This document shows positions 1-64,000 of a DNA stretch of 64,000 bases, piece after piece. Made by a program: the position numbers and the translations under genes. Within the stretch, counting starts at the first letter, position 1. Each line of letters begins with the position of its first letter. This stretch comes from a bacterium (GTDB lineage Bacteria > Oederibacteriota > CAKKQC01), in assembly GCA_919901855.1 (NCBI GenBank), contig CAKKQC010000001.1, positions 62,001-126,000 of the forward strand, given 5' to 3'. The notes under the pieces are model-generated. The model made no database searches and was not told the DNA's origin. It saw only the letters and a program-made list of their open reading frames with translations.

Positions 1-380
1 TCATCCCCGCGCTGAACGAACACGAGATGGGGCCGATCCTCAAGGCCGCAGCCGAGGCAGGCGCCCAGTGGGCGGGCCACCAGGTCGTCCGGCTCCCCCA
101 CGCGGTCAAGGACCTGTTCGCCGAATGGCTGACCACGCACTTCCCCGACCGGGCAAAGAAGGTCCTGAACCGGATCCGGTCCGTGCACGGGGGGAAGCTC
201 AACGACGCCCGGTTCGGCGTGCGCATGAGCGGCCAGGGCATATTCGCGGAGGAGATCCACGCCATGTTCGCGATCGCGTGCAAACGCGCCGGAATGGAAT
301 CCCGGCGTGTCGAGCTCTCTACCGCCGCCTTCCGCCGTCCTTCCCTTGCCGTGCCCGGCCAGCTATCGCTCTTCGAGTAG
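1..380 (+). CDS. C-terminal part of a PA0069/Rv2578c-family radical SAM protein (5' end outside window)
   Basis: The open frame runs in from the left edge (codons in phase from base 3) and stops at 378-380. The visible residues include PALNEHE, a segment on loss of phosphate-like RLP..VK, then HFPDRAKKVLNRIR, GGKLNDARFG and GIFAEEIH, which match the conserved C-terminal half of the radical SAM family typified by Pseudomonas PA0069 and Mycobacterium Rv2578c. The radical-SAM CxxxCxxC motif lies upstream and cannot be seen. The substrate of this family is not established; DNA-repair-like chemistry has been proposed from similarity to spore photoproduct lyase. The C-terminal LSLFE looks like a natural end. 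It converges with the next gene. Confidence 0.85.
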   Translation, partial: IPALNEHEMGPILKAAAEAGAQWAGHQVVRLPHAVKDLFAEWLTTHFPDRAKKVLNRIRSVHGGKLNDARFGVRMSGQGIFAEEIHAMFAIACKRAGMESRRVELSTAAFRRPSLAVPGQLSLFE

Positions 381-420
381 TGAATCCGACAAGAGAGAGC
401 GGCACAACGAAAAGGGGCGA

Positions 421-1470
421 TTATCGCGAAGCGAGGCGACGCCCGTTGGCGGCACTCTGTCCGTCCAGCACGGGAGGGAAGAGGAGATCGCATAGTCTGT
501 TCCATGTGAGTCGAGTTGGATCAATCCGCAACATGCGACACGCTTGCAGAACGGGTCCAGGGCCTTCCGAATGGAGCAGAACGTAGGCCGAGGCTCGTTC
601 ACGCCAAGCCTTTGTGATCCGAGCAGTCGGGCGCCATCCACGGATGAAAGCGCGAAGACCTTGAGGATCATTGCCCATAGAATGCCAGAAAGGCAGACAT
701 TCATAGATGGGGTCTCCTGCTAACGCATTTCCAAAATCGAAGAAACCGGTCACATGCCAACCACCGTCCTGCCTCTTCACTGCGATGTGGGTGCCGTTCA
801 TGTCACCGTGGAGCAAGGCACGACCAGACCGGTGGGGCGTGGACGTCAGAGCCGGCAACCTGTCGCGCAATTCGGCCAGGAATTCGGTGGAGAAGCGATG
901 CGATGCGGCGCAGGCGCGAAGTGCGCGCTGCGTCCAAGCGGCAGCATCGAGGCTCGGCAGTTCACGAGGTGCAGGTATGGCATGCAATTGTCGAAGCATC
1001 TGCCCGGCCTCGCGCATGACCGTCAACCAATCCCGATGCATCAGGCGGTTCGAAACCCACCGTACAGCTGTTCCGGGAACGGGGACCATGATCAGGTAAT
1101 GCCATGTCGAGCGGTCGCATAACGTTCCACTCGCCATGATGCGTGGTACTGGAGGTTCTCCTCGAACTGCCACGGCCTGTAAAGCCGCGGATTCTCTCTT
1201 CCAGTGCTGCAATCCGACGGGAGGGTAGAACTTCACCATCACTCGGGGAGTCCTTCCCCCCACAAGAAAGACGGGGCTTGAACCGAGAAACACAGGCTGG
1301 ATGCGGGCTGGCGGAAGACCGTGCCTTGCCAGCACCACTGCAACCGGGCGGCGCCAGATGCGCAACTTGTTGTTGATCCTGCCGCACGCCTTCCATGACC
1401 CGACTTGAGGCAGCAGCCTGGTGCGCATGTGCATTGCTATCGTCATGACGTGCATCGTATCAACCAGCAT
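421..1470 (-). CDS. Aminoglycoside/hygromycin phosphotransferase-like kinase (APH family)
   Basis: Up to 349 residues. The kinase catalytic loop reads LLHGDMNGTH (Brenner-type HGD...N) and is followed by GFFDFGNALAGDPIYE, the metal-binding DFG-equivalent of APH enzymes. A VMVKFYPP segment near residue 80 fits the ATP-binding lysine. This argues for ATP-dependent phosphorylation of a small hydroxylated molecule; the substrate is unknown and need not be an antibiotic. The start is uncertain: five ATGs lie within the first 15 codons. A TACGAT box 7 nt before the ATG at 1446 would favour that later start. Base composition is visibly less GC-rich than the neighbouring enzymes, so recent acquisition is plausible. 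Confidence 0.75.
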   Translation of the reverse strand: MLVDTMHVMTIAMHMRTRLLPQVGSWKACGRINNKLRIWRRPVAVVLARHGLPPARIQPVFLGSSPVFLVGGRTPRVMVKFYPPVGLQHWKRESAALQAVAVRGEPPVPRIMASGTLCDRSTWHYLIMVPVPGTAVRWVSNRLMHRDWLTVMREAGQMLRQLHAIPAPRELPSLDAAAWTQRALRACAASHRFSTEFLAELRDRLPALTSTPHRSGRALLHGDMNGTHIAVKRQDGGWHVTGFFDFGNALAGDPIYECLPFWHSMGNDPQGLRAFIRGWRPTARITKAWRERASAYVLLHSEGPGPVLQACRMLRIDPTRLTWNRLCDLLFPPVLDGQSAANGRRLASR

Positions 1471-1607
1471 TGCCGACGGAAGTACCTTACGGAGGAAGCG
1501 GTCTCTCAGCGGACGAGGGCAAGGCGGTAGTTCAGATGGCTGTTGCGGTCAAAGTCGTGGCCTGCGGCATGCCCAAGCTGGCAGGCCGGGTAACTACATA
1601 CCTGCGC

Positions 1608-1628
1608 AAGTCACCTTGCCAGTGACTT
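1608..1628. promoter_or_regulatory. Inverted repeat, candidate AbiEi autorepression operator
   Basis: A perfect 7-bp inverted repeat, AAGTCAC at 1608-1614 and GTGACTT at 1622-1628, is separated by 7 bp. It overlaps the predicted -35 hexamer of the AbiEi-like gene. AbiEi antitoxins in studied AbiE systems repress their own promoter by binding inverted repeats, so this is a natural operator candidate. The assignment is inference from position and symmetry. Confidence 0.6.
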
Positions 1629-1644
1629 ACGTAGTCTGTAGAAT
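1616..1644 (+). promoter_or_regulatory. Sigma-70-like promoter driving the AbiEi-like gene, probably leaderless
   Basis: TTGCCA (1616-1621) and TAGAAT (1639-1644) each match the sigma-70 consensus in five of six positions, with an ideal 17-bp spacer. The ATG at 1652 begins 7 nt after the -10 box, so the predicted transcription start is at or next to the start codon. No Shine-Dalgarno sequence is needed or seen. Confidence 0.65.
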
Positions 1645-1651
1645 ATCCTCT

Positions 1652-2512
1652 ATGACCACGATCCGGAAGCCCGAAAGACCCTATGGGTCCACCCTCGGAG
1701 CGCGTCTCATGGCGTCTCTCGGACAGTCGGGGCTTAGAGTCTTCGCCATCGACGACGCGAAGCGCCTGGCCGCGAAGCTCGGAATCGGCGATCACCACCT
1801 CCGCCAGCTCCTGCATCAGCTCTCCGGGGGAAGCTGGGTCCGGAGGCTCCGGCGGGGGCTCTACGTCCTCACCGACCCCGCCGGCAGGGAGCAGTCGCCG
1901 CATCCCTTCGTCATTGCCACCAGACTCGTGCAACCGTCGGTGATCAGCCACTGGTCCGCACTCTCCCACCACGAACTGACGGAACAGGTTCCCCGGGATG
2001 TCATGGCGTGGACAACGCGGAAGATCGTCACGCCGAGCATGCGAACGAGCCAGCCCCAGCCAGCGGGCCGGAGGCACGCCTGGGTCATCGACGGCACCAG
2101 GTACCAATACCACTTCACCCAACCCGAACGGTTGTTCGGAACCGAGGAAGTCTGGATCGGCGAACACGACCGCGTCCCGATCACGGACAAGTCCCGGACG
2201 GTACTCGACATGTTCATCTCGCCCCGCATCTTCGGCGGCCTGAGCGAGACGCTCACCGTCCTGGAGGACCACCGCGACGGCATCGACCTCAAGAGACTGG
2301 TCGCATATGCCGTGCGCTATGGCCAGGGCGCCGTGGCCAAGCGGATCGGCTGGGCGCTTGAACACGTCGGTGTCCCCCGGAGCGTCCTCAAGCCACTGGC
2401 GGACCTGCCAATCGGGGGCTACCGGTTGCTCGACCCCACCCGACCGCCATCGGGTCCCTGGAACGCTCGGTGGATGCTCCGGGAGAATCTTCCGCGGAGG
2501 TCGCGGGCCTGA
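1652..2512 (+). CDS. AbiEi-type antitoxin / transcriptional regulator (orphan)
   Basis: 286 residues. The N-terminal ~80 residues (AKRLAAKLGIGDHHLRQLLHQL then WVRRLRRGLYVL) form the winged helix-turn-helix typical of AbiEi antitoxins of type IV toxin-antitoxin phage-defence systems. The middle part carries the family's hallmarks: ISHWSALSHHELTEQ, YQYHF, and ITDKSRTVLDMF preceding the C-terminal helical domain. In AbiE loci the AbiEi protein represses the promoter and neutralises the nucleotidyltransferase toxin AbiEii. Here no AbiEii-like gene follows: the next gene is convergent and unrelated. The start at 1652 is chosen from the promoter spacing; an in-frame upstream extension has no recognisable domain. 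Confidence 0.8.
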   Translation: MTTIRKPERPYGSTLGARLMASLGQSGLRVFAIDDAKRLAAKLGIGDHHLRQLLHQLSGGSWVRRLRRGLYVLTDPAGREQSPHPFVIATRLVQPSVISHWSALSHHELTEQVPRDVMAWTTRKIVTPSMRTSQPQPAGRRHAWVIDGTRYQYHFTQPERLFGTEEVWIGEHDRVPITDKSRTVLDMFISPRIFGGLSETLTVLEDHRDGIDLKRLVAYAVRYGQGAVAKRIGWALEHVGVPRSVLKPLADLPIGGYRLLDPTRPPSGPWNARWMLRENLPRRSRA

Positions 2513-2642
2513 CGGGAGATTAGGGCTTCGCGGCGAAGTCGAGGAGCGGCTGGAGGCCGGGCGCCCAGCGCCTTCAACCCGGTCCGCGCCGGCGTCCACG
2601 AGCGCCACCTTCCCGCGGCCTAGGTCGACGGCCTCCCTTCGT
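2513..2642. other. Convergent intergenic spacer with short palindromes
   Basis: A 130-bp GC-rich gap lies between two convergent genes. It holds a CTTCGC/GCGAAG palindrome near 2524-2536 and other short dyads, but no T-tract, so a classical intrinsic terminator is not evident. On the minus strand a short open stretch looks protein-like (for example KVALVDAG), which could be a gene remnant; I cannot identify it. Confidence 0.3.
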
Positions 2643-4991
2643 TCAGCCGATATGCAGGGCCAGCAGTTCGCAGGGCCCGAGGTCGAGCCGGATCGCGGGC
2701 TTGTCCGCCAGATCCTTCTCCTCGGCCTTTGCCTTGCCGTCGGCCTTGGCTTTCGCCTCGGCCGCCGCGATCTCCTTCGGCGTGAGCTTGACCTTGGTCT
2801 TGAGCGAGTCCAGGATCTGGCCCGAGGCCGCATTCGTCACCTGGCCGTCCCACGGCAGGACGATGAGCGCGTCCTTCTTCGCCGCTACCCCGGTGTTCAC
2901 GACCGCGAGGTAGGCCCCCGACTTCTCCGTCCAGATGACCCGCACGACGACCTCGGGATCGGACGACCATTCGGGCTTCCGGTCCGACCTCAGCGCCGGT
3001 AGAGCGAGGAAGGCCGCGTTGAACCGCCGCGCGTACTCGGGGAAGCCGTTCGTGTGCGTGTTCGACGCCAGGATGCCGAGCCAGAAGGGATCGCCCCAGG
3101 CGACCGCGAGGACTTCCGGCATCATGCAGAACGGCCCCGCGCGGTCGACATCCGCGACGAGGCCGCCCAGCGAGCTCCCGTCCACCCCCTCGTTGGCGCA
3201 GTACCCGCGCACCACCGCGAGGCCGTCAGGCCCGCGGAACGCGTCGAACGACGTGGCCGAGAGCCCCATGTACATCCGGCCGACCGGGTACGTGAAAGCC
3301 ACGCCCTTCGTGTCCCAGTAACGGCCGGGGTCGGCGGGCGGCGTCGCGTTGTGCCACTCGAATCCGCCGCGGTCGCGCGGGAAGGCCTGGGTCGCCTTGA
3401 GGTGCCGCTCCTCGCCGACGACCCGGCGGAGGCTGAGCGCCTCGCCCCATGCGCCCGAGGGTCCCTGGAGATTCCCGCGGAAATCGGCGGGTACGTCGGT
3501 CACGACGAGCGGGGTCCGGTCGGAGAGGGGGGGCCCGAGGGGATCGGTCCACGGCGTCACGAGCACCTCGGCCTTCGGGAACCCCGACCGCAGGGCGTCC
3601 CGCAGCCCCGCGAGGAATTCCTGGCGCTTTCCGAGCCACCACCCCTCGTAGCGGCCGCGCAGGTCGGCGTCCTTGGCAAACTGGTCGCGCGGCGGCGGCC
3701 AGTTGCCGTTCGCGTCGGCCGCGAACCGGGCGATGACGGCGTCGGCGTAGCTGACCGGCCAGGAGGCCGTCCGCGTCCGGAACCAGACCGCGGGGATGCG
3801 GAACCGGTCGCGGTACTTGAGCACCGTGCGGTCCAGGAGGCGCCTGGCGTCGTCGAGGCTCGAGGGGTCCGTCACGTCGAGGTGCCCGGGCTCGCCCCCG
3901 GGGACGTTCGTGTAGGGCTGGCGGTCTCCGCGCGCGAGCGGCCGGCACCGCACCTGCCGGTTGAGCGACAGGCTCCCCGCGTACTCGAAGTACGGGACCA
4001 CCTCAAGCCCCTGCGCGTCGAACGTCTGGAGCATCTTCTCCCAGCGGAGGGCGTCCCGCGGCGGCGCGAACCAGTCCTCGTCCCCGGCGTCCCAGCCCTG
4101 GTTGCGGCCGGCGGTTAGGAGATCCGGCGCGATCGCGTTCATCCCCAGGAACCGGGCCTGCCGCGCCCGGAACTCGAAAAACGCCTCCATGTTGTCGACG
4201 CCCGCCTCCCCCTCGCCGTCGCCCTCCGTGATCGCGGCCGACCAGGCTTCGCGGGCGAAGACCCGCCGGTGCGGAAGATTCTCCGGCAGGTGCGGCTCGA
4301 GAACGAAGACGCCGGGGTCCGGCACCTCGAATAGCCGGATCCGGGCCGCCGCCGCCCCGGCCGAGACGGGATCGTCCTGGTTCGAGGGCGCGAGGATCGC
4401 GACCCAGAACCCGTCCGGGGGGGCCAGCGGGCGGCGCATGGGCGAGCGCGTGAGCACGAGGTCCGCCGTCCGGTCGTGGAGGAAGAAGAAGAGCTCTTGG
4501 GTCACGTACTTCCGCGCGTGCGGAATGCGGTTGATGGATTCGGCGTGGCTGTCGGAGACGCCCCAGAGCCGGTCCCCGAGCGCGCCCCCCGTTGCCACCC
4601 CCCGGATCATGTCGCACCCGCGGTTCACGACGATGGCCGACCTAGGCCGGTCGTCGGGCAGGTCGATCGCGAGGACGTACGCCCCGCGGGCCACGAGTCC
4701 CTTCCCGGCCCCGATTCGCCACGCCATCCACCGGGGTTTGCCGCCCGGCGAGACGACCCGGCAGTCGCGGCCCAGGATCGTGGCGACCCCGGAGACCTCC
4801 TCGCCGGACTCGCGGAACGGATGGCGGTCCCGGCTGCTCCCGCACAGGACCTCGTCCACGAGCGGGAGCTGGCCGAAGGGCGCCCCCGCGTCCGCCATCG
4901 GCCGGCTCGCAGCAGCGAGCGTAGAGGATTCCATTGCAGCCGGGATGTCCGGCCGCAGAAAGCACGCGATCAGCAGGACTGGTGCGGTCAC
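2643..4991 (-). CDS. Secreted glycoside-hydrolase-like protein, family not recognised
   Basis: 782 residues from a GTG at 4991. The N-terminus has a short hydrophobic stretch (VLLIACFL) consistent with a signal or lipoprotein signal. The middle (roughly residues 280-640) alternates strand and helix features like a TIM barrel, with VVPYFEYAGSLSL, TDPSSLDDARRLLDRTV, AVWFRTRTASWPVSY and VLVTPWTD. A C-terminal beta-sandwich-like tail ends in LDLGPCELLALHIG, like the last domain of many glycosidases. Between them lies a charged lysine/alanine-rich insertion (about residues 725-765). I cannot point to a catalytic pair or substrate. An 8-codon upstream ORF ends on its start codon. It is convergent with the AbiEi-like gene. 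Confidence 0.6.
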   Translation of the reverse strand: MTAPVLLIACFLRPDIPAAMESSTLAAASRPMADAGAPFGQLPLVDEVLCGSSRDRHPFRESGEEVSGVATILGRDCRVVSPGGKPRWMAWRIGAGKGLVARGAYVLAIDLPDDRPRSAIVVNRGCDMIRGVATGGALGDRLWGVSDSHAESINRIPHARKYVTQELFFFLHDRTADLVLTRSPMRRPLAPPDGFWVAILAPSNQDDPVSAGAAAARIRLFEVPDPGVFVLEPHLPENLPHRRVFAREAWSAAITEGDGEGEAGVDNMEAFFEFRARQARFLGMNAIAPDLLTAGRNQGWDAGDEDWFAPPRDALRWEKMLQTFDAQGLEVVPYFEYAGSLSLNRQVRCRPLARGDRQPYTNVPGGEPGHLDVTDPSSLDDARRLLDRTVLKYRDRFRIPAVWFRTRTASWPVSYADAVIARFAADANGNWPPPRDQFAKDADLRGRYEGWWLGKRQEFLAGLRDALRSGFPKAEVLVTPWTDPLGPPLSDRTPLVVTDVPADFRGNLQGPSGAWGEALSLRRVVGEERHLKATQAFPRDRGGFEWHNATPPADPGRYWDTKGVAFTYPVGRMYMGLSATSFDAFRGPDGLAVVRGYCANEGVDGSSLGGLVADVDRAGPFCMMPEVLAVAWGDPFWLGILASNTHTNGFPEYARRFNAAFLALPALRSDRKPEWSSDPEVVVRVIWTEKSGAYLAVVNTGVAAKKDALIVLPWDGQVTNAASGQILDSLKTKVKLTPKEIAAAEAKAKADGKAKAEEKDLADKPAIRLDLGPCELLALHIG

Positions 4992-5027
4992 GGCTGAAGC
5001 CTGGAAGCCATATCAGTCTTCAATATA
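4988..5027 (-). promoter_or_regulatory. -10 box plus 7-residue leader ORF overlapping the glycosidase start
   Basis: On the minus strand a TATATT box (5022-5027) is followed 10 nt later by an ATG at 5011 opening a mini-ORF, MASRLQP. Its TGA (4990-4988) overlaps the GTG start at 4991-4989. This would allow leaderless initiation on the mini-ORF and reinitiation on the large gene. It is inference only; the box and overlap are seen directly. Confidence 0.35.
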
Positions 5028-5044
5028 CATCCCGGCCCGATGCC

Positions 5045-6247
5045 CTATTTCGACGCCTTGCCGGCCGCGGTCGCGAGGAGGCCGAGCCCGTAGGCGAAGT
5101 CCTTCTCGCGGATGATCAGGGGCGGCGTCAGCCGGAGCACCTTCTCGTCGTGCAGGGACTGCCCCACGAGGATGCACTTGCCCCGGCAGGCGGCCACCAG
5201 CTTCCGCGCCTGCTCGACGGAGACGCACTCGATCCCGAGCAGGAGGCCCCTGCCCCGGACTGCGGCCACCGTGCCCTTCTTCGCCAGCCCCGCCAGCCGG
5301 TCCAGCGCCAGCTCGCCGAGCCGGGCCGCCCGCGCGGGCAGGTCGAGGCCCATGGTCAGCTCGAGCGCCATCTTCCCCGCGGCACAACTCACCGGGTGGC
5401 CGCCGAAGGTCGTCAGGTGCGTGAGGGGCGGATCCACGGCCAGCGTGCGCATGAGCCGGGACGTCGCCAGGAAGGCGCCGAGGGGAAGCCCCCCGCCGAG
5501 CGCCTTGGCCAGGACGAGTACGTCGGGCTTGACCCCCCAATGGTCGCCCGCCCAGAGCGTGCCGGTCCGGCCCATGCCGGTCTGGACCTCGTCCAGGATC
5601 AGGAGCGCGCCGGTGTCGTCACAGCGCTTGCGAAGCGCGGGCAGGAACCCGTCGCCGGGGACGCGCACGCCCCCCTCGGCCTGGATCGGCTCGACGATGA
5701 CCCCCGCGACCTCCTTCGTGATCTTCGAGAGCGCGGTGAGGTCGCCGAACGGCAGGAACGCGACATCGGGGAGCAGGGGCTCGAACGGCGCGCGCAGGGC
5801 GGGCACCCCGAGCACCGAGAGCGCGCCCATCGTGTCGCCGTGGTAGCTGCCCTCGAAGGCGACCAGCTTCTTCCGCCCGGTCGCCTTCCGCGCGACCTTG
5901 AGCGCGCCCTCGACCGCCTCGGCGCCGGAGTTCGTGAAGTACACGCGCGCCTCGGCCATCGGCGCGAGCCCGCACAGGAGTTTCGCGTACTCCACCTGCG
6001 CCTCCTGCACGTACTCGCCCCAGACCATGACGTGCAGGTGCCGGTTGAGCTGGACCCGGATCGCGTCGATGACCTGCGGGTGCCGGTGGCCGGTGTTCGC
6101 CACCCCGATCCCGCCGAGCAGGTCGAGGTAGCGCTTGCCATCTGCCCCCTTGATCCACGCCCCCTCGGCCGAAAGGACCTCGAGCCCGTCGGGCTCGTTC
6201 GAGGTCTGGGCCAGGTACTTCATGAAGTCGTCGCGCCGGCCCGTCAT
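5045..6247 (-). CDS. Class III pyridoxal-phosphate aminotransferase (acetylornithine/4-aminobutyrate-like)
   Basis: 400 residues, normal for the family. Class III landmarks are FTNSGAEAVEGALK, AFEGSYHGDTMGALS, GVIVEPIQAEGG, ILDEVQTGMGRTG, and VLVLAKALGGGLPLGA with the Schiff-base lysine, then TTFGGHPVSCAAG. The fold transfers an amino group between an amino acid and an aldehyde or keto acid. Its ATG overlaps the TGA of the LuxC-like gene by 4 bp, so it is the last member of a LuxE-LuxC-aminotransferase operon. That context makes a role other than arginine synthesis likely; amination of the long-chain aldehyde made by LuxC is the obvious hypothesis. No other arginine genes are nearby. Confidence 0.88.
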   Translation of the reverse strand: MTGRRDDFMKYLAQTSNEPDGLEVLSAEGAWIKGADGKRYLDLLGGIGVANTGHRHPQVIDAIRVQLNRHLHVMVWGEYVQEAQVEYAKLLCGLAPMAEARVYFTNSGAEAVEGALKVARKATGRKKLVAFEGSYHGDTMGALSVLGVPALRAPFEPLLPDVAFLPFGDLTALSKITKEVAGVIVEPIQAEGGVRVPGDGFLPALRKRCDDTGALLILDEVQTGMGRTGTLWAGDHWGVKPDVLVLAKALGGGLPLGAFLATSRLMRTLAVDPPLTHLTTFGGHPVSCAAGKMALELTMGLDLPARAARLGELALDRLAGLAKKGTVAAVRGRGLLLGIECVSVEQARKLVAACRGKCILVGQSLHDEKVLRLTPPLIIREKDFAYGLGLLATAAGKASK

Positions 6248-7638
6248 CGCGACTCCAGCCGCGTCCAGTTCAGGAGCCGGCGGAACGGGGACGCGCCTCC
6301 GTGCGGCCAGGCGAGGGGCGGGGTCTGGAGCTTGCCGAAGTCCGTGAGGCGCGTGAGCCCGGCCCCCGCCTTGACCTCGGCCAACTCCCGGCGCCGGGCA
6401 TCGGGACCCGCAAACGCGATGGCATGGATCACGGCCAGATCGGTCCTGGTAGTCTTCATCGTCAGGTCCGCGTAGTCCCGAAAGGGCGCAATCCAGACCG
6501 TGCGGTAGAGCGGGACAGCGGGCATCGGTAGTTCCTCATCGTACAGGACCGTCCAGTCCAGTCCCCGGGGCGACGCCGCGCAACGCGACGGCTTGCCCGC
6601 CTGCATCCGGGCCCGGATGCGCGCGCGCCAGCTCTGGGTGAGCGCGGCCGTGTCGCGATCGGGCCGGCCGGCCGGAAGGGCGGTCGCCGCGACCGGCATC
6701 GCCCCGGCGATCGAGGTCACGACCTCGCCGGGTTCCATGAGCCCTCCGCGCTCGACGAAGACCGCCGAGAGCGAGAGGCAGCCGCGGCCGTCGTAGAGGA
6801 GGGCGTCCCGGGCCGCGGCCGCGGCGACCGCCTCGAACCGGCCCGGGTTCTGGGCCTCGCGTGCCACGACCCCCACGGCGATCCGCGGACCGTGCGCGAC
6901 GAAGGGGACGCCCGCCGGGAGTCGGCGGGCCAGCGAGACGATGGCGGGGTCGTCGCCGTACGCGATCAGGGCTCCGGCGCCCCGTAGGACCTCGGCTTCG
7001 ACCCGTTCGTCCCCACCCGTCCACGGGAGCACGGCGAGCGCGGCGCCCAGCTCCGGCGACTTCGCCGCCACCGTCGCGGCGAACAGCGCGGCAGTCAGCG
7101 GGTCCTCGCGCGCCGGCTTGAGCAGGCACGGCGTCCGCATCACGAGACAGGCCAGGAGCGTCGGGAGCCAGACCAGCGGCACATTGCCGGGCAGGACGTG
7201 GACCGCGAGCCGGGGACCCAGCGCGCGGACCATGGCGCCGTCCGGGCCGGCCACGAACCCGTCGAGCGCGGCCACGGGCGAGACCTCGGCCCGAACCCAG
7301 TCCTTGAGGTGGGGCGAGGCGCAGGCTTCGAGCAGGGGCACGAACGGCACGGTCACGCGCGGGACGCCGGCCGCCTCGACATAGGCCTCCTCCGCGAGCC
7401 GCCGTGGCTCCGAATCCGGAGCTATCCACGCGGCCACCGCGGCGTCGAGCGCCCGGATGATGGCGTCGGTCGACATGGCCGCGATCGCCCCTCGCCCACT
7501 TGCGGCACCGAAGACGGTCGATAGCGCGAGCGCCGGCGTGACCTCGGGCGTCTCGATCGTGAGGGCCCCGAGCGTCGCAAACCGGCCCGGCGGCGGCTCC
7601 ACCCCGGGTGGGAGCCAGTACCCGCGCACGGGCATCAT
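6244..7638 (-). CDS. LuxC-like acyl-CoA / fatty acyl reductase
   Basis: 464 residues. It resembles the LuxC subunit of fatty acid reductase, an aldehyde-dehydrogenase-fold enzyme reducing activated acyl groups to aldehydes with NADPH. Seen features: VHVLPGNVPLVWLPTLLACLVMRTP (the LuxC pyridine-nucleotide region, shown here in outline), LLKPAREDPLTAALFA, and DGRGCLSLSAVFVE, where the cysteine fits the acyl-accepting catalytic residue. The C-terminal QTPPLAWPHGG segment is also LuxC-like. I chose the ATG at 7638 because it lies at the LuxE stop codon (4-bp overlap); the reading frame stays open upstream but that part is antisense shadow of luxE. No luciferase genes (luxA/luxB) are present. Confidence 0.85.
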   Translation of the reverse strand: MMPVRGYWLPPGVEPPPGRFATLGALTIETPEVTPALALSTVFGAASGRGAIAAMSTDAIIRALDAAVAAWIAPDSEPRRLAEEAYVEAAGVPRVTVPFVPLLEACASPHLKDWVRAEVSPVAALDGFVAGPDGAMVRALGPRLAVHVLPGNVPLVWLPTLLACLVMRTPCLLKPAREDPLTAALFAATVAAKSPELGAALAVLPWTGGDERVEAEVLRGAGALIAYGDDPAIVSLARRLPAGVPFVAHGPRIAVGVVAREAQNPGRFEAVAAAAARDALLYDGRGCLSLSAVFVERGGLMEPGEVVTSIAGAMPVAATALPAGRPDRDTAALTQSWRARIRARMQAGKPSRCAASPRGLDWTVLYDEELPMPAVPLYRTVWIAPFRDYADLTMKTTRTDLAVIHAIAFAGPDARRRELAEVKAGAGLTRLTDFGKLQTPPLAWPHGGASPFRRLLNWTRLESR

Positions 7639-8738
7639 GGCGCCGCCACCACGGCCTGCAACTCCTCGAAGGTGAGGCCGCACCCCCGCGCTTCGGATGC
7701 GCGCGGTCGCCCCTCGAGAATGAACCCGTCCTGGCCAAGCCGCCCGAAGTCCTCGGTCAGCACCGCGGCCACGCTGCCGACGTTGGCGAGGTCCACGAAG
7801 CGCAGGAGCCCGGACGCCCCCGCGGGGACCGGTTCCAGCGTGACGGGGTCCACGACCGAGACCGCGAGCCACGGCGGCGGGAGCTTGATCCGGGGGACGT
7901 CCAGCGTGCCCTGCGGAGTTCCGGCGAGCACGCGGTCGTAGGCTTGCGAACACAGCTCGGTCATCCCGTACTCGTTCACGCACCGCTCCGGCGGGATCCC
8001 GAGCGTCCCCGCGACGCGACGGTAGAGCGCGGCCTGGAACGCCTCGGCCGGCAGCGGCGCGGCCAACCGCGCGCCCTTCTGGCCGCCCGTGTCCATGAGC
8101 CGGCTCCCGCCGGGGAGCGCGACCCGGAGCCCCGTCGCGTCGCAGTAGTCGAGGAACGCGCCCAGCGCCGCGCTTGTGGCCGCGATCAGCACCGGCACGC
8201 TCCCGCGCTGGGCGTCGAGGAGCGCCTCGGCCAGCCGGTCCCGCTCGAGGCCGCTCGCCCCGACGAACCAGCCGCTCCCGGACTCCCCGTGCGCCTCGAG
8301 GACCCAGCCGAGCATCCGGGACAACGACGAGTGGGGACGCAGCTCGGGCGGCGGTGCGAGGACTAGCGTCCTCAGCTTCCAGCCTTCGGGGAGCAGGCAC
8401 CGGGCGAAGTGCGCGAGGGCGCCGGCGCGGTACGGCTCGAGATCGGGGAGGAAGTGCCGCCCGCGCCCCGTCCCCGTCGTCCCCGAGGTCCGGAACTCGG
8501 CGGCCGGCGTGCCGCAGACGAACTCGAGCTCCTTGAATGCGGCCACGGGCACCGCCGGGATCGCGGCCACGGTGGTGACGGTGACGGGGGCCACCCCCGC
8601 GCCGTCACACCACGCGCGGTAGGCGGGATTGGCGCCGTGCTGGTGGGCGAAGACGTCGAGGGCGAGGGACTCGAAGGGCTCGGACGACCCGGCGGAGCCC
8701 TGAAACCGGAGGACCCGATCCCGGATCGCGTCAGCCAC
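7635..8738 (-). CDS. LuxE-like acyl-protein synthetase (fatty acid-activating)
   Basis: 367 residues. LuxE activates a fatty acid as acyl-AMP and passes it to LuxC. Diagnostic motifs are FRTSGTTGTGRGRHF (adenylate-forming motif, from about residue 105) and CVNEYGMTELCSQAYD (LuxE signature, near residue 245). The C-terminal part has RFVDLANVGSVAAVLTEDFG as in LuxE. It begins 12 nt downstream of a small membrane protein gene and overlaps the LuxC-like gene, so the pair should be made together. With LuxC it would convert fatty acids to fatty aldehydes in the cytoplasm. Confidence 0.85.
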   Translation of the reverse strand: MADAIRDRVLRFQGSAGSSEPFESLALDVFAHQHGANPAYRAWCDGAGVAPVTVTTVAAIPAVPVAAFKELEFVCGTPAAEFRTSGTTGTGRGRHFLPDLEPYRAGALAHFARCLLPEGWKLRTLVLAPPPELRPHSSLSRMLGWVLEAHGESGSGWFVGASGLERDRLAEALLDAQRGSVPVLIAATSAALGAFLDYCDATGLRVALPGGSRLMDTGGQKGARLAAPLPAEAFQAALYRRVAGTLGIPPERCVNEYGMTELCSQAYDRVLAGTPQGTLDVPRIKLPPPWLAVSVVDPVTLEPVPAGASGLLRFVDLANVGSVAAVLTEDFGRLGQDGFILEGRPRASEARGCGLTFEELQAVVAAP

Positions 8739-8750
8739 GGCGGGGACCGG

Positions 8751-8951
8751 TCAGTCCGTGGCGGTGAAGAAGTCGGGGACGGCGACGAGGAGCATGGCCA
8801 GGAGCGCGATCACGAGGCCCAGGAGCATGAGCATCGGCCAGATCGCCTTCGTGCGCTCGGATTCGACCTGGGTCGCCTTCCACGAGGCCCAGAACAGGAG
8901 GGCCGAGCCCCCGACCAGTCCCAGGTGCCACCACGGTCCGCCATGCAGCAT
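8751..8951 (-). CDS. Small two-helix membrane protein, first gene of the LuxE-LuxC operon
   Basis: 66 residues with two hydrophobic segments (about 6-22 and 40-58: WHLGLVGGSALLFWASW and MLMLLGLVIALLAMLLVAV) and a short charged loop. I do not recognise a family. The ATG at 8951 is chosen because a TACCAT box ends 9 nt upstream, the same geometry as other genes that begin transcription units here. A GTG 7 codons upstream is an alternative. Its position 12 bp before luxE suggests a membrane-linked role in the same pathway; this is inference. Confidence 0.6.
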   Translation of the reverse strand: MLHGGPWWHLGLVGGSALLFWASWKATQVESERTKAIWPMLMLLGLVIALLAMLLVAVPDFFTATD

Positions 8952-8986
8952 ATCGGGTTCATGGTAGCACACCTTCGCTCGAGGGC

Positions 8987-10975
8987 ATGAGAAGATACCT
9001 CCCGATGAGGCTCCCGGGCACCACCCGATTCCTCCCCGCCGCCCTCGCGGCCATGCTGATGCCCGGCGTTTCCCTTTCCGCCGACGACTCCGACCTTTCG
9101 CCGGGCGCCGAAGCCCCGGTGACGGGTTCCACGCCGCTCATGCGGCAACTCTCCGCGGTCCCCGAGCCCGGCCTCAAGGCGTTCCGGTTCCGGGCGGCGG
9201 TCCGGACGGACACGCTCACGCGGGCAGCCACGCTTACCCTCAACGTCGGCGCCCGCGGCGCCGTCGTCCGGCTGGAACCCGGCACCGACCCCTCGGGGAC
9301 CGTCATCGAGCGCGTCGTGTACCCCGCCCGCGTCAAGCTCTGGACCCCGGCGAAGCCCGTCCAGTTCCAGCTCGAGGCGACGATCGAATCGGGCGGCCGC
9401 AGGGTCGACCGGCGCGTGATCCGGTTTCCGATGCGAACCGTCGAGGTGCGCGACGGCACCGTCTGGCTCAACGGCGCGCGGCTCCCCATCCGCGGCGCCG
9501 GCGGCCTCTCGGGCGCGCCCCTGGAGGCGGACCTCCGGCGGCTGCACGCGCAGGGCTTCAACCTGGTCCGGCTCGGGGACGCGATCGTCGATCCCGCGGC
9601 CCGCGAGGCCTGCGCGGCGCACGGCCTGCTCGTGCTCGAGGATCTCCCCGCCCCGCCGGCGATCGAGCGCGCAGTCGCGACGGAACCTCCCGCGCCGGAC
9701 GCCGCCGCCCTCGAGGCCCACGGCCTCCTGGCGCCCTTCGGCAGCGCCACGGCCTTCACCGAGGCGTGCCGGGTCCGCCAGGCGGAACGCATCCGGCGGA
9801 AGCTCGAGGACCTCCGGTTCGACGCCGAGTCGCCGGGCTCTCTCATAGAGGGCTGGTGGACGCTCGACGACACGCTGACGCGCGTCTTCGCGCGCTGGCT
9901 CCTGGCCGCGCGCCTGTCGCGCCGGCTGATCGAACCCGGCGCCGCCCCCCTGGTCACGCTCCTGCTCGCCGGGCCGGCTCCCCTCCCCCGCGATGCCGCG
10001 GTCGAGTGGCGCCTGCTGGAACCGGTCGAGTGCGCGCGCCCGTCCCGGACGGGATCGGGCGCCGCCGGCCCGCCGCCGCCGAAGCCGCCGCCGTGGCGGC
10101 CCGCTCCAGCCGCCGTCGCGGGCGCGGCCGGCGTCTTCGGCGCAGCCGGTGCGTTCGGGGCGACGGCCGCGTCGGGCGCCACCGCCTCGGCCGCGTTCGC
10201 CCTGCCCGCCGTCACGCGTCCGGGCGCCTGGTTCCTCGAGGCCCGCGTGCGCCGGCAGGGCCGGACCCTCGCCCAGACCCGCGAGGGCTTCGGCGTGGTC
10301 TCCGATCCTTCCTTCTCCCAGATCTCGTTCGCCCTGCTCGGCACGTCGCCCGAGCTCGAGCGCGCGTTCGCCGCCTGGCTCATCCCCGCCGATCTCGCGG
10401 ATGCGACCGTCGTCGTGCACCCCGCCCGCGTCGGCGCCGAGGCGCTCGCGGCCATGGGCCGTAGCCTCGCCGCAGGCCGGAAGGCCATCTTCCTCGCGCT
10501 CGACGCCGACGACACCGCCGCGCTCAACGCCTGGGGGGGCCTCGGCTTCACGCTCACACTCACCGGCGAGGGGGAGGCCGCGCGCGGCGCCGCGGTAGCG
10601 GCGGGGGCCGGCCTGGCCGGCCCGCGTGCACATTGGTTCCGCCCCGGCCCGTTCGCGAACCGCTCCCCCGCTCCGTGGGGAGCCCCGGCAGACGGCGCCG
10701 ATCCCGGCCGGACGCCCCGGTGGCTGGCGGACGAGGGGGACGAGCCGCTCCTGCCGGCGCTCTCGCTGGCCCCCCCGCCGGGCGCCACCGTCTGGGCCGG
10801 CTCCGTTGGGCCCGGGGTTTCGCCGTCCGGCGAAACTCCGGGCACCGCTTGGGGTGCAGACATCCTCGTCGTCCGCGCGGGAGCCGGCCGCGTGGTCTTC
10901 TGCCAACTGCGCCTCCTGGAGCATTTCGAGCAGCAGTTGGCGAAGCTGACGTTCCTGCGCCTGCTGGCCCTGTAA
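8987..10975 (+). CDS. Secreted degenerate GH2-like protein
   Basis: 662 residues with a signal peptide (TRFLPAALAAMLMPGVSLSA). Residues ~60-170 look like the beta-sandwich preceding a GH2 catalytic domain; VWLNGARLPIRGAGG at ~155-170 is the typical entry to a GH2 TIM barrel, followed by LRRLHAQGFNLVRL. After that the barrel is eroded: I cannot find the NE acid/base or the nucleophile segment. A low-complexity Gly/Ala/Pro stretch (~360-405) and a palindromic insertion (10817-10857) interrupt the second half. It is therefore probably a non-catalytic or strongly diverged relative. It reads away from the LuxE operon. Confidence 0.6.
   Translation: MRRYLPMRLPGTTRFLPAALAAMLMPGVSLSADDSDLSPGAEAPVTGSTPLMRQLSAVPEPGLKAFRFRAAVRTDTLTRAATLTLNVGARGAVVRLEPGTDPSGTVIERVVYPARVKLWTPAKPVQFQLEATIESGGRRVDRRVIRFPMRTVEVRDGTVWLNGARLPIRGAGGLSGAPLEADLRRLHAQGFNLVRLGDAIVDPAAREACAAHGLLVLEDLPAPPAIERAVATEPPAPDAAALEAHGLLAPFGSATAFTEACRVRQAERIRRKLEDLRFDAESPGSLIEGWWTLDDTLTRVFARWLLAARLSRRLIEPGAAPLVTLLLAGPAPLPRDAAVEWRLLEPVECARPSRTGSGAAGPPPPKPPPWRPAPAAVAGAAGVFGAAGAFGATAASGATASAAFALPAVTRPGAWFLEARVRRQGRTLAQTREGFGVVSDPSFSQISFALLGTSPELERAFAAWLIPADLADATVVVHPARVGAEALAAMGRSLAAGRKAIFLALDADDTAALNAWGGLGFTLTLTGEGEAARGAAVAAGAGLAGPRAHWFRPGPFANRSPAPWGAPADGADPGRTPRWLADEGDEPLLPALSLAPPPGATVWAGSVGPGVSPSGETPGTAWGADILVVRAGAGRVVFCQLRLLEHFEQQLAKLTFLRLLAL
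10817..10857. repeat. In-frame paired palindromic element (copy 1)
   Basis: Hairpin 1 has perfect 9-bp arms, GTTTCGCCG (10817-10825) and CGGCGAAAC (10828-10836), with a 2-nt TC loop. Hairpin 2 follows at once, GCACC (10842-10846) with GGTGC (10853-10857). It encodes a PGVSPSGETPG segment inside the GH2-like gene. The same layout recurs at 18554-18605 and 34689-34735. Confidence 0.6.
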
Positions 10976-11028
10976 GGACCGGGCGGGACCTGTCCAACCC
11001 GGCGGGGGTATGATGTTTGCCACCTGAC

Positions 11029-12951
11029 ATGCTGCACACGCTTGTCTGCCTGAAGCAGGTTCCCGACACGACGCAGGTCAGAATCTCGCCGGAGACGGGG
11101 ACCCTCATCCGCGAGGGCGTCCCCTCGATCGTGAACCCGTACGACACGCACGCGGTCGAGGAGGCGCTGCGCCTCAAGGAGCGCTACGGGGGCATGGTGA
11201 CGGCCATCAGCATGGGACCCCTACAGGCCCGCGAAGCCCTGCAGAAGGCGGTGTCGCTCGGCGTGGACGAGACCTTCCTCCTCAGCGACCGGTTCTTCGC
11301 GGGCGCGGACACGTGGGCGACGAGTTACGCACTCGCCGAGGCGATCCTGTACTTCGGCCGGGAGCGCCCCGTGGACCTCGTGATCTGCGGCAAGCAGTCC
11401 ATCGACGGCGACACCGCCCAGGTCGGCCCCGGCATCGCCGCCCGGCTCGGCTGGACCCAGCTCACGTGCGTGGACTCCGTGCTCGAGATCGACGTCAAGG
11501 CTCGCACGATCCGGGTCCGCCGGAGGCTCGAGGGCGCGCACGAAACCCTGGTCGGACCCCTGCCCGCCGTGCTCACGGTCGTCAAGGAGATCAACGAGCC
11601 CCGGCGGGCGAAACTGCCCGACCTCATCCGGGCCCTGCGGACGGTCCCGCCCGTCGTGACGGCCGCGGACCTCAAGCTCGACCCCAACCTCACCGGCCTC
11701 AAGGGCTCGCCCACGAAGGTGCGCCGGGTCTTCCCGCCGCCGGCGAGGACGGGCGGCGAGCTGATCCGCCCCGCGGGCCCGGGCGAGGCGGTCCGGATCC
11801 TGATCGACCGGCTGACCCACGCGGGACTCCTCGACGCCCTGCGCCGCGGCGGGACGGCCGCCGCCCGGGGCCGGCACCTGCCGCAGGCAGGCGCCTCGTC
11901 CGCGATTCCCCTCACCGAGGGCCGCCCGGACGAGGGTGCCCGCGGCGTCTGGGTCTTCGTCGAGCAGGCGGGCGAGTCCGCCGCCCCGGTTTCCTGGGAG
12001 CTGCTGGGCATCGCCAAGGAGCTCGCGGCGGATCTCTACACCGAGCCCGCCGCCATCGTGCTCGGCCACAAGGTCGATCCGCTGGTGCGCGAAGCCGTCG
12101 CTTACGGGGCCGCCACCGTGTACGCCATCGACGATCCCATCCTCGCCCACTACCGCACCCAGCCGTTCACGCACGCGCTGACGAGCCTCGTGAAGCGGTA
12201 CAACCCCGAGATCCTGCTGCTGGGGGCGACGACGACCGGCCGGGACCTCGCGAGCGCCGTCGCGACGCGGGTGCGCACGGGGCTGACCGCGGACTGCACG
12301 AAGCTCGCGATCGACAAGGAACGCCAGCTCCTCGAGCAGACCCGGCCCGCGTTCGGCGGGAACATCATGGCCACGATCATGACCGAGAACCACCGCCCCC
12401 AGATGAGCACCGTGCGGCCGCGCGTCATGCCCATGCCGGCCCGCGACGCCGGAATGAGCGGGCGCGTGATCCGCGAGAAGCTCGGCCTCGACGAGAAGGA
12501 CGTGGGCGTCAAGCTGCTCGAGTTCACCCGCGAGGACCTTGCCGAAACCGTCAACCTCGACGACGCCGAAGTCATCGTCTCCGGCGGGCGCGGCATGGGA
12601 TCGAAGGAGAACTTCCGGCTGCTCGAGGACCTCGCCGGGGCCCTCGGCGGCGTAGTCGCCGCCTCCCGGGCCGCCGTGGACGCGAAGTGGATCAGCTACG
12701 CCCACCAGGTCGGGCAGACTGGGCGGACCGTTCGCCCCCGCCTCTACATCGCCTGCGGCATCTCGGGCGCGGTCCAGCACCTCGTCGGGATGCAGACGAG
12801 CGACGCCATCATCGCGATCAACAGCGACCCCACCGCGCCGATCTTCTCCGTCGCCACCTGGGGCGTGGTCGGCAACGCCGTCGAGATCGTGCCCGCCCTC
12901 ACGGCGGCGCTGGCGGCCGCGGGCTTCGCCCGCGCCGGAGACCCGGCATGA
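11029..12951 (+). CDS. Fused electron transfer flavoprotein, beta and alpha subunits (FixA-FixB-like)
   Basis: 640 residues: a complete ETF-beta half (~1-265; LVCLKQVPDT, NPYDTHAVEEAL, LVICGKQSIDGDTAQVGP) joined by a Gly/Arg-rich linker to an ETF-alpha half (~305-640; VWVFVEQ, SGGRGMGSKENFRLLEDLA, ARLYIACGISGAVQH-like, AIIAINSDPTAPIF). The alpha half has the FAD-binding C-terminal domain. ETFs pass electrons between NADH or dehydrogenases and quinone. With FixC and FixX directly downstream, this looks like a FixABCX-type module, some of which bifurcate electrons to ferredoxin and quinone. I chose ATG 11029; a TATGAT box at 11009-11014 could be its -10. Fusion of both subunits in one chain is uncommon. 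Confidence 0.9.
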   Translation: MLHTLVCLKQVPDTTQVRISPETGTLIREGVPSIVNPYDTHAVEEALRLKERYGGMVTAISMGPLQAREALQKAVSLGVDETFLLSDRFFAGADTWATSYALAEAILYFGRERPVDLVICGKQSIDGDTAQVGPGIAARLGWTQLTCVDSVLEIDVKARTIRVRRRLEGAHETLVGPLPAVLTVVKEINEPRRAKLPDLIRALRTVPPVVTAADLKLDPNLTGLKGSPTKVRRVFPPPARTGGELIRPAGPGEAVRILIDRLTHAGLLDALRRGGTAAARGRHLPQAGASSAIPLTEGRPDEGARGVWVFVEQAGESAAPVSWELLGIAKELAADLYTEPAAIVLGHKVDPLVREAVAYGAATVYAIDDPILAHYRTQPFTHALTSLVKRYNPEILLLGATTTGRDLASAVATRVRTGLTADCTKLAIDKERQLLEQTRPAFGGNIMATIMTENHRPQMSTVRPRVMPMPARDAGMSGRVIREKLGLDEKDVGVKLLEFTREDLAETVNLDDAEVIVSGGRGMGSKENFRLLEDLAGALGGVVAASRAAVDAKWISYAHQVGQTGRTVRPRLYIACGISGAVQHLVGMQTSDAIIAINSDPTAPIFSVATWGVVGNAVEIVPALTAALAAAGFARAGDPA

Positions 12952-14255
12952 GCGAGCGCTTCGACTGCATCGTCGCCGGCGGCGGGCTCGCCGGGCTGAC
13001 GGCCGCCTACACGATGGCGAAGGCGGGCCTCAAGGTCGCGGTCATCGAGCGCGGCACCTCGCCGGGCGCGAAGAACGTCATGGGCGGGGTCCTCTACCGC
13101 CAGCCCACGGAGCTGATCTTCCCCGAGTTCTGGAAATCGGCCCCGGTGGAGCGTCCCGTCGCCCAGCAGAGCCTCTGGGTCCTCGGCAAGAAGGGCGCGC
13201 TCGAGCTCGGGGTCAAGAATCCCGCCCGGACGGCGCCCCCCTACAACGCCTTCACCGTGCTGCGCGCCAAGTTCGACAAGTGGCTGGGCCGGCAGGTCGT
13301 CGACGCGGGCGCGCTCATCATCCCCGAGACCGTGGCGACGGACGTGATCCTCGAGAACGGGGCCATCGTCGGCGTCCGCACCGACCGCGAGGACGGCGAC
13401 CTCTACGCCAGCGCCGTGATCGCCGCCGACGGCGTCTACAGCCAGATCGCCTGGAAGGCGGGCCTGCGGCGGGAGTGGCGGCCGGACCAGGTGTCGCTCG
13501 CCGTCAAGGAGGTCATCGCCCTCCCGGCGGAGCGGATCGAGGACCGATTCCACCTCTCCGACGGCGCCGGCGCCACGATCGAGCTCGTCGGCGACGCCAC
13601 GATGGGCATGATGGGCATCGCCTTCATTTACACGAACAAGGACTCCCTCTCCGTGGGCGTCGGCGTCATGCTCGCGGACCTCGTCAAGCACCGGCGCAAC
13701 CCGAACGACGTCCTCGAGAACCTCAAGGCCCACAAGGTCATCCAGCCGCTTCTCGCGGGCGGAGTGGTCCGCGAGTACGTGGCCCACATGATTCCCGAGG
13801 GCGGCTACGAGAGCATCCCCAAGCTCTTCGCGAACGGCCTGCTCGTGGCCGGGGACGCCGCCCAGCTCGTGAACAGCTTCCACCGCGAGGGCTCGAACCT
13901 CGCCATGCACTCCGGGAGGTTGGCGGCCGAGACGATCATCGAGGCGGCGAAGCGGGGCGACTTCTCGGCCACCGCGCTGTCCCGCTACCGGGACCGGTTG
14001 GACGACAGCTTCGTCATGAAGGACATGAAACAATACGCGGGCATAGGCAGCTACCTCGAGCACCGCCCGCACTACTTCGGCGTCTACCCGGACCTGGTCA
14101 ACGACGTGCTGTTCGAGTTCTTCGCGATCGACAGCATACCGAAGCGGGAAAAGCTGCGGATCATGTTCCGCAAGGCGCTCGAGTCGCGGTCGCTTTTCGG
14201 TATGCTCAGGGACGGCGTGGGGCTGATCATGCGGCTCCTGCTGAAATCCGTATGA
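12948..14255 (+). CDS. fixC: FixC / ETF:quinone oxidoreductase-like flavoprotein
   Basis: 435 residues. The N-terminus has the FAD-binding Rossmann motif CIVAGGGLAGLTAA, then VIERGTSPGAKNVMGG as in FixC. AAVIAADGVYS-like and NGLLVAGDAAQLVNSFHREGSN are the second FAD motif region, and EHRPHYFGVYPDL fits the quinone-oxidoreductase C-terminal half. The protein takes electrons from the ETF and passes them to membrane quinone via FixX. Its ATG overlaps the ETF stop by 4 bp and its stop overlaps the fixX start by 4 bp, so synthesis is coupled. Confidence 0.92.
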   Translation: MSERFDCIVAGGGLAGLTAAYTMAKAGLKVAVIERGTSPGAKNVMGGVLYRQPTELIFPEFWKSAPVERPVAQQSLWVLGKKGALELGVKNPARTAPPYNAFTVLRAKFDKWLGRQVVDAGALIIPETVATDVILENGAIVGVRTDREDGDLYASAVIAADGVYSQIAWKAGLRREWRPDQVSLAVKEVIALPAERIEDRFHLSDGAGATIELVGDATMGMMGIAFIYTNKDSLSVGVGVMLADLVKHRRNPNDVLENLKAHKVIQPLLAGGVVREYVAHMIPEGGYESIPKLFANGLLVAGDAAQLVNSFHREGSNLAMHSGRLAAETIIEAAKRGDFSATALSRYRDRLDDSFVMKDMKQYAGIGSYLEHRPHYFGVYPDLVNDVLFEFFAIDSIPKREKLRIMFRKALESRSLFGMLRDGVGLIMRLLLKSV

Positions 14256-14536
14256 AACTCGAAGACAAGCTCTACACCGTCGGGTCGAAGCCCGACGAGG
14301 CGGGGTCGCATCTCGCGATCAAGGACCCCGCCCCGTGCCTCGGGCCCTGCGAGGCGCTGGGCCGCCCGTGCACGACGTTCTGCCCCGCGCGCGTCTACGT
14401 CTGGGCCACGGACCGGATCACGGTCGCGTACAGCAACTGCCTCGAGTGCACGGCCTGCCGCACGGGGTGCCCGTTCGCGAACATCGACTGCCGCCTCCCG
14501 CGCGGCGGGTTCGGCGTCGCCCACAAGTACGGTTAG
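14252..14536 (+). CDS. fixX: FixX-like ferredoxin
   Basis: 94 residues, standard length. It contains the FixX pattern of cysteines: PCLGPC and CTTFCPA in the N-terminal half, then NCLECTACRTGCPF with a following C, binding iron-sulfur clusters. It acts as partner of FixC in ETF:quinone electron transfer. Last gene of the ETF-fixC-fixX operon; the following gene converges after 43 bp. Confidence 0.92.
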   Translation: MKLEDKLYTVGSKPDEAGSHLAIKDPAPCLGPCEALGRPCTTFCPARVYVWATDRITVAYSNCLECTACRTGCPFANIDCRLPRGGFGVAHKYG

Positions 14537-14579
14537 CAGGGAAAAGAGGTACGGCCTCCGCTGATACCCGCCAACCGGG

Positions 14580-15569
14580 CTAAAACCAGCCGGACTTCTT
14601 GTCCTTCGGCTTCTCCCCGGGCTTGGCCCCCGGTGCTGCCGCCGGCGTCGCCGCCGGCTTGCCCGTCGTCGTCGCCGTGGGAGCCACCGCCGGGGCAGCC
14701 GCCGGAGCCACCACCGCGAGCCCGAGCTGGTCGACCATCTTCATCGCGTCCCTAGAGCCCCACCGCTCCGTGATCCGGCCGTCGGCGATCCGGAAGAACT
14801 CGATGAATCCGGCGCGGAACGCGCGGCCCGAGGGCGGCAACCCCATGAACTGGCCCTGCTGGGTACCCGTGCAGACGCCCCGGACGGCGACGCGGCCTCC
14901 AGCGACCAGGACGTCCTCGATCGCGCAGGCGAGGTCGGGAAAAGCCGCGCGCAGGTCCGTGACCCCGGCCTTGAAACCGGCCGCGTCCCCGGTCTTGCCG
15001 GGTGCGGGATCGTGGTCGATGAAGGTGCCGGCCAGGAGCATGTCGGCGCGGCTGAGATCGCCCTTGCCGATCACGCCCTCCACGAGCGATCGCGCCACCG
15101 TCTCATCGGCCTTCGCCTTCGCCTGCGTGAGCCGGAGCTGGGCGGCGGCCGAGAACCGGACCGTGAGCGACCGGATCTTGCCGCCCAGAACGACGGCCTC
15201 GACGAAGCCGTCGAGGGGGGCGACACCCAGCCGGCGCGCGCCCTCGTTGCTGATGCTCGTGGGCCCCGTGACCCGGCCGCCCTCGCTGACCTGGCGGTTC
15301 CCGGAGTCCATGCGCCAAGCCCCCGACGCGAGCGACTGGAGCCACGCGTCGATCTGGGCGCGGCCGGACGCGGTCGCGCTCTCCGGCGCCGTCACGACGG
15401 CGTCGTCGGCGAAGAGCGCGGAAGCGTCCGCAACCTTCCCCGCGTTGACCGCCGCCTCGAGCGACTCGACCACCTGCTGTTCGGGCGCCTTGTCCTTCGC
15501 CTGCGCCCCCGCCGGGCACCCCGCCGCGAGCCAAGCCGCCACCGCCATCCCGCACGCTATCCTGCTCAT
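14580..15569 (-). CDS. Exported double SnoaL-like (NTF2-fold) protein A
   Basis: 329 residues with signal peptide (IACGMAVAAWLAAGCPAGAQA) and two NTF2-like domains (~25-135 and ~140-270). The second shows a SnoaL-polyketide-cyclase-like layout: TFIDHDPAPG, FKAGVTDLRAAFPDL, RGVCTGTQQGQFMGLPPSG, FFRIADGRITERWGSRD. The tail is Ala/Pro/Lys-rich low complexity. SnoaL-fold proteins bind or convert small hydrophobic ligands; function here is unknown. The ATG at 15569 has a strong GGGGGGAGG Shine-Dalgarno and a TATAAT box further upstream. A paralogue of the same two-domain design lies at 21631-22575. Confidence 0.75.
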   Translation of the reverse strand: MSRIACGMAVAAWLAAGCPAGAQAKDKAPEQQVVESLEAAVNAGKVADASALFADDAVVTAPESATASGRAQIDAWLQSLASGAWRMDSGNRQVSEGGRVTGPTSISNEGARRLGVAPLDGFVEAVVLGGKIRSLTVRFSAAAQLRLTQAKAKADETVARSLVEGVIGKGDLSRADMLLAGTFIDHDPAPGKTGDAAGFKAGVTDLRAAFPDLACAIEDVLVAGGRVAVRGVCTGTQQGQFMGLPPSGRAFRAGFIEFFRIADGRITERWGSRDAMKMVDQLGLAVVAPAAAPAVAPTATTTGKPAATPAAAPGAKPGEKPKDKKSGWF

Positions 15570-15624
15570 GCCTTTTCCTCCCCCCGCCGGAAGCCTGTGG
15601 ACGCGGCCCCTCGCCGGGCACCCC

Positions 15625-15634
15625 ATTATATGAT
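15625..15634. promoter_or_regulatory. Divergent promoter with overlapping -10 boxes
   Basis: The ATTATATGAT stretch reads as TATAAT on the minus strand (15630-15625, toward the SnoaL gene, leaving a leader with a Shine-Dalgarno) and TATGAT on the plus strand (15629-15634, 9 nt before the GH2 start). The two boxes share bases, so RNA polymerase could serve only one direction at a time. Confidence 0.5.
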
Positions 15635-15643
15635 CGAAGGGCC

Positions 15644-18600
15644 ATGAACGCTCGACGTCTCCTCCCCCTTGTCCTGGCCGCCGGTTTGCTGGCTGTACCG
15701 CCAGCCCGCGCAGTTCCGCGTTCCACCGGAACCATGACTCCTGCCCCTGCCGCCACCCGGGCCATCCTCGACCTCGCCGACGGCTGGCAGGCCGCCGAGA
15801 CACGGATACGGTCCGACAAGGCTCCCGCATCTGGATGGACCGCCGGCGACGTGCCCCGGCTGTTCTGGTCCGAGGCCAAAGGCGGCTCGTCCTACGCCTG
15901 GTTCCGCCGCACGGTGACCGTGCCCGCGGCGTGGAAGGGCCGGCGCGTGATCCTCCGCCTCGCCGGCGCGAAGTTCGATGCGCACGTCTACCTCGACGGC
16001 AAGCTCCTCGGAACCCGGCTCGAGGGGTACACGCCGTGGGATCTGGATCTCACGAGCCGCGCCCGGCCCGGCACGACCCACCGGCTCGAGATCCGGTGCC
16101 AGGACTGGGGGGCGACCTTCGCCGACGGGTATGTCCTCCCGGCGAAGATCGACGGCGATATACGCTACGCGACGGGCGGCCGGACGCTGGCCCCGATCGG
16201 CGGCGTCTTCTACGCCTTCGGGCTTTGGGACGGCGTCCGGCTCGAGGCGCGCCCCACCGCGTCCCTCGACGACGTCGCGATTGCGCCGTCGGTCCGGCGC
16301 GCCGACCTCACCGTCACCGGCCGCGTCGCGGTCGTTTCGACCGGCCAGATCGCTTCGACCCGGGTTGAAGCCGAGGTCCTCGACGGCGCCACGGTCGTGC
16401 TCCGGCTGGCCGCGACCCCGACGGGGACGGACGGAGGGTGGCGGCTCGAGGCGCCGTTCCCCGGCGCGCCCCGCTGGTCGCCCGAGGACCCGCACCGGCT
16501 CGTCCTGCGCCTTACGCTCCGCGGCGCGGACCGGAAGCCGGCCGATGTCCTCGAGATTCCGTTCGGTTTCCGCGAACTCTGGGCCGACGGCCCCGACTTC
16601 GTCTTCAACGGCGTGAAGCGGCACCTCCTCGCCACGTCTACCTGGCCCGCGACGGCGCCCATGACGCGCGACCAGGTCCGGGACGTGCTCAAGCAGGTCA
16701 AGGCCGCGAACACGATCGCGATCCGGTTCCACACCCAGCCCTGGCGGGAGATGTGGCTCGAGGAGGCGGACGCCCTCGGGATCATGGTCGTCGACGAGGC
16801 CGCGCTCTGGTGCGACGGCGGGGGCGGCTACGCATACAAGGACCCGCGGTTCTGGGCGAACTACCGGGAGCACGTGGCGGGCATGATCCGCCGCGACCGC
16901 AACCACGCCTCGCTCGTCATGTGGAGCCTCGAGAACGAACTCCTGCACTGCGGCGGTGCGGCCACGGACCCCGGCCTCGAGGGCAAGCTCGCCGACCTCG
17001 GCCGGTTCGCGAAGGCCCTCGACCCATCGCACCTGATCACGTTCGAGGCCGATCTGGATCCCGGCGCCGCCGCCGACGTCATCGGCCTTCACTACCCGCA
17101 CGAGCTCCCGGACTACGCTGACTGGCCGGACACCGCGAACTGGCTCGGCGACGAGACGGTCACGGGCACCGCCGGGGGCCTCATGGGCAGCCGCGGGGCG
17201 AAGTTCCGGTGGGACCGCACGAAGCCGCTCTACATCGGCGAATACCTGTGGGTGCCCGACGGCACGCCCGCGCCCGGCACGGTCTACTACGGCGACGAAG
17301 CCTACGCCGACACCGGGCTGTTCAGCCGGCGGGCGAAGGCCAGGGCCTGGGAGGACCAGGCCGTCGCCTACCGCGCGGCCGGGGTCTCGGGCCAGTGCCC
17401 GTGGACGATGTTCGAGAGCGACACCGAACGGTTCCCCCTGGACCTCAACCCGGACGCGAACATCCTCTGCCAGGCCCAGGCCGGCGCCTACGTGCCCGTG
17501 GCCGCATACCTGCGCGAGTGCGACACCCGGTTCTTCCGCGGCGAGGCCGTGACCCGCACCTTCGACGTCTTCAACGATTCGACCGCCGCGGCGCACCTCA
17601 ACCTGGCCTGGGCGGTCGCGCCCGCGGGCCCGAACGGGTCGGTGACCCTCTTCCTGGAGCCCGGCGGCCGCGCCGTCGTGCCCGTCCTCGTCGTCGCCGA
17701 CTCCGCGAGCTCGTCGACCCTCGCCGCCTTCGCCACGGTCCTGACGGCCGAGACCTTCCGCGTCCACCGGACCGAGCAGCGCTGGACCCTGGAGCCGAAG
17801 CGCCCGCTCGCCTCTCCGGCGGGTGTCCGGCTCCGGCTCTACGATCCCGCGGGGATCTGGGGCCCGAAGCTCCTGGCCGAGGGGCTGAAGACCCGTCCGC
17901 TGGCGTCGCTGGACGAGGCCGCGAAACTCGACCCGGCCCGGGACATCCTCGTAATCGCTCCCTCGTCGCTCTCCTCCGCAAGCCCATCCGGAGACTCCAT
18001 CCCCGTTGTCGGGCGAGTGGTGCCGGGAGCCCAGGGACTCGCCGCCTTCTTCGCCCGCGGCGGCCGCGCGCTGTTCATGGAGCAGGACTCGTACGGCGGC
18101 CTGCTGCCCGGCATCGCGCTCGTGAACCACGCCTCGACCATGACCTTCCCCGCCGGCCCCGATCCTCTCCTCGAGGGGCTCGCGGCCGACGACCTCAAGT
18201 TCTGGCGGCCCGGCCACTACGTGACCCGGAAGGAGGTCCGCCGGCCCGCGGGTGGCGGCGCGCGGACCCCCGTCGTCTCGGGCGGCCGCGACATGCTGGA
18301 CCAGGCCCCCGTCGTCGACCTGCCGGTCGGCCCCGGCCGCGCGATCCTGCTCCAGGCCCTGTGCGGGGCGAAGCTCGGGACCGAGCCGGCCGCGCGCCGG
18401 CTCTTCCAGAACGCCCTCGGGGTGTTGGCGACGCCCGCGAGGCCTTCCGCTCCGGCCGTCGTGTTCGGCGGCGACGCGTTCACGGCACGCCTCGAGGGCC
18501 TGGGCGTCCGCGTGTCCCGGGTCGAAGCGACCCGTCGCGTCGGGACGACGCGCGGGTTCTCGCCGGACGGCGAGATCCCGAGGGTTTCGGCAGACGCCAA

Positions 18601-19936
18601 AACCCCGACGGCGCCGGGAGCGGCGGGCCTCGCCGGGGCGACGGTCGCGCTGGTCCAGGGCGCCCCCGACGCGGCGGCGCGGGACGCGATTCTGGCCTGG
18701 CTCGCGGCCGGCCGCGGCCGGACCCTGTACTGGCACGAGCCCGACCCTGAAGCGTTCGCCGCGTGGCGCGAACCGCTCGGGCTCGCCGGGCTGACCGTGG
18801 CGCCCTCGCAGGGCCCCCTCGTCGTGCCCGGCCGCTGGTCCCCGGTCCTCGATGGCGTTTCGCGCGAGGATGTCGCGTTCCTCGGACGGCTCCGGGGCGC
18901 GGAGTGGGAGCGCGCGCGCGATCCCGACCCCGGGGTCATCGACGAGGCGTTCCTCCCCGAGCTGGCCGCGTCCGGCGGCGTCACGATCGACGCGGTGCGA
19001 ATGACCGTTGCGGCGTCGCTGTCCGCCACCGAGCCCGACGGCGGCGTCTGGCTGTTCACGAACGGGACGCTCTCGACGACCGTGATCCAGCCCGCCGCCG
19101 GCTGGTACCCGCTCACGCTCGTGGCGGGCGGCATGCCCTGCCGCGGCGGCTGGCCCTTCCTCGTCGTCCGGGCCAACGGCGCCGAGGCCTGCCGGATCAG
19201 CCTCACGCGCTCCGGCCCGGCCCCCTACACGACTCTCGCGGTCCTGCCCGGCGGCGCGTCACGGCTCGAGGTCGCGTTCGTCAACGACGCCTCCGGGGAG
19301 GGCGAGGACCGCAACTGCCTCGTTCGGTCCGTCACGATCGGCCGCACGCCCTGGACGCCCTCCGGGTTCGACCTCCTCACGATGCCCCCGGCGCTCGTGA
19401 CCCGGGACCTTCCGGGCGGCGGCCGGATCGTGCTTGATGCCGTCCGGTGGGACACGGCCGCGGGAGTCAACCGCACCCGGGCGAGCCGGTATGCCTCGGG
19501 GCTGCTCGCCAACCTCGGCGCGTCGTTCGTCTCGCCCCCGGCCGAGCCGGACTGGGTCCCCGGCGCCGGGTTCGCCAAGGTCGGCAATCCGTCCTGGTTC
19601 TCCGTGGACGCCGAGCGCGTCGCTCTCGGGTCGAACGGGGCCGCGGAAGCTGCCTTCGCCTGCGCGGCCGCCGGTCGCTACGCCGTAGTCGTCCGCGGCA
19701 CCGGCACATCCGCCGAGGGCGAGTACGCGAGGGTGCGGGTGACCGTGGACGGGAGTCCCGCCGGCGAGGTCGCGGTCGCGTCGGAGACCCCGGCGGTCTT
19801 CGCGACGGGCGCGACCGTGACCATAACCCCCGGCCGCCACATGGTCCGGGTCGAGTTCACGAACGACCACTCCACCCCAACCGAGGACCGCAACCTCGGC
19901 ATCCACGCGGTGGGATTCCGCCGACAGCCGGAGTAA
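15644..19936 (+). CDS. Giant secreted GH2-family glycosidase with C-terminal binding domains
   Basis: 1430 residues with signal peptide ending near PPARA. Residues ~45-330 are the GH2 sugar-binding and immunoglobulin-like domains (SYAWFRRTVTVP, FDAHVYLDGKLLG). The TIM barrel follows: NGVKRHLLATSTWP, then MWSLENELL with the acid/base Glu near residue 430, and LYIGEYLWVPDG with the probable nucleophile near 530. The fold fits beta-galactosidase/glucuronidase-like action on a polysaccharide; linkage unknown. After ~620 come further domains including a ThuA/glutamine-amidotransferase-like stretch (VIAPSSL, ALFMEQDSYGG) and two galactose-binding-like sandwiches near the C-terminus. It carries two palindromic insertions (15710-15735, 18554-18605). 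Confidence 0.8.
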   Translation: MNARRLLPLVLAAGLLAVPPARAVPRSTGTMTPAPAATRAILDLADGWQAAETRIRSDKAPASGWTAGDVPRLFWSEAKGGSSYAWFRRTVTVPAAWKGRRVILRLAGAKFDAHVYLDGKLLGTRLEGYTPWDLDLTSRARPGTTHRLEIRCQDWGATFADGYVLPAKIDGDIRYATGGRTLAPIGGVFYAFGLWDGVRLEARPTASLDDVAIAPSVRRADLTVTGRVAVVSTGQIASTRVEAEVLDGATVVLRLAATPTGTDGGWRLEAPFPGAPRWSPEDPHRLVLRLTLRGADRKPADVLEIPFGFRELWADGPDFVFNGVKRHLLATSTWPATAPMTRDQVRDVLKQVKAANTIAIRFHTQPWREMWLEEADALGIMVVDEAALWCDGGGGYAYKDPRFWANYREHVAGMIRRDRNHASLVMWSLENELLHCGGAATDPGLEGKLADLGRFAKALDPSHLITFEADLDPGAAADVIGLHYPHELPDYADWPDTANWLGDETVTGTAGGLMGSRGAKFRWDRTKPLYIGEYLWVPDGTPAPGTVYYGDEAYADTGLFSRRAKARAWEDQAVAYRAAGVSGQCPWTMFESDTERFPLDLNPDANILCQAQAGAYVPVAAYLRECDTRFFRGEAVTRTFDVFNDSTAAAHLNLAWAVAPAGPNGSVTLFLEPGGRAVVPVLVVADSASSSTLAAFATVLTAETFRVHRTEQRWTLEPKRPLASPAGVRLRLYDPAGIWGPKLLAEGLKTRPLASLDEAAKLDPARDILVIAPSSLSSASPSGDSIPVVGRVVPGAQGLAAFFARGGRALFMEQDSYGGLLPGIALVNHASTMTFPAGPDPLLEGLAADDLKFWRPGHYVTRKEVRRPAGGGARTPVVSGGRDMLDQAPVVDLPVGPGRAILLQALCGAKLGTEPAARRLFQNALGVLATPARPSAPAVVFGGDAFTARLEGLGVRVSRVEATRRVGTTRGFSPDGEIPRVSADAKTPTAPGAAGLAGATVALVQGAPDAAARDAILAWLAAGRGRTLYWHEPDPEAFAAWREPLGLAGLTVAPSQGPLVVPGRWSPVLDGVSREDVAFLGRLRGAEWERARDPDPGVIDEAFLPELAASGGVTIDAVRMTVAASLSATEPDGGVWLFTNGTLSTTVIQPAAGWYPLTLVAGGMPCRGGWPFLVVRANGAEACRISLTRSGPAPYTTLAVLPGGASRLEVAFVNDASGEGEDRNCLVRSVTIGRTPWTPSGFDLLTMPPALVTRDLPGGGRIVLDAVRWDTAAGVNRTRASRYASGLLANLGASFVSPPAEPDWVPGAGFAKVGNPSWFSVDAERVALGSNGAAEAAFACAAAGRYAVVVRGTGTSAEGEYARVRVTVDGSPAGEVAVASETPAVFATGATVTITPGRHMVRVEFTNDHSTPTEDRNLGIHAVGFRRQPE
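15710..15735. repeat. In-frame palindromic element (copy 4, degenerate)
   Basis: GTTCCG and CGGAAC (15713-15730 region) form an imperfect dyad encoding AVPRSTGTM just after the signal peptide of the GH2 enzyme. Aligned codon by codon it resembles the copy at 34690 (AVAASAETA), in the same reading phase. It is weaker than the other copies. Confidence 0.35.
18554..18605. repeat. In-frame paired palindromic element (copy 2)
   Basis: Hairpin 1 spans 18554-18579: TCTCGCCG and CGGCGAGA are perfect, and GGG/CCC extend them past one mismatch, around a 2-nt GA loop. Hairpin 2 spans 18582-18605, with 10-bp arms (GGGTTT and AAACCC outer parts), one mismatch and a 4-nt loop. It encodes RGFSPDGEIPR followed by VSADAKTP in the GH2 enzyme. 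Confidence 0.6.
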
Positions 19937-19994
19937 GGCCCTCAGGGTGGACTATGCCGGACCTTGCCGCCGAAGCGGCGGTAGCGTCCGGCCG

Positions 19995-21632
19995 TCAGGC
20001 GCGCGGCACCGTCCTCAACTTCCGAAGGAGAATCGCGCCGGACCAGCTGGGATCCACGGAGGTGAACGACCACTCCAGCCGGCCGACCGCCTGACGCGTA
20101 CGCGCCGGCACCCAGCTCTCGTCGAGCGGGACCGCCACGGCGTTCACCCCGGGACGGAGCGGACGGCGGAGCGAGCGGTACCGCCGGTCGATCTCGAGGG
20201 CCAGCGACACCGAGAGCCGGTCCCCGGCGTCCGGTGGCACCTCGATATCGACCTCGAGCCCACCCACTCCGGAGAGATCGAGCGACGGCTCCGGCTCGGT
20301 GAACAGGTGCGGCTGACGGCAGGTCGCGAAGTTCATCGAGAGCCGGACGCCCCCGCCGGGCTCCGCGCCGGCCTTCACCTCGTCGTTCCACGCGTACCAC
20401 AGGAGGCCGCTGGTCCAGTCCTCGAGCACGCCGCGCGCCGTCACGACCGAGACGAGCCGGAGCCGGACCGGGCCGGTGCCCTTCGCCGCGAACGTCCACG
20501 AGAGCCCGTGCACGGCGGCGAGGCGTTCTGGAAGGATGCCGGAGAGATCGAGAACCGCCCGGTTCCGGCCGGGGACGAGCGGCACCGGCGGGCCCTCCTC
20601 CGAGAGCGCGGGCCCGAACTCGATGGATGGGGTCACCGCGAAAAGCTCCCCCGCCGGCGCCTCGAGCTCGAGGGCGATCTCGCCCGCGTCCCGCAGATCG
20701 ACGGGAACGCCCGCCTTCGCGCCAAGCCACGGGCCCGGGTTGCGCGCGGGGTCGAACGAGAACGCCACGCCACCCTCCTCCGCGGGACGGAGGTCAGTGG
20801 AATAGTCCCAGGACAGCCACGTGAACGGGGACTTCCATTCCTCGAGCATGGCTCCGGCCTCCGGCGCGCGGGAGGGCCGGACGGCGCGGGGAAACGGCGC
20901 CCCGACGCGGCGCGGCTCGACGCGGACCTCCCCGGCGGTGACGTGAACGAGCAGGAAGTGGTAGAAGCCGCCGAGCTGGGGGGACGCGTAGAGGTTCGAC
21001 CCGCTCCCGGCCGCGTGCCAGTAGTCCACGCCGTCTATGTCCTGGTGGCAGAAGACGTGCTCGTGGCCGTGGAACACCCCGCCCAACCGGTCCCGGAACC
21101 TCGCCAGCAGGGCGTGCAGCCGGTCCCGCGCCGCCGGGTGCTCGGAGAGAGAGTCCTCGATGTGGCCGACGACCGGAAACAGGGGCCGGTGGACGAATAT
21201 GAATACCCGGTGGGAGCCGGCGGTCTCGAGCAGGCCCTCGAGCCAGCGGAGCTGGGCGTCGTCGACCTGCGCCGGCACGGTCTCGCCGTCGAGCGCGATC
21301 AGCCGGGCGGGGCCGCGGTCCAGGTGGAACCGGGTATCGCCCCAGAGCTCCCTCCACAGCGCGAGGGTGGCGGCGTCGAACCCGTCGTGGTTACCCAGGG
21401 TCTGGACGACGGGAACCCGGATCGCCGCGAGCGCTTCACGGTAGGCGGCCCACTTCCGGCGCATGACGCCGTCGTCGTTCGTCTCGGAGTAGACGGCGTC
21501 GCCCACGTGCACGGCGAAGAGGGGGCAAGCCGCGTCCACGGCGGCGAGGACCTCCCGGAACCGGGGGCCGGGGTCGTACTCGTAGATCTGGTTGTCGCCG
21601 AAGACGGCGAAGGTGAACGTCCCGCCGGACTC
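19995..21632 (-). CDS. Metallophosphoesterase with C-terminal beta-sandwich domains; no visible start codon
   Basis: About 545 residues. The calcineurin-like phosphoesterase motifs are all present in order: FGDNQ, HVGDAVYS, LGNHDG, FVHRPLF and HGHEHVF, so the two-metal site looks intact. From ~290 on it has carbohydrate-binding-like beta-sandwich segments. The problem is the 5' end: the domain begins only five codons after the SnoaL stop, and there is no ATG, GTG or TTG in frame for a long way upstream. The first internal ATG would delete the essential first two motifs. A +1 shift at the SnoaL terminal codons (CTC TGA G) would fuse the two proteins; a sequencing error or a non-standard start are alternatives. 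Confidence 0.75.
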   Translation of the reverse strand, partial: ESGGTFTFAVFGDNQIYEYDPGPRFREVLAAVDAACPLFAVHVGDAVYSETNDDGVMRRKWAAYREALAAIRVPVVQTLGNHDGFDAATLALWRELWGDTRFHLDRGPARLIALDGETVPAQVDDAQLRWLEGLLETAGSHRVFIFVHRPLFPVVGHIEDSLSEHPAARDRLHALLARFRDRLGGVFHGHEHVFCHQDIDGVDYWHAAGSGSNLYASPQLGGFYHFLLVHVTAGEVRVEPRRVGAPFPRAVRPSRAPEAGAMLEEWKSPFTWLSWDYSTDLRPAEEGGVAFSFDPARNPGPWLGAKAGVPVDLRDAGEIALELEAPAGELFAVTPSIEFGPALSEEGPPVPLVPGRNRAVLDLSGILPERLAAVHGLSWTFAAKGTGPVRLRLVSVVTARGVLEDWTSGLLWYAWNDEVKAGAEPGGGVRLSMNFATCRQPHLFTEPEPSLDLSGVGGLEVDIEVPPDAGDRLSVSLALEIDRRYRSLRRPLRPGVNAVAVPLDESWVPARTRQAVGRLEWSFTSVDPSWSGAILLRKLRTVPRA

Positions 21633-22575
21633 AGAGATCGTTGAGCCAGCCCAGGATTCCGCCGGTGCGGCCCGATTTGGTCGGGGCCTTCTTCGGTTTC
21701 GCGGCGGCCCCCCCGGGCGCGGCCTCGAAGAGCCCGAGCTGGCGCGCCAGCGACCCCGAGTCGAGCTGTTCCCAGCGCTCGGCGATCCTGCCGTTCTCGA
21801 GCCGGAGGATGTCGATCGCGCCGACGCGGACCTGGCGGAACGTGGCCGGGGCGCCCTGGTACGGGCCCTGGTGGGTGCCCGTCCACGTCGACCGCACGAC
21901 CACGCGGTCGCCCGAGGCAAAGACCTCCTCGACCGCGACCCGGAAGTCCGGCATCGCCACCTTGAGTTCCGCGAGCCCGTCGGCGAATCCGCTCGCGCTG
22001 GGGCTTCGCCCCGGCAGCGGCGCATGGTCGACGAACGCCAGCGTCAGGTACGAATCGAGCGCGTCGAGCTTCCCCTGGTTGACGACATCCTCGTAGAAGG
22101 CCCGGACGAAGGTCTCCGCCTGGGCCGCGGCGGCCGTGGCCATCATGGCCGTCGACCCCGGGCTGAAGGCGGGCGTGTAGGACCTGACCTTGCCGCCGGC
22201 GACGACCGCCTCGGCCCGGGCGGTAACATCCTCCACGCCGAGCGCGCGCAGGCCGTCGAACGCCACCCGGGCGGTCCACTTGAGCGCGGTCGCGGTCCCG
22301 GGCTGGGGGGCAGCCGGAGTCCTCGGACCGGGCTCGACGCGGTATCCACGGGATACGAGGCCTTGCGCGTAGACGCGGATCTGTTCCTTGCCCGTGACCA
22401 CGGTGCCGCCCGGCTCCCGGATCACGCCGTCCGGCGCGAACCAGGCGACGAAGGCGTCCACGTTGCCGGCGTTGAGCGCCGCTTCCATCTGGTCGAGGAC
22501 GGATGCGGGCGCCACGGGCGCGGCCGAGGCCGCGGGGCCCGCGAGCAGGGCGAGCACGGCGAGAGAGGCGAGCAT
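21631..22575 (-). CDS. Exported double SnoaL-like (NTF2-fold) protein B
   Basis: 314 residues with a clean signal peptide (SLAVLALLAGPAASA). Two NTF2-like domains (~25-150, ~155-285) mirror the protein at 14580: compare FVDHAPLPG, LAELKVAMPDF, STWTGTHQGPYQG, ILRLENGRIAERWEQLD. The C-terminal tail is Lys/Ala-rich and ends GILGWLNDL. Its ATG lies one base after the stop of the lipoprotein gene, so they are co-translated. Its stop codon is immediately followed, one frame off, by the metallophosphoesterase domain. Confidence 0.75.
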   Translation of the reverse strand: MLASLAVLALLAGPAASAAPVAPASVLDQMEAALNAGNVDAFVAWFAPDGVIREPGGTVVTGKEQIRVYAQGLVSRGYRVEPGPRTPAAPQPGTATALKWTARVAFDGLRALGVEDVTARAEAVVAGGKVRSYTPAFSPGSTAMMATAAAAQAETFVRAFYEDVVNQGKLDALDSYLTLAFVDHAPLPGRSPSASGFADGLAELKVAMPDFRVAVEEVFASGDRVVVRSTWTGTHQGPYQGAPATFRQVRVGAIDILRLENGRIAERWEQLDSGSLARQLGLFEAAPGGAAAKPKKAPTKSGRTGGILGWLNDL

Positions 22576-22576
22576 G

Positions 22577-23092
22577 TTAGCGGGAAAAGCTCCTGACCAT
22601 CTTCGCGATCTCCCGGCGGAGCTCGGCGGGATCCTTCCCCTGCGCCGTGCCCGCATTGATCGCGAGCCCCGTCTCGACGTCCACGATCCGGAAGGTGACG
22701 ACGTTGACGCCCATGAGCTGTCCATAGGTGCCCAGCCCGATGAGTTTCGCGTTCAGGAGCTTGCCGAGGTGGACAGCGTCGGAGTCCGACGTCACTCCCG
22801 CGAGCGCCAGCACCTGGCCCTTCAGGGCCTCGTCCATGCGCTCCCGGTCGATGATGCGCCACCGGCCCAGCGCCATCAGCTCGCTGCGGATCATGTCGGT
22901 CACGAGGCCCGCTTCGGCCTTGTTCACGCTCTGCCCCTGGACCGTCGAGACGGCGAGCACGGGCGCATCGGCCGGCGCGGCCACCGGGGCCGGAGCCGTC
23001 CCTTCCGGCGTCGCCTTGACGGACTCCTTCGACCCGCAGCCGGCCAGCGCCAGCGCGGCCACCCCGACGAGCATGAGCGCGTGTGTCTTCAT
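22577..23092 (-). CDS. CsgG/LpoB-like lipoprotein
   Basis: 171 residues. The lipobox LALAGC gives a lipidated Cys19. After a Pro/Ala-rich tether, the domain has the CsgG-like order: VLAVSTV, a helix ending RSELMALGRWRIIDRERMDEALKGQ (shown in outline), then HLGKLLNAKLIGLGTYGQL and FRIVDVETG. CsgG-type domains occur in curli secretion channels and in LpoB-type activators of penicillin-binding proteins; this copy is short and more like the latter. It is the first gene of the lipoprotein-SnoaL B-metallophosphoesterase group; a TACACT box ends 9 nt upstream of the start. Confidence 0.65.
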   Translation of the reverse strand: MKTHALMLVGVAALALAGCGSKESVKATPEGTAPAPVAAPADAPVLAVSTVQGQSVNKAEAGLVTDMIRSELMALGRWRIIDRERMDEALKGQVLALAGVTSDSDAVHLGKLLNAKLIGLGTYGQLMGVNVVTFRIVDVETGLAINAGTAQGKDPAELRREIAKMVRSFSR

Positions 23093-23177
23093 ATGGCCCC
23101 TAGTGTAGCAGGCCGAGCCGCAGCGGGCGGCCCGGCCGCGTTTATTTGCTATAACGGGGTCTGATGGCCGACTGACG

Positions 23178-23987
23178 ATGAGTTCCATCACGCTCGATCT
23201 CCCTGCCGACGTCCTCGAGGCCGCCGCCCGGCTGGCCCAGCAGCGCAACGTGCCCCGGAGCGAGATCTTCGCCCTCGCCATCGGGGCGTGGACCCGGCTG
23301 GAGGCGCTCGAGGCCGAGCTTTCGGGACTGCGGGCCGAGGCCGGACGCCAAGCCGAACATGTCGGAGAGCTGGCCCGCAACCTCGAGGATGCCCGCACGG
23401 GGGCCGCCCGGCTCTCGGCGGAGCTGGAGGAGACCCATAGGTCCCGCGACGAGGGGGCAGCCGCGCGCCTCGCCCTCGAGGCCGAGGTCGGCCCCCTCCG
23501 GGCCTCCCTCGAGGCCTCCAGGGAAGAGACGGCCCGGCTGCGGCGCGAGACGGCGGCGGCGGTCAGCCGCGCCACGGAGCTCGAGGAACTCGACCGGAAT
23601 AAGGTCCTGACCGTCATGCGCGACGCCGAGGTCGCGAAACTGCGCAACCACGGGCAGGAACTCATGGTCGGCGTCCAGAAGCTCGAGAAGGACCTCGAGT
23701 ACCAGAAGATGGAAACCTCGCTCGCCCGGGCCAAGCTGGACACGACGGCGCGGCGGATGACCGCCGCCGACCGGCTTCGCCGCGGACTCGAGACGAAGGT
23801 GAAGAAGCTCGAGAAGGACTCGTTCGCGAGCGAGCGCGAAATCGGCGTGCTCCTTCGCGACCGGGCCCGGCTCCGCGAGGAGCTCCGGCGGCTCGCCCGC
23901 ATCATCAACCGAGGCCTCGCGGAGTCCCCGTCACCGCGGGCCGCCAGGCCGCGGCGCAGCACCCCCCGAAAGGCGGACCCGGCATGA
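23178..23987 (+). CDS. Ribbon-helix-helix protein with long coiled coil
   Basis: 269 residues. The N-terminal ~40 (SSITLDLPADVLEAAARLA then VPRSEIFALAIGAW) match a CopG/Arc-type ribbon-helix-helix DNA-binding domain. The rest is an almost continuous heptad-rich coiled coil (~40-250) full of Glu, Arg, Leu and Ala, with a basic tail. This is far longer than usual CopG-type repressors, so it may act as a structural or nucleoid-associated DNA binder. Its stop overlaps the GH1 gene by 4 bp. Confidence 0.6.
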   Translation: MSSITLDLPADVLEAAARLAQQRNVPRSEIFALAIGAWTRLEALEAELSGLRAEAGRQAEHVGELARNLEDARTGAARLSAELEETHRSRDEGAAARLALEAEVGPLRASLEASREETARLRRETAAAVSRATELEELDRNKVLTVMRDAEVAKLRNHGQELMVGVQKLEKDLEYQKMETSLARAKLDTTARRMTAADRLRRGLETKVKKLEKDSFASEREIGVLLRDRARLREELRRLARIINRGLAESPSPRAARPRRSTPRKADPA

Positions 23988-25411
23988 ACCGAGCGCCGCG
24001 CCATCATCCCGTGCGCCGCCCGGACCCCGGTGGATTCCCGGCATCCTTCACCTGGGGCGCCGCCACGGCGGCCTATCAGATCGAGGGCGCGGCGGCCGAG
24101 GACGGCCGCGGGCCGTCGGTGTGGGACGCCTTCTCGCGCAAGCCCGGCGCCGTCTTCGACGGGCACACGGGCGAGGTCGCGTGCGACCACTACCACCGCT
24201 GGCGAGAGGACGTGGCGCTGATGCGCCAACTCGGGCTCCGCGGCTACCGGTGCTCGATCAGCTGGTCCCGCGTCCTCCCCGCGGGGACCGGCCGGATCAA
24301 CGCCAAGGGCCTCGCGTTCTACGACCGGCTCGTGGACGGGCTCTGCGAGGCGGGCATCGACCCCTGGATCACGCTCTTCCACTGGGACCATCCCCTCGCC
24401 CTCTACGACCGCGGCGGCTGGCTCAGCCCCGACGCGCCGAAGTGGTACGCGGACTACGCGGGCGTCGTCGTTCGGAAACTCGGCGACCGGGTCCGGCACT
24501 GGATCACGCTCAACGAGCCCCAGTGCTTCATCGGCCTCGGCCATCAGGCCGGCATTCACGCGCCGGGCTTGAAGCTCAGCGTCCGCGACTGCCTGCTTGC
24601 CTGCTTCCACGTCCAGCTCGCGCACGGGCTGGGGGTCCGGGCCATCCGCGCGGCCGCGCGCGGCCGGGTGCTCATCGGCCCCGCCCCGATCTCGACCCAC
24701 ACGGCCCCCGCCACGGACGCGCCGCGTGACGTGGCCGCCGCGCGCCGCCGGTCGACGACCATCACGGGGCCGGACCTCTTCGCGCTGACGTGGTGGCACG
24801 ACCCCATCGTCATGGGGACCTACCCCGAGGACGGGTTGAAGGTGTTCGGAAAAGACGTGCCGGCGCACTCGCGCCGCGACCTCGAGACGATGTCGCCGCC
24901 GCTCGACTTCTTCGGGCTGAACTTCTACCGCGCCGAGATCGTCAAGGCCGGGCGCTCGGACGAGATCGTGGGCGTGCCGCCCGAAGCCGGCCATCCGCAG
25001 ACGTCGTTCTACTGGCGAATCCAGCCGGACGCTTTCTACTGGGGCCTCAAGTTCTACCACGAGCGGTACGGGCTGCCGATGGTCGTGACCGAGAACGGGC
25101 TGGCGAACCCGGATTGGGTCGCGCTCGACGGCCGCGCACATGACCCCCAACGGATCGACTACACGGCGCGGCACCTGCTGGCGCTTCGCCGGGCGATCCG
25201 CGACGGCGTGAAGGCCCTCGGGTACTTCCACTGGTCCCTGCTCGACAACTTCGAATGGGGAGAGGGATACCGCCAGCGGTTCGGGCTCGTCCACGTGGAT
25301 TTCCCGAGCGGTCGCCGGACCCCCAAGGACTCCTTCTACTGGTACCGGGATGTGATCGCGAGCCGGGGCGGGAGCCTCGGCCCGGACGACCGGCCGGCCG
25401 GGGGCGCATGA
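23984..25411 (+). CDS. GH1 family beta-glucosidase/beta-glycosidase
   Basis: 475 residues, typical of GH1. Landmarks: FTWGAATAAYQIEGA and WDAFSRKPG at the N-terminus, YRCSISWSRVLP, TLFHWDHPLAL, the acid/base in ITLNEPQ (Glu near 175), FFGLNFYR, and the nucleophile in VVTENG (Glu near 369). GYFHWSLLDNFEWGEGY closes the active site. No signal peptide, so it should act in the cytoplasm on imported di- or oligosaccharides. It overlaps both neighbours by 4 bp, tying it to the RHH/coiled-coil and ankyrin proteins. Confidence 0.95.
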   Translation: MNRAPRHHPVRRPDPGGFPASFTWGAATAAYQIEGAAAEDGRGPSVWDAFSRKPGAVFDGHTGEVACDHYHRWREDVALMRQLGLRGYRCSISWSRVLPAGTGRINAKGLAFYDRLVDGLCEAGIDPWITLFHWDHPLALYDRGGWLSPDAPKWYADYAGVVVRKLGDRVRHWITLNEPQCFIGLGHQAGIHAPGLKLSVRDCLLACFHVQLAHGLGVRAIRAAARGRVLIGPAPISTHTAPATDAPRDVAAARRRSTTITGPDLFALTWWHDPIVMGTYPEDGLKVFGKDVPAHSRRDLETMSPPLDFFGLNFYRAEIVKAGRSDEIVGVPPEAGHPQTSFYWRIQPDAFYWGLKFYHERYGLPMVVTENGLANPDWVALDGRAHDPQRIDYTARHLLALRRAIRDGVKALGYFHWSLLDNFEWGEGYRQRFGLVHVDFPSGRRTPKDSFYWYRDVIASRGGSLGPDDRPAGGA

Positions 25412-26061
25412 ACGGCACGGGGAGGCTCTTCGAGGCCATCCAGGCCGGCGACGTTGACCGGGTCAAGGCGCTCCTGCGCGAGGACCCCGGCCTTGCGCGG
25501 GCCACGGACGAGCAGGGCACCTCCGCGCTGATGATGGCCGCCTACGCGGGGGCCCCCGCCATCGCGCGGGCGCTCCAGGCCGCCGGCGCCCCGGTCAACA
25601 TCTTCGAGGCCGCGGCGCTCGGGCGGGCCCCCCTCGTGCACGACCTGCTCGCCATCACGCCCGGGCTCCTGCACGCCGTTTCGCACGACGGCTGGACGCT
25701 CCTGCACCTCGCGTCCTTCTTCGGCCACGCGGACCTCGTCCGCGCCCTCCTGGCGGGGGGAGCGGACCTCCACGCGGTGTCACGCAACCAGATGGCGAAC
25801 CAGCCCCTGCACTCGGCGGTCGCCGGCCAGCGGATGGCCATTACGGAGATGCTCCTGAGGGCCGGCGCCCTCGTGAACGCCACGGCCCTGAGCGTCACCC
25901 CCCTGCACCTGGCCGCCCACGCCGGACACGGGCCGCTCGTCGACCTCCTGCTCGCGTTCGGCGCGGACACGAGGATTCGGGACGCGCACGGGCACACGGC
26001 CGCCGCGCTCGCGTCCGCCGGAGGCCACCCCGCTGTCGCGGAGATGCTCCGGAAGTACTGA
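25408..26061 (+). CDS. Ankyrin-repeat protein
   Basis: 217 residues made almost wholly of ankyrin repeats: LFEAIQAGDVDRVKALL, GTSALMMAAYAG, GWTLLHLASFFGHADLVRALLAGGAD, NQPLHSAVAGQ, VTPLHLAAHAGHGPLVDLLLAFGAD, GHTAAALASAGGH. About six repeats. No signal peptide. Ankyrin proteins mediate protein contacts; the partner is unknown. The 4-bp overlap with the GH1 gene implies coupled production. Confidence 0.85.
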   Translation: MNGTGRLFEAIQAGDVDRVKALLREDPGLARATDEQGTSALMMAAYAGAPAIARALQAAGAPVNIFEAAALGRAPLVHDLLAITPGLLHAVSHDGWTLLHLASFFGHADLVRALLAGGADLHAVSRNQMANQPLHSAVAGQRMAITEMLLRAGALVNATALSVTPLHLAAHAGHGPLVDLLLAFGADTRIRDAHGHTAAALASAGGHPAVAEMLRKY

Positions 26062-26066
26062 CCGCC

Positions 26067-26546
26067 GTGGGCACCACCTTCCTAGAAATGCACGATCCCT
26101 CGGCCCACCGCCGGAAGCCCTGGACTCGCTCGGACGTCATGATCACCGAGGAACGCGACTGGCGGCTCAACCGGACGTGCTACGCCCGCGTGGGGGCGGG
26201 CTGGTCGTGGACGGCAAGGAGCGGCTGGACCGAGGACCGGTGGCGCGAGTACGCCGGGGACCCGAAGGTGCGGACCTGGGTCGTCCGCCGCGGGAACGAC
26301 CTCGCGGGCTACGCCGAGCTCCGGCGCGAGGGTGGCGAGGTCGAGCTAGCCTACTTCGGACTCACGCCGGATTTCACGGGCAAGGGACTGGGAGGCGGGT
26401 TCCTCTCGCGCATGCTCGACGAGGCCTGGGGCTGGGGCGCGACGCGGGTCTGGCTGCACACGTGCTCCCTCGACCACCCCGGCGCCGTGCCGAACTACCT
26501 CGCCCGCGGCCTTACGGTCTGGAAGCTGGTGGAAGAGATCCTGTGA
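26067..26546 (+). CDS. GNAT-family N-acetyltransferase
   Basis: 159 residues from GTG 26067 (ATG 26088 is an alternative). The acetyl-CoA-binding motif A is VELAYFGLTPDFTGKGLGGGF near residues 93-113 (quoted only up to this core), followed by WLHTCSLDHPGAVPNYLARG as in GNAT motif B. The acceptor is unknown. It lies 5 bp after the ankyrin gene and 22 bp before the isomerase-like gene. Confidence 0.75.
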   Translation: MGTTFLEMHDPSAHRRKPWTRSDVMITEERDWRLNRTCYARVGAGWSWTARSGWTEDRWREYAGDPKVRTWVVRRGNDLAGYAELRREGGEVELAYFGLTPDFTGKGLGGGFLSRMLDEAWGWGATRVWLHTCSLDHPGAVPNYLARGLTVWKLVEEIL

Positions 26547-26568
26547 TTCCTGCCATACTGAAGTCCGC

Positions 26569-27396
26569 ATGACGCCGCCGCCGGTCTGGCTAAACACCCT
26601 CGGGTGCCCGGAGTGGTCGCTCGAAACAATCGCCCACCACGCCAAGGTCTTCGGCTACAACGGCATCGAGCTTAGGGCGAATGAGGACGGCAACCACTTC
26701 CACCCCGGCGCCTCCCCCGAGGAGACCGAACGGGTCGGCCGGCTCTTCCGCAACGCGGGCGTGCCCGTGACGAGCCTCATGGGCTACACGAAGTTCGCGT
26801 TCACGGACCGCTCCGAGATCGCGGCCAACCAGGCCGTCCTGCGCCAGCTCATCCAGCAGGCCCGGATCCTCGGGGCCCCGTTCATCCGCAGCTTCGCCGG
26901 CCAGCTCCCCAAGGGGTCCGACCGGGCCGCCATGATCAGGACGGTCGCGGACGCCCTTCACCCCCTGGCCGAGGAGGCTCTCGCCTCCGGAATCCGGATC
27001 GGGCTCGAGACCCACGACGACTGGTGCTCGGGGGAGGTCATCAAGGCCGTCATGGACCGTGCCAACTCCCGGGGGCTGGGGGTGGTCTACGACATCCTGA
27101 ACGCCTGGGACTCGGGAGCCGAGCCCTGGGACGTCGCCTACCCCCTCCTGAAGCCTCATATCCTCTACTGTCACCTCAAGGACGGCTACCGGCTGGCCGA
27201 CGGCAAGCTCCGGTACGTCCTGCTCGGGGCGGGCGACCTCCCCCTGCGGGCGATCCTCGCCCGGTTCAAGGCCGACGGATTCGAGGGAGCGTTCAGCTTC
27301 GAGTGGGAGAAGAAGTGGCACGCCGAGCTCGAGGCGCCCGAGCGCGCGATGCCCCACTTCCCGCACAAGGTCCGGGCGACCTGGGCGAGCGTCTAG
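26569..27396 (+). CDS. Sugar phosphate isomerase/epimerase-like TIM-barrel protein
   Basis: 275 residues of the xylose-isomerase-like TIM barrel family. Seen: GYNGIELR, GIRIGLETHDD with a metal-ligand Glu, GVVYDILNAWDSG, ILYCHLKDGYR and FSFEWEKKWH, supplying the Glu, Asp and His metal ligands. Such enzymes isomerise or epimerise free or phosphorylated sugars and inositols. It fits the carbohydrate-catabolic setting; the exact substrate cannot be read. Confidence 0.8.
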   Translation: MTPPPVWLNTLGCPEWSLETIAHHAKVFGYNGIELRANEDGNHFHPGASPEETERVGRLFRNAGVPVTSLMGYTKFAFTDRSEIAANQAVLRQLIQQARILGAPFIRSFAGQLPKGSDRAAMIRTVADALHPLAEEALASGIRIGLETHDDWCSGEVIKAVMDRANSRGLGVVYDILNAWDSGAEPWDVAYPLLKPHILYCHLKDGYRLADGKLRYVLLGAGDLPLRAILARFKADGFEGAFSFEWEKKWHAELEAPERAMPHFPHKVRATWASV

Positions 27397-27421
27397 GGAC
27401 GGAACTCCCCGGATTCGGCCG

Positions 27422-28072
27422 TCAGACCGAAGCCGCGGTTGCCCGGAGGATCGCGTCCACGAACGCGCCTTCGCGCTGCGCGCCCACGAGCGAGACCGTG
27501 TCGTTCACGACTATCTGGGGAACCCCCCGGACGCCGTATTTCTCGGCCAGCTCCGGAAACTCGCTCGCCTCGACCATGTCCGCCGTGATCTGGGGGAACA
27601 CGGTCGCGAGCCGGTGGGCGGTCCGCACCGCCGCCGGGCAGTACGGGCACGTCGGGGTCACGAAGACCTGGATGTGCGCCGACCGCGTGAGGTTGCCGAG
27701 CCGCTCGCGCGTATCCGCCGCGACCTCCGCCTTCCCCGCCGCCACCTCGTGGAGGGCCTCCAGGAGGGACACGAACTCGTACCCGACGGGCAGGCCGAAG
27801 AACCGGACCCGGGCCCCGGCCGGCCCCTCGAGCACGAGCGCGGGCGACTTGGTCACGCCGTAGGAGAGCGCGAAGTCGGGCTCGGTGAGCCGGTTGTGCT
27901 CCTCGTACTTCAGCTTGTCCGAAATGCCGGCCAGCTCGCCGAGCAGGTCCTTCATCTCCGGGCACGCCTCGCACGTCAGCGCGTCCGCGAACAGGACCAT
28001 CTTGACCGGCCCCGCCAGGTCCTTGAGCTGCGCTTCCACCTTCGTCCTGACGTCTCCCTCGATCCAGGCCAT
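27422..28072 (-). CDS. Protein disulfide oxidoreductase-like protein with two thioredoxin folds
   Basis: 216 residues with two thioredoxin-like halves. The first has TCEACPEM (CxxC at ~34-37) and the second has PTCPYCPAA (CxxC near 144), followed by GVRGVPQIVVND with the cis-proline. This is the arrangement of PDO/glutaredoxin-like proteins of thermophiles and anaerobes. No signal peptide. A good Shine-Dalgarno (AAGGAG) precedes the ATG. It sits at the end of the minus-strand multiheme cytochrome group, where thiol redox or cytochrome maturation roles are conceivable. Confidence 0.8.
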   Translation of the reverse strand: MAWIEGDVRTKVEAQLKDLAGPVKMVLFADALTCEACPEMKDLLGELAGISDKLKYEEHNRLTEPDFALSYGVTKSPALVLEGPAGARVRFFGLPVGYEFVSLLEALHEVAAGKAEVAADTRERLGNLTRSAHIQVFVTPTCPYCPAAVRTAHRLATVFPQITADMVEASEFPELAEKYGVRGVPQIVVNDTVSLVGAQREGAFVDAILRATAASV

Positions 28073-28091
28073 GGCTTGTTCTCCTTCCCCT

Positions 28092-28280
28092 TTACCGGCG
28101 GCGGTTGATCCCGAGGACGTAGTAGACCGGGCACCATCCCGCCAGCCCGGTCGCGAGCGGAAGCAACCCGAACAGCCCCCACCACGTGGAGGGGCCCACC
28201 CATATCAACGCGAGCAGGATCAGCCCTATTGTGACCCGGACCCCCCGCTCCCAGTACGGCACGTTCATCTCGTAGTTCAT
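28092..28280 (-). CDS. DUF2892 (YgaP-like) small membrane protein
   Basis: 62 residues: N-terminal NVPYWERGVRVTIG, two hydrophobic segments, then GLAGWCPVYYVLG, the standard DUF2892 signature as in the membrane part of YgaP rhodanese. The start at 28280 has a GGGGAGG Shine-Dalgarno. It lies between the 8-heme cytochrome gene and the thioredoxin-fold gene. Confidence 0.8.
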   Translation of the reverse strand: MNYEMNVPYWERGVRVTIGLILLALIWVGPSTWWGLFGLLPLATGLAGWCPVYYVLGINRRR

Positions 28281-28342
28281 GACGGCCTCCCCGGAGGGAT
28301 TGCCCCCCCTGCATCCGGTTAGATGCACGGGGGCAGGGAAGG

Positions 28343-30508
28343 TTACCGGTCTCCCAGGCCCCCTTCGCGCAGCTCAGGCAGGTCCACGAGCTCCGCCGCC
28401 CGGTCGGGCGGGTACCCCAGCGCCCGGAAGTCCATGACTCCCCCGGGGGCGTGGCAGTCGTGGCACCAGCGGCCCTTCCGCTGGATGCCGTGGTTGACCA
28501 TGAGCGTCCCCATCTGGCGCATCCAGTGGGTCTCGACGTTCCGGAGCTGGCCGTTGGCCATCGGGAAGGACGCCGACCAGGTCGGCACCCCGAAGTAGTG
28601 CATGAACTCGTCCATCATGTAGACCTTGAAGGGCCACTGGTACATCCTTTTCACGATTGGGTTCTGGATCGCGGTCCGCACGGACCGGGCCGTGTCCCCG
28701 GTCTCGCCGTAGACGGAATAGTCGAACGGCAGGATCATGGCCCCGAACGGACCCCGGTTCCCCATGTCCTCGTACATGAGCGCGTTGAAGAGCTTGAACG
28801 GGTAAAGCCGGCTCTTTCCCCGTTTCATGATCGGCCGCAGCCGCTCCTCCACGATCCGGCCCCGCTGGGCCAGCAGGTCCGGCGGAAGCTGGGTCAGCGT
28901 GTCGGCGGCCGCGCGGACGTAGGCATCGAGGTCGAATCCGTATCGCCGGGCGAGGGGGGCGGCCCGATCGGCGAGCAGGGCCCGGGCCCGCGGACCGAGC
29001 CTCGTCATCTGGTTCATGAGCGGGTTGTATGCTCCCGGCGCGGACGGGTTGTCCCCGAGCGCGTTGGCCAGGAACGTCCCGTAGCCGTTGAACCACAGGA
29101 ATGTGAAACCGACGCCGGGGTCCCCCGAGCGCAGGACGTCCGTCGGCGCCCAGAGCCCCTCCTCCGCGTTCCACGTGGGGTGGACCCAGTCCCGGAGGAC
29201 GACACTGCTGGACTCCAGCTCCTTGATGTGGCAGGCCTCGCACGCGAGCCGGTCGACGTGGGCGTTGAGGAACGCGCGGGACTTCTTGTCCCGAGTATGC
29301 GGGGCCGCCGAGTGGCAGTTCTCGCACTCGACGACCTGCCCCGGCAGGTCGTTCCCGACGAGGTCCGTGCCCCGGGTGCCGCGCGGGATCTTGTGCCCCT
29401 GCGGCACGTGGCAGTCGGTGCAGAGCAGGCCCGCGGCCGCGTGCACGTCCGAGGCCGGGCTGAACCCGTTCCCGCGCTTGGCCCCGGCGTGCAGGAGCCG
29501 CGGGTGCTCGCGGCCCAGCGCCTTCCCCGCCGCGTTCGCGGGATAGAGGTCCCCGCCCATGTTGTGCTGGTGGCACCACAGGCAGTTGTCGTTGGTCGGC
29601 TTCGTGACCGCGAGCGCCGCCCTCAGCGACCGGTCCTGGTTCCACCGCCGGCCGCCCTTCCCCTCGACGACGAACCGCTCGTTCATGTCGTACGCCTGCG
29701 AGTGGCAGATCAGGCAGTCGATCCCGGCCTTGGCGTGAGCCGGCACATCTCCGATGGGCATCATCTTCTCGGTCGCCGGGTGCGTGTTCCCGCCGATGTG
29801 GCACTGGCCACAGCCCTCGCTGCGCACGACGGTCTTGCCGCCCTTCGGCTTCGTCTTCACGAGCGCCGCCCACCCGGTCCACGAGAAGCTCCCGGGGATT
29901 CCGCACGCGCGGTCGATCTTGCCCACCGGGATCGGCCGGCCCTTGGCGTTCACCTCGCGGCCGTCGTACCCGACCGTCGTAAACCCGCCCGCCATCGCCT
30001 GGAACCGAAAGTGCATGGTCTCGACCACGTCGGCGAGCGTGTCCACGACCCGCGCCCTTCCGTCGGCGTCCCGGACCTCCATCGTCCGATGGCACCTGAG
30101 GCACGTGGCCGGGCCCTCGTAGCGCAGGATTCCGGCGTCGCGGAAGTATCCTATATGCGCGAACCCCGTCGCGGGTTCCGCGGACCGGACATCCATCCGG
30201 AGCTGGAGCTTGATCCGCCGCGAGAAGCCTTTCGTCTCGGTCTTTGTCGCGGTCTCGGCGGACCGCAGCCTCGCCTCATGCGTGAGGTCCGACGCGATCC
30301 GGTCGAACTCGGCGGAAGTTACCGCCACGCTGTTGGGATACGTCAGGACGGGGTTGGTGACGCCCGTGTACCACTCGAAGGCGACGGGATAGAGGAGGGC
30401 ATAGAGGACCCAGAGGACGAGGAGCCCGCCCGCCGCGTACCGGGCGGCGCGGACGCCCGGACGGTTCACCCGGGCGATCCAGCGCGAGGCGCGACTACGG
30501 GACTTCAC
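28343..30508 (-). CDS. Membrane-anchored octaheme cytochrome c
   Basis: 721 residues. An N-terminal membrane helix (~25-48) is followed by a large periplasmic part with eight CxxCH heme sites: CLRCH, CGQCH, CLICH, CLWCH, CTDCH, CENCH, CEACH and CHDCH. Seven lie between ~130 and 440; the eighth is near the C-terminus after a ~230-residue heme-free region. Additional histidines can serve as distal ligands. I do not recognise a named reductase family. GTG 30508 overlaps the cytochrome b stop by 4 bp. The protein probably exchanges electrons with the 7-heme cytochrome and the cytochrome b in one complex. Confidence 0.85.
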   Translation of the reverse strand: MKSRSRASRWIARVNRPGVRAARYAAGGLLVLWVLYALLYPVAFEWYTGVTNPVLTYPNSVAVTSAEFDRIASDLTHEARLRSAETATKTETKGFSRRIKLQLRMDVRSAEPATGFAHIGYFRDAGILRYEGPATCLRCHRTMEVRDADGRARVVDTLADVVETMHFRFQAMAGGFTTVGYDGREVNAKGRPIPVGKIDRACGIPGSFSWTGWAALVKTKPKGGKTVVRSEGCGQCHIGGNTHPATEKMMPIGDVPAHAKAGIDCLICHSQAYDMNERFVVEGKGGRRWNQDRSLRAALAVTKPTNDNCLWCHQHNMGGDLYPANAAGKALGREHPRLLHAGAKRGNGFSPASDVHAAAGLLCTDCHVPQGHKIPRGTRGTDLVGNDLPGQVVECENCHSAAPHTRDKKSRAFLNAHVDRLACEACHIKELESSSVVLRDWVHPTWNAEEGLWAPTDVLRSGDPGVGFTFLWFNGYGTFLANALGDNPSAPGAYNPLMNQMTRLGPRARALLADRAAPLARRYGFDLDAYVRAAADTLTQLPPDLLAQRGRIVEERLRPIMKRGKSRLYPFKLFNALMYEDMGNRGPFGAMILPFDYSVYGETGDTARSVRTAIQNPIVKRMYQWPFKVYMMDEFMHYFGVPTWSASFPMANGQLRNVETHWMRQMGTLMVNHGIQRKGRWCHDCHAPGGVMDFRALGYPPDRAAELVDLPELREGGLGDR

Positions 30509-31140
30509 CGGGACCTCCGGCCGGGACGATGGTCGCCCACGAGCATGGAACGGTAGTATTCCGTGACCGGATTCCCGGTCGTCGCGAGATAGACGTGGGC
30601 CGCGAGGAAGAGCGCGCCCGCGAACGCCGCCAGCGCGTGCAAGACCGCCGCCGGCCAGATTCCGCCCCGGCCGAGTACGCGCTCCGGCGCGGCCTCGGGA
30701 AACAGGAGGATGAGACCCGTGATCCCAACCAGGGGGAACCAGCCGTACATGACGGCGAGATAGGTCACGCGCTGGAGCGGATTGAACTTCGTTTCCCGGG
30801 AAGCCGTGAAGGGGTTCGGCTCGCCCCGGAAGATGCCGAGGAGGTACCAGCGCGCCTGCCGGATCATGCCGGCGACGAGACCCCGGGCCCGCAACGCGTA
30901 GTGGCGCCCGTTCACCGACCTCGCGTTCACGGCGAGGAAGCCCGCGTACAGCAGCAGGATCGCGACCCCGGCGAGGTTGTGGACGGCGCGGGCGGTCCGG
31001 AACGGGATGAGCGGCTCGCCGGGCGTCGCGAAGTGCATGCTGAACCCGGTGGCCAAGAGCGCGACGAAGAGCGCGGCATTGGTCCAGTGCCAGCCCCGGA
31101 GCCAGCCGGGGTACAGGGGGACGGGCGAGGTTGGCCTCAT
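30505..31140 (-). CDS. Cytochrome b-type integral membrane subunit
   Basis: 211 residues with about four membrane helices and well-placed histidines: WLRGWHWTNAALFV in helix 1, ARAVHNLAGVA in helix 2, and VLHALAAFAGALFLAAHVYLA in the last helix (quoted in part). This resembles the di-heme cytochrome b subunits of thiosulfate reductase/formate dehydrogenase (PhsC/FdnI-like), linking quinone to periplasmic cytochromes. Start 31140 chosen for the 4-bp overlap with the upstream gene. Confidence 0.75.
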   Translation of the reverse strand: MRPTSPVPLYPGWLRGWHWTNAALFVALLATGFSMHFATPGEPLIPFRTARAVHNLAGVAILLLYAGFLAVNARSVNGRHYALRARGLVAGMIRQARWYLLGIFRGEPNPFTASRETKFNPLQRVTYLAVMYGWFPLVGITGLILLFPEAAPERVLGRGGIWPAAVLHALAAFAGALFLAAHVYLATTGNPVTEYYRSMLVGDHRPGRRSR

Positions 31141-32096
31141 CGGCGGGACCTCCGCGATGCCAACCCGGGGCGCAGGCGCCAACGCAGCCACGCGTGGCCC
31201 GCGATCGCGGCCAGCGCGAGTCCCAGCACCGCGAGCGCGACCCGGTCAACCGCCATGTTCCGCGTCGCCCCGACGACGTAGGCGTCGTTCAGGAGCGCGG
31301 CATTCACGAACCCGCGCGCGGCCCGGGACTCCTTCGCCGTATGGCGGTACAACCGGGTGAAGAGGATCGAGTTCCGGCTGTGACAACCGACGCAATCCCG
31401 CACGGCCTCGTCAGCCGGCACGATCCGGTGTCCCTGCGCCGCGCGCGGCGTGTCGCGCGTGTCGGTCGACGCCCGGTCCCCCAGGTGGCAGTCGAGGCAC
31501 CGGACCGTCCTCCAATGGAGGGCCACGTTCGGAAGCCAGTCGTGCTTCGCCGCGAGCGCCGCGAGCGCGCGAGCCGCGGGCGCGGCAGTCCGTCTCCGGC
31601 CGGCGTGACAGCCGAGGCACACGGCGTTCGACGCCGCCACCAGGGACGGGGCGTCGGCTCCGGCCAGCCGGAAGCTGTGGGGATCGTGACAGGCGAAGCA
31701 GTCGAACCGTTTACCCATCCTGCGGACGTGCACGCTGGCCGCGACCTCCCGTCCGATCGCGGGGAATCCGCGCGCACGGAGCTTGGGATCGTCCCGGTGG
31801 CAGTCCAGGCAGCGCAGGCGCTCACCGGCGGTCTCGGCCGGGTGCGGATACCACCTGAACTCCCGGCTGTGACAGCGCGTGCACGCGAGCTTCCGGTGGT
31901 TCGAGGCCGCGAACGCGGCGGGGTCCACGGCCAGCGAGACCACCCGGCCGGTCCGCTCGTCGCGATACGCCATGGTGGCCATGCGGTGGCACCGAAGACA
32001 TTCCAGGTTGGGATCCTTCGGGGACGCCATGGCGGCGTGGGGTGAAGGGCTCGACGCCGCGAGCGCGAACAGCACCGCAAGGTCGGGCATCGTCAT
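31137..32096 (-). CDS. Heptaheme cytochrome c with C-terminal membrane helix
   Basis: 319 residues: short signal sequence, seven CxxCH sites (CLRCH, CTRCH, CLDCH, CFACH, CLGCH, CLDCH, CVGCH) evenly spread from ~32 to ~235, then a C-terminal hydrophobic helix (VALAVLGLALAAIAGHAW) that would anchor it with the heme domain outside. Overlaps both the anti-sigma gene and the cytochrome b gene by 4 bp. It looks like a NapC/NrfH-style electron-transfer protein enlarged to seven hemes. Confidence 0.82.
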   Translation of the reverse strand: MTMPDLAVLFALAASSPSPHAAMASPKDPNLECLRCHRMATMAYRDERTGRVVSLAVDPAAFAASNHRKLACTRCHSREFRWYPHPAETAGERLRCLDCHRDDPKLRARGFPAIGREVAASVHVRRMGKRFDCFACHDPHSFRLAGADAPSLVAASNAVCLGCHAGRRRTAAPAARALAALAAKHDWLPNVALHWRTVRCLDCHLGDRASTDTRDTPRAAQGHRIVPADEAVRDCVGCHSRNSILFTRLYRHTAKESRAARGFVNAALLNDAYVVGATRNMAVDRVALAVLGLALAAIAGHAWLRWRLRPGLASRRSRR

Positions 32097-32338
32097 GCGG
32101 GGCCCATTCGCTCCTTCCACTTCGCCCTGACGGCGGCGTGGAGCCGGTCGCGAAACGCGTCCGGCATCTCATAGGGCTTCCCGTCGCGGAACAGCGCGAT
32201 CGTGCGGCGGACGTTGTCCACCACGACCTGGCAGGGCTGGCACCCTGCCAGGTGGGATTCGAACGCCTCGCAGATGCCGGGCTCGAGCCCGCCGTCGACG
32301 TAGTCACCCAGGGCCTTGAGGAGGTCCTCGCACTTCAT
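32093..32338 (-). CDS. Zinc-finger anti-sigma factor
   Basis: 81 residues with the ZAS motif: MKCEDLLKALGDYVDG, then FESHLAGCQPCQ (HxxxCxxC). There is no transmembrane helix, so it is a soluble anti-sigma factor, a class that often senses redox or metal stress through its Zn-thiol site. It follows the ECF sigma gene and overlaps the 7-heme cytochrome gene, so it should control the sigma factor that reads this operon. Confidence 0.85.
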   Translation of the reverse strand: MKCEDLLKALGDYVDGGLEPGICEAFESHLAGCQPCQVVVDNVRRTIALFRDGKPYEMPDAFRDRLHAAVRAKWKERMGPA

Positions 32339-32380
32339 GTGAGCCCTTCTGTATGTATGGATGCCCCGCGGCCGAAAAGG

Positions 32381-33016
32381 TTACGGGCCATGCGGATGCC
32401 CCAAGTCCACCCGGGTGGCGGGGTCGCCGAAGTCCCGGGTCAGCCGCTCCCGGAGCTTGAGCCGGGCCCGCAGCAGCCGCACTTTCACGTTGCCCTCCGT
32501 GATCCCGAGCGCCGAGGAGGTCTCGGCCACCGAAAAGCCCTGGACGTCCCGGAGCAGGAAGACGGCCCGGTGCTTCTCGTCCAGCTCCGCCAGCGCCTTG
32601 TCCATGAGAGCCGCCGTCTCGGCCCGGGTCGCGAGCCGCTCCGGGTTCTCGCGCCAGCCGGCCACGAACTCGGGGAACGGCGGCCCCGCCTCGTCGTCGG
32701 CGGACGGCGACTCCTCGAACGGCACGGTCGGGAGGCCCCGGCGCTTGCGCAGGATCTCGAGCGCGTGGTTGGTCGCGATCCGGGTCAGCCAGGTCCGGAA
32801 CGCGGCCTCTTCGCGGAAGCCCTTGAGGTGCTCGACGACGGACAGGAACGTGCGCTGGACCGCGTCCTCGGCGTCCTCGCGCTGCTGGAGGATGCCCACG
32901 GTGAGCCCGTACATCCGCCGCTCGTACTTGGCCATCAGCGCCTCGAAAGCCGCGTAGTCTCCGGCCTTCGCCTGCCGCACGAGTGCGGCGTCCTCGTCCA
33001 CGCCCGGCGGTGTCAT
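32381..33016 (-). CDS. ECF-family RNA polymerase sigma factor
   Basis: 211 residues. Region 2 is FEALMAKYERRMYGLTVGIL and DAEDAVQRTFLSVVEHL; region 4 is ALAELDEKHRAVFLLRDVQG and SVAETSSALGITEGNVKVRLLRAR with the helix-turn-helix. It should direct polymerase to specific promoters, probably including its own. The anti-sigma factor gene lies 42 bp downstream, and the three cytochrome genes after it are overlapped, implying that sigma activity controls the electron-transfer complex. Confidence 0.92.
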   Translation of the reverse strand: MTPPGVDEDAALVRQAKAGDYAAFEALMAKYERRMYGLTVGILQQREDAEDAVQRTFLSVVEHLKGFREEAAFRTWLTRIATNHALEILRKRRGLPTVPFEESPSADDEAGPPFPEFVAGWRENPERLATRAETAALMDKALAELDEKHRAVFLLRDVQGFSVAETSSALGITEGNVKVRLLRARLKLRERLTRDFGDPATRVDLGHPHGP

Positions 33017-33025
33017 GTCTCCCGC

Positions 33026-33031
33026 ACGATA
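33026..33031 (-). promoter_or_regulatory. TATCGT box upstream of the ECF sigma gene
   Basis: On the minus strand TATCGT ends 9 nt before the sigma-factor ATG. A GGAAAC motif lies 12 nt further upstream and a CGTG overlaps the box, which loosely resembles ECF promoters (GGAAC...CGT) but with too short a spacer. The box geometry equals that of other transcription-unit starts in the window. Confidence 0.35.
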
Positions 33032-33093
33032 CCACGCGACCCGTTTCCGCTACGAGCCACGCGATTTCGTTCAATAATCAATCCGCCGCTCGC

Positions 33094-33123
33094 AGACGAT
33101 GTTGCGGCTTCGCAATATCGTCT
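33094..33123. promoter_or_regulatory. Long imperfect inverted repeat upstream of the GH5 gene
   Basis: Arms AGACGATGTTGCG (33094-33106) and CGCAATATCGTCT (33111-33123) pair over 13 bp with one mismatch around a GCTT loop. It lies in the 128-bp divergent region between the ECF sigma gene and the GH5 gene, 21 bp before the latter's ATG. It could be an operator or an RNA leader hairpin. Confidence 0.5.
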
Positions 33124-33144
33124 ACCATTGATCGGGATGGACGC

Positions 33145-35196
33145 ATGCGGGGACTGACCGTCATGCTCCTGGCCGCCTGGGCGGCCGGAGGGGGGATGAG
33201 CCGGAGGGCGGAAGCCGCGGCGCCCCGGGGATACGTCCATGCGTCCGGCACCGAACTCGTGGACGGCGCCGGGTCACCCCTGCGCCTGCGCGGCGTCAAC
33301 CTCGGGTTCTGGCTGCTCTGGGAGTCCTACCTCATCCGCTTCGAGGGGAAGGACCTCACCGAGTCCCGGATGAAGCGGGCCGTTGTCGACCTCGTGGGTC
33401 GCGAGGCGGCCGGTCGCTTCTTCCGGTCGTGCCGCGAGAACACGGTGGCGCCGGCCGACCTCCGGCGGATTCGCGAGCTCGGGTGGAACTGCGTCCGGAT
33501 CCCGTTCAACGCCCGGATCCTCTCGGACCGGGGACACTTCGATCTGGCCCCGGGCGAGGGCTGGAGGGTTCTCGACCGCGCGCTCGACTGGTGCGAGGCC
33601 GAGGGTCTGTACGTCGTCCTCGACATGCACAGCGCGCCCGGCGGCCAGAACGCCGGCGGCATCTCCGACAACGACAACCACGCCGGGCTCTTCGAGGGCC
33701 CCTCCACGACGAGGTTCCGCGACGAGACGGCGGCGCTGTGGGGTGCGATCGCCCGACGGTACGCCAAGCGCACGATCATCGCCGCGTACGACCTCCTCAA
33801 CGAACCCGTCGTGAAGAACGAGTGGGGCGACGGCGAGGCGCTCATGGCCGTGACCCGCCGGCTCGTTGCCGCGGTCCGGCGCGAGGACCCCGACCACATG
33901 ATCATGGTCGAGGGGAACTGGTACGCGACCGACTTCCACATGTTCGAAGGCGCGGCCCTCGACTCCAACCTCTGCTACCAGTTCCACAAGTACTGGAGCG
34001 AGACCGGGCCCGACACGATCGGCTACCTCGTCGACCTCCGCCGGAAGCTCGACGCCCCGTTCTGGCTGGGAGAGACCGGCGAGAACTCCCGGAAGTGGTA
34101 CGCCCGGTGCATCGGGCTAATGGAGGAGGCCGGGTTCGGGTGGTGCTTCTGGCCCTGGAAACGGATCGGGGACGGGTGCATCCAGCGCGTTGACCAGCCG
34201 GACGCGTGGCGCCGGACGTCGGAGGCGCTGGGCGACCCCGGGAAGCGGAAGGGGCTGTCCCGGAAGGAAGCGGTGGCGGGGTTGACGGCGCTGGCCGAAG
34301 CACTCCGGCTCGCCAACTGCCGGGAGGACCCGGAGACCGTGCGGGCCCTGCGCGGGGAATACCCCGAGGTCTTCCGGGTCCCGGGCCGGCTCGATGCGGC
34401 CGAGTACGCGCGGTGCGCGGTCCGGCAGAAGGGGAACGCCGGGGGCAGGCACCGCGCGGGTGATGCGGACATCTTCAAGGAGGGCGAGGCCCTCGTCGTC
34501 CGGAACCTGGAAGCCGGCGACTCGCTGGCCTGGGACGTGGAAGCGCTCGCCGCCGACGTCATGCGGCCGGTCCTGCACGGCGCGACCGGATTCCTCGACG
34601 TGCTCGTGGACGGCGCGACGCTGCCCCCGGGTGGCGCCGGGATCGCGGCCGGACGGCACGTCGTCACGGTCCGCGCCACCGCCGCGCGCGCAGTTGCGGC
34701 GTCCGCCGAAACTGCGGGGGCCGCTCCTGCGGCCCTAGCGGCCCTCGAGCTTGCCTCCCGGCCCGGCCGGATCGAGGCCGAGGACTTCCTTCCCGGCCAG
34801 GATGCCGGTTACCACGACCTCGACAACGTGAACCACGGCAAGTCCGAGGTACGGAAGGGCGAGGGCGTCTCCGTCGAGGAGTGCAGCGAGGGCGGGTGCA
34901 ACATCGGCTGGATCGAGGCCGGCGAGTGGTTCACGTGGCGAATCGAGGTCCCGCGCGCGGGCACGTACGATCTCGTGATCCGGTACTCGTCCCGGTCGGG
35001 CGGCGGACCGTTCCGGCTCAGCCTCGAGGGCCGGAAGCTGGCCGACGGCCTCATGACCCCGTCCACGGGCTGGTGGCAGAACTGGGCGGACCTGAAGGTG
35101 CCCGGACTCGCGCTCCCCGCCGGTTCCCACCTGCTCCGACTCGACGCCGTCAAGGGCGGCTACAACCTCAACTATTTCCTGTTCCTGCCTCACTGA
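33145..35196 (+). CDS. Secreted GH5-like glycosidase with C-terminal CBM6/35-like domain
   Basis: 683 residues with signal peptide. The TIM barrel has LRLRGVNLGFWLLWESY, WNCVRIPFN, VVLDMHSAPGGQN, the acid/base in YDLLNEPV (Glu near 220) and the nucleophile in WLGETGEN (Glu near 309), as in GH5 cellulases/glucanases/mannanases. After a linker region (~450-530) a carbohydrate-binding module of CBM6/35 type starts at RIEAEDFLPGQDAGYHD and ends with SHLLRLDAVKGGYNLNYF. The linker contains a palindromic insertion (34689-34735). Probably an extracellular or periplasmic endoglycanase. Confidence 0.85.
   Translation: MRGLTVMLLAAWAAGGGMSRRAEAAAPRGYVHASGTELVDGAGSPLRLRGVNLGFWLLWESYLIRFEGKDLTESRMKRAVVDLVGREAAGRFFRSCRENTVAPADLRRIRELGWNCVRIPFNARILSDRGHFDLAPGEGWRVLDRALDWCEAEGLYVVLDMHSAPGGQNAGGISDNDNHAGLFEGPSTTRFRDETAALWGAIARRYAKRTIIAAYDLLNEPVVKNEWGDGEALMAVTRRLVAAVRREDPDHMIMVEGNWYATDFHMFEGAALDSNLCYQFHKYWSETGPDTIGYLVDLRRKLDAPFWLGETGENSRKWYARCIGLMEEAGFGWCFWPWKRIGDGCIQRVDQPDAWRRTSEALGDPGKRKGLSRKEAVAGLTALAEALRLANCREDPETVRALRGEYPEVFRVPGRLDAAEYARCAVRQKGNAGGRHRAGDADIFKEGEALVVRNLEAGDSLAWDVEALAADVMRPVLHGATGFLDVLVDGATLPPGGAGIAAGRHVVTVRATAARAVAASAETAGAAPAALAALELASRPGRIEAEDFLPGQDAGYHDLDNVNHGKSEVRKGEGVSVEECSEGGCNIGWIEAGEWFTWRIEVPRAGTYDLVIRYSSRSGGGPFRLSLEGRKLADGLMTPSTGWWQNWADLKVPGLALPAGSHLLRLDAVKGGYNLNYFLFLPH
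34689..34735. repeat. In-frame paired palindromic element (copy 3)
   Basis: Hairpin 1: 13-bp arms at 34689-34701 and 34704-34716 around a TC loop, one mismatch. Hairpin 2: GGGCCGC (34718-34724) and GCGGCCC (34729-34735) with a TCCT loop. It encodes AVAASAETAG then AAPAALA in the linker of the GH5 enzyme, in the same codon phase as copies 1 and 2. Confidence 0.6.
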
Positions 35197-35236
35197 AACC
35201 CCCCGTCCCCGCCGGGGTGTGTTAGGCTGGGATACC

Positions 35237-36196
35237 ATGCATTTGAAGCGATCCGGCGTGACCGTCGCCCTCGCCGCCGCGCTGACGCTGGGCGGCGGGT
35301 TCCTGGCGGGTTGTTCGATCAGGCGCGTGGCCGTGGACGGCATAGGCAACTCGCTCACATCGGGCCCCTCGGTCTTCGAGACCGACGATGACATCGAGCT
35401 CGTCGGCGACGCCCTGCCATTCTCGCTGAAGCTCCTCGAGATGCTCCTGAACGAGTCCCCGAACCACCCCGGCCTCCTGTTGTCCGCCTGCAAGGGCTAC
35501 ACGCTCTACGCCTACGCGTACGTCCAGCGCGCCGCCGAGGCCGGGGCGGAAACCGACATCGAGAAGTCGCGGGAGACGGTCGCGCGGGCGAAGAAGCTCT
35601 ACCTGCGCGCCGTCGGGTACGGCCTGCGCGGGCTGGACCAGGGGGCTCCCGGGCTGTCCGGCGCTCTCGAGAAGGACCCGAAAGCGGCCGCCGCCAAGGC
35701 CCACAAGGAGGATGTCCCCCTCCTCTACTGGACAGCGGCCGCGCTCGGCCTCGCGATCTCGGCCAACAAGGGCAACGCCGAGATGATCGCCCGCCTGCCC
35801 GAGGTCGACGCCCTCCTCGCCCGCGGGCTCGCGCTGGACGAGGCCTGGGACGGCGGCCAGCTCCACGAGTTCGCGATCACGTTCGCGGCCGCGAACCCCG
35901 CCGCCACCCCCGACCCGAAGGTGTTGCAGGCGCATTACGACCGCGCCCTCGCGCTTTCGGAGGGCAAGCGCGCGAGCCTCTTCGTGACCTGGGCGGAGTC
36001 GGTCTCGATCCCGCGCCAGCGCCATGCCGAGTTCACGGCCATGCTTGAGAAGGCCCTTGCGGTCGACGTAGAAGCATCGCCGAACCTGCGGCTATCCAAC
36101 CAGATCGCCCTGCGCCGCGCGCGCTGGCTCCAGGGCCGCGCGGACACGTATTTCCTGGATGACTCTACCCCAGCCACGGAGGGCTCCACACCATGA
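35237..36196 (+). CDS. TRAP transporter TatT-type lipoprotein (TPR-like)
   Basis: 319 residues. Lipobox LAGC gives a lipidated cysteine near residue 26. The rest is helical with TPR-like pairs, e.g. ALPFSLKLLEMLLNESPNH, GYTLYAYAYVQRAAEAG, LYWTAAALGLAISANKGN, and is characteristic of TatT proteins such as Treponema pallidum Tp0956, which trimerise and work with a DctP-like partner. Its stop overlaps the DctP-like gene by 4 bp. A TAGGCT box ends 8 nt before its ATG. Confidence 0.85.
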   Translation: MHLKRSGVTVALAAALTLGGGFLAGCSIRRVAVDGIGNSLTSGPSVFETDDDIELVGDALPFSLKLLEMLLNESPNHPGLLLSACKGYTLYAYAYVQRAAEAGAETDIEKSRETVARAKKLYLRAVGYGLRGLDQGAPGLSGALEKDPKAAAAKAHKEDVPLLYWTAAALGLAISANKGNAEMIARLPEVDALLARGLALDEAWDGGQLHEFAITFAAANPAATPDPKVLQAHYDRALALSEGKRASLFVTWAESVSIPRQRHAEFTAMLEKALAVDVEASPNLRLSNQIALRRARWLQGRADTYFLDDSTPATEGSTP

Positions 36197-37224
36197 CCAT
36201 CCTCGTCGCCGCATTAGTCTCCACGTTTGCCGCCGGCCCGTTCGGAGCTACGCCGGCCGCCGCTCCGGCGACCGGCAAGCCGCTCGTGCTGAAGCTCGGG
36301 ACGCTCGTGGCCGAGGGCTCGCCGTGGCACACGATGCTGGTCAAGATGAACCAGGAGTTCGTCCGGATCTCGGGCGGTGCGGTTAAGTTCAATATCTTCC
36401 CCGCGGGCGTGCTCGGAGACGAGCCCGACCTCGTCAAGAAGCTCCGGATCGGCCAGATCCAAGCCGCGGGCCTGAGCGCGGTCGGCCTCTCGCTCATCGA
36501 CGACGGCGTCTTCGCCCTGCACCTGCCGCTCATGTTCAGTTCCGACGACGAACTCGACTGGGTGCGCGAGCGGATCTCGGCCAAACTCGAGGCCGACCTC
36601 TCCAAGAAGGGGTTCGTCCTCCTCACCTGGACCGACGGCGGGTGGGTCCGGTTTTTCTCCAAGAAGCCCTTCCGGACGATGGACGAGCTCCGGAGGATCA
36701 AGCTCTTCGTCTGGTCCGGCGACCAGAAGAGCCTCGAGCTCTACACGATCGCGAAGTTCCGCCCCGTCCCGCTCGCGGCCACCGACATGCTGATCTCGCT
36801 CCAGACCGGCCTGATCGACGCGGTCGACACCCCGCCCCTCGCGGCCCTCATCAACCAGTGGTTCGGGATCGCGAACCAGATGCTCGACCTCAAGTGGGCG
36901 CCGCTGATGGGCTCCGTCGTCGTGTCGAAGGCGGCTTGGGGCAAGGTCCCGCCGGACCAGCAGGTCCGGATGATGGCTGCGGCGAAAGCCGCCGCTCGGC
37001 AGATGCGCTCCGAGATCTGGAAGCTGGACGCCGACGCGATCCCGGCGATGGTCAAGCGCGGGCTGACGGTGACGACGCTCGACGCGGCCACGCGCGCGGA
37101 ATGGCAGAGGGAGGTCGAGGCCTTCTGGCCCGCGATGCGCGGGAAGATGGGCCCCGCCGCCTACTACGACGAGGTCATGCGGCTGCGCGCCGAGTACCGG
37201 GCCAAGCGGCCCGGGGCGAAATAG
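36193..37224 (+). CDS. TRAP transporter solute-binding protein (DctP/TatP family)
   Basis: 343 residues with an N-terminal signal-like segment. DctP-family features: LKLGTLVAEGSPWHTMLVKMN, GGAVKFNIFPAGVLGDEPDLVKKLRIGQIQ, FVLLTWTDGGWVRFFSKKP, MLISLQTGLIDAVDTPP, each quoted in part. These belong to the ESR (P subunit) family that captures organic acids and related solutes in the periplasm. Expected to hand substrate to the QM protein encoded 16 bp downstream, with TatT as accessory. Confidence 0.88.
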   Translation: MTILVAALVSTFAAGPFGATPAAAPATGKPLVLKLGTLVAEGSPWHTMLVKMNQEFVRISGGAVKFNIFPAGVLGDEPDLVKKLRIGQIQAAGLSAVGLSLIDDGVFALHLPLMFSSDDELDWVRERISAKLEADLSKKGFVLLTWTDGGWVRFFSKKPFRTMDELRRIKLFVWSGDQKSLELYTIAKFRPVPLAATDMLISLQTGLIDAVDTPPLAALINQWFGIANQMLDLKWAPLMGSVVVSKAAWGKVPPDQQVRMMAAAKAAARQMRSEIWKLDADAIPAMVKRGLTVTTLDAATRAEWQREVEAFWPAMRGKMGPAAYYDEVMRLRAEYRAKRPGAK

Positions 37225-37240
37225 CGCGACCGCGCCGGAA

Positions 37241-39109
37241 ATGGCCGACGACCCGAAATTCGTCAAGCCGGCCGAGGCGGCCGAAGTACCCACCAACGGC
37301 CCCGAGCCGTGGATCTCGCTCGTCCTGCTCGCGGGGATGGCGCTCCTGCCCCTCTGGGATATCGTGTCCCGCCTGGTCGGCACCCTGCGCATTCCCGGCT
37401 CCTCGGCGGTAGTCCAGCACCTGACCCTCATGATCGCGTTCGCGGGCGGGGCGCTGGCGGCGCGCGCGGGGAAGCTGCTCACGCTCTCGACGACGTCGTT
37501 CCTGCCCGGCTGGTTCCGGGCCTATGCCAGCCCGCTCGCGGCCGCCGCGGGCACGGCCGTGTGCGGCGTCCTCGCGGTGTCGAGCACCGCGCTGGTCCAG
37601 GCCGACCGGGTCGGCGGCGAGATCCTGACCATGGGGATTCCGATATGGACGATCGAGCTCGTCCTTCCTCTCGGGTACGCAGCCATCGCCGCCTGCATCG
37701 CGTGGCTCGCCTCCCCTTCCTGGCGCGGCCGGGCGGTCGCGGCGTCCGGCCTGCTCGTCCCCATCCTCCTCGCGTACGTCCCCGCGCTCCAGACCGACAT
37801 GGTCCGCAACGCCGGGATCGTCGTGCTCCTGGTCGCGACCGTATCGGGCCTCCCCCTCTTCGCGTGCCTCGGCGGGCTCGCGCTCATCCTGTTCTGGGGC
37901 GCGGGCGTGCCGCTCGCCTCGGTCCCCGCCGAGACGTACCGTCTCGCCGCGAACCCCATGCTCCCCGCGATTCCCCTGTTCACCCTCGCCGGCCACGTGC
38001 TCTCCGCCGGCGGCGCCTGCCGCCGGCTCGTGCGGGTCTTCGGCGCCCTCGTGGGCTGGATGCCGGGCGGGCTCGCGATCGTGACCACCGTCGTGTTCGC
38101 CTTCTTCGCCTCGTTCACGGGCGCCTCGGGCGTCACGATCCTGTCGCTGGGCGGCCTGCTCTACCCCGTCCTGCGGAAGTCGAAGTACCCGGAGGGCTTC
38201 GCGGTCGGGCTCATGACGGCCACGGGGTCCATCGGCCTCCTGTTCCCGCCCAGCCTCCCCGTGATCCTGTACGGCGTGCGGTCGCTGACGATCATCAACG
38301 GCGTGCCTTACGTGGCGCCCATCGACGAGCTGTTCATCGCCGGGCTCATCCCGGGCCTCTTCCTCGTCGGGCTGGTCTCGCTCTGGGGCGTCCGCCAGGC
38401 CCGCCGCGCCGGCGTGGAAGCCCAGGCCTTCGACGCCCGCGAGGCCTGGGCCGCCATGCGGGAGGCCGTGTGGGAGCTCGTGATCCCGGTCGCCATCCTC
38501 ATCGGCTACTTCGGCGGGTTCACGACGCTGGTCGAGATCGCGGCCATCACGCTCGTCTGGGCCGTGATCGCCGAGTGCTGGATCTACGGCGACCTCGACT
38601 GGCGGAAGGACCTCCTCCACGTCACCGCGGACGGCGCGGCGCTCGTTGGCGGCGTCCTCCTCATCCTCGGGGCGGCACTGGGGTTCACGAACTTCCTCGT
38701 GGACGCCCGGGCGCCGGAGTGGCTGGCCGGGTTCGTCAAGCTCCACGTGACCTCCAAGATCGTGTTCCTGCTCCTGCTCAACGTGTTCATGCTCATCGTC
38801 GGGAGCATCATCGAGATCTACTCCGCCATCCTCGTCGTCGTGCCCCTGCTCGCGCCCATGGGCGCCGCGTTCGGCATCCACCCCGTCCACCTCGGGATCA
38901 TCTTCCTGGCGAACCTCGAGCTCGGCTACCTGATGCCGCCGGTGGGGCTCAATCTCCTGCTGAGTTCCTACCGGTTCAACCGGCCGATGGCGCAGGTGGC
39001 GAAGGACACCTTCCCGTTCCTCCTGATCATGACCGCCGGCGTCCTGCTCATCACTTACGTGCCCTGGATGTCCCTCGGCCTCCTCCACCTCCTCCGCGGC
39101 ACACCTTAG
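37241..39109 (+). CDS. TRAP transporter fused small and large permease (DctQ-DctM)
   Basis: 622 residues, strongly hydrophobic. The first ~190 residues contain four membrane helices of the DctQ type; from ~195 the DctM family begins, with ANPMLPAIPLFTLAGHVLSAGG, ASFTGASGVTILSLGGLLYP, GSIGLLFPPSLPVILYG and GIIFLANLELGYLMPPVGLNLLLS (quoted in part). DctM transports the solute using a sodium gradient. Together with TatT and TatP it forms a complete TatPTQM-type TRAP system. Confidence 0.92.
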   Translation: MADDPKFVKPAEAAEVPTNGPEPWISLVLLAGMALLPLWDIVSRLVGTLRIPGSSAVVQHLTLMIAFAGGALAARAGKLLTLSTTSFLPGWFRAYASPLAAAAGTAVCGVLAVSSTALVQADRVGGEILTMGIPIWTIELVLPLGYAAIAACIAWLASPSWRGRAVAASGLLVPILLAYVPALQTDMVRNAGIVVLLVATVSGLPLFACLGGLALILFWGAGVPLASVPAETYRLAANPMLPAIPLFTLAGHVLSAGGACRRLVRVFGALVGWMPGGLAIVTTVVFAFFASFTGASGVTILSLGGLLYPVLRKSKYPEGFAVGLMTATGSIGLLFPPSLPVILYGVRSLTIINGVPYVAPIDELFIAGLIPGLFLVGLVSLWGVRQARRAGVEAQAFDAREAWAAMREAVWELVIPVAILIGYFGGFTTLVEIAAITLVWAVIAECWIYGDLDWRKDLLHVTADGAALVGGVLLILGAALGFTNFLVDARAPEWLAGFVKLHVTSKIVFLLLLNVFMLIVGSIIEIYSAILVVVPLLAPMGAAFGIHPVHLGIIFLANLELGYLMPPVGLNLLLSSYRFNRPMAQVAKDTFPFLLIMTAGVLLITYVPWMSLGLLHLLRGTP

Positions 39110-39125
39110 CGCAGCCGCAGCCCCC

Positions 39126-39150
39126 CTGCCTGCCCGCCGCGGGAAGGCAG
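39126..39150. terminator. Intergenic stem-loop between convergent genes
   Basis: Arms CTGCCTGCCCG (39126-39136) and CGGGAAGGCAG (39140-39150) pair over 11 bp with one mismatch and a 3-nt loop. It lies between the TRAP permease and the convergent ORF6N gene. No T-tract follows on either strand, so it may be a non-canonical terminator or an intergenic palindrome. Confidence 0.4.
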
Positions 39151-39191
39151 CCCATCGTGCCGTCGAGGTCAGGTGTCCGGAGGATCGTGGT

Positions 39192-39806
39192 TCACTTCGG
39201 GTCCCCTGTCGCGAAACCAATGCGCCGGTGGGGCCTCACAGGCGGCTGCATCAACTCGCGGAGGGCCTCAAAGACCGCCTGGATCTCCCGCGCGTGCGCG
39301 TCGAGCTGGCCTTCATGGCCGGCCAGTCGGTGCTCGATGGCATCCAGGCGCCGGGCCAGGTCCTTGTGGGACGCCAGGACTCCCCGGAGCCTTACGAATG
39401 CCCGCATGATGGCGATGTTCATCCTGATCGCGCGGGCGCTGTTGAGCACGCTGGACAGCATCGCGACCCCCTGCTCGGTGAAGACGAACGGCAGGTATTT
39501 CGCGTGGGCGCCCCATCTTAAGGTGCCAAATTGGCACCTTAAGAATGCATACTCCCTCGGGGTCAGGACGAACATGAAGTCGCCCGGAAACCTTCCGCGA
39601 TTCCGCCTCACTTGGCGCTTCAGTTGCCGCACATCGATCCCGTAGAGCCGAGCGAGATCGCCGTCGAGCATAACCCGGTGGCCTCGAACATGCAGGATCA
39701 GGTCGGCCACGCGCGAGATTCGGGGTACCGCGGGGCCCCGGGGATGCCCCGCCCCAACCGGCAATGCCGGAGACCTGCGCTTCCGGTCGCGCTCTCCTGC
39801 CACCAT
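39192..39806 (-). CDS. ORF6N / KilA-N-like DNA-binding protein
   Basis: 204 residues. The ORF6N domain covers ~30-125: DLILHVRGHRVMLDGDLARLYG, LKRQVRRNRGRFPGDFMFVLT, EYAFLRCQFGTL, YLPFVFTEQGVAMLSSVL, AIRMNIAIMRAFVRLR (each in part). The C-terminal half is a short coiled coil ending MQPPVRPHRRIGF, as in many ORF6N proteins. ORF6N domains come from phage and large DNA viruses and are widespread in genomes as presumed DNA-binding factors. Lower GC than neighbours and isolated orientation suggest mobility. The coding region contains a 29-bp palindrome. A TAGAAT box ends 9 nt upstream of the start. Confidence 0.85.
   Translation of the reverse strand: MVAGERDRKRRSPALPVGAGHPRGPAVPRISRVADLILHVRGHRVMLDGDLARLYGIDVRQLKRQVRRNRGRFPGDFMFVLTPREYAFLRCQFGTLRWGAHAKYLPFVFTEQGVAMLSSVLNSARAIRMNIAIMRAFVRLRGVLASHKDLARRLDAIEHRLAGHEGQLDAHAREIQAVFEALRELMQPPVRPHRRIGFATGDPK
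39516..39544. repeat. Perfect 29-bp palindrome inside the ORF6N gene
   Basis: Two 14-bp arms (39516-39529 and 39531-39544) are exact reverse complements around a single central base; the core is AAGGTGCCAA / TTGGCACCTT. It is AT-rich against a GC-rich background and encodes the FLRCQFGTLR segment of the ORF6N domain. Confidence 0.75.
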
Positions 39807-39815
39807 ATCGGTGGG

Positions 39816-39821
39816 ATTCTA
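39816..39821 (-). promoter_or_regulatory. TAGAAT -10 box of the ORF6N gene
   Basis: TAGAAT on the minus strand ends 9 nt before the ATG at 39806, predicting a leaderless transcript. No clear -35 hexamer is visible. The same hexamer serves the AbiEi-like gene. Confidence 0.45.
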
Positions 39822-39981
39822 CGCCATCCAGGCTGGTCGTGCACGGGAGTCTCAGCGCGCGATTGTCCTTGCAGGACCTGTCCGGCATGAAGCCGACCGC
39901 AGGCTCACCAGACCCTCCTCCCCACCCTGCATGCGCGGGAGTTCCCGGGGAACTCCCCTGATATAACGGTGAGTGGCAAAC

Positions 39982-41100
39982 ATGAGCGAACGCACGCTCC
40001 GCATCGCGTTCATCGGCGCAGGGGCCGCGAACTTCGGCGGCGGCGAGGGGCCCTGGGACCACGCCTCCCGGCTCGAAAGGATTCCCGGCCTGCAGGTGGT
40101 CGGGATCGCGGACCCTGACCTCGCCCGTGCGGAGAAGAGGCTGAGCGAGCGCGCGGGGCCGATGTGGGCCGGCACGCGCGCGTTCGCGGACTTCCGGGAG
40201 ATGCTGGATGCCGAGAAACCGGACGCGGTCTGGATCGCGGTGCCGCCGTATGCCCACGGCACGGCCGAACCCGGGAAGGACCTCGAGGTCGAGTGTGCCC
40301 GCCGCGGAATCCACATGCTCATCGAGAAGCCGCTGGGCGGAACGCGACCCGAGACCGTCCGCCCCGTCGCGGATGCGATCGCGGCCTCGGGCGTGATCAC
40401 CTCCGTCGGGTACATGTTCCGGTACTGCCGGGCCGTGGAGAAGATGAAGGCGATCCTGGCCGAGACCCCCGGGGGCGGTCGCGTCTTCGTCGGCCAGTAC
40501 GACTGCGCCTACAGCCGGATCGTCAAGCCCGAGTGGTGGGACGTCCGGGCGATGGGCGGACCTATTGTCGAGCAGGCCACGCACTTCGTCGACCTCGCCC
40601 GGCACCTGCTCGGCGACGCCGACCCCGCCTCGGTGCGGGCCGTCGCGATCCCGGGCGCGTGCGCGATGGGCCTCCTCTCCGACATCCCCCTGCGGCCCGA
40701 CGGGCGGCGGATGGGCGCGGACGTGCCGCTCAAGTACCGGCACCCCCGGGCGACGGCCGCCGTCTGGATGTTCGAGTCGGGCGCCGTGGCATCCCTGACT
40801 CATGCCACCCTCCTGCACCGGGAGAAGTACGACACCCGGCTCGAGGTCTGGGGCGACGGCCTCCGGGTTGAGCTCGAGGACCCGTACGGGGCGACCCGGC
40901 TCCGGGTCCGGCGGCCGGGAACGGAGGCCGCGGAGGATGTGCCGCTGGGGCCCGACGATCCCTACCTCGCCGAGAACGAGGCGTTCGTGGCGGCGGTCCG
41001 GACCGGCGACGCGTCGGGCATCCGGTCCCCGTACGTCGACGCGTTCCGGACCTTCGAGCTGACGTGGGCCATCGCGGATGCGGCCAGGATCGTGGCATGA
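39982..41100 (+). CDS. Gfo/Idh/MocA-family NAD(P)-dependent oxidoreductase
   Basis: 372 residues from ATG 39982 (GTG 39973 is an alternative). N-terminal Rossmann motif IAFIGAGAANFGGG, then VVGIADPDLARAEK, the family's IEKPLGG (catalytic Lys region), and VEQATHFVDLARHLLGD of the C-terminal domain. These enzymes oxidise or reduce sugars and inositols. It leads a plus-strand group with a sulfatase 10 bp downstream, consistent with breakdown of a sulfated sugar. A TATAAC box lies at 39962-39967. Confidence 0.88.
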   Translation: MSERTLRIAFIGAGAANFGGGEGPWDHASRLERIPGLQVVGIADPDLARAEKRLSERAGPMWAGTRAFADFREMLDAEKPDAVWIAVPPYAHGTAEPGKDLEVECARRGIHMLIEKPLGGTRPETVRPVADAIAASGVITSVGYMFRYCRAVEKMKAILAETPGGGRVFVGQYDCAYSRIVKPEWWDVRAMGGPIVEQATHFVDLARHLLGDADPASVRAVAIPGACAMGLLSDIPLRPDGRRMGADVPLKYRHPRATAAVWMFESGAVASLTHATLLHREKYDTRLEVWGDGLRVELEDPYGATRLRVRRPGTEAAEDVPLGPDDPYLAENEAFVAAVRTGDASGIRSPYVDAFRTFELTWAIADAARIVA

Positions 41101-41110
41101 TGGAGCCGTC

Positions 41111-42571
41111 GTGAAGGCGATCATGCTCATGTTTGACTCGCTGAACCGGCGGATGCTCCCGCCGTACGGCTGCGACTGGGTCGTCGCCCCGAACTTCGCC
41201 CGGCTGGCCGCGCGCGCGGTCACGTTCGACCGCTGCTACGTCGCCAGCATGCCGTGCATGCCCGCGCGGCGGGAGCTGCACACCGGCCGGGTCAACTTCC
41301 TCCACCGAGCCTGGGGACCGCTCGAGCCGTTCGACGACTCGTGCCCCGCGCTACTCCACGGGGCCGGCGTGCACACGCACCTCGCGAGCGACCACTACCA
41401 TTACTGGGAGGACGGCGGAGCCACGTACCACACCCGGTACTCGACGTGGGAGCTCGGCCGCGGGCAGGAGGGCGATCCGTGGAAGGGCGACGTCGGCGAC
41501 CCGCCGGTGCCAGAGCACCTCGGCGGCCGCGTAGGGCGGGTCGGCCGGCAGGACTGGGCCAACCGGCGGCACCTCGACCGCGAGGAGGCGATGCCGCAGG
41601 CCGTCACCCTCGCCCAGGGGCTCGAGTTCCTGGACGCCAACTCGCGCCAGGACCGCTGGTTCCTGCACCTCGAGACCTTCGACCCGCACGAGCCGTTCTT
41701 CACCCAGCCCGCGTGGCGCGCCCTCTACCCGCGCGATCCGTCGGTCCCGCTCTTCGACTGGCCGGACTACGGCCCCGTCCGCGAGACCCCGGCGCAGGTG
41801 CTCGAGTGCCGCCGCGCCTACGCCGCGCTCGTCTCCATGTGCGACGCCACCCTAGGCCGCGTCCTCGACGCCATGGACCGGCTGGACCTCTGGAAGGACA
41901 CGATGCTCATCGTGAACACGGACCACGGCTTCCTGCTCGGCGAGCACGACTCGTGGGCGAAATGCGTCCAGCCGTTCTGGGACGAGGTCGCGCACACGCC
42001 CCTGTTCGTCTGGGACCCCCGCGCGGGCGTCCGGGGGGAGCGCCGGGACGCGCTGGTCCAGACGATCGACCTCGCCCCGACCCTGCTCGAGTACTTCGGG
42101 GTCGCGCGCCCGCCCGACATGCAGGGCGTCGGGCTCCGCGACACGCTGGCCCGCGGCACCCCCGTGCGCGAGGCCGGTCTCTTCGGCATCTTCGGCGGGC
42201 ACGCCAACGTGACCGACGGACGTTGGGTATACATGCGATCGGCCGCGACGCCCGACAACACGCCCCTCTTCAACTACACCCTGATGCCCACCCACATGCG
42301 GGGCTTCTTCGGCCCGGAGGAGCTGCGCGCCGCCGAGCTCGCGGCTCCATTCCGGTTCACCAAGGGCCTGCGGACGCTCCGGACCCCGGGGGGCGCCTGG
42401 GTGAACCCCCGCGCGACGGGCACGCTCCTCTACGATCTCGAGGCGGACCCCGGGCAGGCGCGGCCGGTCCGCGACGCGGCCGCCGAGCGGCGGATGACGG
42501 ATCATCTGGTCCGGCTCATGCGCGAGAACGACGCGCCGGCCGAGCAGTTTGAGCGGCTGGGGCTCTCCTGA
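41111..42571 (+). CDS. Type I sulfatase (formylglycine-dependent)
   Basis: 486 residues from GTG 41111. The N-terminus has the metal-binding MLMFDSLNRRMLPPYG. The sulfatase signature CMPARRELHTGR starts at Cys49 and fits CxPxR, the site converted to formylglycine by FGE or anSME. LHLETFDPHEPFF and NTDHGFLLGEHD supply further metal and active-site residues; EADPGQARPVRD-like text occurs at the C-terminus as in many sulfatases. No signal peptide is evident, so it may be cytoplasmic. Its TGA overlaps the methyltransferase ATG by one base. Confidence 0.92.
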   Translation: MKAIMLMFDSLNRRMLPPYGCDWVVAPNFARLAARAVTFDRCYVASMPCMPARRELHTGRVNFLHRAWGPLEPFDDSCPALLHGAGVHTHLASDHYHYWEDGGATYHTRYSTWELGRGQEGDPWKGDVGDPPVPEHLGGRVGRVGRQDWANRRHLDREEAMPQAVTLAQGLEFLDANSRQDRWFLHLETFDPHEPFFTQPAWRALYPRDPSVPLFDWPDYGPVRETPAQVLECRRAYAALVSMCDATLGRVLDAMDRLDLWKDTMLIVNTDHGFLLGEHDSWAKCVQPFWDEVAHTPLFVWDPRAGVRGERRDALVQTIDLAPTLLEYFGVARPPDMQGVGLRDTLARGTPVREAGLFGIFGGHANVTDGRWVYMRSAATPDNTPLFNYTLMPTHMRGFFGPEELRAAELAAPFRFTKGLRTLRTPGGAWVNPRATGTLLYDLEADPGQARPVRDAAAERRMTDHLVRLMRENDAPAEQFERLGLS

Positions 42572-43398
42572 TGGACCGCCGGCTCGAGGCGAACCGCCGG
42601 ACCTGGGACGTCAACGCCCGCATCCACGCGAGCGGGAGTGCTGCGTACCGCATCGACCGGCTCCTGGCGCGACGGCCCCCGTGGGCCCCCAAGCTCCCGG
42701 ACGACCTCGGGAATGTCAGGGGCAAGTCCATCCTCCACCTCCAGTGCCACATCGGCACGGACTCGCTCCGCTGGGCGTGGGAGGGCGCCCGGGTCACGGG
42801 CGTCGACTTCTCCCCCCGCGCGATCCGGGAGGCCCGCACCTTGAGCCGTCGCGCCCGGATCCCGGCCCGGTTCGTGCTCTCGAACATCACCGAACTGCCG
42901 CACCGGCTCCGGGGTCAGTTCGACATCGTCATGACCTACTACGGCACGATTGTCTGGCTTCCCGATCTCACGAAGTGGGCGAGGGTCATCGCGCACTTCC
43001 TCAAGCCCGGGGGGTTCTTCTACATCGCGGACTCCCACCCGATGGCGCTCACGTTCGAGTACGACCGGCCGGGCGACGAGCCGCGGATCGCGTACCGGTA
43101 CTTCCCGGGAAAGCCGGACCGGTTCGTCTCGACCCAGGGCACCTATGCGGACCTCAAGGCAAAGACCGGGCGCCGGGTCAGCTACGAGTGGCATCACAGC
43201 CTCGAGGAGATTACGCACGTCCTGAACCGGGCCGGGCTCACCGTCCAGCGGCTCCGGGAGTTCCCGTACACGTTCTACGACATGGCCTTCTACACCGGCC
43301 GGAAGCTCTATCGCGAGGACGCCAGAGGGTTCTGGCACCTCCGGGGCAACCGGAGCCGGTTCCCGCTCATGTTTTCGCTCAAGGCGGTCAAGCCGTGA
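42571..43398 (+). CDS. Class I SAM-dependent methyltransferase
   Basis: 275 residues. Motif I is ILHLQCHIGTDSL, followed by VTGVDFSPRAIREAR (acidic ribose-binding Asp), FDIVMTYYGTIVW and LKPGGFFYIAD. The N-terminal NRRTWDVNARIHASG is common in this small-molecule methyltransferase group. Acceptor unknown. Coupled to the sulfatase (TGATG overlap) and to the patatin gene (GTGA overlap). Confidence 0.85.
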   Translation: MDRRLEANRRTWDVNARIHASGSAAYRIDRLLARRPPWAPKLPDDLGNVRGKSILHLQCHIGTDSLRWAWEGARVTGVDFSPRAIREARTLSRRARIPARFVLSNITELPHRLRGQFDIVMTYYGTIVWLPDLTKWARVIAHFLKPGGFFYIADSHPMALTFEYDRPGDEPRIAYRYFPGKPDRFVSTQGTYADLKAKTGRRVSYEWHHSLEEITHVLNRAGLTVQRLREFPYTFYDMAFYTGRKLYREDARGFWHLRGNRSRFPLMFSLKAVKP

Positions 43399-44255
43399 CG
43401 GACCCGGCGAGCGCACCGCCGGCCGACCGGCCGGCGAAGACCGTCCTCGTCCTTTCGGGCGGCGGGGCCAACGGCGCGGTCGAGGTCGGGTTCTACCAGG
43501 CCCTGCGCGAGTACGGGATCACGCTCGATCTCATCCTCGGCACCTCCATCGGCGCCATCAACGGCGCCATGATCGCCTCCGGCCTCCCGCCGGAGGAGAT
43601 CCAGGACCGCTGGCGGCGCACGACCCGGCGTGAGCTCCTGCAGTGGAACTGGTGGGAGCTCCTGACCCGGGGCACCGGCGCCCGGAGCCTGTTCAGCGGC
43701 CGCCAGTTCCGCCGGTTCCTGGAGCGCGCGATCCCGGCCCGCACGTTTTCGGAGCTCATGATCCCGTTCATCGCGGTCGCCAGCGACATGCGGACCGCCG
43801 AGGTGATCACGCTCGAGGAAGGCGACCTCATCGACGCCGTGCAGGCCTCGAGCGCGATTCCGGGCTTCTACCCGCCCGTGACCATCAATGGGCGCCAGCT
43901 CGTGGACGGCGGAATCCTGCGCCAGATTCCCGTGGACGTCGCCATCGACCGGGGGGCCACGACGACGATCGTCGCCCTCGCCGAGTGCCGCAACGAACCG
44001 CACCAGATGCCCCGGGGGTTCATCGACGCCTGGGGGCGGTCCTTCTCGATCGCGGTCAAGGGCGCGGCCATGTATCCGGGCTTCTTCGACCGGGTGGCGA
44101 CCCGTACGCGCCTCGTGCTGCTCGAGCCCTGCTTCATGGTCCACGTGAACACGCGGAACGTCTTCGACCTCTCCCAGACCGACACCCTCGTCCGGCTCGG
44201 GTACGAATACGCGGTCGCCCGGCTCGAACAGGAGGGGTTCGCCCCGCCGGACTGA
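43395..44255 (+). CDS. Patatin-like phospholipase
   Basis: 286 residues. Oxyanion motif LSGGGANGAVEVG (GGGxxG), nucleophile motif GTSIGAING with the catalytic Ser, and the catalytic Asp in LVDGGILRQIPVD. This Ser-Asp dyad is complete. Patatins hydrolyse acyl esters of lipids. No signal peptide. It ends the oxidoreductase-sulfatase-methyltransferase-patatin operon. Confidence 0.9.
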   Translation: MTDPASAPPADRPAKTVLVLSGGGANGAVEVGFYQALREYGITLDLILGTSIGAINGAMIASGLPPEEIQDRWRRTTRRELLQWNWWELLTRGTGARSLFSGRQFRRFLERAIPARTFSELMIPFIAVASDMRTAEVITLEEGDLIDAVQASSAIPGFYPPVTINGRQLVDGGILRQIPVDVAIDRGATTTIVALAECRNEPHQMPRGFIDAWGRSFSIAVKGAAMYPGFFDRVATRTRLVLLEPCFMVHVNTRNVFDLSQTDTLVRLGYEYAVARLEQEGFAPPD

Positions 44256-44276
44256 CGTGGCCCGGGCGCCCCGGGG

Positions 44277-45131
44277 TCAGGCAAGGACACGTCCCCGCTT
44301 CCGGCCGTTGCCGGCGTACCGCATCCGAGTGAGTACCGAGATCGCGGCCACGCAGGCGCCGAACACACAGACGACGGTCGCCCCCATCGGCCAGTCCCGG
44401 ATATAGGACAGCACCGCCCCCGCCAAGGAGACCGTGATGCCAATCCCCCATGCCCACCAGAGTCGATTCGCCCCGTGCCTCCCCAGGAGGGTGGCGCACA
44501 CCACGGGCACAATCAGGAAGGAGAAGACCGCGAGGACTCCCGACGCCCGCACGGAGGAGGTCACGACCAGCCCGAAGGCGGCGTAGAAGAGAAAGTCCCA
44601 GCGCCGGACCGACAGCCCGCGGCGGGCCGCCCCGGCCGGATCGCGGGAGCACAGCGAGAACGTCCGCCAGCAGACGCGCAGGCAGGCGCCCGCCACGCCG
44701 AACACCACGGCCATCACGACCAGATCCCTCGCCGTCACCCACCCGAGCGCCTCGCCGCTCAGCGTGCCCTGCACGTGCTCGGCCCCGCGCGGCGCGTTCG
44801 CCAGGAGGAGGAGGGTCGCGGCGGTGGCGAGCGAAAACGAGATGCCGATGAAGGCCTCCTGGAGGACCGAGTGGCCCCGGTCCCAGAGGAAGCTGAACAG
44901 CACGGCGCCGAGAAGGGTGAACCCGAGCGCCCAGGCGTACGTGGCCGGATCGTGAGGCTCCGCGCCGAGCCGGAAGGCCACGCTCTGCCCCAGAGCCGCA
45001 ATCTGGGCCAGCGCCAGGTCCACGAAGATTACCCCCCGCGCCAGCACGTGGGTCCCGAGCGCGGGCAGGATCAGGGCCAGCAGGACGCAGGCCAGGAACG
45101 GCATGAGCATGACGGACAGGAAGCCCGTCAT
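44277..45131 (-). CDS. Metal ABC transporter permease (ZnuB/MntB-like)
   Basis: 284 residues with about eight hydrophobic segments: FLACVLLALILPALGTHVLARGVIFVDLALAQIAALG (start of which is quoted here only as family landmark region), LLGAVLFSFLWD, and FFYAAFGLVVTSSVRASGVLAVFSFLIVPV-like core near residues 195-225. It is the membrane channel of a zinc/manganese uptake system. Its ATG overlaps the binding-protein stop by 4 bp. The expected ATPase gene is not adjacent on either side and is absent from the window. Confidence 0.85.
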   Translation of the reverse strand: MTGFLSVMLMPFLACVLLALILPALGTHVLARGVIFVDLALAQIAALGQSVAFRLGAEPHDPATYAWALGFTLLGAVLFSFLWDRGHSVLQEAFIGISFSLATAATLLLLANAPRGAEHVQGTLSGEALGWVTARDLVVMAVVFGVAGACLRVCWRTFSLCSRDPAGAARRGLSVRRWDFLFYAAFGLVVTSSVRASGVLAVFSFLIVPVVCATLLGRHGANRLWWAWGIGITVSLAGAVLSYIRDWPMGATVVCVFGACVAAISVLTRMRYAGNGRKRGRVLA

Positions 45132-46051
45132 CGGGCCGCTCCGGCCTGGAGCGCGACCGCGATCCGGTCCACGTCGACCTGGAACTTCGCGAAGACGTCG
45201 CCGGCCTCGGGCACGCCCCCGACCTCGGTCGGAGCCTCGACGGCGGCGCCACCCGCGCGCGACGCGAGCCCACGGCTCGCGTTGGCGTCGAAGTACGGCT
45301 GGTACACGACCACCCGCACCCCCTCGCGCTTCATGGACGCCGCGAGTTCCGCCAGGTATCGCGGCGCGGGCGGGATGCCCGGCCGGGGCTCGACGGTTCC
45401 GAACCGCTTGAGGCCGAACCGGGCGAGGAAGTACTCGAAGTTTCGGTGGAAGGTCACGATCGACGCGCCATGGTACGGAGCCAGGGTCGCCTCCCACGCC
45501 TTCGATTGCGCTTGCATCTTCGCCGCGAAGGCCTTGGCGTTCCGCTCATACACCGTCGCGTTGGCGGGATCGAGCTCGGCGAAGACTCTGGCCAGATGGC
45601 TGGCGACGACAATCAGGTTCGCGGGATCCATGTAGTAGTGGGGATTGCCGAGCGGATGGACGTCCCCCTCGGCGCGACTCACGGTCCCGACCGGCTTATC
45701 AATGACGGCCACGCCCTCGGAGGCGTCCACGAACCCCGGCGCCCCCGGCTGGATCCTGGGGTTTCGGCTTCCCGGCAGGACGAGCGGCAGCCAGCCCTCG
45801 TCCAGACCGAGCCCGACGGAGACAAACACGTCCGCGTCCCGGATCAGCCGCATGAGGCTGGGCTTCGCCGGCACGAAGTGCGGGTCCTGGTACCCCTTGC
45901 AGAGACTGAACGCCTTCACGTGCGCGCCGCCGACGAAGGTTGCGACCGACGCAAGATCCTCGATCGACGTTGCGACCTTGAGGTCCGCGGACGCGGCCGC
46001 CGCGATCAGGGACAGGACGGTGCCGACGATGATACGACGCAAAATGTTCAT
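45128..46051 (-). CDS. Periplasmic zinc/manganese-binding protein (ZnuA-like)
   Basis: 307 residues with signal peptide (IIVGTVLSLIAAAASA). Cluster A-I metal ligands are visible: DPHFVPAKPS, GNPHYYMDPAN, IVTFHRNFEYF and VYQPYFDANASRG. The His-rich loop of classical ZnuA is missing. It delivers metal to the permease encoded next to it. A GGAGG Shine-Dalgarno precedes the ATG. An outer-membrane barrel gene lies 31 bp upstream in the same direction. Confidence 0.88.
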   Translation of the reverse strand: MNILRRIIVGTVLSLIAAAASADLKVATSIEDLASVATFVGGAHVKAFSLCKGYQDPHFVPAKPSLMRLIRDADVFVSVGLGLDEGWLPLVLPGSRNPRIQPGAPGFVDASEGVAVIDKPVGTVSRAEGDVHPLGNPHYYMDPANLIVVASHLARVFAELDPANATVYERNAKAFAAKMQAQSKAWEATLAPYHGASIVTFHRNFEYFLARFGLKRFGTVEPRPGIPPAPRYLAELAASMKREGVRVVVYQPYFDANASRGLASRAGGAAVEAPTEVGGVPEAGDVFAKFQVDVDRIAVALQAGAAR

Positions 46052-46082
46052 GCAGTCCTCCTTCTCGATCATGACCGCCGCC

Positions 46083-47171
46083 TCAGTACGCATGGAGCGC
46101 GTGGAACCCGATGATGAAGCTGAACTGGAGCATGAGCCGGCGGTCGAGCGCTCTTGAACCATCCACGCCGGTCGCCCGGAGCGCGCTGTACTCGAGCCGG
46201 ATCTGGGAGAACTCCGAGGGCAGATACGAGATGTTGGCGGACGCCCCGCGCGTGTAGCCGGGCTCCGGGGTCCCGGTCGAGTCCAGGAGCGTGTCGGTGA
46301 AGCTCCGATACGCCTCCTGCACCCGGACTCCCGTCCACCACGTCTGCGCCCACCGGTACTGGAGGGAGCCGTACCACCCAAAGGCTTCCTGGTCGTACAC
46401 CCCGCCGCCGTAAGCTTCCTTGTGGAGGAACTCGGCCTGCACCGTCCAGCCCCGTTCGTTCGATTGCCGTAGCGGGACGTTCCGGACCGTGAGGTCCGCA
46501 CCCCAGACCGCGTGATGCATCCCGTCGGACCCCAGCCCCTCGATGGCGGACCCTCCGACTTCGAGCGTCGTGTCGTCGTCCACGTCGACAAGGTTCTTGA
46601 GGTGCGCGAGCCCGGGCATGTTGCCGCGCGACACGGCCCCGAAGTCGAGCGCGTGGTCGGGATCGGCGGGAAGTGCCTGGTACGCACCGAGCGTGAGCTC
46701 GCAGAACCACGGCAGGGGGGTCATCCAGGCCGCCTCCGCCCCGGCATCCTTGAATCCCTCCTCGCCGAGGGTGTTCACCGAGATGACCGGCGCCTGGACG
46801 AACGGGAACGCGTGGGTGTGCAGGAGCCCGTGCTTGCCAAACGAGGCCCGGAGCTGACCGAGTTTGAGGGTGACACCCGGGATCTTGGTCGTGGTCGCGA
46901 ACGCCTCTTCCGCCAGCGCGGATTGGGCATCCAGCACGAAGTATACGGTCAGCGTCCAGTACGGGTCGACTGTGGAGATGACGCTGATCTCGGCCTCCCC
47001 GGGCCGCATCCCATATGCCTGGTCCAGGTCGGGCGCCCCTTGGCAGAGGAACAAGCCGTTGACCCCGATCGCGGGGTTGGCGAGATTGGAGATGATCGAC
47101 GGCGCTGCGGCGCGCGCGCCGGGAGATGCTGTCAAGACTGCAAGCCAGAGGAACACTAGGACTCGTCGCAT
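46083..47171 (-). CDS. Outer-membrane beta-barrel protein associated with metal uptake
   Basis: 362 residues with signal peptide ending near ARA. The body shows alternating hydrophobic beta-strands with many Trp/Tyr (TVDPYWTLTVYFVLDA, GYTRGASANISYLP, EFSQIRLEYSALR) and ends in LMLQFSFIIGFHALHAY with a C-terminal aromatic residue, as expected for Omp85-assembled barrels. No TonB box or plug is seen, so it is porin-like. Position directly before znuA suggests passage of the metal over the outer membrane. AAGGAGG Shine-Dalgarno upstream. Confidence 0.65.
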   Translation of the reverse strand: MRRVLVFLWLAVLTASPGARAAAPSIISNLANPAIGVNGLFLCQGAPDLDQAYGMRPGEAEISVISTVDPYWTLTVYFVLDAQSALAEEAFATTTKIPGVTLKLGQLRASFGKHGLLHTHAFPFVQAPVISVNTLGEEGFKDAGAEAAWMTPLPWFCELTLGAYQALPADPDHALDFGAVSRGNMPGLAHLKNLVDVDDDTTLEVGGSAIEGLGSDGMHHAVWGADLTVRNVPLRQSNERGWTVQAEFLHKEAYGGGVYDQEAFGWYGSLQYRWAQTWWTGVRVQEAYRSFTDTLLDSTGTPEPGYTRGASANISYLPSEFSQIRLEYSALRATGVDGSRALDRRLMLQFSFIIGFHALHAY

Positions 47172-47260
47172 CGTATTGATCCTCCTTGAGAGGATTGGAG
47201 ACATACCGCCCCTGATGGGGCAGGGCATCTCGGATTGGATCGCGTCTCGGTGTGAAGGGA

Positions 47261-47539
47261 TCAGGCGATGGGCGGGGCGCGGGAGTCGGAGGACGGGACC
47301 GGCCGTACCGGAGCTGCCACGGAGGCCGTGACCGGGGGCGCGTCGACCGTAGCCACGGGCACCACGATCGGCGCCGGCACGATGGCAGACATCGCCGCAG
47401 CATGACAGAGGACGCAGTGGCCGGTCTCGGCCCGGTCGGTCCCCGGAACGGCGTGCACGACCGCGTGGCCCATGAAGAGGCCGACGGCCACGAATGAGAC
47501 CGCGAGCATCGTGTGACGCAACCACCGCGTCATCATCAT
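47261..47539 (-). CDS. Small exported protein with HCVLCH motif
   Basis: Up to 92 residues (three consecutive ATGs, 47539/47536/47533). An N-terminal membrane/signal segment (TMLAVSFVAVGLFMGHAVVHA) is followed by GHCVLCHAAAMS and a Pro/Val-rich tail. CxxCH could bind heme, but with the flanking His residues it also resembles the metal-associated DUF2946-type small proteins. Being first in line before the barrel, znuA and znuB genes, a metal-sensing or delivery role is likely. Function inferred from context only. Confidence 0.5.
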   Translation of the reverse strand: MMMTRWLRHTMLAVSFVAVGLFMGHAVVHAVPGTDRAETGHCVLCHAAAMSAIVPAPIVVPVATVDAPPVTASVAAPVRPVPSSDSRAPPIA

Positions 47540-47543
47540 TCCC

Positions 47544-47565
47544 ACTATACCGGAAGCGCTTCCGG
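47544..47565 (-). promoter_or_regulatory. TATAGT box with adjacent 16-bp perfect palindrome
   Basis: CCGGAAGCGCTTCCGG (47550-47565) is perfectly palindromic and abuts a minus-strand TATAGT (47549-47544) that precedes the small CxxCH gene. This is the position expected for a repressor operator of the metal-uptake group. It also lies downstream of the kinase-less sensor gene, so a terminator role is possible, but no T-tract follows. Confidence 0.5.
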
Positions 47566-47586
47566 GATGGGGAATATCGGAGCGCA

Positions 47587-48390
47587 CTACCGTTCGCTGG
47601 CGATGGCGAGCGCAGCGTGCTGGGCGAGAGCCTCGAGGAGGCGGACCAGGTCCGCCGTGAACGGGGGGCTCGCGACCCCGCGGTCGACGCGCAGGACGCC
47701 CAGGGACTTCCCCGCCGCCACCAGGGGCACGTACAGCGCCGTCGCGTCGAGGGTCGTGCTCGTGCCGCCGGAGACGATCTCGCCCGACTTGAGGGCCAGT
47801 GCGGCGGCGGTCGCCTCGGAGGGCGGGTACGACGCCCCGGTCCCCGCCTGCCCGCGCACCTTGAGCTCCCCCGCCTTGTCCGGCACGAGCGCGACCACGG
47901 CACACCCGGTCTCCCGCGCGACATGGGCGAGGACGATTCCGAGCAGGCGGTCCGTCCCGCGGGTCACCGCCAGTTCGCGGCTCAGATCGTAGAGCGCGGC
48001 GTTACGGCGTTCCCGTTCCTCAGCCAGGACCGCCTGGCCGCGGGCGAGCGAGGTCAGCCGGCTGATCGCAAGCGCGACGAGGAGCATGACGATGAAGGTG
48101 AAGATGTCCTGCAGGTTCTCCATGGTGAGACTGAACCTGGGCACGGTGAAGAGAAAGTCGAAGGCGAGCGCGCTCAGAACGGAGGCGACGACCGCGGGAA
48201 CGAATCCCAGCCAGTAGGAGACGGCCAGGACCCCGAGCATGTAGACCATCGCCAGGTTCGCCTGGTGGAGGCGGGCGTCCAGCAGGGCATCGACCCCGGT
48301 GCATGCCGCCACCGCGGCCAGCGCGCCCGCGACACCAAGCCATTCAGGCCGGCGGCGAAGGAGGGATGCGACGATCGGACCCGTCTGCAT
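47587..48390 (-). CDS. KdpD-like membrane sensor lacking the kinase (DUF4118 + GAF only)
   Basis: 267 residues. Four membrane helices of the KdpD/DUF4118 type (~20-110; VDALLDARLHQANLAMVYMLGV in outline, FDFLFTVPRFSLTMENLQDIFTF in part), then a GAF domain (~135-265) ending ALAQHAALAIASER and a stop. The divergent neighbour continues past the equivalent point into a histidine kinase; this protein stops exactly there. It may be a decoy or regulatory partner of that kinase, or a decayed copy. A TATAGT box lies 13 nt upstream of the start. Confidence 0.75.
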   Translation of the reverse strand: MQTGPIVASLLRRRPEWLGVAGALAAVAACTGVDALLDARLHQANLAMVYMLGVLAVSYWLGFVPAVVASVLSALAFDFLFTVPRFSLTMENLQDIFTFIVMLLVALAISRLTSLARGQAVLAEERERRNAALYDLSRELAVTRGTDRLLGIVLAHVARETGCAVVALVPDKAGELKVRGQAGTGASYPPSEATAAALALKSGEIVSGGTSTTLDATALYVPLVAAGKSLGVLRVDRGVASPPFTADLVRLLEALAQHAALAIASER

Positions 48391-48403
48391 GACTTCAACC
48401 TGA

Positions 48404-48515
48404 ACTATAGACAGCGGCGGAGTTAGGAATCCGTTAGGATGAGGCGCGGCCGGGCAAGGCTTTCCGCGCGACCGGCGCGCCCTAACAGTATTCTTACCCC
48501 CCCGGACGCTATCAT
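48404..48515. promoter_or_regulatory. Divergent control region with GTTAGGA direct repeats
   Basis: The 132-bp divergent gap holds TATAGT on the minus strand (48409-48404), two direct GTTAGGA repeats at 48422-48428 and 48433-48439 (11-bp period) and an inverted CCTAAC at 48481-48486, then TATCAT (48510-48515) 7 nt before the kinase ATG. OmpR/KdpE-class regulators usually bind tandem repeats with about one-helical-turn spacing. A short CCGGA/TCCGG dyad flanks the plus-strand -10. Confidence 0.55.
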
Positions 48516-48522
48516 CCGGAAC

Positions 48523-50055
48523 ATGCCTTCCGCGTCCATTCCCCCGACCGTCGCCAGCCGGCCGAGCCGCCGGTGGGTGGCGGCCGCCAGCGCCCTGCTC
48601 GTCGTGGGCGCGTGCACGGCCGTGGACGCCGTCCTCTACCCGCACATGGACCTCGCGAACCTCGTCATGGTCTACCTGCTCGGGGTCCTCCTCCTTGCCT
48701 ACTTCCAGGGCACCGGCGCCTCCGTGCTCGCCTCGTTCCTGAGCGTCGTGATGTTCGACTTCTGCTTCGTCCCGCCCCGGTTCACGCTCGCGATTGCGAG
48801 CGCCCAGCACCTGTTCACGTTCGCCGTCATGCTGCTGGTGGCCCTCTCGATCGGCCAGCTCACGGCCTGGGTCCGGGCCCAGGCGGAGGAGGCCCGGGCC
48901 CGCGAGCGGCGGACCGCCGAGCTCTACGCCCTGAGCCGCGAGCTCGCGACGACGCGGGGCACGGACGACCTCCTCGGAGCGGCGCTGAAGCACATCTCTG
49001 CGCACCTCGAGAGCGCCGCCGTCGCCCTCCTCCCCGACGCCAAGGGCAAGCTCTGCGTGCGGTGCGGCGACGCGTCGGAGTTCAGCCTGAGTCCCCGGGA
49101 GACCGCGCTGGCCCAGTGGGCATACGATTTCGGCCAGCTCACTGGTCGCGGGACCGCGATCGTCCCCGACGCCGAGGCCCTGTATGTCCCCCTGCCGGCG
49201 TCCGGCGAGACCGTGGGGGCGCTGGCGGTCAAGCCGCTCGTGGCCGGCCGGCTCCTGTCGCCCGAACAGATCGACCTCCTCGAGGCGCTCGCGCACCAGA
49301 CCGCGCTCGCGGTGGCCAGCGACCGGCTGACCGACGAGAACCAGCGGATCAGGGTCCGGGAGGAGAACGAGCGCATCCGGTCCTCGCTCCTGAGCTCGGT
49401 CTCCCACGACTTGCGCACCCCGCTCGCCGCCATCACGGGCTCCGCCACCGCCCTGCTCCAGGAGGACGGCGGACTCGACGCCGCGGCACGCCGCGATCTT
49501 CTCGAGAACATCCGCGACGAGGCGGACCGGCTCAGCCGGCTCGTCGGAAACCTGATCGAGATGACGCGGCTCGAGGCCGGGCCGGTCGATCTCCACACGG
49601 AGCTCCACCACCTGGAGGATGTCGTAGGTTCCGCCCTCGCCCGGATGGAGGAGCGGCTCCGCGGACGGCCCCTGGTCACCGCCCTGCCGGCCGACCTGCC
49701 GATGGTGCCCATGGACGCCCTGCTCATGGAACAGGTACTCGTCAACCTGGTCGACAACGCGCTGAAGTACACGCCCGCCGCCACCCCGGTCGAGGTCGTG
49801 GCGGAAGCCGGGAACGGCCGGCTCACGGTCCGGGTCAGCGACCGCGGCCCCGGGATCCCGCCCGAGGACCTCGACCGGCTCTTCGACAAGTTCTACCGCG
49901 GCCGGCTCCACGGCCCGGCGGGGGGCGCCGGGCTCGGCCTCGCCATCTGCAAGGCCGTAGTCGAGGCGCACGGCGGCGCCATCTGGGCCGCGAACCGCGC
50001 CGGCGGGGGCGCGGTCTTCCAGTTCTTCCTCCCCGCCGAGGCTCCGCCGCCATGA
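48523..50055 (+). CDS. KdpD-type sensor histidine kinase without the N-terminal KdpD/USP domains
   Basis: 510 residues. DUF4118 membrane domain (~20-110), GAF (~125-265), HisKA with SSVSHDLRTPLAAI (phospho-His near 295) and HATPase with VNLVDNALKYTP, SDRGPGIPPEDL and GAGLGLAICKAVV. Classical KdpD has ~350 more N-terminal residues (KdpD and universal-stress domains), which are absent. It should sense potassium or osmotic state and phosphorylate the regulator encoded next (4-bp overlap). Confidence 0.9.
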   Translation: MPSASIPPTVASRPSRRWVAAASALLVVGACTAVDAVLYPHMDLANLVMVYLLGVLLLAYFQGTGASVLASFLSVVMFDFCFVPPRFTLAIASAQHLFTFAVMLLVALSIGQLTAWVRAQAEEARARERRTAELYALSRELATTRGTDDLLGAALKHISAHLESAAVALLPDAKGKLCVRCGDASEFSLSPRETALAQWAYDFGQLTGRGTAIVPDAEALYVPLPASGETVGALAVKPLVAGRLLSPEQIDLLEALAHQTALAVASDRLTDENQRIRVREENERIRSSLLSSVSHDLRTPLAAITGSATALLQEDGGLDAAARRDLLENIRDEADRLSRLVGNLIEMTRLEAGPVDLHTELHHLEDVVGSALARMEERLRGRPLVTALPADLPMVPMDALLMEQVLVNLVDNALKYTPAATPVEVVAEAGNGRLTVRVSDRGPGIPPEDLDRLFDKFYRGRLHGPAGGAGLGLAICKAVVEAHGGAIWAANRAGGGAVFQFFLPAEAPPP

Positions 50056-50753
50056 TTCCGGAGCCCCAACCGGTAGTTCTCATCGTCGAGGACGAGCTGT
50101 CGATCCGGAGGTTCCTCAAGCCCTCGCTCCAGACCGAAGGCTTCGCGGTTGCCGAGGCGGACACGGGCGCGGAGGGCCTCGCGCTTGCGGCCTCCCGCCA
50201 GCCGGCGGTCGTGCTGCTCGACCTCGGCCTCCCGGACGTCGACGGGCTCGAGATCCTCCGGCGGCTGCGGGCCGTGAGCGCGGTCCCGGTCATCATCCTG
50301 ACCGCGCGGGGCCGGGACGAGGACAAGATCGCGGGGCTGGACGCCGGGGCGGACGATTACCTCACGAAGCCGTTCAGCGTCGGCGAACTTCTCGCCCGGA
50401 TCCGGGTCGCCCTCCGGCATGCGCAGGCGCCCGGCGAGGATGCCTGCGCGGAGCCGTACGCGTCCGGCGACCTTGCCGTCGACCTCGCCGCGCGCATGGT
50501 CAGGGCGCGCGGCGCCGAGGTGCACCTGACCCCCCACGAATACGGAATCCTCGCCCTCCTCGTGCGCCGCGCGGGCAAGGTCGTGACGCAGAAGCAGATC
50601 CTCAAGGAGGTCTGGGGACACGCTGGCGTCGAGCAGGCGCATTACGTCCGGCTCTACGTGCACCAGCTCCGGGGCAAGATCGAGCGCGACCCCGCCCGGC
50701 CCGTTCACATCGTGACCGAGCCCGGCGTCGGGTACCGGCTGAAGGACGCATGA
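50052..50753 (+). CDS. KdpE-like response regulator (OmpR family)
   Basis: 233 residues. Receiver domain with acidic pocket VEDE, phospho-acceptor Asp in LLDLGLPDVDG (near 56), and KPF; the C-terminal winged helix shows LTPHEYGILALLV, QILKEVWG and YVRLYVHQLRGKIE, close to KdpE. Coupled by 4-bp overlaps to both the kinase and the downstream permease gene, so it probably regulates potassium uptake. Confidence 0.9.
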   Translation: MIPEPQPVVLIVEDELSIRRFLKPSLQTEGFAVAEADTGAEGLALAASRQPAVVLLDLGLPDVDGLEILRRLRAVSAVPVIILTARGRDEDKIAGLDAGADDYLTKPFSVGELLARIRVALRHAQAPGEDACAEPYASGDLAVDLAARMVRARGAEVHLTPHEYGILALLVRRAGKVVTQKQILKEVWGHAGVEQAHYVRLYVHQLRGKIERDPARPVHIVTEPGVGYRLKDA

Positions 50754-52777
50754 CGCCGCCGGAGGATCCGCGCCCCCCGAAGACGCCGTCGCCGATTCCC
50801 GACGAGCTCGACTGGAGCCGCCGGCTCGCCCAGTGGATCCTCGGTGCGCCCCGGAACCTCTGGGACCGGACCATCTTCCACAAGGTGGCGCTCGTCCCCG
50901 TGCTCGCCTGGGTCGGCATGGGCGCCGACGGGCTCTCGTCGTCCGCTTACGGCCCCGACGAGTCGTTCCGGGCCCTGCAACTCCACCTCTACGTCGCCCC
51001 GCTCGTCATCCTGGCGTCCGTGCTCACGATCGCGATCATCTCCATCGCCTACAGCCGCGTCATCGAGAACTTCCCGCACGGCGGCGGCGGCTACGTCGTG
51101 GCCTCGCGGCTACTCGGCCCCGGGGCGGGTGTCTTCTCGGGATGCGCGCTCATCGTGGACTACGTGCTCACGATCACGGTCTCGATCGCGGCCGGCGGGG
51201 ACGCCCTCTTCAGCCTCCTGCCGCACGAGTGGCACACAGCCAAGCTCGTACTCGAAGCCGCCGCGCTGGGGGCCCTCGTCGTCATGAACCTGCGGGGCGT
51301 CAGGGAGTCCGTGATCTCGGTCGCCCCCGTGTTCTTCGCTTTCGTCGTCAGCCACATAGTCCTCATCGGCGGCGTCATCTTCCTTCACTGGAGCCGCATT
51401 CCTGTCATCGCCGATGGCGCCGCGACCGGGTGCGCCGAGGGGCTGGGCACGCTCGGGCTGGTCGGGATGGGCGCGATCTTCCTGCGCGCCTACTCGATGG
51501 GGGCCGGCACCTACACGGGCATCGAGGCGGTCTCCAACGGGGTGAGCATCCTCCGCGAGCCCAAGGTCCAGTCCGGCCAGCGGACCATGGCCTACATGGC
51601 GGTCTCCCTCGCCGTCGTATCGTCGGGGCTGTTCGCGGGCTATCTCCTGGCCGGCATCGGGCCCACCGAGGGCCAGACCATGAACGCCGTGCTGGCGGCC
51701 GACGCTTTCGGGCAGGGCGTTCTGGGATCCCTAACCGCGGGCCACGCCCTCCTGTGGCTCACCCTGCTCTCCGAGGCCGGCATCCTCCTGATCGCCGCCC
51801 AGACGGGGTTCATCGACGGCCCGCGCGTCATGGCCAACATGGCGCTCGACGGCTGGCTCCCGCGCCGGTTCAGCCTCCTCTCGCACCGGCTCACGATCCA
51901 GGACGGCGTACTCCTCTTCGGAGCCGCCTCGCTGGCCGCCCTGCTCTACACACGCGGGAACACGACCCTGCTGGTCCTCATGTACTCGATCAACGTCTTC
52001 ATCACGTTCTCGCTTACCGAGCTGTCCATGGTCCGCCTCTACTGGGGCCGGCGCCACGAAAAGGCGACGCTGCTGAACAAGATCTACATCCACGTCATCG
52101 GCCTCGTCCTGTGCGGGTCGATTCTCGTTGTCATGATCGTGGAGAAGTTCACGAAGGGCGGGTGGCTCACCCTCGTGATCACCTTCGCGCTTCTCGGAGC
52201 CTGCCTGCTCATCCGGCGCTACTACCGCGGCGTCCGAGAGCAGATCCGCCGGATCGACGACCAGCTCGGGGACCTGCCGGTCCGCCGGAAGCCCGTGGTG
52301 CGCCCGCTGAACCCGGACGACCCGACGGCCATCCTCCTCGTCGACCGGTACGGCGGCGTCGGCATCCACGCCATCTTCGCGATAACGCGGCTCTTCCCGG
52401 GCACGTTCCGGAACATGGTCTTCGTCTCGGTCGGCATCGTGGACTCGGACGCCTTCAAGGGCATCGACGCGCTCGACGAACTGCGCGCGCACAAGGAGAC
52501 GGATCTCAAGCGATACGTCGAGTTCGCGCGGCGGCTGGGTCTCGCCGCCTCCTACGAGACGACCATCGGCACCGATGTCGTCGATGCGGCGGAGGAGCTC
52601 TGCCTGGTGGTGGCGAAACGGTTCGGCACGACCGTCGTCTTCGGGTCGAAGCTCGTCTTCCGGCGCGAGCGCTGGTACCAGGCGCTCATGCACAACCACA
52701 CGAACGAGGCGCTCCAGTCCCGGCTCCAATGGGCCGGGCTAACGATGACGATCCTGCCGATCCGCGTCCTAGGCTGA
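50750..52777 (+). CDS. APC-superfamily permease, probable KimA-like potassium importer
   Basis: 675 residues with about twelve membrane helices and a ~170-residue cytoplasmic C-terminal domain. GADGLSSSAYGPDE near the N-terminus and NFPHGGGGYVVASRLLGP belong to the KimA/APC group (K+/H+ symport in Bacillus KimA, which likewise has a soluble tail). Its ATG overlaps the KdpE-like gene by 4 bp, which strongly suggests that the KdpDE-like pair controls this permease rather than a KdpFABC pump, none of which is in the window. Confidence 0.82.
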   Translation: MTPPEDPRPPKTPSPIPDELDWSRRLAQWILGAPRNLWDRTIFHKVALVPVLAWVGMGADGLSSSAYGPDESFRALQLHLYVAPLVILASVLTIAIISIAYSRVIENFPHGGGGYVVASRLLGPGAGVFSGCALIVDYVLTITVSIAAGGDALFSLLPHEWHTAKLVLEAAALGALVVMNLRGVRESVISVAPVFFAFVVSHIVLIGGVIFLHWSRIPVIADGAATGCAEGLGTLGLVGMGAIFLRAYSMGAGTYTGIEAVSNGVSILREPKVQSGQRTMAYMAVSLAVVSSGLFAGYLLAGIGPTEGQTMNAVLAADAFGQGVLGSLTAGHALLWLTLLSEAGILLIAAQTGFIDGPRVMANMALDGWLPRRFSLLSHRLTIQDGVLLFGAASLAALLYTRGNTTLLVLMYSINVFITFSLTELSMVRLYWGRRHEKATLLNKIYIHVIGLVLCGSILVVMIVEKFTKGGWLTLVITFALLGACLLIRRYYRGVREQIRRIDDQLGDLPVRRKPVVRPLNPDDPTAILLVDRYGGVGIHAIFAITRLFPGTFRNMVFVSVGIVDSDAFKGIDALDELRAHKETDLKRYVEFARRLGLAASYETTIGTDVVDAAEELCLVVAKRFGTTVVFGSKLVFRRERWYQALMHNHTNEALQSRLQWAGLTMTILPIRVLG

Positions 52778-52788
52778 CCCGGCCGCGG

Positions 52789-53706
52789 CTACTTGGTGCG
52801 GCGCGTGATCCACCAGGCGGCGGTCAGGACGACCGACGCCGTCGCGAAGCCCATGATGATCCAGAAGGCGTGCGGGTGCCGCTGAAGCGGGATCGCGACG
52901 TTCATCGAGAAGGCGCTGACCACCAGGGTGGGCACCATGATCGCGATGGTGATCACGTTCAGGGTCTTCATCTGTACGTTCAGGTTGTTGCTGATGATCG
53001 ACGCGCGCGCATCCATGAGGCTCGACAGGATGTTCGAGTAGATGTCGGCCTGCCGCTGGCACTGGGTGTTCTCGATGGCCATGTCGTCCAGGAACTCCAC
53101 CTGCTCCGTGGGCAGGCCGAACCGCGCCGGGTTGTTCCGGATCCGCTCGATCAGGACCCCGTTCGTCATGATCGAGTTCAAGTAGAAGACCATGGACTTC
53201 TCGAGGGCGAAGAGCTGGAGCAGGTACCGGTTCTCCTGCGAGGTGTTCAGCATCGCCTCGAGCTCGCTGGTCACCTCGTAGATGGCGCGCAGGTGCTCGA
53301 GGAAGTGCGAGATCGAGGAGTACAGGATCCTGAGCCACAGGTCGTTCAGGGACGACACCCGGTTGAAGATCCGGTTCGAGAAGATGTTCAGGTCCTCTTT
53401 GAAGACGAGGATGATCCGGTCCTTGAAGAGGAACAGCCCGGCGGCCGAGGTCTTGAAGGTGAGCCGGTCGCCGCCGGTGTAGTTGAGCGGACGCCGGTAG
53501 ATCATGGCCACGTGCTCGGGCTCGAACTCCAGCCGCGAGAGCTCGTCGGGGTCCAGGGCGGAGTTCAGCGTGTGCTCGTCGATCCCATAGGTGGCGATCA
53601 GCATCTTCTTCTCGTCGGCATCCGGGTCCACCACGACGATCACGTGGGCGGCCCCGGGGCCATCCTCGACGACCCGGTTGTCCTTCAGCGCGTAGTAGCT
53701 CAACAT
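52789..53706 (-). CDS. CorA-family divalent metal ion transporter
   Basis: 305 residues: a cytoplasmic alpha/beta domain, a long stalk helix (~150-245) and two C-terminal membrane helices. The pore signature, normally GMN, reads AFSMNVAIPL here, so Gly is replaced by Ser; the connecting loop HPHAFW replaces the usual acidic loop. It likely transports Mg2+ or another divalent ion. Convergent with the permease gene. Its own start has a GGGAGG about 14 nt upstream and a TATCCT box about 50 nt upstream (minus strand 53761-53756), so a short leader is predicted. Confidence 0.85.
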   Translation of the reverse strand: MLSYYALKDNRVVEDGPGAAHVIVVVDPDADEKKMLIATYGIDEHTLNSALDPDELSRLEFEPEHVAMIYRRPLNYTGGDRLTFKTSAAGLFLFKDRIILVFKEDLNIFSNRIFNRVSSLNDLWLRILYSSISHFLEHLRAIYEVTSELEAMLNTSQENRYLLQLFALEKSMVFYLNSIMTNGVLIERIRNNPARFGLPTEQVEFLDDMAIENTQCQRQADIYSNILSSLMDARASIISNNLNVQMKTLNVITIAIMVPTLVVSAFSMNVAIPLQRHPHAFWIIMGFATASVVLTAAWWITRRTK

Positions 53707-53872
53707 GGGTGCCGGCGTTGCCTCCCTGGGACCGTGCGTTCACCGAACCTGAATGAGGATACTCCCGAAGGCTCCCGGGGCTCAACCTCTTCGGCCTCTC
53801 CAGGCCCTCCGGACCCGGAGGCCGGCCCCGGGATCCGCCGATCAGCGTCCCCGCCGCCAGCCGGGATCCGGT

Positions 53873-54934
53873 TCAGAAGAGGTCCAGCACGACCCCCTGG
53901 CACGTGAAGTTGTAGTCGTCGTGGGAGCCCGAGTAGACCAGGTACAGGGTCTTCTCGTCCATCATCCACTTCGTCGGAAAGATGGGCTGGTACACGCCGT
54001 AGTGGCCGAAATCGTCGTCCCGGTGGAACAGGGACCATGGACCCCAGGGCTCGGGCGCCTCAAAGAGCGTGAGCTGGCTGGGGTAGACGCTGTCGGGCCA
54101 ATTCTGGTGGTACGGCCGCGGCTGCATGGTTTCGCGGTTCAGGAACGAGAAATTGGCCAGGAGATACCGCTTCAGGAACCGGTTGTAGGTGACGTGGTCC
54201 TCGCCCGTCATGCTCGGATACTCGAAGATGGGCCGCGCCTTCGCGTCGTCCCGGTCCCAGGCCGGGGCCTCCGGGGTTCCCGTGAAGAACTCCCATGCCG
54301 CGCGCTCCAGTAGCTTCGCCCGGGGGACGCGGCCGAGGAGCAGCATGTCGCCGTTGCACCAGTAGCTGTTCCCGTCCGTGCCAGCCGGGAAGGTCGCGTA
54401 CACGTACCCGTCGCGGGCGCCCTCGAAGTCCCTGCCGAACTGGATGAAGTGGGGCGAGGCCAGCCGGCCGGTGAAGAACTCGAGCGGCGTCGCCTCCCGG
54501 TTCCACGTCTTCCCCCAGTCCCGGGTCGTGATGATCCACGACGAGATGTTGCACTGCCGGTTGAACGCCGGGTTCTCGCCGTAGTTGTGGAGCTCGACCG
54601 CGAAGTAGAGCATGCCGTCCATCCCGAGCAGCCCCGCGGGCTTGACGCCCCGGTTCTTGTCCACCCTGGGCCGCTGACAATAGACCTTGGGATCGATGGG
54701 CAGGTTATCGACGAGCTCGAGGTGGAATGACCACGACGCGCCGCTCTGGCCGTGGATGCGCCAGAAGTTCATGGGGCTCCCCGTGTTGTCCCCCGCCGCG
54801 CCGTAGAGGAAGTCGTCGGCGGCCCACGTGATGGGCCACATGTCGCCGTCCCCCTTGTGCTGGCGCCACTTGCCCATCTCGAGTCCCCGGATCACGGTGC
54901 TGCGCGGATACTTCGGTGCCGGTGCGTCGGGCAT
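53873..54934 (-). CDS. DUF4185-like / sialidase-fold beta-propeller protein
   Basis: 353 residues, no signal peptide. It contains repeated blade-like segments with WPITWAADDFLYGAAGDNTGSP at the start (in part), ITTRDWGKTWNRE, which resembles an Asp-box (SxDxGxTW) of sialidases, and TLYLVYSGSHDDYNF near the end. This matches DUF4185-type propellers often found beside glycoside hydrolases. Enzymatic activity is unproven. It is last in a row with the triple-HTH regulator and the GH27 gene. Confidence 0.7.
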   Translation of the reverse strand: MPDAPAPKYPRSTVIRGLEMGKWRQHKGDGDMWPITWAADDFLYGAAGDNTGSPMNFWRIHGQSGASWSFHLELVDNLPIDPKVYCQRPRVDKNRGVKPAGLLGMDGMLYFAVELHNYGENPAFNRQCNISSWIITTRDWGKTWNREATPLEFFTGRLASPHFIQFGRDFEGARDGYVYATFPAGTDGNSYWCNGDMLLLGRVPRAKLLERAAWEFFTGTPEAPAWDRDDAKARPIFEYPSMTGEDHVTYNRFLKRYLLANFSFLNRETMQPRPYHQNWPDSVYPSQLTLFEAPEPWGPWSLFHRDDDFGHYGVYQPIFPTKWMMDEKTLYLVYSGSHDDYNFTCQGVVLDLF

Positions 54935-54969
54935 GATCTACCTCCCATTCATTCATTCGCGGCGAGCTA

Positions 54970-55713
54970 TCATCGGGGTGGCAGGAGAACGCTCACCGGG
55001 CACCCAAGGCCCCGGGCTATCTTGAGAAGAGTGGAGAGTTTCGGCCACCTGGTCAGTCCGCTCTCGAGGTGCGTCAGCGTCTCCTCCGTCAGCCGGGCAC
55101 GGCGGGCAATGTCACGCGCGCTCATGCCTCGACGCCGCCTCTCGCGGCGGAGAAGCAGCCCGAACGACTCCACCGTTCCAGCGGTTCCGCCAGCAGCTGC
55201 CGATTTCCCGAATCGAGGCTCGAACCGCGTTCCTGGTATGAGATCCACCGGACGGCATCCAAGACGACGCGCCACGGAAATCAGCCAGCCAACATCGGTC
55301 TCGTCCCGTCGCGCCCTCCCCAATCTCCTGATCGTGTCCGCGCCGAGACCCAGCCGCACTCCGAGTCCATCCATGGTCAGGCCGGCGGCGAATCGCACCC
55401 GCCGAAAGCGCGTACCAAGAGTCTCCGGTCCCGTGGCCCTCACGATTGCGATTCGCGGCCCCGCGGGCCGGGGCAACCAACCCAGCCTGGACGCCTTGAC
55501 CTTGAGCGCCCGGGCGATCGCGGGCATCCACCTTCCCCCCGGATAATTGCGCCTGCATTCCCAACGGCAGACCGTGAACACTGTCGTGCCGATCCGGCTC
55601 GCGAGTTGTGTCTGGGTAAGCCCAGCCGCGGTGCGGAGCTGCCGGACCAGAATACCGAATTGATTGTCACGATCATCCCGACTCCGCGCTCTCACGTTAC
55701 CCGTGCCGCCCAC
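54970..55713 (-). CDS. Regulator with three tandem XRE-like helix-turn-helix domains
   Basis: 247 residues from GTG 55713. HTH 1 (~18-75): FGILVRQLRTAAGLTQTQLASRIGTT (in part), VCRWECRR; HTH 2 (~97-160): LGTRFRRVRFAAGLTMDGLG, GLGADTIRRL; HTH 3 (~183-245): FGLLLRRERRRRGMSARDIAR, LTEETLTHLESG, LSTLLKIARGLGCPVSVLL. Each is a Cro/C1-type unit. It is less GC-rich than the flanking genes and lies 6 bp after the GH27 gene, in the same direction, so it may regulate this carbohydrate locus. Confidence 0.75.
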   Translation of the reverse strand: MGGTGNVRARSRDDRDNQFGILVRQLRTAAGLTQTQLASRIGTTVFTVCRWECRRNYPGGRWMPAIARALKVKASRLGWLPRPAGPRIAIVRATGPETLGTRFRRVRFAAGLTMDGLGVRLGLGADTIRRLGRARRDETDVGWLISVARRLGCRPVDLIPGTRFEPRFGKSAAAGGTAGTVESFGLLLRRERRRRGMSARDIARRARLTEETLTHLESGLTRWPKLSTLLKIARGLGCPVSVLLPPR

Positions 55714-55719
55714 TCAGAA

Positions 55720-58086
55720 TCACTTGTTTCCGATCCGGAGCAGCATCGCGCCGTGCGTCGGAACCGACGCGGTGAACGACCCCGCGAACTCGCCGAGATC
55801 CTTGCCAAGCCAGCAGTCGCGCACGGCAAGCTTCCCCGTGAGCCCCAGGTCATTCCAGGCCGCCGTGATCTCCATCCGGTCGTATCCCTTGTTGAACAGC
55901 CCCACGGCCGTGGTCCCGTCGGCGAGCGGCCGCGCCCAGACCTCCCAGTCCTCGGTCCCCGCGCGCCGCGTGGCGGCGACCCCCAGCGGGTCCTGGTCCA
56001 CGTCGAGCACCTCGTCGTTCGTGAGGAGGGCGAGCGTGAACTCGTCGAGCCGGGCGAGGTCGCACCCGATCAGGAGCGGAGCGGCGAGCAGGCTCCACGC
56101 CGTGAGGTGCAGGATCTGCTCGTTCCTCGTGAGCTTCGAGGGATGCAGCGTCGGCCCCCACCCCACCTGCCCGACGACGAGCATGTCGGGGTCGTTCCAG
56201 TGGCCCGGGCCCGCCCATTTCGATATTTCCGGCTGGCGGAACGCGATGTCGGCGAGGCTCCACCACGTGTCCTTGATGTCCCCCGTGGTCCGCCAGAGGT
56301 TCCCGCCGGTCTGGGCCCCCCATTCCCACACCTGGTCCATCCCGTATTGGCAGAACGAGAACACGATGTCGCGGCCGGAGGCGTCGAGCGCCTGCCGCAT
56401 GACCCGGTACGGGCGGATCGCCTTCTCCCGCCCCTCGCCCGTGGCGACGTCGCCGTACGAGCACCAATCGTACTTGAGGTAATCAACCCCCCACCTCGCG
56501 TAAGTGGCCGCGTCCTGCCGCTCGTGCTTCCAGCTCGCCTCGAAGCCCCCGCACGTCTTTGGCCCCGGCCCGGAGTAGATGCCCAGCTTCAAGCCCAGCG
56601 AATGGACGTAATCCGCCAGGCCCTTCATGTCCGGGAACTTGTCGTTCGTCAGGATCGTGCCGTCCGCCGCGCGGCCCGCTTCCCAGCAGTCATCGATGTT
56701 GATGTATAAGAACCCGTGGGCCGCGAGCCCGGACTTCACGAGCGCATCGGCGGCCTCGCGGACTTTCGCGGCGTCCACGGCGCAGCCCCAGACATTCCAC
56801 GAGTTCCAGCCCATAGGCGGCGTGAGCGCGAGCTTCGCCTTCCCCGCCACGATCGTGAGCACCCGCTTTGCCGTGCCCTGCGGCCCGGTCACGGTCAGCG
56901 TCACCGCGTGCGCGCCGGCCTTCTTCACTGCCCCAGTCACGATCCCGGTCGCCGGGTCCATGGCGAGTCCGGCCGGCAATCCGGCGGCCGCGTACGCGAG
57001 CGGTCCTTCACCGGTCGCCGGAATCCTGAACACGAACGGCCGGCCCGGCGTCGTTCCCACCATCCGCGGGCCGTTGATTCGCGGGGCCGCTTCGGCCCCG
57101 CGCGCGATCGGCGGGGGCGGATCATTCGCCGGCTCCGCCGGCCCCGGCTGACCCTCCCCCGCGTACGTGATCCCGGCCTCCGCCCAGTCGGCGTGGTCGC
57201 AGTCTGATCCGTCCCCGGCGTCGCCGACGTCCAATCGCAGGCGTTTCGCACCCTTGACGTCCACGTCCACGCGCTTCGCTGCGTCGCCGGGCCGCATGAC
57301 CCCGGAGTCGAAGAGGAGCCGGCCGTCGGCCCTGACCCGGAAGACGGCCGACCCGCAGCCCATCTTTTCGTCATCCATGCCGACCCAGGCCGAGAACCGC
57401 GTGGCCGGCCCGTTGAGGTCGACGGTCCAGACACTCCTGGCGTGCGTCCCGATCCCGCGGTCGAACAGGCGGCCGCCGATGCTTAGCGGGTTGCCATCCA
57501 CGGACAGCCGGGCGCGCGGATCCCCGTACCCGGCGGTCATCTCCCACAACGGCAGCCAGTCGAGCCAGAAGACGCCCGGCGGCGACGTGTCGGAGACCGG
57601 CACGACGGTCCCCGATGTCTCGACCTCCAGCTCCGCCCAGTCGGCGTGGTCGGCGCCGTTGTCGTCCCCGTCCTCGCCGACGAGGAGGCGGAGCCGGCGG
57701 ACGCCCGCGAGCGCGACGTCCACGCGCTTCGCCGCGTCCCCGCCCTTCATGACCCCGGAGTCGAAGAGCCTCTTCCCATCGCCGAAGACGCGGAACTCGA
57801 CCGACCCGCGCCCCGCCACTTCGTCGTCGACGCCGACCCACGCCGTGAGCCGGGTGGCCGTCCCACCGAGGTCCAGGGACCAGTCGCCGATCGCGTGCAT
57901 CCCGAGACCGCGGCCATACGCCTTCCCCGCGATCGTGATCGGATGGCCGTCGACGGACTTCCCCGCCTGCGGCTTCCCCCAGCCCTGGATCACGCCCGAG
58001 AGGTCCAGTCCGTCGAGGGGAACGGTCGCGGCGGATGCAGTGGCCGCCGCGAGCAAGGCAACGAGGGCCGGCACGAGAGACGCCAT
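55720..58086 (-). CDS. Secreted GH27 alpha-galactosidase with two NPCBM domains
   Basis: 788 residues with signal peptide ending ATASA. Two NPCBM modules (~22-160 and ~170-315), each with a GLGMHA or GIGTHA core and FDSGVM...DAAKRVDV repeats; a putative Ig (He_PIG) domain (~345-420); then GH27 from TPPMGWNSWNVWG to the end. The nucleophile Asp lies in YLKYDWCSYGD and the acid/base Asp in PGHWNDPDML. It would remove terminal alpha-galactose (or N-acetylgalactosamine) from extracellular glycans. A 23-bp palindrome lies in the linker at 57080-57102. A TACCAT box ends 9 nt before the start. Confidence 0.93.
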   Translation of the reverse strand: MASLVPALVALLAAATASAATVPLDGLDLSGVIQGWGKPQAGKSVDGHPITIAGKAYGRGLGMHAIGDWSLDLGGTATRLTAWVGVDDEVAGRGSVEFRVFGDGKRLFDSGVMKGGDAAKRVDVALAGVRRLRLLVGEDGDDNGADHADWAELEVETSGTVVPVSDTSPPGVFWLDWLPLWEMTAGYGDPRARLSVDGNPLSIGGRLFDRGIGTHARSVWTVDLNGPATRFSAWVGMDDEKMGCGSAVFRVRADGRLLFDSGVMRPGDAAKRVDVDVKGAKRLRLDVGDAGDGSDCDHADWAEAGITYAGEGQPGPAEPANDPPPPIARGAEAAPRINGPRMVGTTPGRPFVFRIPATGEGPLAYAAAGLPAGLAMDPATGIVTGAVKKAGAHAVTLTVTGPQGTAKRVLTIVAGKAKLALTPPMGWNSWNVWGCAVDAAKVREAADALVKSGLAAHGFLYINIDDCWEAGRAADGTILTNDKFPDMKGLADYVHSLGLKLGIYSGPGPKTCGGFEASWKHERQDAATYARWGVDYLKYDWCSYGDVATGEGREKAIRPYRVMRQALDASGRDIVFSFCQYGMDQVWEWGAQTGGNLWRTTGDIKDTWWSLADIAFRQPEISKWAGPGHWNDPDMLVVGQVGWGPTLHPSKLTRNEQILHLTAWSLLAAPLLIGCDLARLDEFTLALLTNDEVLDVDQDPLGVAATRRAGTEDWEVWARPLADGTTAVGLFNKGYDRMEITAAWNDLGLTGKLAVRDCWLGKDLGEFAGSFTASVPTHGAMLLRIGNK
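57080..57102. repeat. Perfect 10-bp-arm palindrome in the linker of the GH27 gene
   Basis: CGCGGGGCCG (57080-57089) and CGGCCCCGCG (57093-57102) surround a 3-nt loop. It encodes RGAEAAPR between the second NPCBM and the Ig-like domain, in a position like the palindromic inserts of other secreted enzymes here. Confidence 0.5.
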
Positions 58087-58095
58087 GGTGTCCGT

Positions 58096-58118
58096 ATGGT
58101 ACTCCCTCCCGGTATCAT
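58096..58118. promoter_or_regulatory. Divergent leaderless promoter pair
   Basis: TACCAT on the minus strand (58101-58096) ends 9 nt before the GH27 ATG, and TATCAT on the plus strand (58113-58118) ends 6 nt before the ATG at 58125. The whole gap between the two genes is 38 bp, so both transcripts should have little or no leader. Confidence 0.45.
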
Positions 58119-58124
58119 GGGGCC

Positions 58125-60824
58125 ATGCACGCGGTCGTGGTGGCCCTGTGGTTCCTGTCCGGCTCCGCCGCCGGCGCTCCCGGGAATCTCCTCGTGAACC
58201 CGTCGTTCGAGTACGGATTGACGGGCTGGGAGCCCGTCTGGAGCCGCTCGATCGGCGCCGCGAAGGCCGAGGTCGTCCGGAAGGACGCCCATGACGGCAG
58301 GCGCGCGCTCCGGGTCGTCCACACCGGCCCCGACGACTGGTCGGTCGGCCAGGCGGCGCGCCTCCCCGTCACGCCCGGGGAGATCATTGAGATCACGGGA
58401 TGGATCCGGATGCGGGGCCCCGGCCGCGTTCAGCTCGGCGTCGTCCTGCGCGACGCCGGCGACGAGACCCTCGACTGGGTCTACGGGGCTGCCGAGGTCG
58501 TCCCCGCGGCCGACTGGCAGCGGCTGCGGTCCCGGTGCCTGATCCCCCCCGGCGGGGCCGGGGTCCAGTTCCGGCTGACCGGCGACGGGCCCGTGGACCT
58601 GCTGGCCGACGGCCTCTCGCTGGTACGATCAAACCGGCCCCCGACCGTGCCCCAGTCGTCGATCGAACTGAAGGCCGCGACACTCGCCGTCCGGATCGAC
58701 GGCGCGACCGGCGCGCTGACCGTGACCGCGGGCGGCACGGTCTGGACGCAGTCGGCCGGCGATCCCGCGCCGCTGGCGGTGACGGGGACGGAACGGGTCT
58801 CGGACACGCTCGCCCGGTTGACCGTCCTCGACCCGGTCTCGGACCTCGCGCTGACGGCCGAGATCTCCCTCGACCCGGCCGAACCCGAGGTCACGGTCAC
58901 GCTCGCGGCGGACCCGGCCGCGCCCCTCCCCCGGCCCGTGCGCTATCCGTACCCGTTCGTCTCGCGGGCCGGCGACCTTGCCGTCCTGCCGTACTCCGAG
59001 GGGCTCGTCGTCCCCGTGACGGCGACGGGCAAGGGCTGGGGCTTCCGGTGCTTCGAGTGGAAGGACGGCTTCGGCTACAGCGACTGGAAGACCCCGCTGG
59101 GGTTCGCGGCGGTCACGGACCTCGCGGGCGGATATGGGCTCATGCTCGATACCCCCTGGGACGCCGCAATCGAGGTCCCGGTCGTCGCCGGCCGCCTCGC
59201 GCTCGCGCCCGCGTGGCGGGCGACGCGGGGCGCGTTCGGGGCCCCGCGCCGCGTCGTCTACCGGTTTGCCGCCACGGGCGGCCACGTCGCCCTCGCGAAG
59301 CGCTACCGGGAGCTCGTTCGGGCGAAGGGCTGGCTCGTGCCCTTCGCCGAGAAGGTGAAGATCCGGCCCGCGGTCGCGAAGCTCCTCGGCGCCGTGGACC
59401 TCTGGTTCCTCGACCGCGAGCTCCCGGCGGACTTCTTCGAGGACCTCGTCGCCTGCGGCGTAGACCGCGCCCTCGTCTCCGTCGGCGGAGGCTGGCAGGA
59501 GCCCGACGACGCGGACGCGTGGGTGCGGACCGCGGAGGCGGACGGCTGGCTCGGGAGCCGGTACGACCTCTACACCGACGTCTGGAACCCCGCCGACCAT
59601 CCGCCTGCCTGGCTGCGAACCGAGGGCTTCCCCGCCGACGTCGTCGTGGACGGGGACGGCGGGTACCACAAGGGCTGGGTGGACAAGTCCCCGGGCGGCC
59701 CGTTCCAGGGCTACGTCCTCTGCGCGGCCACGCACCGGAAGACGGCGCAGGCGCGCATCGCCGCCGAGCTCGCGCGCACGCCCTACACCGCCCGCTTCAT
59801 CGACGTCGTGTGCTCCGCCGGACCCATGGAGTGCATCGCCCCCGCGCACCCGGAGACCAGGCAACAGGACGCCGAGGCGCGCGCGGACATGCTCAAGCTC
59901 GTGTCGGATGAGTTCAGGCTCGTGACCGGCTCGGAGGAGATCCGCGAGTGGGCGGTAACCTTCTCGGACTTCAGCGAAGGGACCATGACGATCCGGCCCG
60001 CGGCGAACGCCGGGTACGACTGGATGGGGCCCGTCGAGCCCGACGCCGACTACGCGGCCCTGAACGCGGGCTCCGCTTTCCGCGTGCCCCTCTTCGAGCT
60101 CGTCTTCCACGACTGCCACGTCTCGACCTGGTACACGGGCGACGGCATGACGAAGGTGCCCGCGTGCTGGGACGCCAAGGATCTGCTTAATATTCTGTAC
60201 GGCACCATGCCGCTCTGGATGCCTACCAAGGCGCTCTGGGCGGAGCATCGCGCCCGGTTCCTGGCCTCGTACCACACCGTCAATACCGTCTTCGCCGCCG
60301 TGGGCGGCTCCGAGATGACCTCGCACGAGTTCCTGACGCCCGACCGGCTGGTCCAGCGGACCCGGTTCGCGTCCGGCCACACGGTCGTTGCGAACTTCGG
60401 GAACGCGGACTGGACCGACTCGCCTTCGGGCCGGATCATCGCGCGGGACGGGTTCGTCGCGACCGGCCCCGGGCTCGACGCCTGGCGTGCGCGCGTGAAG
60501 GGCCGCGTCGTCACCCGGGTCGAAACGCCGGCGAAGGTCTACCTGGACCCGGGCGGCGCCGGGTGGGATACCGGGGCCCTGCGGTGCGACGCCCCCGCTG
60601 TCGTGGTGCAAGCCGGCCGCGGGGTTCGGGTCATCCTCCTCGGCCGCGCCACCCGGGTCGCGCTGGCGCCCGGCGGTCCCGTGACTCCGGATCTGGTCCG
60701 GCACGGCACGCTCTACCCGCTCGACGCGTCCCGCGCCCGCGGACGGCCCGCGCAGCCGGCCCGGACCGGCGGGCGGGCCGGGTTCATGCCGGCTGACGGG
60801 GTCACGATCTACGAGCTCGAATAA
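58125..60824 (+). CDS. Large secreted glycoside-hydrolase-like protein (GH101/DUF5696-like)
   Basis: 899 residues with signal peptide. A galactose-binding-like domain covers ~20-165 (LLVNPSFEYGLTGWEPVW; RALRVVHTG). A supersandwich-like region follows (~170-400), then a TIM-barrel-like part (~405-720) with LGAVDLWFLD, DLYTDVWNPADHP, ARFIDVVCSAGPMECIAPAHP and LVTGSEEIREWA. This order resembles GH101/DUF5696-type proteins, where the Asp after FID would be catalytic; I am not certain of the family. It is divergent from the GH27 gene and probably acts on the same glycan. Confidence 0.65.
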   Translation: MHAVVVALWFLSGSAAGAPGNLLVNPSFEYGLTGWEPVWSRSIGAAKAEVVRKDAHDGRRALRVVHTGPDDWSVGQAARLPVTPGEIIEITGWIRMRGPGRVQLGVVLRDAGDETLDWVYGAAEVVPAADWQRLRSRCLIPPGGAGVQFRLTGDGPVDLLADGLSLVRSNRPPTVPQSSIELKAATLAVRIDGATGALTVTAGGTVWTQSAGDPAPLAVTGTERVSDTLARLTVLDPVSDLALTAEISLDPAEPEVTVTLAADPAAPLPRPVRYPYPFVSRAGDLAVLPYSEGLVVPVTATGKGWGFRCFEWKDGFGYSDWKTPLGFAAVTDLAGGYGLMLDTPWDAAIEVPVVAGRLALAPAWRATRGAFGAPRRVVYRFAATGGHVALAKRYRELVRAKGWLVPFAEKVKIRPAVAKLLGAVDLWFLDRELPADFFEDLVACGVDRALVSVGGGWQEPDDADAWVRTAEADGWLGSRYDLYTDVWNPADHPPAWLRTEGFPADVVVDGDGGYHKGWVDKSPGGPFQGYVLCAATHRKTAQARIAAELARTPYTARFIDVVCSAGPMECIAPAHPETRQQDAEARADMLKLVSDEFRLVTGSEEIREWAVTFSDFSEGTMTIRPAANAGYDWMGPVEPDADYAALNAGSAFRVPLFELVFHDCHVSTWYTGDGMTKVPACWDAKDLLNILYGTMPLWMPTKALWAEHRARFLASYHTVNTVFAAVGGSEMTSHEFLTPDRLVQRTRFASGHTVVANFGNADWTDSPSGRIIARDGFVATGPGLDAWRARVKGRVVTRVETPAKVYLDPGGAGWDTGALRCDAPAVVVQAGRGVRVILLGRATRVALAPGGPVTPDLVRHGTLYPLDASRARGRPAQPARTGGRAGFMPADGVTIYELE

Positions 60825-60890
60825 TCGGGACGGCCGGGCCCTTACGGGATAGGCCTTTGTGTCACTACTCCCGCAGGTCCTGCTCGTGTC

Positions 60891-61706
60891 ATGATGCCCG
60901 TCATGTCCCCCAAGTACCGGCTCACCTCGACCTCCGCCGCTCTATTCCTCCTCTTCTCCGTCGCGCGCGGCGCCGTAGCCGCCGAGGCGCCCCTCGTCGA
61001 CCTCGCGCTCTGGGGCGGGATCAAGACCACGGCAATGCGGGACCTCAAGCACGAGACGGACCTGGTCACCGCCGACATGAAGGCCCACGGCATGGACGTC
61101 GTCACGTCGGGCACCGGCGGCCTCGGGACGGGACTCGAGGCCGGGTGGCGACTCCCCGCGCATCTCTCCGTCTGCCTGCGGGGAGGATGGCTGGGCCGCG
61201 ACGGCGGCGACATCACGGGCACGCTCTCGGACGCCTACGGCACCGCCGACGTCTACGAGCACGTCACCATCAACGGCTGGTGCGTCGAGGGCGGCGGGCG
61301 ATACGAGCGCCTCGTCGCGCCCCGGCTGTCGCTCCGCGGCGGGCTGTTCGCCGGCCTGGTCCGCGCCACCGCCGATATCCGTCTGCGGTCGAAAGTCACC
61401 GGCCTCTACGCCCTCCTCCTCGGGTCGGGCGACCACACGGTGCCCTATCGCGCTTCGGGTCTCGTCGCCGAGGCGCTCGTGGGCGTCGCCTACGCGATCA
61501 CGCCGCGGTGCTGCGCCGGGCTGGACGCGGGCTGGCGGTTGGGCAAGACGGGCCCGCTCAAGGCCACCGCGGCCGGGGACACGGACAACGACGGCGCCAT
61601 CGACGCCGTTGCGGGCGATCCGCGCCGCAGCTCGGACGGCACGAAGGACCTGACGCTAGACTTTTCGGGACTGGTCGCGACCCTCTTCATCACCCTCGCG
61701 CTCTGA
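60891..61706 (+). CDS. Outer-membrane beta-barrel-like protein
   Basis: 271 residues (271 from ATG 60891; ATG 60903 possible) with signal peptide ending VAA. The mature part has repeated amphipathic strands, GGLGTGLEAGWRLP, LSVCLRGGWLGRD, GWCVEGGGRYERLV, and ends in LDFSGLVATLFITLAL with a C-terminal hydrophobic strand. Three cysteines are unusual for a barrel. No function can be read from the sequence. No TANNNT box at the 6-9-nt position. Confidence 0.5.
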   Translation: MMPVMSPKYRLTSTSAALFLLFSVARGAVAAEAPLVDLALWGGIKTTAMRDLKHETDLVTADMKAHGMDVVTSGTGGLGTGLEAGWRLPAHLSVCLRGGWLGRDGGDITGTLSDAYGTADVYEHVTINGWCVEGGGRYERLVAPRLSLRGGLFAGLVRATADIRLRSKVTGLYALLLGSGDHTVPYRASGLVAEALVGVAYAITPRCCAGLDAGWRLGKTGPLKATAAGDTDNDGAIDAVAGDPRRSSDGTKDLTLDFSGLVATLFITLAL

Positions 61707-61771
61707 CGCGGGCGGGGTCAGCCCGCCGTCGAAGTCCACCTGCCCTACCCGCCACCTTCGACGACGGCCCT

Positions 61772-62122
61772 CTAGGCCGCTTGGACCTCGAACTCCGCGA
61801 TCTTTCCTTCCTCCACCGTGTACCTGATCTCGAGCGGCTGACAGCATACCTCGCAGTCCTCGATCAGGGTCTGCGACTCGACGGACGGATCGAGGAGCAC
61901 GGACACGCGGGCGCCGCAGAGCGGGCAGAGGAAAAACCGCTCGAACTCCTCGGCGAGCGGCTCCCCTTCCTCGGCGAGTTCATCCGCCGGAAGAGCCGGA
62001 GGCGGCGGAAGCGGCGTTGGAAGCGGAGCTTCCACGCGGCGCCGCTCCTGCGGCGACGGGGGCGCCTTGGGCGGTCCGGCCGGCTTCTTTCCCGAAGGGC
62101 GTTTCGGGGTTTTCTTCGTCAT
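61772..62122 (-). CDS. CPXCG-type cysteine-rich protein with long Pro/Lys-rich N-terminus
   Basis: 116 residues. The C-terminal ~60 residues have FFLCPLCGARVSVLLDPS and IEDCEVCCQPLEIRY, the two CxxC knuckles of CPXCG-motif proteins, probably binding zinc. Such proteins are normally about 60 residues; here a basic, proline-rich extension of ~55 residues precedes the domain. A TAGACT box ends 8 nt before the start. Confidence 0.75.
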   Translation of the reverse strand: MTKKTPKRPSGKKPAGPPKAPPSPQERRRVEAPLPTPLPPPPALPADELAEEGEPLAEEFERFFLCPLCGARVSVLLDPSVESQTLIEDCEVCCQPLEIRYTVEEGKIAEFEVQAA

Positions 62123-62130
62123 CGTCTGGG

Positions 62131-62151
62131 AGTCTACCAAGCTGATAGCAT
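62131..62151. promoter_or_regulatory. Divergent leaderless promoter pair
   Basis: TAGACT on the minus strand (62136-62131) ends 8 nt before the CPXCG gene; TAGCAT on the plus strand (62146-62151) ends 7 nt before the ATG at 62159. The divergent gap is only 36 bp. Confidence 0.45.
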
Positions 62152-62158
62152 GGACGCC

Positions 62159-64000
62159 ATGCCTCGCATGCCAATACCCCCGAGGGCCCTCTGCGCCCTG
62201 CTCGCCCTCCTGGCATGCAATGCGTGTGCCGAGTCCGGCTACGTCTGGGAAGGCTTCGAGCGCGAGATCAACTGGGACCCCGACGCCTCGTCGGCGGCCA
62301 CCGGCCGGGTACTGGACCCGGCCCAAGCCACCGAGGGAAAACACGGGCTCAAGCTCGATTTCACGGCCGTTACCCCCTCCGCCCGGGCCGTCTGGTACCG
62401 GAGCGAGAACCTGGACTGGTCGCCCTACGGCGCTCTCCTCCTGGACGTCTACAATCCCACCGACCTCCCGGCCCTCAAGCTCGGCGTCTCGATCGCGACG
62501 ACCGACCGGTACCTGGGACACGAGACCTTGACGGCGCCGCTCCAGCCCGGGTGGAACCGGGACGTCCGGATCGACCTCAAGGCCCGGACCTTCTCGTCGG
62601 CGGCCTCCGACTACCGGCCCGTCGGCTACCTGATCGGCCGCGGGGCGGTGAAGCTCGTGTCGCTCCACGTCTACCCCGGCTCCGCGACCTCGGGCTGGGT
62701 CACGGTGGACAATATGCGTTTGGAGCGCGCGGGGCTCCTCAACGCGGGCGACGTCACCGTCAACACTACCCTGGACCTGACGGCATCGGCGGGCCGGATC
62801 GACTACCTGCCGCCCGGCATGCGCGTGCGGTCCCGCGACGTCTCCACCGTCGAGAGCTTCGAAACGGGGAACACGTGGACCACGGCCCAGTCCGGCGTCA
62901 AGATCGCGCCGACGACGGGGCGCCACAGCCGCGGCGGAGGCGCGCTCGCCGTTACGTTCCCCGCGTCCCTGGACGGGTTCATGCTGGACCTGCCCGGCCT
63001 GGAGACCCGGCTCGGAGGATCCCGCCAGTTCCGGATGGACGTCTGGTGCGACGCCCCGGGCGGCCAGCTCGATCTCGTCCTCTACGACACGGACTGGAAC
63101 CGGTACCGGAGCGGCTGGCGCTGGCTCGGCCACGGATGGAACACGCTGATCTTCGATTTCACGAACCAGGATGCGTGGGACGAGGGAGTGATGTCGCGCG
63201 ACGTTACGTCGCGGCTGGCCCTCGTCTCGGTCAACGTGAAGTCCCGGTGGCCCGGCCGGCTCGTCTTCGACGGCCTCGCGACCGCGACGGTGTCGCTGCG
63301 GGGCGCCGCGAAGCCCGGCGCCCTCCTCAGCACGTCCTTTCACCCGACCCCGACGATCGAGGCCGTCGTGGACACGCGTCTCCAGGACACGTGGTACGGT
63401 AACAACCTGCGCGGCACGCGGAGCGCCGGGCCGGAGGGCTGGGTGGACGCCGGGCACGTGCGCTGGGACGCCGGCGGGTTCCGGACGACCGCGCTCTGGC
63501 GGCGCCGCATCACGGCCATGGACCAGCCGCAGTTCCTGCTCGTTTCCCCGTACAGCCTCGGCAACGAGATAACGGGGGCCGAGACCGCGGGACGCCTGGC
63601 CGGAACCGAAGTGCAGGCCATGGCCGTGAGCCGGCTCGAGTACGGGACCTTCGACAGCCGCGTGCCCACGGGGCTGGGACCCGAACGCGTCGGGGCGCTC
63701 CGGCTCCGGCGCAACGTGGCCGAGGGCACCCGGATCGGCGTCACCCGGGTCGTCCACCTTTCGCGCTATCCGGGCACGGTCGGCGAGGTGGCGCGCCGGC
63801 GCGACACGACCGGGCTTGACGCGGAGTCCCATCTCCAGACGGGCAAGCTCGCGCTCAACGTCTCGGCCGAGGGGGCCTACACCTCCGGGCCGGCCTTCCG
63901 GGCCCCGGACGCGAACGCCCCGGCCCGCGACCGCTGGTACGGCGCCGGCCGCGTCGCGCCCGAGTTCGGACGGCTCTCGCTGTGGGGAAGCCGGGAAGTC
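62159..64000 (+). CDS. Secreted multidomain beta-sandwich protein (3' end outside window)
   Basis: At least 614 residues; open through the right edge. The N-terminus carries a signal with a lipobox-like LLAC (Cys20). Two CBM-like jelly-roll modules follow: ~25-200 (YVWEGFE, HGLKLDFTA, WSPYGALLLDVYNP, WNRDVRIDL) and ~235-395 (STVESFETG, GGALAVTFP, RMDVWCDA, WNTLIFDF). After ~400 a region with many alternating strands and Arg/Trp pairs (WVDAGHVRWDAGGF) could be the start of an outer-membrane barrel or surface domain. ATG 62150, three codons upstream, is an alternative start; 62159 fits the -10 spacing. Confidence 0.65.
   Translation, partial: MPRMPIPPRALCALLALLACNACAESGYVWEGFEREINWDPDASSAATGRVLDPAQATEGKHGLKLDFTAVTPSARAVWYRSENLDWSPYGALLLDVYNPTDLPALKLGVSIATTDRYLGHETLTAPLQPGWNRDVRIDLKARTFSSAASDYRPVGYLIGRGAVKLVSLHVYPGSATSGWVTVDNMRLERAGLLNAGDVTVNTTLDLTASAGRIDYLPPGMRVRSRDVSTVESFETGNTWTTAQSGVKIAPTTGRHSRGGGALAVTFPASLDGFMLDLPGLETRLGGSRQFRMDVWCDAPGGQLDLVLYDTDWNRYRSGWRWLGHGWNTLIFDFTNQDAWDEGVMSRDVTSRLALVSVNVKSRWPGRLVFDGLATATVSLRGAAKPGALLSTSFHPTPTIEAVVDTRLQDTWYGNNLRGTRSAGPEGWVDAGHVRWDAGGFRTTALWRRRITAMDQPQFLLVSPYSLGNEITGAETAGRLAGTEVQAMAVSRLEYGTFDSRVPTGLGPERVGALRLRRNVAEGTRIGVTRVVHLSRYPGTVGEVARRRDTTGLDAESHLQTGKLALNVSAEGAYTSGPAFRAPDANAPARDRWYGAGRVAPEFGRLSLWGSREV

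Follow-up and report, generated by a model that had tools for sequence, protein, structure and literature searches.

Certain tRNAs of most bacteria carry queuosine at the wobble position, as do those of people, who get it from microbes. QueE yields 7-carboxy-7-deazaguanine (CDG), and TGT needs preQ1, the aminomethyl form. In the standard de novo pathway, which comprises FolE, QueD, QueE, QueC, QueF, TGT, and QueA, QueC forms the nitrile preQ0 and QueF reduces this nitrile (PMC11130926). Genome surveys score queuosine makers by the presence of QueD, QueE, QueC, and QueF (PMC11130926). The conversion of CDG to preQ1 changes an acid to an aminomethyl group and matches the chemistry of acid to aldehyde to amine (PMC11130926). 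An enzymatic cascade from fatty acid to amine is known from TamA and TamH of the tambjamine natural product cluster (PMC9594044), and in the flagellar glycosylation islands of Aeromonas, LuxE adjoins LuxC together with genes for an acyl carrier protein (ACP), an oxoacyl-ACP reductase, and glycosyltransferases (PMC7874193).

Here we describe an operon encoding LuxE-like and LuxC-like proteins and a class III aminotransferase (AT). Judging from sequence comparisons, the three enzymes quite likely constitute a nitrile-free route to preQ1 that replaces QueC and QueF. The operon was found in the window, which is the whole 64,000-nucleotide stretch of DNA that was analyzed and is part of the genome designated G000.

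Structure and distribution of the operon

The operon lies on the minus strand (5045-8951) and has four genes separated by one 12-bp gap and two 4-bp overlaps, exactly as the earlier note described. The first gene encodes a small membrane protein (8751-8951, minus strand; 66 aa, two-helix) whose Pfam match to YwiC-like is below the cut-off and which is found only in the family of the window. After the 12-bp gap comes the gene for a LuxE-like adenylate-forming acyl-protein synthetase (7635-8738, minus strand), which starts with GTG and whose product is the candidate CDG-activating enzyme. It is joined by an ATGA overlap to the gene for a LuxC-like acyl reductase of the aldehyde dehydrogenase superfamily (6244-7638, minus strand), the putative releaser of 7-formyl-7-deazaguanine, and this gene is joined by another ATGA overlap to the gene for a class III pyridoxal phosphate (PLP) AT (5045-6247, minus strand), which represents type I of the LuxE-linked ATs and would be the preQ1 maker. 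The N-terminal part of a listed 718-aa open reading frame (6244-8400) is frame read-through, and the LuxC start is at 7638. The operon contains no luciferase gene and no queuosine gene adjoins it in the window; the link to queuosine comes from relatives and from the gene content of the genomes.

Two large proteins are encoded on either side of the operon. The one at 2643-4991 (minus strand) is without any match and is missing from the contig of the related genome G001, and the one at 8987-10975 (plus strand) has a weak beta-galactosidase-type match and a partial relative on that contig. Further out, the protein at 1421-2512 (plus strand) has a weak AbiEi-type antitoxin match below the cut-off, and a single 644-aa frame at 11017-12951 (plus strand) encodes a fusion of FixA (ETF beta) with FixB (ETF alpha) that has two ETF domains and ETF_alpha; FixC-like and then FixX-like genes follow up to 14536.

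All four operon genes are kept in order in G001, an 83% complete genome from the same family but another genus (identities of 63% for the AT, 55% for LuxC, 70% for LuxE, and 79% for the small protein). When 384 genomes were searched for LuxE, 25 had matches, of which 18 were strong (E <= 1e-50), and a scan of GTDB contigs added 80 named LuxE loci. LuxC or an AT lies near LuxE in 49 loci, and in 22 of these a class III AT is the immediate neighbor of LuxE/LuxC. Since G001 keeps all four genes and the AT recurs in these 22 loci, the operon is beyond chance, and the earlier note's treatment of the genes as a unit is borne out by a gene order that is conserved elsewhere. The AT-linked loci span Binatota, Omnitrophota, Verrucomicrobia, Deltaproteobacteria, Eremiobacterota, Myxococcota (Minicystis rosea), and others, and they occur in two gene orders, LuxE-LuxC-AT and AT-LuxE-LuxC. 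Natural single reading frames combine LuxE with LuxC in L047 and L078 and LuxC with the AT in L051.

Loci from Bacteroidetes (L075-L129) have a LuxE-like gene with no nearby LuxC, and four checked genomes of this group are without QueC. The L027 locus belongs to genome G377, which has no QueC match, and there QueD lies upstream of a LuxE-like gene. These loci possibly represent a further variant with another reductase.

Active-site residues, fold, and phylogeny of the three enzymes

The LuxE-like protein belongs to family PF04443 (42.1 bits against a cut-off of 24.9; E = 6.7e-11) and includes the C-terminal acyl-accepting Cys of the family, and it falls far below the equivalog cut-off for bioluminescence (NF052244; 39 versus 550 bits). 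Its C353, located in an RGC motif, is the predicted acyl-accepting residue; this Cys is invariant in 17 relatives, and the LuxE profile aligns with LuxE of P. phosphoreum (7xc6_E), including the Cys of GCSL. The LuxC-like protein likewise belongs to its family (PF05893; 170 bits, E = 1e-49), including the conserved active-site Cys, and misses the bioluminescence equivalog cut-off (NF052251; 63.6 versus 750 bits). The sole column passing 90% conservation among its relatives is a Cys, and C287 is the predicted nucleophile. The model of the LuxE-like protein (pLDDT 88) has PaaK-type aryl-CoA ligases as its best PDB folds, with a phenazine biosynthesis protein also ranking high. These ligases and the phenazine protein act on planar aromatic acids, and the modeled fold appears compatible with such a substrate, a point that is suggestive only and not decisive.

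In ArgD and GabT, the arginine of an HGR motif binds the substrate carboxylate. A signature-residue alignment of the AT of the window (PF00202; 337 bits, Aminotran_3 E = 1.9e-100) identified the PLP lysine K248, HGD at residues 136-138, QAEGG, and the C-terminal R372. The position of the HGR arginine is occupied by Asp in the clade of the window AT, as in BioA, and by Leu in most of the type II clade. The residues of the LuxE-linked ATs fit a substrate without an amino-acid carboxylate. In the phylogenetic tree, the AT of the window forms a clade with those of G001, L057, and L051 (support 100/100), and this clade is nearest to putrescine aminotransferase, PatA (88/83). Another 37 LuxE-linked ATs form one other clade (type II; 99/94), with no AT from LuxE-negative genomes inside. 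Because the LuxE-linked ATs fall into two separate clades, their pairing with LuxE-LuxC probably arose at least twice.

When type II LuxE-linked ATs were used as queries, 19 LuxE-positive genomes without an adjoining AT proved to carry a solo AT of the same clade at another place (467-593 bits), whereas the best match in LuxE-negative genomes was at most 344 bits (Fisher 5e-6). No queuosine neighbors of these solo ATs were found in the surrounding stretches of up to 19 kb. LuxE-positive genomes without a type II AT include three Sumerlaeota, G161, G397, G401, G405, G407, G408, and Bacteroidetes, and a type II AT was likewise not seen in the LuxE genomes G056, G343, and G204.

Queuosine genes beside the trio and in the same genomes

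QueE is encoded on the same strand immediately upstream of AT-LuxE-LuxC in L047 and L061 and upstream of LuxE-LuxC in L073, and the QueE of L061, a Verrucomicrobium locus, exceeds the NCBIfam cut-off. In three loci of one family, a gene for a QueF-superfamily protein of about 109 aa lies between the AT and LuxE (L033:8214-8543; L035:9390-9719; L038:8950-9285). This protein retains the Cys and Glu of QueF; since the catalytic Asp and the KSLK motif are missing, normal nitrile reductase activity is improbable. No preQ1 riboswitches near the trio were revealed when 28 sources were scanned with Rfam, a negative that is uninformative about the route.

Among the 22 AT-linked genomes, canonical QueC and canonical QueF are both absent (0/22 each), TGT is present in all 22, and QueA is present in 21. 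QueE is found in most of them; it is weak in G384 and G389 and was not found in G001, whose genome is 83% complete. At a threshold of E < 1e-40, canonical QueC was detected in 1 of the 18 strong LuxE-positive genomes versus 248 of the 366 others (384 genomes), with Fisher p values of 1.2e-7, or 4.6e-5 with the LuxE side collapsed to 12 families, that overstate independence because the genomes are related and kinship is uncorrected. Within the phylum of the window, canonical QueC is present in 38 of 43 relatives, none of which has a LuxE match at 1e-10, and the operon-bearing G000 and G001 are without canonical QueC or QueF. What the sequences show directly is gene linkage and co-occurrence, a gap in the standard pathway, and conserved catalytic residues in the trio. 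The adjoining QueE in relatives, the missing QueC and QueF, and the presence of TGT and QueA together link the trio to 7-deazaguanine metabolism.

G000 itself encodes QueE (G000:C42), TGT, and QueA. The TGT and QueA genes overlap (G000:C23) and both proteins are above NCBIfam cut-offs; the QueE, which was missed by the first QueE profile (A5) and found with a broader one (A6), is identified by profile and by a CxxxCxxCDT motif and is below the NCBIfam QueE cut-offs. A QueC-like protein of G000 scores 58 bits against a cut-off of 150, a QueF match of 24.5 bits is below the cut-off, and no QueD was seen in the stretches of G000 examined. Among the strong-LuxE genomes, G161 alone retains both canonical QueC and canonical QueF, and it has no AT of the type II clade. 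Its LuxE-LuxC pair (L039, G161:C76) immediately follows LeuCD-like genes and probably serves another function.

A divergent QueC-like family, designated here QueC2, has SGGxDS-type and CGxCNKC motifs and is found in 9 of the 22 AT-linked genomes (G000, G001, and seven others), with scores of 75-123 bits versus 240-280 for typical canonical QueC. It occurs in 13 of the LuxE-positive genomes checked and is rare elsewhere (L198:9632-10315, L199, L200-L204, L209-L211, L215-L217). The presence of QueC2 in G000 may leave room there for a partly different route, and a preQ0 step may exist in any of the nine AT-linked genomes that have it.

A candidate route to preQ1 and its relation to known systems

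The earlier note read the operon as a pathway from fatty acid via aldehyde to amine. The logic of activation, reduction, and transamination as a conserved unit survives; the fatty-acid substrate is unsupported, as 7-deazaguanine metabolism is where the genomic links lead, and a cascade from fatty acid to amine, for which that note knew of no described system, has a precedent in TamA/TamH (PMC9594044). That LuxE and LuxC make a fatty aldehyde which the AT turns into a long-chain amine or an amino lipid is unlikely. The LuxE and LuxC of luminous bacteria do use fatty acids, the AT resembles putrescine aminotransferase most and is without the carboxylate-binding Arg, and TamA/TamH show that such a cascade is workable (PMC9594044). 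However, in the neighborhood survey genes for acyl carriers or for fatty-acid or lipid metabolism did not recur beside the AT-bearing loci, the three loci with a PlsC-like gene near LuxE-LuxC all being without an adjoining AT; the LuxE and LuxC sequences are far under the NCBIfam cut-offs; and neither the adjacency of QueE nor the fact that these genomes are without QueC and QueF would be explained. The same adjacency counts against the quite unlikely alternative that QueC2 makes preQ0, that an unidentified enzyme stands in for QueF, and that the LuxE trio is unrelated. Although QueC2 is present in 9 of the 22 AT-linked genomes and its gene adjoins those for a FolM-like SDR (6 loci) and sometimes QueD (L210, L215), the other 13 are without any QueC-like protein at the threshold used, yet all have TGT and nearly all have QueE.

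It is barely plausible that the trio makes ornithine or lysine by reducing and transaminating glutamate or 2-aminoadipate in the manner of ArgD or LysJ. The AT has sub-cut-off matches to ArgD and LysJ, and LeuCD-like genes and a PLP gene of Cys/Met metabolism are found near LuxE-LuxC in Eremiobacterota, with LeuCD also in L039. Against this, the score of the AT for argD (TIGR00707) is 350 bits versus a cut-off of 410, and the HGR Arg is replaced by Asp or Leu in the LuxE-linked ATs. Moreover, G000 harbors a separate class III AT that has HGR and groups with ArgD in the tree, and the ArgD function is thereby accounted for. With the HGR Arg missing and a separate ArgD-like gene present, a role as ArgD/LysJ in lysine or ornithine synthesis was rejected, and the AT of the window does not belong to the acetylornithine clade, as the reading of the earlier note required.

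In the preQ1 route that we favor, QueE would supply CDG, whose carboxylate would be adenylated by LuxE with ATP and then held as a thioester. LuxC would reduce the thioester with NAD(P)H to 7-formyl-7-deazaguanine, and the AT, for which glutamate is the probable donor, would turn this aldehyde into 7-aminomethyl-7-deazaguanine (preQ1). TGT and QueA would then build queuosine into tRNA from preQ1. The substrate, intermediates, cofactors, and amino donor are inferred. More broadly, it is likely that a widespread pathway from CDG via 7-formyl-7-deazaguanine to preQ1 was assembled at least two times with different ATs and replaces QueC/QueF in many phyla. If so, many organisms scored as salvagers or as incomplete would be queuosine makers, 7-formyl-7-deazaguanine would be a natural intermediate, and LuxE/LuxC would act in nucleobase chemistry, quite apart from fatty aldehydes. 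In the literature searched, which did not include bioRxiv and most subscription journals, we found no report linking LuxE/LuxC to queuosine or naming 7-formyl-7-deazaguanine.

The proposed route shares with the canonical queuosine pathway QueE upstream, TGT and QueA downstream, the starting compound CDG, and the end product preQ1, and differs in that the nitrile steps of QueC and QueF are exchanged for an aldehyde and a transamination. With TamA/TamH it has in common the activation of an acid by ATP, reduction of a thioester, and PLP-dependent transamination to a primary amine, whereas TamA/TamH has ANL-ACP and thioester reductase domains, a fatty-acid substrate, and a place in a natural product cluster. 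LuxE also stands beside LuxC outside bioluminescence in the Aeromonas islands, but the ACP, oxoacyl-ACP reductase, and glycosyltransferase genes of those islands are absent here. The LuxC-LuxE fatty acid reductase of bioluminescence (PDB 7xc6) consists of the same two families, with an acyl-accepting and a nucleophilic Cys; in contrast, the operon described here is without luciferase, its proteins are far below the equivalog cut-offs, and its genomic ties are with an AT and with genes for queuosine.
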